The notes below the pieces were generated by a model. That model was not told the origin of the DNA. It was given only the letters and a program-made list of their open reading frames with translations, and did no database searches. From Gammaproteobacteria bacterium (GTDB taxonomy: Bacteria > Pseudomonadota > Gammaproteobacteria > GCA-001735895): 33,416 nt of DNA. Each line of letters begins with the position of its first letter. Position 1 is the stretch's first letter. Shown here in pieces: positions 1 through 33,416 of the stretch. The stretch lies in assembly GCA_024229615.1 (NCBI GenBank), contig JAAESG010000593.1, positions 1-33,416 on the forward strand, in the 5' to 3' direction. A program made the translations under genes and the position numbers.

Positions 1-1030
1 CAAAAACCAGCGTATAAGGGCCTTCACTATTGCCGACGATGGCTGTCAACGCCCTGCCGGTTTCAATGGTATCTTCGGGTAGTTCATCCGCCATGGCGTG
101 AATGACCTGGTCATTACCCCCAGCCACGGTAAATCTTTCATCGGTTCCGGCCAACGGCAAACCCCCGCCACCGCGGACGTTCCAGCCCAGCAAGTAAACC
201 AGGTTCAGTGCCGAATTTTCTTCCAGTAAACCGTACTCCGACACCAGGTCGGTCATTAATAACTCGTGCACCCAATGCCCCTGGTCATAACCGATATTGA
301 TCAACCATTCGCGCGCGGTCATCGTATCGAATTGAATATGTTCGGGGGTATGCTGATTATTGTATAGCGGCTGCCACGGTGCGTCTTTCAGCGCTGATTT
401 CATGGTTTCATACAAACCACCCACCCACTCATCCATCAGGTCATTTTCGTTATACAGCATGCCATTGACCAGGTAGACTTCTTCCTCCCCCGGGGCGAGT
501 TTGTTCTGGTCTTCAAGCTGGAGGTTGAGTTGATGGACGAGATTTCTCAACGCGGTATGCTCGGATGAGATAAATTCACCGCCGGTTTCGAGCACCCTGC
601 CAGGGAAAAAAGCGCTGCCACCATGCAGTGGTTGCTTGGAATACATCCTGCCACCGACCCTGTTGCGTGCCTCATATACCTTGGAAAGGATACCGTACTG
701 TTGCAACCGGTGAGCGGTTCGCATGCCCCCCGCGCCTGCGCCAATGATCGCAATTCTCGGATCATTCCCCGAGGACCCATTCAGTAAGTTTATAGCCTCG
801 CTTTTGTGGCTAATTCCACTCATGGCAACGCCTGCGCCAATTGCTCCCAGCGATCTTAAAAATTTGCGCCGCTCGCTATTCTCAAGGCGTTGATTGTGCA
901 GTTGGCGAACCAACTCCCGATCCTGATCCAGGATTTCTTTTACGGGTATGCCGGTCTTTTTGGATTGGCTGGTTGCGTTGTGGATTCTGCGTATCGTTGC
1001 AGTCAAAGACGAGTAGTTCATGCGTTTCAT
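1..1030 (-). CDS. Flavin monoamine oxidase family protein, 3' end outside window (partial)
   Basis: 343 codons are visible, read from the ATG at 1030; the C-terminus lies beyond base 1. The start is supported by a GGAGG Shine-Dalgarno (1038-1042) seven bases upstream; a second in-frame ATG is at 1021. About fifty polar residues precede a twin-arginine-like motif (RRKFLR, residues 54-59) and a small hydrophobic stretch, suggesting Tat export or a remnant of it. A dinucleotide-binding Rossmann motif follows (IAIIGAGAGG, about residues 93-102), then YEARNRVGGRM, the second FAD-contacting segment typical of flavin amine oxidases, and GGEF. Known for the family: oxidative deamination of amines or amino acids with FAD. 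The substrate cannot be told, and the C-terminal FAD-closing motif is not in view. It is transcribed alone, away from a long gene-free region. Confidence 0.8.
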   Translation of the reverse strand, partial: MKRMNYSSLTATIRRIHNATSQSKKTGIPVKEILDQDRELVRQLHNQRLENSERRKFLRSLGAIGAGVAMSGISHKSEAINLLNGSSGNDPRIAIIGAGAGGMRTAHRLQQYGILSKVYEARNRVGGRMYSKQPLHGGSAFFPGRVLETGGEFISSEHTALRNLVHQLNLQLEDQNKLAPGEEEVYLVNGMLYNENDLMDEWVGGLYETMKSALKDAPWQPLYNNQHTPEHIQFDTMTAREWLINIGYDQGHWVHELLMTDLVSEYGLLEENSALNLVYLLGWNVRGGGGLPLAGTDERFTVAGGNDQVIHAMADELPEDTIETGRALTAIVGNSEGPYTLVF

Positions 1031-1177
1031 GGATTATCCTCCGTTGATATCAGACTTGAATATAAAAGTGTAATCTTCCTAAATCATTAGCTGTGGGTGG
1101 CGCTGTGCTGTATTAAATGCGCATCAGCTCTACACTTGTTGGTTCTTCATAATAACTCATCTCTAAGAGATTCATAA

Positions 1178-1187
1178 GGGGGGGGGG
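1178..1187. repeat. Ten-G homopolymer
   Basis: An uninterrupted run of ten G residues lies about 150 bp upstream of the amine oxidase start. Such tracts can slip during replication; it could equally be an assembly artefact. Confidence 0.9.
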
Positions 1188-1272
1188 TGGCTGATGAGTG
1201 GCCTCACAAAATTAAAAAAATGAGCGGCCAAAAAATGCCTACATTGAAAGCGATCGGAACTTTGGAATTTCG

Positions 1273-1409
1273 GGGACAGCTTAGAATGGCGCTAAGTTAA
1301 GAGCCTTTTCCATGTGGCTGCACTTTCTGAAGCGCCCATTTCCATTGGGCTAGGTGGATGATTTAAATATGGTAATGCTCCTGGCCTTAGTGCCATTCGG
1401 GACAGTTTA
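1273..1409. repeat. 115-bp inverted-repeat element flanked by 11-bp direct repeats
   Basis: GAATGGCGCTAAG (1284-1296) and its near-perfect complement CTTAGTGCCATTC (1386-1398, one mismatch) bound about 115 bp. Immediately outside are direct repeats GGGACAGCTTA (1273-1283) and GGGACAGTTTA (1399-1409), one mismatch. A small inner hairpin (GCCCA/TGGGC) lies near 1340-1356. The arrangement resembles a MITE-like non-autonomous element; no transposase ORF is inside. The terminal sequence is shared with the repeats at 16600-16740 and 33322-33416. Confidence 0.6.
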
Positions 1410-1560
1410 CCTAAGGAATCTCTGCAAAATGCAGAGATTCCTTAGGCACAGGGATGTGCCGCCATTTTTCGATTACATAAGTGATTGAAAAATGAAGAAA
1501 AGCGTAAAATCGCATTTTACGTTTTTCGTGCTCTGCTAAGTCAGGATGACTTATGCAGAG
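1410..1560. repeat. Chain of five consecutive hairpins
   Basis: Five inverted repeats follow one another almost without gaps. H1 has perfect 17-bp arms (1410-1426/1430-1446, loop AAA). H2 is GGCACA/TGTGCC (1445-1450/1455-1460). H3 has 11-bp arms with one mismatch (1463-1473/1484-1494). H4 has 14-bp arms with one G-T pair (1497-1510/1514-1527). H5 is CTCTGC-TAAGTCA against TGACTTA-t-GCAGAG with one bulged base (1531-1543/1547-1560). No ORF with a plausible start covers it. It looks like a palindromic repeat cluster or a structured RNA rather than a terminator, because no T-run follows any stem. Confidence 0.7.
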
Positions 1561-1806
1561 CTTCCCTAATTAACTTCCGGTTAGGACTGCCGGCTTATCA
1601 CCATTTCAGTCACTGGGCGGCAGCTCACTGAGCCTAAGTAGTCTTCGAGACAACATGATTGAGCCAGTCAAGTCGTCTCTGATCGACACAATCCAGTCTA
1701 TTGCAGTAGGTCAATCAATGGCTGCTATTGAATATTTCCATTGATAAAATTAACCTCCCAATTCTGACACGATCAATGACTAGTCACGGTGCTGTTTGGG
1801 TGACTG
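1561..1806. other. Gene-free remainder upstream of cnoX 3' end
   Basis: No credible gene is seen. An 8-bp perfect inverted repeat ATCAATGG/CCATTGAT (1714-1721/1738-1745) lies about 60 bp beyond the cnoX stop and might contribute to transcript ending, but it lacks a strong T-run. Confidence 0.4.
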
Positions 1807-6908
<5,102 letters not shown>

Positions 6909-6927
6909 TGCTCGAGCGTTGGCAATA

Positions 6928-7395
6928 TTAACTTATCACCTGAATCCATAGGTTCAGGTTATCAATTCGCCGTGATGCCGTAAGCCACCAAAATTTCTGT
7001 ACCTTACCCGGGTATGCCGTAGACCTGAAGCAGCTGGGATGGTAAACGGAAACCGTGATATCCGGCAATATCGTCGGTATCAGGCAGAACCAGATGATGG
7101 CTGCGGTTAAAATATTCAACTTTGAGGCATTCGCGAAATAGCTGCGAATCCTGGTTGCCAGTGTGCGGTGATAGCGACGGGTTTCTTCTTTGAAGTGAAC
7201 CCGTTTCCCTTCGATGATATAAAGGTACTCGTCCTGTTTCCTCTGCAACTCCTGCAAGAATTGTTCTTCGAGCAGTTTGATTTGGGTAATTAACTCCTCA
7301 AGTTTGTTGATCTCGCTATCGACCCGTAAAAAGCTGTAATGGGTGAAACAATTTGCCGTGTTGCAGCAGATTGGGGTCGGATTTCGCGGCCAGGA
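6928..7395 (-). pseudogene. Decayed conserved membrane-protein gene (frameshifted, 3' truncated)
   Basis: Directly downstream of the FimX-like gene, and in its frame after the TAG, is an open stretch without an ATG. It encodes a Lys/Glu-rich helix (KLEELITQIKLLEEQF) and a hydrophobic segment (LNILTAAIIWFCLIPTILPD) followed by VSVYHPSCF. Shifting frame there gives QVYGIPG; a further shift gives GIPRVR-like residues and then LRHH. From memory these match in order a widespread proteobacterial membrane-protein family with a pattern like LYQxxCFPVYGIPKVxRSDY...DRHHLAYLN. The cysteine-rich C-terminus of that family is absent. Two frameshifts plus truncation against parC indicate a dead gene. If the resemblance is chance, this is simply non-coding sequence. 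Confidence 0.5.
6938..6959. terminator. Hairpin between parC and the convergent pseudogene
   Basis: ACCTGAA (6938-6944) and TTCAGGT (6953-6959) form a 7-bp stem about 30 bp after the parC stop. There is no clear T-run, so function as an intrinsic terminator is uncertain. Confidence 0.35.
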
Positions 7396-9480
7396 CTACA
7401 TGGAACTGAAATCGTAATTCAATTCTTTTTGCGGGGCCTGCAGGAATTCTCCCTGCACGAAGTCGACATTGAGTGTCCATAATACGCTTAGCACAGCCGC
7501 ATCGGTTACACCGGGCGTAATCGTGCTGATACCCATGTCACCGGCCTGGTAGGTGAGTTCACGAATACTGTCCTGATTTTCGTTATTTTGTGCCAGATTA
7601 TCCATGTAAACATGGTTGATGCGTACGTAGTCCGCATTGACATGCTTGACCAACTGAAACGGATTCAGACCGGTACCAAATTCATCGATCGCGAACTTGC
7701 AGTGTATTTGCTGCAAACCCTTGGCCAGGGTCTTGGCGCCTTTAAGCTGATTCACCGCCTGTGCCTCATCGATCATGAATACCAGTTGTTCACCATTGGT
7801 CTTGGTCTTGGCCAGATTTTCAGATACCCAGACGGCGAGTCCGGGATCCTGGATTGAATCGGCGCTTAAGGGTACGAAGAATTCGATCTTGTGGCCACGT
7901 TGAGTGGTATCTGAAATCTTCTTGATCGCGTGCAGGATCCTCCAGCGATCGAGCATTTTTGCGGTTCCGGTGCGTTCGGCGGCAAGCTGAAAATCAGGTT
8001 GGTAAAGTGTTTGACCATCCTCGGAATTGATCTCGAGGCTTGATACGTAGCGTTCTCCACCCTGAGCTTTGACGCCGACGATAGGCTGGTACATTCCCCG
8101 GATTCGATTGTGGTTGAGGGCATTCTTTATCAGGCCTGCGGTGACACTGTCTTCTTCATCCAGTGTCATTTCACCTGCTTTGGGCACATAGATCTGGTAC
8201 TTGTTTCCACCCTGGTTCTGTAGTTCTTCACAGGTCTTCTCGGCCCGCGAAATAATTTCGTTTGCATTATCCGGCGAATTCTCGTCGATGTATACGACCG
8301 AACTGCTGCAGGTGGCGCTGATCGACTGATCGCCTATTTCTGAAATATGTTGTTCGACGAGTTCGGGTATCCTGGCTGCGAAAGCCTCGACGGGTTGCTT
8401 ATCCTTGGCCTTGCTCAAACAGCTGTAAGAGTGTGCGCCGAAGCGGGCAACAATGTCGTCGTCGCTGGCATTTTCAATTAGTATCTTCGCGATATCGCTG
8501 ATTAAGGTATCGCAACCCGAAATACCCACCATGTCGCGAATCGACTGGAAGTTATCGATGGTGATAAAAACGAGTGCCGATTGGCTAATGCTGTTGACTG
8601 CTTGTGTTATCGAGGTTTTCAGTTCGTTCATGAAAAACTGGCGGTTATAAAGCCCTGTTATCATGTCGTGCTGATGCAGGTAGTTGATCTGTTTCTCGAG
8701 CTCCGAGGTATCCGCGCTGGAACGAATCAGGATTTGGGTACAGGGCTCACCTTCATAACTGGCCCGCGAAAATTCCAGTGTGGCCGAAATTTTCTCACCG
8801 CTGCTGTGAATCAATTGCAAATTGAGTTCGTTTCTATCGTTTTCTTTTCTGCTGTGGTCACGCAGGAAGGTTTTCAACTCGGCCTGCTGTGATGGGATAA
8901 CCATGTCGATAATAGGCGTGCCCTCGAGTTCATCGAAGTCGGCGTTGCCAAACAGTTCCATGTATACCTCGTTTGCAAAAATATGCATCCCCTCGTGCAC
9001 GTAAGCGACCGCATCCTTGGAATGGGAGAGCAGGTTCTGGCAGCGTTTTTCGCTCTCCTGGAATTCGAGTTCGAGACGCATCGCGCGTCGCCAGATATTG
9101 ATGTGGTAGGCTTCGCGTTTTATCACCTGGATTAAATGCTCCAGGCTTTCGCTGCTAACAACATCCTTGGCACCTTCATCGATCGCTGCAATTATAGTCT
9201 CGGTATCTACCTTTTTTGCCCTTGCGATCAGGGCCACGTGACGCCCACATTCTTGAATAAGATGCTGTCCCTGGCTAAGTGAAAACTCGAGTAAATCGAG
9301 TGAAAACAACACCAGATCGACAGTTTTACTTTCCAGAATTTCACACATGTCTTCGCTGTCTTCTGCAAATTCAGCGCGCACTTGCATGCCGGCGGCACGC
9401 AGAGAACTGGTTATTTGTTCGGCTTTGTGAAACCCTTCGTCGACGATAAGCAGGCGGATCAGTTTTTCTTCGTTTTCCAT
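7396..9480 (-). CDS. FimX-like REC-PAS-GGDEF-EAL protein with degenerate catalytic motifs
   Basis: About 694 residues from the ATG at 9480; a TTG four codons upstream (9492) is the alternative start, and neither has a strong ribosome site. Numbering here is from the TTG. Domains: REC-like (about 12-125), PAS (about 150-265), GGDEF (about 272-435), EAL (about 445-690). Key sites are altered: Ser64 appears to replace the REC phospho-Asp, GGDEF reads FGAHSY (351-356), EAL reads SLEI (485-488), and DDFGTG reads DEFGTG (603-608). Pseudomonas FimX has the same architecture and length (691 aa) with degenerate domains, binds c-di-GMP and supports type IV pilus assembly. I infer a c-di-GMP receptor rather than a synthase or phosphodiesterase. 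No pilus gene is nearby. Confidence 0.85.
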   Translation of the reverse strand: MENEEKLIRLLIVDEGFHKAEQITSSLRAAGMQVRAEFAEDSEDMCEILESKTVDLVLFSLDLLEFSLSQGQHLIQECGRHVALIARAKKVDTETIIAAIDEGAKDVVSSESLEHLIQVIKREAYHINIWRRAMRLELEFQESEKRCQNLLSHSKDAVAYVHEGMHIFANEVYMELFGNADFDELEGTPIIDMVIPSQQAELKTFLRDHSRKENDRNELNLQLIHSSGEKISATLEFSRASYEGEPCTQILIRSSADTSELEKQINYLHQHDMITGLYNRQFFMNELKTSITQAVNSISQSALVFITIDNFQSIRDMVGISGCDTLISDIAKILIENASDDDIVARFGAHSYSCLSKAKDKQPVEAFAARIPELVEQHISEIGDQSISATCSSSVVYIDENSPDNANEIISRAEKTCEELQNQGGNKYQIYVPKAGEMTLDEEDSVTAGLIKNALNHNRIRGMYQPIVGVKAQGGERYVSSLEINSEDGQTLYQPDFQLAAERTGTAKMLDRWRILHAIKKISDTTQRGHKIEFFVPLSADSIQDPGLAVWVSENLAKTKTNGEQLVFMIDEAQAVNQLKGAKTLAKGLQQIHCKFAIDEFGTGLNPFQLVKHVNADYVRINHVYMDNLAQNNENQDSIRELTYQAGDMGISTITPGVTDAAVLSVLWTLNVDFVQGEFLQAPQKELNYDFSSM

Positions 9481-9588
9481 AAACTCGGACAATAATATCG
9501 ATCTAATTCGCTAGCTACCAATAATAGACGATAACTACGAATCAAGCATGGTTTCCGGTATGATTGACATTTTTTTAACGGCAGACTA

Positions 9589-10158
9589 ATGGCAAGTTAC
9601 AGCACTAATGAATTTCGCAGCGGCTTGAAGATCATGCTCGACGGTGATCCTTGCTCAATTATCGAAAACGAGTTCGTCAAACCCGGTAAGGGGCAGGCCT
9701 TCAATCGAGTCAAGATTCGCAATTTGAAAACCGGACGGGTGCTGGACAAGACTTTCAAGTCGGGTGAATCCGTGGATGGCGCCGATGTAGTCGATAGCGA
9801 AATGCAGTTTCTCTACAACGATAGTGAGTTCTGGCATTTCATGGATCCGGTGAGCTACGAGCAGCAGGCCGCCGATGTGAACGCGGTCGGGGATGCACAT
9901 CAGTGGCTCAAGGCCCAGGACCTTTGCGAGGTGACACTTTACAACGGTAGTCCGATCGGTGTCACTCCCCCTAATTTTGTCGAACTTGAAATTGCCGACA
10001 CCGACCCGGGTCTGAAGGGCGATACAGCCCAGGGCGGAACCAAGCCCGCGACTCTGGAGACCGGCGCCGTGGTCAAAGTGCCATTGTTTCTCGAAATCGG
10101 AGAGCAGGTCAGGGTCGATACTCGATCTGGTGAGTACATGTCACGGGTAAAGAAATAG
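9589..10158 (+). CDS. efp: Translation elongation factor P
   Basis: 189 residues, typical EF-P length, with the three-beta-barrel pattern and the C-terminal signature ending GEYMSRVKK. The tip of domain I reads [10 protein letters not shown] with Lys34 at the position beta-lysylated in E. coli. EF-P relieves ribosome stalling at polyproline. The next gene, 19 bp downstream, is the ligase epmA, so enzyme and substrate sit together. TATGAT at 9559-9564 could be a -10 element, but its -35 is weak. Confidence 0.97.
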
Positions 10159-10161
10159 TCA

Positions 10162-10176
10162 GGGAAATATTTTCCC
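10162..10176 (+). promoter_or_regulatory. Hairpin covering the epmA ribosome-binding site
   Basis: GGGAAATATTTTCCC is a perfect 6-bp inverted repeat with a 3-base loop. It ends one base before the epmA ATG, and its 5' arm contains the only Shine-Dalgarno-like bases (AGGGA). Folding in mRNA could limit epmA translation relative to efp. Confidence 0.5.
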
Positions 10177-10177
10177 G

Positions 10178-11110
10178 ATGAGCTGGCTGCCAGGCGCTAA
10201 TTTGCAGGTAGTTCGTGAAAGAGCGCGAATATATCGACAGATCCGGTCTTTCTTCAATACCCGTGGTTGTCTCGAAGTCGATACTCCTGTGTTGATGCCA
10301 ACCACCAATACCGATACCCAGATAACCTCGATCGAGGTACCTGATGGGCGTGACTTTAATTATCTGCAAACGTCGCCCGAGTTTGCGATGAAACGACTGC
10401 TGGCTGCGGGCAGTGGATCGATATTCCAGATTTGTCACGCATTTCGACAGGGTGAATCCGGTCGTCTGCACAATCCTGAATTCAGCTTGCTGGAGTGGTA
10501 CCGTGTCGGCTATGACTATCAACAACTGATGCATGAAATGGAGTTGCTGATGACCACGCTGAGCTTGCGTCGCTGCAGCTTCAGTCGGATTACCTACAAA
10601 CAGTTATTCCGGCAGTCACTGGGTCTCGATATAGATGCAATCGGACTGTCTCAATTGCGTGAGGAATGCACCAGACAGGTGCCCGATATGGACTCTACCC
10701 GGCTGGATTTGGATCAATGTCTCGACCTGCTGCTGGGAGTGGCTATTGCGCCGACCATGCGCGGTTACCAGTTTGTATATGACTACCCTGTTTCTCAGGC
10801 GGCATTGGCGCGAGTCAAAGCCGACGATCCGAGCGTGGCGGAGCGTTTCGAGTTGTTTTTTGATGGTGTCGAACTGGCCAACGGATTTTCCGAGCTCATT
10901 GATGCCAGCCAGCAACGTCGCCGCTTTGAACAAGATAATGCGTTACGTGCGGAGAGAGGGCTACCGCAGCATGCTATCGATGAACGCTTGCTCGAAGCAC
11001 TAGAATCCGGCCTGGAAGATTGTGCCGGGGTCGCGCTCGGGCTCGACCGGTTGCTCATGGTCTTACTTGATCTCGATTCGATCGACCGGGTCTTGACCTT
11101 CAGGGACTAG
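10178..11110 (+). CDS. epmA: EF-P--(R)-beta-lysine ligase
   Basis: 310 residues, a LysRS-like class II catalytic core without an anticodon-binding domain (E. coli EpmA has 325). Motif 2 spans about 89-108 (FRQGESGRLHNPEFSLLEWY) and motif 3 is GVALGLDRLLM near the C-terminus. It activates (R)-beta-lysine and attaches it to Lys34 of EF-P. Position directly after efp supports the call. EpmB, which makes beta-lysine, is not in the window. The start is the ATG just after the small hairpin at 10162-10176. Confidence 0.95.
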   Translation: MSWLPGANLQVVRERARIYRQIRSFFNTRGCLEVDTPVLMPTTNTDTQITSIEVPDGRDFNYLQTSPEFAMKRLLAAGSGSIFQICHAFRQGESGRLHNPEFSLLEWYRVGYDYQQLMHEMELLMTTLSLRRCSFSRITYKQLFRQSLGLDIDAIGLSQLREECTRQVPDMDSTRLDLDQCLDLLLGVAIAPTMRGYQFVYDYPVSQAALARVKADDPSVAERFELFFDGVELANGFSELIDASQQRRRFEQDNALRAERGLPQHAIDERLLEALESGLEDCAGVALGLDRLLMVLLDLDSIDRVLTFRD

Positions 11111-11480
11111 CCTGAGAGTCATAGCCGTAGCTATGGCTCGAAGGAAGCCCAAGTTCAAGCGTAGCTGGACAAGTCAGCACCGGGATAGGGCTCAGGCCGG
11201 TTACAAATTGCACAGTTTCATTTGGCATAAAAACTATCAATTAATCTTTTATATTCAATGGATTACGGCAAGTTGAGACCGACTGGTGGAATATTCAGGC
11301 TGCCCACATCGCGGGCATCGGGACATCGCCGTACCGATGCGTCCATCTGGGCTCGCGCCCGGAGTACTGTATTACAATGTTCCTGGCGCGTAGCGTCCCG
11401 CAAGGAAATCACGATTCTCACTGAGACAGCTTGACCGCAGAGTTTCTTTGTAGGCAGTTAAAGGAATGACGCCTGAAGCA
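11111..11480. other. Gene-free stretch between convergent epmA and psd
   Basis: No credible gene is seen. Two inverted repeats stand out: CATAGC/GCTATG (11120-11125/11130-11135, extendable to nine pairs with one G-T), 10 bp after epmA, which may end that transcript although no T-run follows; and GCATCGGGAC/GTACCGATGC (near 11313-11340, one mismatch). Confidence 0.5.
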
Positions 11481-12344
11481 TCAGGTTGGGAAATGGCCGA
11501 TCAGCTGGCCCATTTTCACGCTTTGCCCGGGCTTGATATGCGGTAACCATTCGACCTTGCCGGCGGTTAGCAGAATCACGGTTGAGCCCATGTTGAAACG
11601 CCCCATTTCGGCACCCTTGGATATTTTCTTGCGTGTATGGCTATAGTCGAACTCACTGATTTTCTTACCGCGCGGCGGTGTCACCAGACCGCTCCATACC
11701 GTTTCGATCGCGGCGACGTTAATCGCCCCCACCAGTACCATCACCATCGGTCCGGCCCTGGTTTCAAAGTAGCAGACAAGCCGTTCGTTTCGCGCGAACA
11801 GGCGCGGAATTTCCTGAACGGTCCAGGGCGCGACGCTGAATAAACGCCCCGGTACGTGGATTATTCGCTTCATGTTCGCGTCCAGCGGCATATGCAGCCG
11901 ATGGTAGTCGTGAGGTGCGAGGTAAATGGTGGCGAAGCGTCCATTGGCAAACTCCGTTGCCATCGCCTTGTCACCGCCCAACAGTTCGAGTGCGCTGTAA
12001 CCCCGCCCTTTGGCTTGCATGATAGCGCCGGAGCGAATCGGGCCCGCTTGCGATACGGTACCGTCGCAGGGGCATGCGAGAGTATTGTCACCCGGTGCGA
12101 TGGGCCGAATGTCGGACTTTATAGGACGCGTAAAGAATTCATTGAAAGTCTGGTAGTAGCCGATTTCAGTCTCTTCGGCGTCGTCCATATTGACCCTAAA
12201 CTTTTTAACAAACCATGCAATCATGGGTTTAACCTGGGGTCCTCGCAGGCGTGTGATCAGGTAAACGACACGCGACACCGCGTGGTGCGGAATCACATAG
12301 AACAGTATTTTGAGAAATTTTTGTTTTTTGCTTAGTTCGTTCAT
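11481..12344 (-). CDS. psd: Phosphatidylserine decarboxylase proenzyme
   Basis: 287 residues. The self-cleavage motif is MGST (252-255), with Ser254 becoming the pyruvoyl group of the alpha chain, the same position as in E. coli, where the motif is LGST. Catalytic partners are visible in CPCDGTV (Asp94) and APHDYHRLHMP (His145/His148). It converts phosphatidylserine to phosphatidylethanolamine at the inner membrane. The C-terminus stops soon after the alpha-chain core and lacks the long acidic tail of E. coli Psd. It is the last gene of a minus-strand group after the SCO1-like gene. Confidence 0.95.
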   Translation of the reverse strand: MNELSKKQKFLKILFYVIPHHAVSRVVYLITRLRGPQVKPMIAWFVKKFRVNMDDAEETEIGYYQTFNEFFTRPIKSDIRPIAPGDNTLACPCDGTVSQAGPIRSGAIMQAKGRGYSALELLGGDKAMATEFANGRFATIYLAPHDYHRLHMPLDANMKRIIHVPGRLFSVAPWTVQEIPRLFARNERLVCYFETRAGPMVMVLVGAINVAAIETVWSGLVTPPRGKKISEFDYSHTRKKISKGAEMGRFNMGSTVILLTAGKVEWLPHIKPGQSVKMGQLIGHFPT

Positions 12345-12416
12345 GTTTACTTGATCACTCGTATTTCCATGTTTTGTTGGCTGCCAACATTCGGCACTAT
12401 CGAAATCCTGTGTACG

Positions 12417-12539
12417 TCACGCGCTCCCCGGTATCGATTTTGAGCTCGGCAGGTGTTTAATCGTGGCGTTGCCGATATCGAGTTTCGCCAACGCGCTGAG
12501 CAGAAGTAACAGTAGTAGAGCCAGCAAGATACGAGTCAT
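12417..12539 (-). CDS. Possible 40-residue exported peptide or gene remnant
   Basis: An ATG 15 bp after the SCO1-like stop opens 40 codons. The sequence begins MTRILLALLLLLLLSALA, a strong signal peptide or membrane segment, then about 22 unremarkable residues. No good Shine-Dalgarno is seen. The remaining sequence up to psd stays open in another frame (24 codons ending just before the psd ATG), so this may be the start of a decayed secreted-protein gene. I do not recognise it. Confidence 0.3.
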   Translation of the reverse strand: MTRILLALLLLLLLSALAKLDIGNATIKHLPSSKSIPGSA

Positions 12540-12554
12540 GAAGTTTCGTACGAA

Positions 12555-13175
12555 CTAATTGTGTTCGACAATGCGCGTCAGGTCGCGTGCCATCATCAGT
12601 GCATCGTGTGGGGCACCGAACAGTCCGGCGTACTCGACTTGCGGATTGATCATCACGATGGAGGAACTGTGATCGACATCGTAATGTGGATTGCCTTCGG
12701 TTTTATTACGAAACTGATGCGCAATGCCGAGCGATCGAGTCAGCGGAGCTAATTTCTCGATTGCTGCTGTGGCGCCGATAAAGTCGGGATTGAAATAGCC
12801 GATATATCCGGATAGAACTTCGGGTGTATCTCGTTCCGGATCAACCGATACAAAGTACACCTGCAACGCGTCGGTAATGTCCGTATCCTTGATTGCGCCA
12901 ACCATATCATTCATCGTCTGCATGCTGGTCGGGCAGATATCAGGGCAATGGGTGTAGCCGAAAAACATCAGATTCCATTGACCGTTCAAGCTGCTCCTGT
13001 CGAGTTTCTGACCCCTGTGATCGACCAGTTCGAACTTGGGCAAGGCGCGTGCCTGGTCGCCAAACCAGAGGGCCGTCTCGAGTTCAATTGGCTTGTTACT
13101 GCTGATAACCCAGGATATCGTAAATCCACCGATCAGGGCTATCAAGGCGACGATTGCGATACTCGATTTATTCAT
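12555..13175 (-). CDS. SCO1/SenC family copper chaperone / thiol protein
   Basis: 206 residues with an N-terminal membrane anchor (about 5-25) and a periplasmic thioredoxin-like domain. The copper-binding motif is CPDIC (Cys77, Cys81) within FFGYTHCPDICPT, and the third ligand His169 is in YDVDHSSS. The family delivers copper to, or keeps reduced, the CuA site of cytochrome c oxidase. No oxidase genes are visible nearby. It diverges from prmB; a likely promoter is TTGTGT-16-TATAAT on the minus strand (13202-13229). Confidence 0.93.
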   Translation of the reverse strand: MNKSSIAIVALIALIGGFTISWVISSNKPIELETALWFGDQARALPKFELVDHRGQKLDRSSLNGQWNLMFFGYTHCPDICPTSMQTMNDMVGAIKDTDITDALQVYFVSVDPERDTPEVLSGYIGYFNPDFIGATAAIEKLAPLTRSLGIAHQFRNKTEGNPHYDVDHSSSIVMINPQVEYAGLFGAPHDALMMARDLTRIVEHN

Positions 13176-13201
13176 GGCCGATATGGTGTAAAATTCGCGG
13201 C

Positions 13202-13229
13202 ATTATATTTCAACTGGTAGTAAACACAA
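13202..13229 (-). promoter_or_regulatory. Sigma70-like promoter for the SCO1 gene
   Basis: On the minus strand TTGTGT (13224-13229), a 16-bp spacer and a consensus -10 TATAAT (13202-13207) lie about 27 bp before the SCO1-like ATG. Confidence 0.45.
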
Positions 13230-13230
13230 C

Positions 13231-14157
13231 GTGTCTATTCCTGAAACCCTGCAAGTATTGACCACAATTCGGGATTTCATTCGCTGGGGGAGTAGCGAGT
13301 TCTTGCGCGGTCAGTTGAGTTTCGGGCATGGGTTCGACAATGCATTCGACGAAGTCAGATATCTTACCCTGCATGCGTTGGCTTTGCCTTATGACTGGCC
13401 CGATGAATATCTGGACGCCGTGCTGACGCTACCCGAACGCGAACTGGTCGTCGATATTCTGCAATTGCGCGTCGATTCACGCCAGCCAGCGGCTTATATT
13501 ACCCGTGAATCCTGGTTTTGCGGACTCAAGTTTTACGTGGATGAGCGGGTACTGGTGCCACGTTCTCCGATCGCCGAGCTAATTTCAAATGGGTTCGAAC
13601 CCTGGGTGGATAGTAACCGGGTCAATCGTATTCTGGATCTTTGTAGCGGCAGCGGATGTATTGCGATTGCCGCAAAATACCATTTCCCGGAGGCCGAGGT
13701 TTGCGCCTCCGATGTTTCCCGTGACGCCCTGGAAGTTGCTGCGATGAATCTGCAACAGCATGATTTGACAGGCCTGTTAACGCTATATGAGTCTGATCTG
13801 TTTGATGCGATTCCAGCACAGCAGTTCGATGTTATCGTCAGCAATCCCCCCTATGTGGATGCCGAGGATATGGCGGCGCTCACCGACGAGTATCGCTTCG
13901 AGCCCGAAATCGGTCTTTGTGCCGGTGAGGACGGTCTGTTGCTGGTTGATCGGATCATTGAGCAAGCCGGGGAATTTTTAAGCGATCACGGGGTGCTGAT
14001 TGTCGAAGTCGGTAACTCCCAGGCGGCGTTACAGGGCAAATATGATTTTATTCCGATGACCTGGATCGAGTTCGAGTTTGGCGGTGGTGGTGTATGCTGT
14101 ATCCAGGCTCGGGATTTAAAGCAACAACAGGCGGCAATCGCCACTATCGCCAGTTAG
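13231..14157 (+). CDS. prmB: 50S ribosomal protein L3 glutamine methyltransferase
   Basis: 308 residues (E. coli PrmB has 310). An N-terminal helical domain is followed by a class I SAM fold with LDLCSGSGCIAIAAKY (about 135-150) and the NPPY catalytic motif (205-208, SNPPYVDAEDM), which orients the glutamine side chain. WFCGLKFYVDERVLVPRSPI matches PrmB rather than the paralogue PrmC. It methylates a glutamine of ribosomal protein L3. The start is a GTG with a poor ribosome site, chosen because the N-terminus then matches the family. The methyltransferase gene follows after 16 bp. Confidence 0.93.
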   Translation: MSIPETLQVLTTIRDFIRWGSSEFLRGQLSFGHGFDNAFDEVRYLTLHALALPYDWPDEYLDAVLTLPERELVVDILQLRVDSRQPAAYITRESWFCGLKFYVDERVLVPRSPIAELISNGFEPWVDSNRVNRILDLCSGSGCIAIAAKYHFPEAEVCASDVSRDALEVAAMNLQQHDLTGLLTLYESDLFDAIPAQQFDVIVSNPPYVDAEDMAALTDEYRFEPEIGLCAGEDGLLLVDRIIEQAGEFLSDHGVLIVEVGNSQAALQGKYDFIPMTWIEFEFGGGGVCCIQARDLKQQQAAIATIAS

Positions 14158-14173
14158 CACAAAAGAAATCAAA

Positions 14174-15019
14174 ATGACATCGAAAGTAGATTCCAAAGAA
14201 GTTGGTCTGGTCGCCGGACTCAACCTGTTTCATTTTTTCCTCGGTACCCGGGATTTGCATTACGGCCTGTGGCAGGATGATCTCGAAGTTTCAATCCGGA
14301 ATTTACCGCAGGCGCAGAAACGCTATTCCGATTACCTGCTCGACCACATTCCGCCAGGGGTTAAACGAATCCTCGACGTTGGTTGTGGCGCCGGCGGTGT
14401 TGCCACCGAACTTTTGGCACGCGGTTACGAAGTTGAGGGCGTTTCCCCGAGTCCGTTGTTATCGGAAGCGGCGCAGCGCCAGGCCGGAGAAGCCTTCAAG
14501 ATTCACCAGGGTCGCTTCGAGGACGTCAGTTTCGACGCGGATGAGAAATTCGACCTGGTCATGTTCAGCGAAAGCTTTCAATACATCACCCTGGACACTG
14601 TGTTGACGGACGCACAGAAGCGTCTGAACCCGGGTGGATATATTTTGATATGTGATTTTTTCAAGACCAGGGCGGCCGGCCGATCGGCCATTGGGGGTGG
14701 TCACCCGATTGGGAAATTCATGAGCGCACTGGAACGGTCGGGTCTGGAGGTTTTACAGGATAAGGACATTACCCGCGAAACCGCCCCCAACCTGGATATC
14801 GTCGATCAAATGGGACAGGAGCTGTTTTTACCGACCTTCCAGCTAATCGGTTACGCCCTTGACAGCAATCACCCCTGGCTGGCCAGGTTTCTGCGCTGGA
14901 AGTACCAGAAGAAACTGCGGAAGATACAACGCAAGTATCTAAGTGGTGAACGTAACGGCGAAAATTTTGCACGCTTCAAGATTTATCGCCTGCTGCTTCT
15001 GAGACAACCGGAGTACTAA
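14174..15019 (+). CDS. Class I SAM-dependent methyltransferase, substrate unknown
   Basis: 281 residues. Motif I reads ILDVGCGAGGVATELL (about 66-81), followed by an acidic strand end and a D/E-rich motif (FDLVMFSESFQYI), giving a standard Rossmann methyltransferase core. The N-terminal segment (FHFFLGTRDLHYGLW) resembles the lid of small-molecule methyltransferases such as the glycine/sarcosine and sterol/UbiE-like groups. The basic C-terminal region could contact membranes or nucleic acid. The substrate cannot be told. It lies between prmB and djlA with gaps of 16 and 2 bp, so it is almost certainly in one transcript. Confidence 0.8.
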   Translation: MTSKVDSKEVGLVAGLNLFHFFLGTRDLHYGLWQDDLEVSIRNLPQAQKRYSDYLLDHIPPGVKRILDVGCGAGGVATELLARGYEVEGVSPSPLLSEAAQRQAGEAFKIHQGRFEDVSFDADEKFDLVMFSESFQYITLDTVLTDAQKRLNPGGYILICDFFKTRAAGRSAIGGGHPIGKFMSALERSGLEVLQDKDITRETAPNLDIVDQMGQELFLPTFQLIGYALDSNHPWLARFLRWKYQKKLRKIQRKYLSGERNGENFARFKIYRLLLLRQPEY

Positions 15020-15021
15020 CG

Positions 15022-15804
15022 ATGACCTGGTGGGGAAAAGCGCTTGGCGGCGCGTTTGGTTTCATGATTGGAGGACCACTCGGCGCGCTCATGGGTATCG
15101 CCTTCGGACATAGTTTCGATCGTGGTTTCGGCAATCTCGAGCAAGGCGCCTGGGGCGCCGATCAGGAGCGCATCCAGGCGGCATTCTTCACTGCGACATT
15201 TTCTGTGATGGGGTATATAGCCAAGGCCGACGGGCGGGTTACTAAGGATGAGATTCAGCTTGCCGAAGCCGTCATGGATCGGCTTGGCCTCAACTCCGAG
15301 ATGCGCAACTCGGCCAGGAAATTGTTCAACGAAGGAAAATCGGCCGATTTTCCGATCGATGAAGTCATGGATCAGTTCAGGCGTGAAACGCATCGGCGTA
15401 CGACCCTGATCCAGATGTTTCTCGAAATCCAGCTCCAGGCGGCTTATGCCGATGGCGTTATGCATCCGGCTGAAAAAGAGGTGTTGATTGGTATTTGTAA
15501 ACACCTGGGCATCCCGGTCTCCCAGCTCGATCGTCTCGAAGAAATGCTGCGCGCGGGATTTGGACGCGGTGGATATGATGCCGCCAGTGCGAAAACTTCT
15601 TTGCAGGACGCCTACCGGCTGCTCGGCGTGGATGACGACGTCAGCGATGCGGAATTGAAAAAAGTCTACCGTCGATTGATGTCGCAACACCATCCTGACA
15701 AGCTGGTGGCTAAAGGTTTGCCTGAGGAAATGATTCGCGACGCAACCGAAAAGACCCAGCAAATCAAGGCCGCGTATGAGTTGATACGCAAATCCGGTCG
15801 CTGA
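15022..15804 (+). CDS. djlA: Membrane-anchored DnaJ-like co-chaperone
   Basis: 260 residues in the DjlA order: a glycine-rich N-terminal transmembrane segment (about 7-30), a TerB-like helical domain (about 45-175) and a C-terminal J domain (about 197-260) with the HPD tripeptide at 224-226 in HHPDKLVAKGLP. The E. coli protein aligns throughout, but the Gly/Gln-rich linker before the J domain is much shorter here. It stimulates DnaK at the inner membrane. It begins two bases after the methyltransferase stop. Confidence 0.93.
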   Translation: MTWWGKALGGAFGFMIGGPLGALMGIAFGHSFDRGFGNLEQGAWGADQERIQAAFFTATFSVMGYIAKADGRVTKDEIQLAEAVMDRLGLNSEMRNSARKLFNEGKSADFPIDEVMDQFRRETHRRTTLIQMFLEIQLQAAYADGVMHPAEKEVLIGICKHLGIPVSQLDRLEEMLRAGFGRGGYDAASAKTSLQDAYRLLGVDDDVSDAELKKVYRRLMSQHHPDKLVAKGLPEEMIRDATEKTQQIKAAYELIRKSGR

Positions 15805-16109
15805 TGAAGCAGATTTTTACGCACGAAAACCGAATGATCGTGTTCAATATGAAAAATGTGCTGGAGGGGGAAGGCATAGAGACCTTCGTAATCAATGAGT
15901 TTGCAGCGGGTGGTGCCGGCGATCTTGCCACCTTTGATACCTGGCCGGAGTTATGGATCGAAGATGAAACCCGCCTGGCGGAGGCTCGCAAAATTGTGCA
16001 GGAAATACTGGCTGCTGGTGATCGTGGAGGCTGGATTTGCCGGGGTTGTCAGGAACGCAATGACGCGTCATTCCGTGTCTGCTGGAATTGCGGGCACACA
16101 TACGAATAA
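15804..16109 (+). CDS. DUF2007-type protein with C-terminal zinc ribbon
   Basis: 101 residues. The first ~70 (QIFTHENRMIVFNMKNVLEGEGIETFVINEF...ELWIEDETRLAEARKIV) match the small ferredoxin-like DUF2007 'putative signal transducing protein' fold. The end holds two CXXC knuckles (C79/C82 and C93/C96; WICRGCQ...RVCWNCG), a zinc ribbon. Its ATG overlaps the djlA stop by one base, implying coupling. The molecular function of the family is not established. Confidence 0.75.
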   Translation: MKQIFTHENRMIVFNMKNVLEGEGIETFVINEFAAGGAGDLATFDTWPELWIEDETRLAEARKIVQEILAAGDRGGWICRGCQERNDASFRVCWNCGHTYE

Positions 16110-16124
16110 AGTTGAGGTGAGTGG

Positions 16125-16481
16125 ATGAAGCATTTGTTAGCAGGTTTACTGCTGCTGTCTACCGTCAGTTACGCTGACGATGTCCGTATCAGGGAAGTTA
16201 CCGTGGAATGCCCTGCCAGCTGCACCTTTTCGGTTACCCTGGAACACGCCGATCAGGGTTGGGATCATTACGCGGATCAATGGGATGTCGTTACCCTCGA
16301 CGGCAGTTTGTTGAAGTCGAGAGTGTTGCATCATCCGCACGACAATGAGCAGCCATTTACACGTTCACTATCGGGTGTTTTGATTCCAGAAGGTGTCAAC
16401 CAGGTAAAAATCCGTGCCAGGGACAAGCTTCACGGCTACAGCGAGCAGGAATTTATTGTCGATATTCCGGGGCGCAGCTAG
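16125..16481 (+). CDS. Small conserved periplasmic protein of unknown function
   Basis: 118 residues with a clear signal peptide (MKHLLAGLLLLSTVSYA, cleavage about residue 17). The mature part has two cysteines four apart (C29, C33; ECPASCTF) that could form a disulfide, and the segment HADQGWDHYADQWDVV. I recall similar secreted proteins in other proteobacteria but no named function. The predicted secondary structure is mainly beta, compatible with a small beta-sandwich. It is the last gene of the prmB group, 15 bp after the zinc-ribbon gene, and is followed by a hairpin. Confidence 0.65.
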   Translation: MKHLLAGLLLLSTVSYADDVRIREVTVECPASCTFSVTLEHADQGWDHYADQWDVVTLDGSLLKSRVLHHPHDNEQPFTRSLSGVLIPEGVNQVKIRARDKLHGYSEQEFIVDIPGRS

Positions 16482-16483
16482 GC

Positions 16484-16584
16484 GCCTGTTAACGGGATAT
16501 TTAAAATCGTGTTAACAGGCCCCCATGGCATTTACATTGAGTCCGAAAGCATTGATTTTCGAAACCTGTGCGGAATGTAAATGC
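16484..16584. repeat. Two adjacent long inverted repeats after the prmB operon
   Basis: GCCTGTTAAC/GTTAACAGGC (16484-16493/16511-16520) is perfect over 10 bp and starts 3 bp after the stop at 16481, so it may act as a terminator, although no T-run follows. GCATTTACATT/AATGTAAATGC (16528-16538/16574-16584) is perfect over 11 bp with an inner CGAAA/TTTCG pair. They adjoin repeat copy A. Confidence 0.6.
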
Positions 16585-16599
16585 TCAATAGACTTCTAA

Positions 16600-16740
16600 G
16601 GCCGGATAAGCGATGAAAGTTTTCGCGAAGTAAACCGCAGGCGGCGTAGCCGCCGAGGCATTCGCGAAAACTTTCATCGCTTATCCGGTCCTGGTTGGCC
16701 TGGTATGACGATGGTTGCGAGCTTAAGTAAGTGCCATTCT
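16600..16740 (-). repeat. Dispersed palindromic repeat, copy A
   Basis: The core is a 28-bp perfect inverted repeat (16602-16629/16661-16688) whose 31-base spacer contains a second hairpin GGCGGC-GTA-GCCGCC (16640-16654). A 52-bp tail ends in AGTGCCATTCT, the complement of AGAATGGCACT. On the minus strand, bases 16740-16646 match copy B (33322-33416) at 86 of 95 positions by hand alignment. No ORF with coding character is inside. It ends 10 bp from the LysE pseudogene stop. Confidence 0.85.
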
Positions 16741-16749
16741 TATCAAGCA

Positions 16750-17372
16750 TTACGGTTCTTGCCATAGCAGGCGCAAGCCCAGGAAAACCAGTACGCTGCC
16801 GGGAATCCATCGCTGGACCCAGTCTCCCCATTGGCCGCGCGTGCGGCTGGCGCCGGAGGCGACGAGGCAGGCGATAGATCCGTTTACGGTGACCCCGGTG
16901 ACCAGGAATACGGAACCCAGTGCGACGGATACGAGGAAACCGGGTTCGGCCACCGAGTTCAGAAACTGGGGAATGAAGGCGAGGAAGAAGAGTGCGATCT
17001 TGGGGTTGAGCGAATCGACCAGTAACCCGCGCCTGAAATATGACTAGCCGTTGACCTCGGTTTTGTCATCCGTGTTGGTCACCGTTTGCCGACCGCCGCG
17101 TAACAGGCCGATGCCAAGATATATCAGGTATGCGGCACCGAGATACTGAATCGTGGTGTAGGCAAATTCCGAAGTCGCCAGTAAGGCGGCTACGCCACTG
17201 GCTGCCAGCAGGATATGCAGGAAGGCTCCGGTGGTCATCCCGAGTACCGCGAAAAGACCTGCCTTGAAACCGTGTGCGGCACTGATTGACGTCACCAGTA
17301 GTACCGAGGGTCCGGGTGACAGGTTGACCGCAAGACAGGCGACCACGAGTAAGACAAAGCTTCCAGGCTCAT
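16750..17372 (-). pseudogene. LysE/RhtB-family amino-acid exporter, broken by a frameshift and an in-frame amber stop
   Basis: Two in-frame halves of one LysE/RhtB transporter are separated by a TAG at 17044-17046. The upstream half has FVLLVVACLAVNLSPGPSVL and GAAYLIYLGIGLLRGG; the downstream half has GLLVDSLNPKIALFFLAFIPQF, the conserved family motif, and a final membrane segment. The upstream half has no start in its own frame. The ATG overlapping the decarboxylase stop (ATGA at 17372-17369) would give MSLE and then enter this frame if one base were restored. With that base the gene is exactly 208 codons, normal for the family. The family exports amino acids; this copy is probably inactive. 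Confidence 0.8.
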
Positions 17373-18772
17373 GGGTGTGCGTCTTGTGCTTGCTCGCGAG
17401 CAGCGACGAAGGCTTCAACCGAACGCGTGACATCCTCCGAGGTGGTTGCCCATGAGCACACGCTGACTCGAATGACGCTACGTTCCTGCCACTGAGTGCC
17501 ACCCACCCAGCACTCACCGGATCGTTGAATTTTTTCGATCGTAGCGATAGTCACCGGATCACAATCACAGGCAACCAATACCTGGTTAAAGACCACTTCA
17601 TTGAGGATTTCAAAACCTTGCTGCTGTAATTCCTGGGCAAACTGAACGGCGCGTAAATGCAATCCGTAAACCAGATCGTCGGTACCGGACTTTCCCAGAT
17701 ATTTCAGCGCAGCCCAGAGTTCGAAAATTCGAGAACGACGTGACATTTCTGGCGTATGTAACATGCCGTCGCGATGCTCACTGTAGACGATATAAGCGCC
17801 TGAGGCGTGCAGGGCATTGACTAGCGCATCGCGATCACGGCACATGATGACCCCGCTATCATAGGGTGTGTTGAGTGTTTTGTGGCCATCGAAAGACCAG
17901 GAATCAGCGAGTCCGATGCCCTGGGTCAGATGATTCAGTCGTTCACTGGCCGCGGCCCAGAGACCAAATGCGCCATCGATATGTACCCAGGCGTCAGCAT
18001 TTCGGGCTTTGCTACACAGGGTTTCAAAATCATCGAAAGCACCCGAGTTTACGTTACCTGCCTGTAGAATCAGGATCGTGGATTGGTCGAGCTCGGGCAC
18101 CAGTTCGGTTTTGATTCTGCCCTCAGCGTCGGAATCCACCCACTCTACATTGTCGATCCCGAAACCAAGCAGAGCGATCGCCTTGGATACGGTACCGTGC
18201 GCCTGCCGACTGGCGACGACGCGCAACTGCGGCGCATCGGTGAAGCCCTGCCGATTGATGTCCCATCCAAGCCGCGTGAAACTTCTATGCCTGGCTGCGG
18301 CGAGACCACAGAAAATAGACATCGACGACCCGCTGACGTAACCGGCAATAGCGCCGTCGGGCAATCCGAGTAAGTCCCGTAGCCAGGCTTCGGTGACTTC
18401 TTCGAGACGTGATGCAACCGGTGATGTCAGGTAAAGCGGGGTATTTTGATCCCAGAAATCGGTCAACCAGCGCACTGCCAGGCTGGCGGGTATGATACCG
18501 CCGTTAACCAGTCCAAAATAACGCCCACCAATTTGCGCTACGGTTGCCGGGGAACCGTGCGTGTCGAGCTGCTGCAGAATGTCCAGCGCGTCTCCGGATT
18601 CATCCGGTAATGGCTCGTCAAATCTGCTCAGATTGTCTATCGCCTGGGGCGTAGGAAATACGTTGCGCTCTAGCGATTGATCGGCGTAACGGTAAGCGGC
18701 GTTACGAGCCGCATCGAAAATATCCTTGTGCTTCATTTCGCTGAACATGCGCTTGCGGATTTCGTCAGTCAT
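17369..18772 (-). CDS. Group II pyridoxal-phosphate decarboxylase (aromatic/glutamate-type)
   Basis: 467 residues. PLP-site landmarks: His192 in ASRQAHGTVSKA (stacks on the cofactor), Asp266 in HIDGAFGLWAA (pyridine nitrogen) and the Schiff-base Lys298 in SFDGHKTLNTPYDSG. YFGLVNGG and TSPVASRLEEVTEAW fit the aromatic-L-amino-acid/glutamate decarboxylase superfamily. The substrate is not determined, and the usual aromatic-binding N-terminal residues are not clearly conserved. Its ATG lies inside the end of the upstream UDG-family gene (8-bp overlap) and its stop overlaps the exporter pseudogene, so the three form a coupled set. Confidence 0.85.
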   Translation of the reverse strand: MTDEIRKRMFSEMKHKDIFDAARNAAYRYADQSLERNVFPTPQAIDNLSRFDEPLPDESGDALDILQQLDTHGSPATVAQIGGRYFGLVNGGIIPASLAVRWLTDFWDQNTPLYLTSPVASRLEEVTEAWLRDLLGLPDGAIAGYVSGSSMSIFCGLAAARHRSFTRLGWDINRQGFTDAPQLRVVASRQAHGTVSKAIALLGFGIDNVEWVDSDAEGRIKTELVPELDQSTILILQAGNVNSGAFDDFETLCSKARNADAWVHIDGAFGLWAAASERLNHLTQGIGLADSWSFDGHKTLNTPYDSGVIMCRDRDALVNALHASGAYIVYSEHRDGMLHTPEMSRRSRIFELWAALKYLGKSGTDDLVYGLHLRAVQFAQELQQQGFEILNEVVFNQVLVACDCDPVTIATIEKIQRSGECWVGGTQWQERSVIRVSVCSWATTSEDVTRSVEAFVAAREQAQDAHP

Positions 18773-19358
18773 TGTTTTTGCCGTTCAGAATCTGGATTAC
18801 TCTTTTCTGTAACTCGGGCAGCAGTTCCTCTTCAAACCACGGATTTTGCTTGAGCCAGCGATTGTTTCTTGGACTCGGGTGCGGCAAAGGCACCACCAGG
18901 GGCCAGTAATCACGCCACGATTTTACCCGCTCGGTTAGCGAGGCCAATTTTGTTTCGAAGTGATAGTGTTGCGCATATTGCCCCAGTACCAGGGTCATTT
19001 GTAGTTGTTTCAGATGTGTCAGCAGGCTTCCTCTCCATTCGGGCGCGCATTCGGGGCGCGGTGGCAAGTCGCCGGATTTTCCGGTGCCCGGATAGCAAAA
19101 ACCCATCGGCAATATAGCCACTTGTGATGCATCGTAAAAAGTTTCACGACTGATACCGAGCCAGTCGCGCAAACGATTTCCACTGGGATCGTCAAACGGT
19201 ACGCCAGAAACGTGTACCTTGCTGCCGGGTGCCTGACCCGCGATTAGAATTTTTGCTGAAGCCGAACACTGCAACACCGGCCTTGACCCCAATGGTAAGT
19301 CCGATTCGCATATGCGACAGTGTCTTACCCGGGCTAAAAGTGATTTCAGCTCGTTCAT
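18765..19358 (-). CDS. Uracil-DNA glycosylase family protein
   Basis: 197 residues from the ATG at 19358; a TTG at 19370 overlapping the upstream stop is the alternative. Signature segments are ILIAGQAPG, the catalytic/uracil-pocket motif of UDG-like proteins, and PLPHPSPRN, the C-terminal DNA-leucine-loop motif HPS. An N-terminal CRIC pair is present, but without the other cysteines of [4Fe-4S] UDGs. Members of this clade are often annotated as UDG-like, with activity untested. Why a repair-type enzyme sits in an amino-acid operon is unclear. Confidence 0.8.
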   Translation of the reverse strand: MNELKSLLARVRHCRICESDLPLGSRPVLQCSASAKILIAGQAPGSKVHVSGVPFDDPSGNRLRDWLGISRETFYDASQVAILPMGFCYPGTGKSGDLPPRPECAPEWRGSLLTHLKQLQMTLVLGQYAQHYHFETKLASLTERVKSWRDYWPLVVPLPHPSPRNNRWLKQNPWFEEELLPELQKRVIQILNGKNND

Positions 19359-19366
19359 CTGGTGTC

Positions 19367-20809
19367 TCAATGGCTCAGGAAAATGCCGCTTCGAGCCCCA
19401 CCCGGCAAATTTTCATGCCAGCCCAGCTTGCCATTGACCCAGACGCTGACGATGCCGTCACTGATCTGGGTCGGATTCTCGAAGCTGGCGCGATCGATAA
19501 TGGTTTGCGGATCAAACAATACCAGATCCGCGTAATTGCCAATCTCGATGCTGCCCCGATTCTCGAGACCGAAGCGGGATGCTGTCAGTCCCGTCATTTT
19601 ATGCACGGCGGTTTCCAGATCGAAGAGCTTTTTCTGCCTGACATAGTGACCGAGCACGCGTGGAAATGTACCCCACAGGCGAGGATGCGGTGTTTGCATC
19701 GAAGCGATGCCGTCGGAGCCGATCATCGCCCCGGGATGGGCCATGATGCGCTGTAGATCACTCTCGTCCATCTGGAAATAAATCGCCGACGCTGGATACA
19801 GGCGCTCGCAGGCCTGTTCGGGTGAGCACTTCCAGTCTGCGGCAATCTGCTCCAGTATTTTTCCATTACACTCCGGGTGCGGTTTCGATTCGGCGACCAT
19901 TACCGCCTCGCAATTTTCGATAAAACGGGGCAGCAACGAAGTTGAACTGGCTATGTAAGGGTAGACATCGAAACTAACCGGTTGATTTTCGGAACGTGCC
20001 TGGTCGATCAATTCCAGCGTTTGACGCGAGCGACCGTAATTATTCGGGCCGGCGCATTTGTGATGGGAAATGATGACCGGTACCTGTGCACGCTTGCCGA
20101 TGACCAGTGTTTCTTCGATCGCCTCGAGCACACGGTCGCCTTCATCACGCATATGCGTGGCGAAAACCGAATTTTTAAACTCGGGCAAAACGCTTGCCAG
20201 TTGAATTACTTCGTCTGTCGATGCCGAAGCGGCCGGTGGGTAGTCGAGCCCTGTGCTCAGGCCAATACAGCCCTGTTGCAGTGCAAGCCTGAGGTCCTGC
20301 TGCATTTGTTGCAGGGCGTCTGTATCTGCAGTGTGTTCGAGCCGGTCCGGCATACTGCCGAGGCGCAGACTGCTATGCCCGGCAAGGAGTGCCAAATTGA
20401 CTGCAGCAGGATTGCGTGACAGTGCGGCACGATAATCCTTCACCGTGGGAAAACAGAATTCCTGCGGCTCTCCCAATAATGGAAACGGAGCTGGCATCGT
20501 GTCGGCAGGTATCAGTGGAGCAAGGCTTAAACCGCAATTGCCGGCGATAACCGTGGTAACGCCCTGTGAAATTTTAAATTCGACATCGGGTGATTTGAAA
20601 ATGGCCAGGTCGTCATGGGTATGGCTATCGATGAATCCGGGCGCCAGCGCGAGCCCACTGGCATCGATAATAGTGTCGGCCTGCCAATGTCGGCAGTCAC
20701 CGAGGTCGACTATTCGTTCACGATCAACGACAACATCGATAAAGCGAGATGCGCTACCCTGACCGTCGATAACCCTGGCGCCGGAAAAGACCAGATCACA
20801 ACTGGTCAT
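19367..20809 (-). CDS. N-acyl-D-amino-acid deacylase family amidohydrolase
   Basis: 480 residues, amidohydrolase superfamily. Metal-site features of D-aminoacylases are visible: GFIDSHTHDD (His63, His65), the bridging-cysteine segment AGNCG (Cys92), THMRDEG (His219), ISHHKCAG (His249/250) and IGSDG. The small beta-sandwich domain is formed by both ends (VFSGARVIDG at the start, NYADLVLFDPQTI near the end). The family hydrolyses N-acyl-D-amino acids, releasing the free D-amino acid. The start has ACAGGAC as ribosome site. It is second in the operon, 20 bp after the diguanylate cyclase. Confidence 0.88.
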   Translation of the reverse strand: MTSCDLVFSGARVIDGQGSASRFIDVVVDRERIVDLGDCRHWQADTIIDASGLALAPGFIDSHTHDDLAIFKSPDVEFKISQGVTTVIAGNCGLSLAPLIPADTMPAPFPLLGEPQEFCFPTVKDYRAALSRNPAAVNLALLAGHSSLRLGSMPDRLEHTADTDALQQMQQDLRLALQQGCIGLSTGLDYPPAASASTDEVIQLASVLPEFKNSVFATHMRDEGDRVLEAIEETLVIGKRAQVPVIISHHKCAGPNNYGRSRQTLELIDQARSENQPVSFDVYPYIASSTSLLPRFIENCEAVMVAESKPHPECNGKILEQIAADWKCSPEQACERLYPASAIYFQMDESDLQRIMAHPGAMIGSDGIASMQTPHPRLWGTFPRVLGHYVRQKKLFDLETAVHKMTGLTASRFGLENRGSIEIGNYADLVLFDPQTIIDRASFENPTQISDGIVSVWVNGKLGWHENLPGGARSGIFLSH

Positions 20810-20829
20810 GTCCTGTCCAGAAATTAAAG

Positions 20830-21603
20830 CTAGCCCGTCGCAACTTGTTTGATGTCTGGATTAAAGGTGGCAGTTTGATTGCGACCCGCCCGTTTTGCCT
20901 GGTACAGGGCCAGGTCAGCACGCGCTAACAGGTCGTCGATATTATCGCTGGTGTCAGGATCGAAAGCGGTCAGCCCGATGCTTGCCGTGTAGCTGATAAA
21001 TACCTCATTGTATTTTAAGACTGCTTTGTTGATGGCATCATGCAGGCGTCCCGAGAACTCAATCGCTTCGCGGGTTGTGGTATTAGGCAGTACGATTGCG
21101 AATTCTTCTCCGCCCAGGCGACCGACAACGTCGCTGCGCCGCGCGACACTGTTGACGACGTCGGCGAACAGTTTGAGTACTGCGTCACCTGCAGGGTGCC
21201 CGTATTTGTCGTTGATCAGTTTGAATTTGTCGAGATCGATGATCATCACCGAAAATACAATTTTTTCACGTTTGGCCAGGGAGAGATAATTGTTTGCGCT
21301 ATCGAAAAAGCTGTGTCGGCTAAACAGGCCGGTCAGCGAATCATAGCTGGCGAGACGACGCATTTTCTCTTCGACCCGGTAAATCTTCAGCATACTACCA
21401 ACCAGGAACCAGCTGATTGGAGGTACTATCAGAACTGTAATGCAGGCTGCAAACGCAATTGCAATATCGATTCTGATGTTATAGCCAGAGTTATTAAGAA
21501 TACTGGCCGCGGTCGCGGTAATTGCAACAGAGGCTGCTGCAGCGCCAATCGTAATGAATGTTACGGTGTTAAAACGCCCGAGTTTTGCCAGGAGTTTTAT
21601 CAT
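20830..21603 (-). CDS. Membrane diguanylate cyclase (GGDEF)
   Basis: 257 residues. Two hydrophobic segments (about 12-35 and 46-72) anchor the protein, and no separate sensor domain is seen. The catalytic domain starts DSLTGLFSR and has the intact active site GGEEF (164-168). An RxxD product-inhibition site (R155-D158) stands five residues before it. It should make c-di-GMP and be feedback-inhibited. It is the first gene of the minus-strand run into the deacylase, UDG-like and decarboxylase genes, a setting that could link c-di-GMP to that metabolism, or be incidental. Confidence 0.92.
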   Translation of the reverse strand: MIKLLAKLGRFNTVTFITIGAAAASVAITATAASILNNSGYNIRIDIAIAFAACITVLIVPPISWFLVGSMLKIYRVEEKMRRLASYDSLTGLFSRHSFFDSANNYLSLAKREKIVFSVMIIDLDKFKLINDKYGHPAGDAVLKLFADVVNSVARRSDVVGRLGGEEFAIVLPNTTTREAIEFSGRLHDAINKAVLKYNEVFISYTASIGLTAFDPDTSDNIDDLLARADLALYQAKRAGRNQTATFNPDIKQVATG

Positions 21604-22350
21604 TTTTCGATGCCCTTCGATTTTTTCGTCATTTTTATTTATCCGAACACTCTAATTCTATATGCCGACGGGTTCAAGTGATAAATAGGAATTCAAGGCG
21701 TCTTGGCAGAACGGATTACACCTGCCCAGGAGGTCTGCATGTTGACGTGACTCTCTGCTCTGTGAGCAGGGCCGAATCCCTTTTGAATGATGAAATTCCC
21801 GTATACACAGGGATTCTCCAGGGGCCGGGAAATTGATGCCTGAGCGCATCGGCAGTTGCCATTCCTGGAGAACGCGGCTGACAGGTTTTAGAGTCCCCGA
21901 TAGGGGATCCGTAAACCTCTCGCCTTTAGGCGACGGATGAAAGGCGGGTTAGTGCCTCGGTGGCATCATAGCTTGCCGCTTGCAGATTAAAGCTGGCGTA
22001 GCTGCGAATTGTCAGTAAGGTGACAGATAGTATTTTTTTGATCGACCAACCCCGGTTCCGACTATGAATAAGCCGCTCATGGTCGCACGAGCCGGGATCG
22101 AGTTTCATCGCTCAATCGGGTCAAATTGCATGAAGTGTGAAATGGTCGATATCCCAATATTAAGTGCAAAAAAATCATTTAAAATCAATTAGCTAAAGAA
22201 ATTCGATTGAGTATTACAGGCTTTCGCGCTATCTCGATTGTGCGCCGTGGCCGGGATGAGGTCTGACTTCGGATTTTTCATACGGAAAAGGCTGAATCAA
22301 TAAATTCGGCGGTGCCGATGGAAATAAGTTTATAAGGAAATTGGAATGCC
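21604..22350. other. Gene-free stretch between divergent dgc and aminotransferase genes
   Basis: About 750 bp with only short, start-poor ORFs of non-coding character. The left end should carry the cyclase promoter and the right end the aminotransferase promoter. The middle contains nested inverted repeats at 21883-21938, listed separately. Confidence 0.5.
21883..21938. other. Nested inverted repeats, possible structured RNA or operator
   Basis: AGGTTT (21883-21888) pairs with AAACCT (21913-21918) around TCCCC-GATA-GGGGA (21894-21907). Alternatively ATCCGT (21907-21912) pairs with ACGGAT (21933-21938) around CGCC-TTTA-GGCG (21921-21932). The two outer stems overlap and so exclude each other. 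I could not match it to any riboswitch class I know. Confidence 0.4.
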
Positions 22351-22356
22351 TATAAT
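22351..22356 (+). promoter_or_regulatory. -10 element for the aminotransferase gene
   Basis: A consensus TATAAT lies 60 bp before the ATG at 22416. The -35 region (around 22328-22334) is a poor match. Confidence 0.4.
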
Positions 22357-22415
22357 GCAGTCTTTCAGACACCGATGAATCCACACTAAACCGTAGAAAT
22401 TGCGAGTAAAAACCT

Positions 22416-23768
22416 ATGAATGCTCCCCTCAGCAATAGCGCCTTTATCAAAAAAGATCAGGAACACATGATCCACCCGCTGCATCACAATCCGAGCCATG
22501 CCAGTGGCATGGTCTGGGTCAGGGCCGAGGGCTCTCACTTAATCGACGCGGATGGCAATCGATTCATCGATGGCCTGTCCTGTCTGTGGAACGTCAGTTG
22601 CGGTCATGGGCGCCAGACCATTATCGATGCGGTTAGCAGGCAAATGCGGGATCTGGCTTATTGCTCGAGCTACAATGGTAGCTCCAACCCCCCGGCGATA
22701 GAGCTGGCTGAACGACTGGCCGATATTTGCTATCCACAAATTAATAATTTCTATTTCACCTCCGGTGGAGGTGAGTCTACGGACAGTAATTTCAAGCTCG
22801 CGCGTTATTACTGGAAGGCGAAAGGAAAACCCGAAAAAACCAAGGTGATCAGTCGAATCCTGGGCTATCACGGGGTTACTTTCGCGGCTATGTGTGCGAC
22901 CGGCATTTCCAGTTACTGGGGATCTTTCGAGCCGCGCATCCCTGGGTTTAGCCATATCCCGGCCCCGGACCCTTATCATTATCCGGCGCCGCAGGATGGT
23001 TCGTCGCTCGGAATCGCGGCTGCCAACGAACTCGAGAAAGAAATTCTGGCGCAGGGTGCGGAAACTGTAGCGATGTTTATCGCCGAACCGGTACAGGGGG
23101 CCGGAGGGGTCATTGTGCCTCCCGACGACTACTTCCCGCGTATTCGTGAAATATGTGACAAGTATGAAGTGCTGTTCGTTGCCGACGAAGTCATCACCGG
23201 TTTTGGTCGAACCGGCAAGATGTTCGCCCTCGAGCACTATGGGGTACAACCCGATCTGGTGCAATTCGCCAAGTCGATAACTTCCGGATACCTGCCGCTG
23301 GGCGGCATCGGAATCAGCGATGAAGTCGCCGAAACCATTCGTAACAGCGCTACCCCGTGGATGCACGCCTATACCTATAGCGGTCATCCCACGACATGCG
23401 CCGCCGGGCTGGCCACACTCGATTATATCGAAAGTGAGGGACTGGTCGATCAGGCTGCGAGTAAGGGAGTCTATCTATTGGAAAAACTGCATGCCGAGCT
23501 CGATGCTCATCCGCATGTGGGTAATGTACGTGGTAAAGGCATGATGTGTGCCGTCGAGCTGGTCGAAGACAAGGCGAGTAAATCATGGTATCCGCCGGAG
23601 TGGGGCGTGGGTGCCAAGATGACCAGTGCGATGATTGATAACCGTGTGTTCACGCGCATGCGTAGCGAAGTGATTTGCATTGCACCGCCGCTGACCACCG
23701 ATGAAGCCACCCTGGATGAACTGGTTGCCGGTATCCGCAATGCGATCGTCACGGTATTCGGGGAGTAA
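22416..23768 (+). CDS. Class III omega-aminotransferase
   Basis: 450 residues, fold type I class III. Landmarks: TSGGGESTDSNFK (phosphate cup), GYHGVTFAAM, AEPVQGAGGVIVPP, FVADEVITGFGRTG with the pyridine-binding Asp257, and the Schiff-base Lys286 in FAKSITSGYLPLGG. The overall pattern is closest to the putrescine/taurine/beta-alanine:pyruvate aminotransferases (SpuC-like). It moves an amino group from a terminal amine to pyruvate or a related keto acid; the exact amine donor cannot be decided by eye. It stands alone, converging on the mscS-like gene. Confidence 0.88.
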   Translation: MNAPLSNSAFIKKDQEHMIHPLHHNPSHASGMVWVRAEGSHLIDADGNRFIDGLSCLWNVSCGHGRQTIIDAVSRQMRDLAYCSSYNGSSNPPAIELAERLADICYPQINNFYFTSGGGESTDSNFKLARYYWKAKGKPEKTKVISRILGYHGVTFAAMCATGISSYWGSFEPRIPGFSHIPAPDPYHYPAPQDGSSLGIAAANELEKEILAQGAETVAMFIAEPVQGAGGVIVPPDDYFPRIREICDKYEVLFVADEVITGFGRTGKMFALEHYGVQPDLVQFAKSITSGYLPLGGIGISDEVAETIRNSATPWMHAYTYSGHPTTCAAGLATLDYIESEGLVDQAASKGVYLLEKLHAELDAHPHVGNVRGKGMMCAVELVEDKASKSWYPPEWGVGAKMTSAMIDNRVFTRMRSEVICIAPPLTTDEATLDELVAGIRNAIVTVFGE

Positions 23769-23853
23769 CCGGCGAGCAGGCGTTAACCGGGTTGGGAACG
23801 GCAGGTATTGCCAGGCTGAGAACTCCTGAACTGCGCTTACCCCAGCTCGAGAC

Positions 23854-24933
23854 TTATTCCCTCGAGGGTAGTTCCTTGATGTAGAGATCGTGCTTGGAAT
23901 AGGGGATTTCGATCTTCTCTTCGATGAAGCGTTTGTAAACCTGGCAGTTGAGGGCATCGATCACGCGTCCACGCAATACCGGTTGATCGATCCAGCAGAG
24001 CAATTCGAAATCCAGGCTGGAGGCGCCAAAGGTACGGAAACGCACTCGTGGCTCCGGGTCTTCACAGACTGCCTCATCGTTGAGCGCAATATCCATCAAT
24101 ACTTCACGTACCTTGTCGATGTCGGAACCATAAGCGACACCGACCGCGACCCGGATGCGAAATTTCTCGTGTGGGCCACCGGATTCGTTGATGATCTTGG
24201 TATTGCCCATGACCGAATTGGGCACGGTGATTTCGATGTCATCGCGAGTCCGGAGTCGCGTGCTGCGAATGCCGATATGCGTGATTTCGCCTCTTTCCAT
24301 GGTATCCAGCACCACGAAATCGCCGATTTTGTAGGGTGCGTCCGCCATGATAAAGACCCCGGAAAACAGGTTGGCGAGCGTATCCTTGGCGGCAAAGCCG
24401 ACGGCGATACCGACGATACCCGCCGATGCCAGCCATGCAGTCATGTCGACGTCCCAGGCCGAGAATATGATGTATACCGCGAGTACGAATATGATAATCA
24501 GGGCGAGATTTTCAAATAACGGCAAAGTTTGCGGATGTAGAACCGGTAGGTACTGTTCATTGACTGCGACTACCCGCAGCATGGAACGGATGACGCGTAT
24601 CAAAAAGATGGTCCAGACGATGTAGGCGATGGTCAGCAGGCTCGAAAAAATAATCCCGTCGTAGGGATCACCGATATTTAACAGGTTTACCGCGAGCGCC
24701 GTGCCTAGCAGAATGACGCTAAAGTAGACTGGGCTATGCAAGTGATCGATCAGTTGATTATCAAAATCAAAACGGGTGCTCGCGGCGAGCCTGCGCAGCG
24801 TGGCACTGATGAAATGATCGAAAATCCAGGCGAGAACCAGAAACCCCATAACAACCGACAGCGCTTTTAACCAGGGATGATCGCCGAGCAGATCAAGGTA
24901 GGGTGTCAACCATGATTGCAGGTTGTTTAACAT
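23854..24933 (-). CDS. MscS-family mechanosensitive channel
   Basis: 359 residues. Several N-terminal transmembrane segments (about 25-45, 70-88, 95-118, 136-160) precede the pore helix region [20 protein letters not shown] and the MscS beta domain ([20 protein letters not shown], then [16 protein letters not shown]). A C-terminal alpha/beta domain follows. It is longer than E. coli MscS (286) and nearer the YnaI/YbdG type with extra helices. It releases solutes on hypo-osmotic stress. Its start overlaps the sdaA stop by 7 bp. Confidence 0.9.
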
Positions 24934-26306
24934 TCGATAATATTCACCGCTAAGCCTCCACGCGCGGTTTCCTTGTATTTGGTTTTCATATCGGCGCCGG
25001 TTTCGCGCATGGTTTTGATGACCTTGTCGAGTGACACGAAATGCTGGCCGTCTCCGCGCATCGAGATTCGAGCGGCATTGATTGCCTTGACCGATGCCAT
25101 CGCATTGCGTTCGATGCAGGGCACTTGTACCAGTCCGCCGACCGGATCACAGGTCAGTCCCAGGTTATGTTCCATGCCTATTTCCGCTGCATTTTCAACC
25201 TGTTCGGGGGTGCCGCCGAGCACCTCGGTCAACGCGCCCGCTGCCATCGAACAAGCACTGCCGACCTCACCCTGGCAACCCACTTCAGCGCCCGATATGG
25301 ACGCGTTTTCCTTATAGAGAATACCGATTGCGCCTGCGGTTAGCAGAAACCGAACGATACCGTCATCGTCTGCTGCGGGGTAAAAATGCTGATAGTAATG
25401 CATCACCGCCGGGATGATGCCGGCTGCGCCATTGGTCGGTGCGGTGACCACGCGCCCACCGGCGGCGTTTTCCTCGTTTACCGCCAGCGCCCAGAGGTTG
25501 ACCCAGTCCAGCGTGACCAGGGGGTCTTTATAGGTGATACCGGGCTGACCCCTGAGTTTGCGCGACAAATCAGCAGCGCGACGCTTTACCTTCATGCCGC
25601 CCGGTAAAATGCCTTCGTTGCGGCAGCCATTGCTGACACAATCGCGCATGACCTTCCAGATGCCGAGTAGACCCTGGCGTATTTCCTTCTCGCTGCGCCA
25701 GGTTTTCTCGTTTTCCATCATCACGTCACTGATTGATATGTCGTGATTGGCGCAATGAATCAGCAGATCGACTGCGCTTAAAAACGGATAAGGTAATCGG
25801 GTGTCGTCTTCGACGATGCGATCTGTACCGGCGGCTGTTTCATCGACGATGAAACCTCCGCCAACCGAATAGAAAGTAGATTTTCGTAATTTGTTATCCT
25901 GCGCATCATAGGCGCAGAAGGTCATGCCATTGGAGTGAAATGGCAACGATTCACGGCGATGCATGATCAGTTGCCTGGTCTCATTGAAGTTGATCGCATG
26001 CTCACCAGACAGGTTCAATTGTTTGCTGCTGCGAATCGATTCGAGCCGCGCATCTGCTCCACCGGTATCGATCGTTTCCGGCAGTTCGCCTTCCAGACCG
26101 AGCATCACCGCCTTGTCGCTGCCGTGTCCCTTGCCGGTCGCACCGAGGGAGCCATACAGGTCGACCTTGACCTTCGCCACCTGGCCCAGCAGTTTGTCGT
26201 CCTTGAGGCCTTGCACAAATTGTTGCGCAGCGCGCATAGGCCCTACGGTATGTGAGCTTGAAGGCCCGATTCCGATCGAAAATAAATCAAAGACGCTAAT
26301 CGCCAT
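24927..26306 (-). CDS. sdaA: L-serine dehydratase, iron-sulfur, single chain
   Basis: 459 residues (E. coli SdaA has 454). The beta domain begins [20 protein letters not shown]. The alpha domain holds the [4Fe-4S]-ligand cysteines in [23 protein letters not shown] and VPCIERN. It deaminates serine to pyruvate and ammonia. It lies downstream of gcvP on the same strand (98-bp gap), which fits glycine-to-serine-to-pyruvate flux, though serine hydroxymethyltransferase is not in view. The stop overlaps the mscS-like start. Confidence 0.95.
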
Positions 26307-26404
26307 CGGCTAATCCCGTTTCAGCCAGGGGGTTGCGGCACGACGCCAGAACAGGGCATTGAAACCGCAGGTCGGGTTGCTGAAAACGCCTCGTAGTGGT
26401 CTGA

Positions 26405-29287
26405 TTACGCGTCGTCGTCTTCATCGGCAGGTAACGGCGGACAGGAGCAGATAAGGTGAGTGTCACCGTAAACATTATCTACCCGGCTCACCGGCGACCA
26501 GTATTTATTGGCGCGTAACGAGGCTAACGGGTAAGCGGCTTGTTCCCGGCTATAGGTGTGATGCCATTCATTCGCGCAAACCATATCAACCGTGTGTGGT
26601 GCGCCCTTCAGTGGATTATCCCCAGCATCCATACGGCCTTCCTCGATTTCACGAATTTCGGCGCGAATCGCAATCATCGCTTCACAAAAACGGTCGAGCT
26701 CCTCTTTCGATTCCGACTCGGTGGGTTCGATCATTAAAGTACCGGGGACCGGGAATGACATTGTCGGTGCGTGAAATCCGTAGTCGATCAGGCGCTTGGC
26801 GATGTCATCGACGGTGATACCGCATTCCTTGACCACGCGCGTATCGATGATGCATTCATGCGCCACCAGACCGTTGGGTCCGGTATAGAGAATCGGAAAA
26901 TGATCGTTCAGGCGTTTGGCGATATAGTTCGCGTTTAAAATAGCCGTTGCGGTCGCCTTCGGTAAACCGACACGACCCAGCAGTGCGATATAAGCCCAGC
27001 TGATCGGCAGGATACCGGCGCTGCCAAAGGGTGCAGCTGCAACCTTGTTGATACCATCGTTGTGATTCTGACTGGTAGATGGCAGAAATGGTTTAAGGTG
27101 TTCCTTGACACCAATGGGCCCGACGCCGGGGCCACCGCCGCCATGTGGGATACTGAATGTCTTGTGCAGATTCAGATGGGAAACGTCGCCGCCAAATTTG
27201 CCCGGCGCGCAGACCCCGACCATCGCGTTCATGTTCGCGCCATCGATGTAAACCTGTCCACCGTGATGATGAATCAATTCGCAGACCTCGGTGACATCGT
27301 CTTCAAATACGCCGTGGGTGGACGGATAGGTGATCATGATGGCCGCCAGGTTGTCGCTGTGGGTTTCGCACTTGGCCTTGAGGTCATCCATGTCGATGTT
27401 ACCGGATTTCGCAGTCCCGACCACGACTACTTTCATACCCGCCATCTGTGCCGAGGCGGGATTGGTGCCATGTGCGGAAGCCGGGATTACGCAGATGTTG
27501 CGATGTCCTTCGTCGCGGCTTTGATGATAGGACTTGATCGCTAGCAGGCCCGCGTATTCTCCCTGGGCGCCGGAGTTGGGTTGCAGCGAAACCGCATCGT
27601 AACCGGTGCAGGCGCATAACATTTGTTCTAGCTCGATGATCAATAGCTGGTAACCCTGGGCCTGGTCGAGCGGCACGTAGGGATGGATGCGACCAAATCC
27701 GGGCCAGGTAACCGGGATCAACTGGGTTGCCGAATTCAACTTCATGGTGCACGAGCCCAGCGGAATCATGCTGCGATCGAGTGCGAGGTCCTTGTCGGCA
27801 AGTTTGCGCATGTAGCGCATCAGGTCGGTTTCGGAGTGATGGCTGTTGAACACCGGGTGGGTCAGGAAATTGCTAGTGCGCACCAGTGCAGGTGGCAGGC
27901 TGCTACCGGTCTTTTCTTCGAGCGATGTGACTGTGATCTGGTCACCATGGTCATGAGTAAAAACGTTGAACAGGGTTTTGACGTTTGCCCGGGTCGCAAT
28001 TTCGTCCAGTGAAATACCGATGGTGCTGGCGTTGACCTGGCGCAGGTTGATTTTCTCAGCCCTGGCGGCGGCCATTATGAATTCGGTCGCATTGCCGGTA
28101 TTGACCGTAATCGTGTCGAAGAAATGCTCGCTATTAACTTCGAGACCCAGTTCACGCAATCCCGAGGCCAACAACGCCGTCATACGATTGATTCGCTGGG
28201 CGATTCGCTTGAGTTCGGCAGGCCCGTGGTAGACCGCGTACATACCCGCCATGATCGCGAGCAAGGCTTGCGCTGTGCAGATGTTACTGGTCGCTTTTTC
28301 CCGCCGAATATGCTGTTCACGGGTTTGCAGCGCAAGGCGCAGGGCGGGCTGGTTGCGGGTATCCTGGGAAACACCGATCAGGCGACCCGGCAGTGATCGT
28401 TTAAACGCTTCACGCGTAGCCATGAAGGCGGCGTGCGGCCCGCCATAACCCAGTGGTACACCGAAGCGTTGAGAACTGCCGACCACGATATCGGCATCGA
28501 ATTCACCGGGTGGCGTCAACAGGGTCAGGCTGAGCAAATCGGCCGCAACCGCGACCAGTCCTTTCTTTTCATGAATTTTTGCCACCAGTTCGGAATAGTC
28601 ATAAATTTCACCGGTGGAACAGGGGTATTGTAACAACACACCGCACAACTCTGGATTGTCGGCAGCTGCGAACGCGTCGCCGATGACACATTTGATTCCC
28701 ATGTGTTTGGCGCGATTGGTGATGACTTCTATGGTTTGCGGATGGCAACTGTCGGCGATATAAAAAACATCACTTTTGCTTTTTGACAAGCGATGGCACA
28801 TGGCCATGGCCTCAGCCGCCGCGGTGGCTTCGTCCAGCACCGAGGCGTTGGCGAGTTCCATGCCGGTCAGGTCGCTGATCATAGTCTGAAAATTGAGCAG
28901 GGCTTCGAGTCGACCCTGGGAAATTTCTGGCTGGTAGGGCGTGTAGGCGGTATACCAGGCCGGGTTGCGCAGTAAATTTCGCTCGATAACGGTAGGCGTG
29001 TGAGTATTGTGATAACCCATACCGATAAAGGACTTGAAGAGCTGATTTCGAATCGAGATCTGGTAAAGCCGGTTCAGAACCTGGCGTTCCGACAGGCTTG
29101 CCTTGACTTCAAGCGGTTTACGTCGACGAATCGATTCGGGAACGACCTTGTCGAGCAATTCGTCGATGTCCTCCATGCCGAGCACTTCAAGCATTGCGCT
29201 TTCGTCTTCCTTTCCGGGTCCTATATGACGGCGTATAAATCCATGAAAGATATCGAGATCTGTTAATTTGAGGTCATGATTGGGCAT
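26405..29287 (-). CDS. gcvP: Glycine dehydrogenase (decarboxylating), P protein
   Basis: 960 residues, the fused single-chain form (E. coli 957). The PLP lysine is K709 in [18 protein letters not shown]. Other landmarks are [12 protein letters not shown] and [14 protein letters not shown] near the N-terminus and [11 protein letters not shown] in the second half. It decarboxylates glycine and loads the aminomethyl group on the H protein. gcvT and gcvH are not adjacent, so the system is split on this chromosome. The ATG has a good ribosome site (GAGGAA). A dyad lies in its leader (29301-29340). Confidence 0.97.
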
Positions 29288-29300
29288 GTAATGGTTCCTC

Positions 29301-29340
29301 GGAATTGGGTTTTACGTGATCTCTATATCACGGGAATTCC
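29301..29340. promoter_or_regulatory. Nested dyad in the gcvP leader
   Basis: GGAATT (29301-29306) pairs with AATTCC (29335-29340) outside CGTGAT (29315-29320)/ATCACG (29327-29332), ending 13 bp before the gcvP start. It could be an operator or an mRNA hairpin. It does not resemble the glycine riboswitch. Confidence 0.4.
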
Positions 29341-29400
29341 CTGGTTAGCTTTGCATTTTTATTCTGCTGTGAATATTAACACTAACACTGGCCGCTACTA

Positions 29401-30186
29401 CTAATAATTGCCAATTCTGGTCACCAGCGTATCGCTAAGCCACTGCTTGAGAAATCCAGCGGCAACGAGGGCTACTTGCTGCTCATCAATCCACTCGAGC
29501 AAACCTTCACATATCTCGGCAAAGCTGGCCCCGTTTATAGCCTGTTCGATGGCCCAGGCTTCATGCACTTCGAGTGAACGCCAGTGGGTTTTCAACTGCC
29601 GACGCCATAGTAACCAGCGCTGCGCATATTCCGCACGCTCGCGTTGTGGTAACTCGGCATCGGTATCCAGCGCGTTTTCGATCAATGGTATATTCCAGTG
29701 TAAATCGATCCATGTCAGAGCAGGTTTGAAGGTAAAACACAGTCCTGGCCAGGCGTTGGCTGGAATCGAAGCCATGTCCTCGATCTGGCACGGCTGGTCG
29801 CTGTTCGCGGCGTCGAAGACCGTGGCTTGTGCCCATTCGTAACTGGCCAGTTCCTGTACAAATTCCGCGTCTTCCCCACGTCCCGTTTCTTTCAAATAGC
29901 GGGGCAGATTCTGGCCGAACCAGCGTAACGAGGCATGAGTGGAAGGGTAGTGTTGCAGGTAGTCGAGCACCATGTTTTCGAAGGCTTCACGTCCGAGGTA
30001 CTTTTCCAGTGCCGAGTAATCGACCGCCAGACTGTTGATCAAACGAATCCGATAGGCGTTGTAGTAGGCTCCGAGTCGATGTTCCGCGAGCGCATACTCG
30101 GTGCTGATAATATCCTGCTCGATGGCGTTTGAACCACCGGTCAGGTAGTCCTGGAAACGCAGTTGCAGATCGCGTAAATTCGTCAT
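29401..30186 (-). CDS. bufC: Bufferin/Hvf-type partner protein with DUF2063 domain
   Basis: 261 residues. The N-terminal half (LRDLQLRFQDYLTGG..., YYNAYRIRLINSLAVDYSALEKYLG) is the DUF2063 'putative DNA-binding' domain typical of the protein encoded next to MNIO enzymes. The C-terminal half is a less conserved alpha/beta region (WIDLHWNIPLIENAL...). In bufferin and Haemophilus Hvf systems this partner (BufC/HvfC) works with the MNIO enzyme in peptide modification, probably by recognising the precursor; DNA binding has not been shown to be its role. It follows bufB by 8 bp. Confidence 0.85.
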   Translation of the reverse strand: MTNLRDLQLRFQDYLTGGSNAIEQDIISTEYALAEHRLGAYYNAYRIRLINSLAVDYSALEKYLGREAFENMVLDYLQHYPSTHASLRWFGQNLPRYLKETGRGEDAEFVQELASYEWAQATVFDAANSDQPCQIEDMASIPANAWPGLCFTFKPALTWIDLHWNIPLIENALDTDAELPQRERAEYAQRWLLWRRQLKTHWRSLEVHEAWAIEQAINGASFAEICEGLLEWIDEQQVALVAAGFLKQWLSDTLVTRIGNY

Positions 30187-30194
30187 CGTCAGGA

Positions 30195-31028
30195 TTAATA
30201 GTAGGGGGCGGCAATTCGCCGCGCGTGATCGAGTTCGGCTAACACCTGATCGAGTCCCGGAATATTGCCGTCGCGTTCGATCATGGTCGAAACCGGACCG
30301 AAGCGCTTAGCCGCTTCCTCGTAAAGCGACCAGACCGGATCGATAATATCCTGATCGTGGGTATCGATGATCAGGTTCCCATCGTTGGTATGCCCGGCGA
30401 GGTGATGTTGCCAGACCCGTTCCGTTGGCACCCCTTGCAGATATTCAAGTGGATTATAGTGATGATTATAGCTACTCACGTAAATGTTATTGACGTCGAG
30501 TAGCAGAAAACAATCCGCCCTTTCGGCAATCGCGGCGAGGAATTCCCATTCGGGCATCGCATCCTCGCAGTAGGTGATGTAACTGGAAAGATTTTCGACC
30601 AGCATTTGTTGCCCGATGTAGTCCTGCACTCTCGAAATACGATCGGCGATATGGCAGATAGCTTCCTCGGTATAGGGTAAGGGCAGCAGGTCGTGCATGT
30701 TTTTGTGATCGACCCCGGTCCAGCACAGGTGGTCGGAAAACCAGTGTGGTTCGACCCGCTCGATCAGTGCTTTCAATTGCTTCAGGTATTCGAAATCGAG
30801 CTCATCGGTGCTGCCCAGCGACATCGAAACACCATGCATGACCATGGGGTAGTCCTGCCTGATTTTATCGAGGTAATAGAGTGGCTTACCGCCGTCGATC
30901 ATGTAGTTTTCACTGATGATTTCAAGCCAGTCGATGCTCTTGGGCTTACTTTCGAGGATATCCTGGTAGTGTTCAGCACGCAGACCCAGGCCAAATCCAA
31001 GAAACGGTTTATGCGCGGCTTCTGTCAT
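30195..31028 (-). CDS. bufB: MNIO-family (DUF692) multinuclear iron peptide-modifying enzyme
   Basis: 277 residues, TIM-barrel MNIO family. Likely metal ligands can be read in order: MHGVSMSLGS (His), SDHLCWTG (Asp/His), LVENLSSYI (Glu), LLDVNNIYVSSYNH (Asp/Asn/His), HHLAGHTN (His), IDTHDQ (Asp/His) and MIERDGNIP (Glu). Known members oxidatively rearrange cysteines of small precursor peptides to thiooxazoles or oxazolone-thioamides using two or three irons. The cysteine-rich precursor upstream and the DUF2063 partner downstream support this use. No convincing ribosome site precedes the ATG. Confidence 0.92.
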   Translation of the reverse strand: MTEAAHKPFLGFGLGLRAEHYQDILESKPKSIDWLEIISENYMIDGGKPLYYLDKIRQDYPMVMHGVSMSLGSTDELDFEYLKQLKALIERVEPHWFSDHLCWTGVDHKNMHDLLPLPYTEEAICHIADRISRVQDYIGQQMLVENLSSYITYCEDAMPEWEFLAAIAERADCFLLLDVNNIYVSSYNHHYNPLEYLQGVPTERVWQHHLAGHTNDGNLIIDTHDQDIIDPVWSLYEEAAKRFGPVSTMIERDGNIPGLDQVLAELDHARRIAAPYY

Positions 31029-31073
31029 CGGTGCAATTCAATAGTGGGGCAGATTAGATTGTAACTGTCGGGC

Positions 31074-31104
31074 AAAAAAAATGCACCGGCAGAGTCGGTG
31101 CATT
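31074..31104 (-). terminator. Intrinsic terminator between bufA and bufB
   Basis: On the minus strand AATGCACCG and CGGTGCATT form a perfect 9-bp stem with a 7-base loop, followed directly by a run of seven T (31074-31080). It stands 22 bp after the bufA stop and 46 bp before bufB. Partial read-through would give much more bufA than bufB/C transcript. Confidence 0.85.
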
Positions 31105-31126
31105 CTTTAAAGCTGAGAAATACAGC

Positions 31127-31378
31127 TTAGGCTTCGAATTTTCCGCCCGCGCCTTCACACTCAGACTTGGTCTGCTTAACCCAGCCTTGTCCTGCACATG
31201 AGTTTTGTCCAGCGCAGCTGCTGGTAGCGGTTGCACAGGCACTGGTGCCTTTGCAGGAATTGACGTTGAAGCACTTCCCGGCTTTTTCGCCTGCAGATGC
31301 GCTCATGGGCGCCATGGCGAACATGGCAGCAGCAGCTGCGGCTAGGGCGACTCCAGTTGTTTTCTTATCTGTAATCAT
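31127..31378 (-). CDS. bufA: Bufferin-like cysteine-rich RiPP metallophore precursor
   Basis: 83 residues. A signal peptide (about 1-29, alanine-rich, ending SASA) exports it to the periplasm. The mature ~54 residues hold six cysteines (36, 42, 48, 55, 61, 74) in GKCFNVNSCKG and SCAGQ.SCAGQGW contexts. This resembles the BufA2-type bufferins rather than the EGKCG-repeat DUF2282 type. Known members bind copper or other metals after MNIO modification of cysteines. Ribosome site GAGGAAA is four bases from the ATG. No DoxX-type BufD gene is adjacent. Confidence 0.85.
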   Translation of the reverse strand: MITDKKTTGVALAAAAAAMFAMAPMSASAGEKAGKCFNVNSCKGTSACATATSSCAGQNSCAGQGWVKQTKSECEGAGGKFEA

Positions 31379-31467
31379 GAAACTTTCCTCAAGTTTAAAG
31401 AATATTGTTGTACTGGCTTATTTTCCACTACGCGAGCTTAGAGAGGCTGATTTTCGAGAAAGTTCAG

Positions 31468-31486
31468 AAAAAAATCCAGATTTTTT
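31468..31486 (-). terminator. A/T hairpin with T-run after the protease gene
   Basis: AAAAAATC-TG-GATTTTTT (minus strand) is an 8-bp inverted repeat with a tail of seven T, about 34 bp after the protease stop. The stem is GC-poor. A nearby dyad CTACCA/TGGTAG (31495-31500/31511-31516) could strengthen it or act as an operator for bufA. Confidence 0.4.
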
Positions 31487-31519
31487 ACATTTTTCTACCA
31501 GATCACCGTATGGTAGCAA

Positions 31520-32032
31520 TCATCGATAATGTCGAATCATCAATTCATCGCCGCGTTGTACCAGTTCAAAGTGCTTTAAAACATTCATCCCCAGCAGGAT
31601 CTGATCGACGCCCATGTTTGGAATGAGGCTGGCATTGACATCGAAAAGTTCTATTTCACCGATCGCCAGCTGATCGAGGCGTGTCAGGTAGGCCGTGGTG
31701 AGCCCATTTGCGGTCGAGACTGATGTTGCCGGGCCCCGTTTCAGTCCCAACGCTTGTTGCAGTTCTCCCGGGATCGCGGTGATAGTCGCACCCGTATCAA
31801 CCAGGAAAGTAACCTTGTGATGGTTGATTTCACCACCAAAAATATATTGGCCGTTGCGGTTACGGGTCAGTACCACTTCCTGGAATGCAGGTGTCTGCAG
31901 AGTCGATATCGACTGGTTGGGATTGTTTTGCTGGTCGAGAATTTTGGAAAATGCCAGGGTCAGCAGTAAAATTCCGAGTATCCAACCGGCGACAGTGAAC
32001 ATCATGCCGAGTTTTTTAGTAGAATGAGCCAT
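31520..32032 (-). CDS. Membrane-anchored retropepsin-like aspartic protease
   Basis: 170 residues from the ATG at 32032. The reading frame extends 48 codons further upstream, but that part overlaps aroC and is not protein-like. An N-terminal transmembrane segment (FTVAGWILGILLLTLAF) precedes a periplasmic domain with the clan AA active site FLVDTGATITAIP (Asp79) and the family's C-terminal ILLGMNVLKHF. This matches the TIGR02281-type single-domain retropepsins. Substrates are unknown. There is no Shine-Dalgarno; a candidate promoter lies so close that the mRNA may be leaderless. Confidence 0.85.
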   Translation of the reverse strand: MAHSTKKLGMMFTVAGWILGILLLTLAFSKILDQQNNPNQSISTLQTPAFQEVVLTRNRNGQYIFGGEINHHKVTFLVDTGATITAIPGELQQALGLKRGPATSVSTANGLTTAYLTRLDQLAIGEIELFDVNASLIPNMGVDQILLGMNVLKHFELVQRGDELMIRHYR

Positions 32033-32033
32033 C

Positions 32034-32049
32034 GCACTAAATTTAGTGC
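32034..32049. promoter_or_regulatory. 16-bp perfect palindrome in the protease/aroC divergent region
   Basis: GCACTAAATTTAGTGC is a perfect palindrome two bases from the protease ATG. It covers the candidate -10 of that gene's promoter, so it may be a repressor operator. Confidence 0.5.
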
Positions 32050-32067
32050 CAAATCTCTTGAAATCAA
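32040..32067 (-). promoter_or_regulatory. Candidate sigma70 promoter for the protease gene
   Basis: TTGATT (32062-32067), a 16-bp spacer and TAAATT (32040-32045) on the minus strand. The predicted start of transcription falls at or within two bases of the ATG. Confidence 0.35.
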
Positions 32068-32082
32068 TGTAGGACGGTTCAA

Positions 32083-33183
32083 ATGTCGGGAAACAGTTTC
32101 GGCAAATCATTCGTGGTGACATCTTTCGGTGAAAGCCACGGCAGTGCCATTGGATGTATCGTTGACGGATGTCCACCCGGGCTGGAACTCAGCGAGTCCG
32201 ATTTACAGGAGGATCTCGATCGGCGCAAACCGGGTACATCGCGGCACACCACGCAGCGACGCGAGGATGACAGCGTGCAGATTTTGTCGGGTACATTCGA
32301 AGGCAAGACTACGGGTGCGCCTATCTGTCTGATTATTCACAACAAGGATCAGCGTTCGAAGGATTACAGTGAAATCATGAATCAGTTTCGTCCCGGTCAC
32401 GCCGACTACAGCTATACGCAAAAATATGGCATTCGCGACTACCGTGGTGGAGGGCGATCTTCAGCACGGGAAACCGCTATGCGAGTCGCCGCAGGCGGTA
32501 TTGCAAAGAAATATCTCGGCGAGCAATGCGGTATCCGGGTTCGTGGTTATTTGTCGCAACTTGGGCCACTCAAGCCGCTTAATTTTGACTGGGATGAAGT
32601 TAATAACAATGCTTTCTTTTGTCCGGATGTCGATATGGTGTCGCAGATGGAAAAATATATGGACGCCTTGCGCAAGGAAGGTGAGTCGATCGGCGCGCGA
32701 GTTTCCGTGGTTGCCAGCGGCGTTCCAGCGGGGCTTGGCGAGCCCATCTTCGATCGAATCGACGCCGAAATCGCGCACGCGATGATGAGCATCAATGCCG
32801 TTAAGGGTGTCGAAATCGGAGCAGGTTTCGACAGTATCGAACTCAAAGGCACTCAGAATCGTGACGAGATCAGCCCGGCTGGCTTTCTCTCGAATAACGC
32901 CGGCGGCACGCTTGGCGGTATCACCTCGGGTCAGGATGTTCTGGTCAGTATCGCGCTTAAACCGACCTCGAGTATCCACCTGCCCGGGAAAAGTGTCGAT
33001 GTCGATGGCAAGCCGGTCGAGATCCGTACCAAGGGTCGTCACGACCCCTGCGTCGGAATCCGTGCCACACCGATCGCCGAGGCCATGCTTGCCATCGTGT
33101 TGATGGACCATTACCTGCGCAACCGCGCACAAAACGCAGACGTCACCAGCAAAACCCCGACAATCCCCGCCAGCCCTGACTAG
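32083..33183 (+). CDS. aroC: Chorismate synthase
   Basis: 366 residues (E. coli 361). Signatures: [20 protein letters not shown] near the N-terminus, [20 protein letters not shown] in the middle and [15 protein letters not shown] near the end. It converts EPSP to chorismate using reduced FMN, the last shikimate-pathway step. A modest ribosome site (AGGAC) precedes the ATG. It diverges from the protease gene. Downstream is a 6-bp hairpin (33306-33321) and repeat copy B. Confidence 0.97.
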
Positions 33184-33321
33184 TTTTTCTCGCTATGGCC
33201 ACAGACCTTTTCTTCGAGCTGTGCAGATCAAATTTTTCAGTGCTTTCAGTGACAGTACATCAATGTTTGGTAAAAATGATCTGACCTCGAGTATACGGTT
33301 CTTAAGGCCTGGGATCAGGCC
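33184..33321. other. Gene-free aroC downstream region with a small hairpin
   Basis: No credible gene is seen. GGCCTG/CAGGCC (33306-33311/33316-33321) forms a perfect 6-bp stem directly before repeat copy B; it lacks a T-run. Confidence 0.5.
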
Positions 33322-33416
33322 AGAATGGCGCTTACTTAAGTTCGCAACCATTGTCTTACCTGTCCAACCAGGACCGGACAAACGGTGAAAGTTTTCGCGA
33401 ATGCCTCGGCGGCTAC
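33322..33416 (+). repeat. Dispersed palindromic repeat, copy B, cut by window end
   Basis: Begins AGAATGGCGCTTACTTAAG and reaches the first arm of the long palindrome and its inner GGCGGC hairpin before the window stops. It matches the minus strand of copy A at 86 of 95 positions. Most differences are in the tail or the outer stem; the final 26 bases are identical. Confidence 0.85.

Follow-up and report, generated by a model that had tools for sequence, protein, structure and literature searches.

The window, that is the whole stretch of 33,416 nucleotides analysed here, contains two copies of one repeat, A and B, in opposite orientations (Table 1). The two were identical at 84 of 93 positions by a by-eye count on the alignment. 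Copy A is flanked by convergent genes, and both the location at gene 3′ ends and the absence of a transposase inside the repeat, as described in an earlier note on this DNA, were confirmed. The hairpin of copy A is 91 nt long and is flanked by 11-bp terminal inverted repeats (TIRs). The 28-bp perfect palindrome described before was borne out: the arms at 16602–16629 and 16661–16688 are fully (100%) complementary and are separated by 31 nt, and the chance expectation of such an inverted repeat in 33 kb is approximately 3e-11 (i.i.d.). The centre of the loop forms a 6-bp inner stem with a variable triloop. The unit had been given as 16600–16740, which we corrected to the limits in Table 1. A REP-like palindrome lies directly at the insertion point, and no clean 11-bp duplication was observed at the flanks of copy A itself. 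On the minus strand, positions 16756–17517 hold a frame that by eye resembles a LysE-type exporter, with an in-frame stop at approximately 17044.

Table 1. Positions of the two copies, their parts and the adjoining palindrome in the window.
Feature	Position	Strand	Remarks
Copy A, complete element taken as a MITE, 215 bp	16524..16738	+	30-copy alignment; TIR-pair scan (L001 1465-1679); right end confirmed
Copy A, left TIR	16524..16534	+	consensus AATGGCACTTA; 2 changes in copy A
Copy A, left stem arm	16600..16629	+	28 perfect bp and two further outer pairs, of which one is G.T
Copy A, loop	16630..16660	+	GTAAACCGCA, then GGCGGC-GTA-GCCGCC, then GAGGCA; near-invariant across the family
Copy A, right stem arm	16661..16690	+	
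Copy A, right TIR	16728..16738	-	TAAGTGCCATT
Copy B	33324..33416	-	half of the loop plus a single TIR, outer arm and stem arm; the contig end cuts the rest
REP-like palindrome	16481..16523	.	arms 16481-16501 / 16503-16523, 81% complementary

The visible arm of copy B differs from copy A at three stem positions, in agreement with the earlier reading. Two of these three differences arise because copy A departs from the family consensus, and copy A has a compensating change for each. Contig C324 begins, and contig C522 ends, with an exact match to the arm variant of copy B; the other arm in C324 has the matching change (GTTTGTCC). Because two contig ends have the same arm variant, C324 is not assignable to copy B with certainty.

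Copies, gene context and distribution of the family

The genome of the window (5.24 Mb, 735 contigs) was searched with the 16600–16740 stretch, which gave at least 75 matches with 40 of 99 candidates scored. The loop pattern with up to three mismatches was found at at least 46 places, and the reversed control gave 0. The proposal of a dispersed repeat family is supported. Thirty aligned copies from this genome define a unit of approximately 213 bp that starts with AATGGCACTTA and ends with TAAGTGCCATT. A TIR-pair scan of the loci in this genome gave 30 TIR-bounded units, 26 of which contained the hairpin core. Both TIRs were present at 72 of 114 cores and neither at 10, several of which retained recognisable outer arms with decayed ends. 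The sequence comparisons establish the family and its ends.

A simple ORF rule called the genes on both sides of 77 copies; of these gene pairs, 44 were convergent, 24 tandem and 9 divergent. The loop strand was the same as that of the gene 3′ ends in 55 cases and opposite in 57. A strand-specific role at gene ends was rejected on these counts, and the lack of any preference of the loop strand makes a strand-specific effect on adjacent transcripts unlikely. Composite arrays with cores in series and two cores within one TIR pair were seen at L169:1264-2139 and L170:4761-5078. Inside one copy and beside another (L016 and L054), there is a further palindromic repeat (ATTTCTCACCACC...GGTGGTGAGAAAT).

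The 213-bp query matched 10 of 143 relatives, a count that includes the own genome and stays within one genus, and a structure-model search gave 5 of 41 genomes of the order. In named genome contigs, a search that may omit records very near the genome of the window, the exact loop was found in three MAGs only (JAIBDO01; JAAEOZ01, G024; and JARFPR01, G009), all titled Gammaproteobacteria bacterium. All finds of the family came from a single genus of gammaproteobacterial MAGs. The exact loop was not found in viral contigs, and viral spread was rejected on that basis. Rfam returned no family at the gathering threshold; the best sub-threshold match was a microRNA hairpin (38 vs 63 bits) on both strands, which was taken as chance, and assignment to a known structured RNA family was rejected. 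A literature search of open-licence full texts found no paper with the TIR string or such an element.

Target sites and the candidate transposase

We compared the flanks of 73 TIR-bounded units. An 11-bp target duplication with at least 9 of 11 identical bases was observed in 34 units, and 39 fell short of this identity; after register shifts of 1–3 bases, only 0–3 units reached it. The preferred target is symmetric, RGGTCWGACCY, and 61 of 68 readings had C at position 5 and G at position 7. The reconstructed empty sites had a fold z below −2 in 7 of 34 cases, compared with 1 of 65 controls, and this better folding fits insertion into small palindromes. A query built by joining the flanks of each of seven copies located the copy A site in congeners. 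The site orthologous to copy A was empty in all five congener junctions read (G025, G006, G001, G007, and G028), where the two genes are joined directly with 3–76 bp between them. Match coordinates suggest the same empty site in five further genomes (G003, G005, G022, G023, and G026). The repeat is short, gene-less, present in many copies, bounded by TIRs (AATGGCACTTA / TAAGTGCCATT), and has both a target-site duplication and an empty orthologous site. It almost certainly represents a new IS4-type MITE family.

Of the 31 genomes of the genus, 16 have the TIR core AATGGCACTTACNTAAG, around several different short interiors. Congener loci L166–L185 (e.g. L171:3239-3391 and L173:1911-2063) hold MITEs with IS4-type ends and other hairpin interiors such as GTCATTCCCGCG...CGGGAATC; one TIR class thus bounds several unrelated hairpins. 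In G011, an identical TIR is followed by an IS4-type transposase reading frame that runs up to the contig end. In G021 (L187), an intact frame of 483 aa lies between GAATGGCACTTGGTTAAG and inverted GAATGGCACTTGGTTAAG. This frame scored 214 bits with NF033592, the NCBIfam IS4 family model (cut-off 115), and 66 bits with PF01609, and its translation has by eye the Y(2)R(3)E(6)K spacing. Table 1 of PMC2266710 gives, for the subgroup IS4, ends of -AATR--------WTW----, duplications of 10–13 bp and a length of approximately 1.5 kb, and the same source states that some IS4 members have high target specificity at insertion. The ends G-AATG-GCACTTAC-TTA, the size of the parent element and the duplication of 11 bp agree with the subgroup entry, and G021 has an IS4-type transposase between such ends.

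An N-terminal 73-aa query for the transposase of the G011 and G021 kind gave 0 matches in the own assembly, which consists of 735 contigs and from which a multi-copy IS may be missing. We infer the mobiliser from congeners because the own assembly gives no such match. Judged from these sequences, the most likely mover of the family of copy A is an IS4 transposase, acting in trans, that is now seen only in congeners. The earlier suggestion of movement in trans is supported as probable, with IS4-family ends as the match.

Covariation of the stem and constancy of the loop

We determined the covariation of the stem using 44 aligned hairpins, which were drawn from 59 cores of the own genome and relatives; L029 and the second L092 core (indels), L125, and most G026 rows were omitted. 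Changes that keep pairing occurred on both sides in 20 of 30 pairs. The alignment contained 60 cells with two-sided changes compared with 7.8 in shuffles (sd 3.4), none of 500 of which was as high, and an arm-sliding control gave at most 15 such cells. A wider set of 37 hairpins from several genomes gave 23 of 30 pairs, with 165 cells compared with 49.0. Neither the inner 6-bp stem nor the internal loop showed covariation, and there was hardly any change in either.

The mean pairwise distances were calculated for 18 complete copies among the 23 oriented ones from the own genome, with exact GTAAACC in that orientation as the requirement; L023, L027, L030 (inverted), L106 (changed first loop base), and L095 were left out. 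The distance was 0.020 for the loop (28 fixed bases), 0.233 for the triloop, 0.090 and 0.120 for the stem arms, 0.166 and 0.168 for the outer arms, and 0.099 for the TIRs. In G026, 28 unique copies recruited by outer arm, end, and outer stem, without use of the loop, had 5 changes in 784 loop sites. Six of these 28 copies had the loop in inverted orientation with respect to the outer arms, and 3 of 30 copies of the own genome had a visibly inverted loop. Covariation, loop constancy, and loop inversion can all be read from the aligned copies.

The earlier note had held that compensated stem changes would indicate selection for the hairpin. Such changes exist, but selection for the hairpin is not implied by them alone, because template switching homogenises the arms and inverts the spacer and inverted loops were seen. 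As described in PMC8604942, template switching between the arms of an inverted repeat has both effects, and PMC8794818 argues that it maintains RNA hairpins. Template switching would thus cover the paired changes and the loop inversion as one mechanism. Among the distinct cases of own-type stem changes (L139 omitted), the two-sided changes comprised 14 of transition type and 12 of transversion type, and the one-sided changes 23 and 12, respectively, a contrast that is not significant (Fisher p 0.43). Stepwise compensation via G.T pairs would predict rare transversion-type pairs. Two-sided transversions were as common as transitions, which agrees with arm copying and not with passage through wobble pairs. 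On the loop strand, G.T mismatches outnumbered A.C mismatches (35 vs 18 distinct events, p 0.027, pair 6 excluded), and position 6 was a T.G pair in 24 of 55 G026 hairpins. The constant loop and the G.T excess are not explained by template switching and point to selection on the folded strand.

Proposed origin and comparison with known systems

Taken together, an IS4-moved MITE with template switching on its stem and selection on its loop is the explanation that we consider probable; our confidence in this combination is below that in the MITE assignment because the claims of template switching and loop selection are less certain. The transposase would act on the AATGGCACTTA ends and duplicate 11 bp of a symmetric target, often within small palindromes. 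During replication, the stem arms would template each other, with changes copied from arm to arm, and this templating would sometimes flip the loop. Selection would hold the loop almost constant, most likely because the folded strand is recognised by some factor. We infer the identity of the transposase, template switching as the cause of the covariation, and selection on the loop from the comparisons described above. Only tentatively do we propose that GTAAACCGCA / GGCGGC-nnA-GCCGCC / GAGGCA is a recognition motif not described before, which a host or element factor needed for the spread of the MITE reads in the form of a folded single strand (RNA or ssDNA); the stem would then only present the motif.

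Stepwise selection for a functional RNA or ssDNA fold, with true compensatory mutations and no template switching, would also account for the strong covariation and the invariant loop, and the G.T excess over A.C (35:18) and the frequent T.G pair at position 6 in G026 speak for it. We regard this explanation as rather unlikely, since two-sided transversions are not depleted (12/26 vs 12/35 one-sided), the inverted loops in G026 are predicted by template switching, the strand is not biased with respect to the adjacent genes, and no Rfam family reached the threshold. Short-read assembly through palindromes might instead have produced both the loop constancy and the inversion as artefacts. Contigs often end within the element, and the start of contig C414 (L009) is clearly an artefact, a fold-back of element and flank; L009 was rejected as a full 187-bp palindrome because the fold-back at the contig end includes the flank. 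An artefact is nevertheless highly improbable as the general cause, because the two-sided stem changes vary between copies, which collapsing would not create, and the inverted loops in G026 lie mid-contig in contigs that bear k141 names. We take these names to mean MEGAHIT with k = 141, which is longer than the 91-nt hairpin.

The remaining two explanations concern movement. The hairpin core might be mobile in its own right and have hitch-hiked into IS4 ends, as the same TIR class around other hairpin interiors in congeners and the tandem cores at L169 and L170 would allow; this is improbable given that both TIRs are found at 72 of 114 cores and that several of the 10 TIR-less cores retain outer arms. 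A REP/BIME-like palindrome moved by a RAYT (Y1 transposase), the link considered in the earlier note, would likewise be palindromic, intergenic, and located at gene 3′ ends, and the own genome has six Y1 transposase matches. Scans of these loci (L160–L165) found neither the hairpin core nor the TIR pair, the matching ends belong to IS4-family elements, and TIRs with 11-bp target duplications are features of DDE transposons. A RAYT/REP origin was rejected on the basis of the Y1 loci and is extremely improbable; movement in trans by an IS4 transposase, and not by a RAYT, is the best reading of the sequences. In the own genome, contigs C161 and C257 (L160 and L161) carry Y1 (IS200-like) genes with similar flanks and no link to the MITE.

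Under the probable combination of IS4 movement, template switching, and loop selection, the many copies of one hairpin are a natural experiment that separates arm-to-arm copying from selection on the loop. They also give a warning that covarying stems in repeats do not, by themselves, prove a functional RNA. The defined 28-base motif is offered for tests of binding partners.

Several known systems resemble the family in part. REP palindromes associated with RAYTs are also intergenic and present in many copies, but those described in the relevant part of PMC3733652 are 20–40 bp long and lack IS4-type ends and 11-bp duplications; the element here is a unit of 215 bp with TIRs rather than a palindrome of 20–40 bp beside a Y1 transposase. 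RUP of Streptococcus pneumoniae, a MITE of IS630-Spn1, is small and gene-less and has been proposed to move in trans through the transposase of an IS with similar ends (PMC2229807). RUP belongs with another IS family, and an interior hairpin with a constant loop is not among the features given for it in that section of the source. YPAL (RU-2) of Yersinia, 168 bp long, shares the palindromic interior, the intergenic location, the dyad-symmetric targets, and the occurrence of empty and filled sites; its duplications of 3–26 bp and lack of TIRs, as given in the same section of PMC2229807, differ from the TIRs and 11-bp duplications found here. ISRm22, of the IS4 family, has every one of its copies in a REP, and other IS elements also target REPs according to the passage in PMC1525189. 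The targets of the MITE are symmetric and tend toward hairpin-forming DNA; the element here is a MITE rather than an IS, and its targets are not all proven REPs. A further likeness is to the subgroup IS4 as tabulated in PMC2266710, with which the family shares the end consensus, a duplication within the range of 10–13 bp, a parent of approximately 1.5 kb, and an IS4-type DDE transposase in congeners, and from which it differs as a MITE without a gene in which only the ends are IS4-like.

Follow-up and report, generated by a model that had tools for sequence, protein, structure and literature searches.

A Buf2-type bufferin cassette in a gammaproteobacterial genome carries, between the gene for its peptide precursor (bufA) and that for its maturase (bufB), a hairpin with the form of an intrinsic terminator, which recurs in every close relative compared. 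Strong hairpins, alike in structure and not in sequence, are near-universal at this junction among the Buf2 loci collected here, and the feature is therefore more general than was known when this DNA was initially annotated. Taken together, the sequence comparisons show selection on the bufA–bufB junction. Its role is probably partial termination after bufA, which would set a high level of the precursor and a low level of the maturase, a reading that we hold with modest confidence.

The cassette and its surroundings

The following features, listed in order of position, were located in the window, i.e., the whole stretch of 33,416 nucleotides that was analyzed:

29401–30186, minus strand: bufC, 261 aa, DUF2063 partner protein (PF09836)
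30195–31028, minus strand: bufB, 277 aa, MNIO-family bufferin maturase (NF050167, PF05114)
31058–31063, minus strand: TACAAT, resembling a −10 element and lying 29 nt ahead of bufB; perhaps part of an internal bufBC promoter
31080–31104 with T run 31074–31081, minus strand: intrinsic-terminator-like hairpin between bufA and bufB
31110–31128, minus strand: small hairpin AAGCTG/CAGCTT starting in the bufA stop codon (from folding)
31127–31378, minus strand: bufA, 83 aa, Buf2-type bufferin precursor (NF050166 and open reading frame)
31386–31392, minus strand: TTGAGGA, bufA ribosome-binding site (from anti-SD pairing and leader alignment)
31410–31431, minus strand: predicted 5′ hairpin of the bufA mRNA, GTAGTGG...CCAGTAC (from folding)
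31438–31465, minus strand: RpoE/AlgU-type promoter-like motif GAACTT-N17-TCTAA (from leader alignment)

The initial annotation had read the locus as a cysteine-rich peptide gene followed by MNIO and DUF2063 genes, and profile searches bear this out with all three matches above their cut-offs: NF050166 (Cu_RiPP_BufA2) for BufA at 77.3 bits against 60, NF050167 (MNIO_BufB) for BufB, which also matches PF05114, at 380 bits against 310, and PF09836 (DUF2063) for BufC at 62 bits against 27.2. On BufC the HvfC RRE model scores 35.9 bits, its cut-off being 142. The genes run along the minus strand in the order bufA, bufB, bufC, with bufC starting 8 nt past the bufB stop. As read from its sequence, BufA has six cysteines and, by eye, an N-terminus with a basic KK and a hydrophobic stretch that ends in SASA. 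No match to DUF2282 (PF10048) was found in the whole genome and BufA itself has no Pfam match; the cassette is not of the Buf1 type, which is defined by a DUF2282 precursor. By these profile matches the locus is confirmed as a Buf2-type bufferin cassette, a member of a known family, and the BufA product would be a thiooxazole-bearing, copper-binding periplasmic metal buffer. The genome (5.2 Mb) encodes one BufA2 gene and one BufB-type gene, both of them in the cassette.

Downstream of the cassette lies gcvP, and upstream lie a gene for a clan AA aspartic protease and aroC; the earlier statement that no BufD/DoxX gene or obvious metal regulator is adjacent agrees with this, no gene for DoxX, a sigma factor or a metal regulator being found to adjoin the cassette. 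Since most close-relative loci on a long enough contig keep the same neighbors, the cassette has been inherited in place. Across loci L139–L164 the precursor is better kept than BufC, with identities to the window of 73–93% for BufA and 53–79% for BufC.

The junction hairpin and its conservation

The perfect 9-bp hairpin with seven T that was first reported stands as to its stem (AATGCACCG/CGGTGCATT, with a 7-nt loop, 31080–31104), but not as to its tail: the minus-strand T run at 31074–31081 has eight T, two of them within the stem and six after it. A G+C-containing hairpin with a T run at once behind it, as in an intrinsic terminator, is present at the junction. Without its A-T extension the hairpin folds at −11.6 kcal/mol, and the 98-nt junction as a whole at −23 kcal/mol (z −3.2). 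A simple terminator scan of the window does not list it, probably because A-T and G-T pairs lengthen the stem into the T run. Just ahead of it, the small hairpin at 31110–31128 is kept in many congeners as AGCTG...CAGCT or GCTG...CGGC.

Several other sources of such a hairpin can be set aside. A repeated or mobile element is rejected by its single occurrence in the 5.2-Mb genome, and a known RNA family by the lack of any Rfam match at E values up to 1 over 29250–31560. The similarity of TGCACC...GGTGCA to an NtrC site does not extend to the spacing of the halves, which is 5 in such sites and 9 here. A chance hairpin is rejected by its conservation in relatives together with shuffle controls. 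For this comparison, which the initial annotation had itself proposed as a check, close relatives were defined as loci with a BufB at least 73% identical, drawn from whole genomes of relatives and a species-wide scan; a terminator was called in 27 of 27 distinct bufA–bufB junctions as against 3 of 108 dinucleotide shuffles.

Every extractable congener junction retains the hairpin and the T run amid surrounding sequence that has drifted. An alignment of 11 members shows a near-invariant lower stem and variable upper pairs and loop, the variation in the upper stem being partly compensating (GAC/GTC, GGC/GCC). Termination should need pairing only, yet the lower stem AATGCACCG/CGGTGCATT itself is nearly fixed in the genus, and a second, sequence-specific role of the stem is possible. 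The reverse strand (31074–31110 in the window) was likewise called a terminator in 17 of the 27 close relatives because the A residues before the stem form a T-rich plus-strand tail; the hairpin may thus act as a two-way terminator.

A distant set was assembled from BufA2 loci of the class and the scan, with near-identical ones removed, although some come from related genomes and are thus partly non-independent. Among those with junctions of at least 40 nt (n = 90), a terminator was called in 47, compared with 20 of 360 shuffles, and nearly all of the remaining junctions, around half of the set, possess a strong hairpin that no good T run follows. Buf1 junctions were called terminators in 6 of 13 cases versus 3 of 52 shuffles. 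When the strongest hairpin in the 75 nt after bufA was taken as the measure (81 distant loci), the median was −24.0 kcal/mol and 79% reached −20, against −10.1 kcal/mol and 7% in the shuffled controls. The corresponding values were −9.9 kcal/mol and 3% before bufA, −9.0 kcal/mol and 5% after bufC, −13.4 kcal/mol and 6% inside bufB, and −13.8 kcal/mol and 21% behind the other genes of these loci; between bufB and bufC the median distance is −4 nt, and there is no terminator. With strong hairpins far less frequent at the other positions compared, the break sits specifically between precursor and enzyme. The distant hairpins have no sequence in common with the one in the window. Two or three tandem bufferin precursor genes precede bufB in L046, L054, L091, L101, L102 and L110.

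Candidate control of bufA upstream and at translation

Upstream of bufA the promoter-like motif has its −35 element at 31460–31465 and its −10 element at 31438–31442. GAACTT-N16/17-TCTAA precedes bufA in 25 of 26 close relatives, its spacer bases not being conserved, and was found in 2 of 128 loci outside them (L140, an additional close relative, and L093, from the same family but another genus), which rejects the motif as a general Buf2 feature. The AlgU/RpoE consensus is GAACTT-N16/17-TCtgA (PMC10651043); the motif in the window shares with promoters dependent on these factors the GAACTT, the spacing of 16–17 bases and the TCxxA, and differs in having TCTAA as its −10 in place of TCtgA. The genome contains an rpoE gene, upstream of which congeners have a conserved GAACTTTT (a GAACTTT element) with a GTCTYTAT-like −10 that is similar but not identical to the bufA motif, and the strict bufA motif was not found there. 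Only one other match to GAACTTN15-18CTCTAA exists in the genome, so a regulon sharing the motif is not inferable from it, and CTCTAAGNTNGCGTANTGG has no other match. An RpoE/AlgU-type promoter is, on this evidence, a candidate answer to the question of how bufA is regulated, and would place the precursor under RpoE control.

Just past the expected start site a hairpin is predicted in 27 of 28 leaders, of modest energy (mean z −1.4), and in several of them its stem has changed on both sides (TGG/CCA to CGG/CCG). TACAAC at 31407–31412 on the minus strand, 28 nt before bufA, and the TACAAT before bufB, which may be one shared element, are both kept in most congeners.

The GAGG of the bufA ribosome-binding site is invariant in 17 aligned leaders, and anti-SD pairing in the window amounts to −6.2 kcal/mol for bufA versus +0.4 for bufB. 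Before bufA, pairing at or below −4.5 kcal/mol occurs in every close relative and in 96% of the distant ones; before bufB the corresponding shares are 4% and 34%, these bufB figures being approximate, with start codons set by rule. From this contrast a high precursor-to-enzyme ratio is therefore to be expected at translation too, whatever the terminator does. In L008, no ATG, GTG or TTG occurs downstream of the in-frame stop and ahead of the conserved FLGFGLGL of BufB, which would reflect a non-standard start codon or else a misassembly.

Proposed partial termination, its rivals and known systems

Under partial termination, bufA can be seen as its own transcription unit inside the operon. An RpoE/AlgU-type promoter would yield a short bufA mRNA whose 5′ end folds into a hairpin and whose ribosome-binding site is strong; most transcripts would stop at the hairpin and T run that follow bufA, with the 3′ end probably protected, and a minority would read past the terminator to give a low level of bufB–bufC, with the near-absent ribosome-binding site of bufB cutting its output further. 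The outcome would be much precursor and little maturase, as would suit an enzyme whose substrate is a stoichiometric metal buffer. Of the interpretation offered earlier, the Buf2 cassette and the terminator-like hairpin are thus borne out, and the idea that partial termination sets the ratio is plausible and fits the anatomy; both the efficiency of termination and read-through as the origin of the bufBC mRNA are inferred. A promoter would have little space behind the hairpin in 25 of the 81 distant junctions, where under 20 nt separate the end of the hairpin from the start of bufB, and transcripts there most simply read through; in close relatives the gap is mostly 50–54 nt. The window terminator, with its hairpin and full T run, looks strong, so that read-through could be very low, and as around half of the distant hairpins have no good T run, termination may not be the function that is shared.

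Read-through is our first choice for the source of bufBC mRNA and an internal promoter our second; both may contribute. If termination after bufA were instead full, a separate promoter of low and steady activity, with TACAAT at 31058–31063 as its −10, would serve bufBC, and the terminator would insulate stress-induced bufA from the enzyme genes. In 19 of 27 close relatives a box of the pattern TA[CT]A[ACT]T, counted as TACAAT, TACACT or TATAAT, does lie 25–33 nt upstream of bufB, where shuffles lead one to expect 0.46, and its distance from bufB is constant even where that from the terminator differs (L149); moreover, the divergent members L161 and L163 have TATAAT with a −35 of 4/6 at 17–18 nt. 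These two are the only members with a fair −35, however, the match being 2/6 in the window and most relatives, and a promoter scan found nothing between terminator and bufB in the window, the box is missing at that place in 8 of 27 close relatives, and many distant relatives have no room for such a promoter; we regard it as a live alternative that is less likely than read-through. That the hairpin mainly shields the bufA mRNA from 3′ decay, with a single long transcript whose bufBC part decays faster, as in puf, would account for strong hairpins at nearly all distant junctions when around half have no good T run, and for the hairpin predicted at the 5′ end of the same mRNA; but protection alone does not need the T run, which is kept in 27 of 27 genus members, and we consider this improbable. 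More improbable by far is a regulated attenuator, at which a metal or a protein would shift the share of transcripts that pass: the second small hairpin ahead of the terminator, and a stem sequence near-invariant in the genus where only pairing should matter, would suit it, but no competing antiterminator fold was seen, no Rfam family matches, and the distant hairpins do not share the sequence of the window hairpin.

A broader picture may be tentatively drawn, in which a hairpin retained as structure and not as sequence would fix a high precursor-to-enzyme ratio across the Buf2 class, and in this clade RpoE-type control would be laid upon the precursor and not the maturase, answering periplasmic damage and not a dedicated metal sensor. 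As far as could be checked, neither the junction hairpin as a Buf2 class feature nor the RpoE-type promoter has been described. Buf2 clusters are widespread, and their regulation and the setting of their peptide-to-enzyme ratio were not found described in the literature examined; the near-universal junction hairpin offers a simple testable rule for their operons. The RpoE-type promoter, if true, would link the metal-buffering peptide of one clade to envelope stress. In practical terms, a natural terminator between the first two genes matters when Buf2 clusters are to be expressed.

A parallel might be struck with lantibiotic and other RiPP operons, where a leaky terminator follows the precursor gene and is itself followed by the modification genes, although the peptide and enzyme families are different ones and the hosts mostly Gram-positive; literature searches for a terminator placed in this way within RiPP clusters found nothing useful. 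The described Buf2 clusters have the same six-cysteine precursor, with an N-terminal signal sequence that is putative in the present cassette, and the same order of MNIO and DUF2063 genes; the present cassette differs from them in having no DoxX gene (Antoine et al. 2025, PMC12452194). That survey gives sigma-factor genes for Buf1 and not for Buf2 clusters, and contains none of the terms "terminator", "hairpin" or "promoter". Buf1 (DUF2282) or GIG operons, as in Caulobacter, Cupriavidus and Legionella, combine the same enzyme pair with another precursor family, and some of their junctions have terminators too (the 6 of 13 above). The Legionella pneumophila GIG operon, which is of the Buf1 type, gave positive RT-PCR over all three junctions, and copper or gold raised its promoter activity (PMC5413113); such co-transcription fits passage of the junction, by analogy with what is another subfamily. 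Finally, the puf operon of Rhodobacter has a strong hairpin between its abundant and less abundant parts (Klug et al. 1987, cited in PMC6238624); there it is segmental mRNA stability that is at work, whereas the genus of the window has instead a T run that favors termination.
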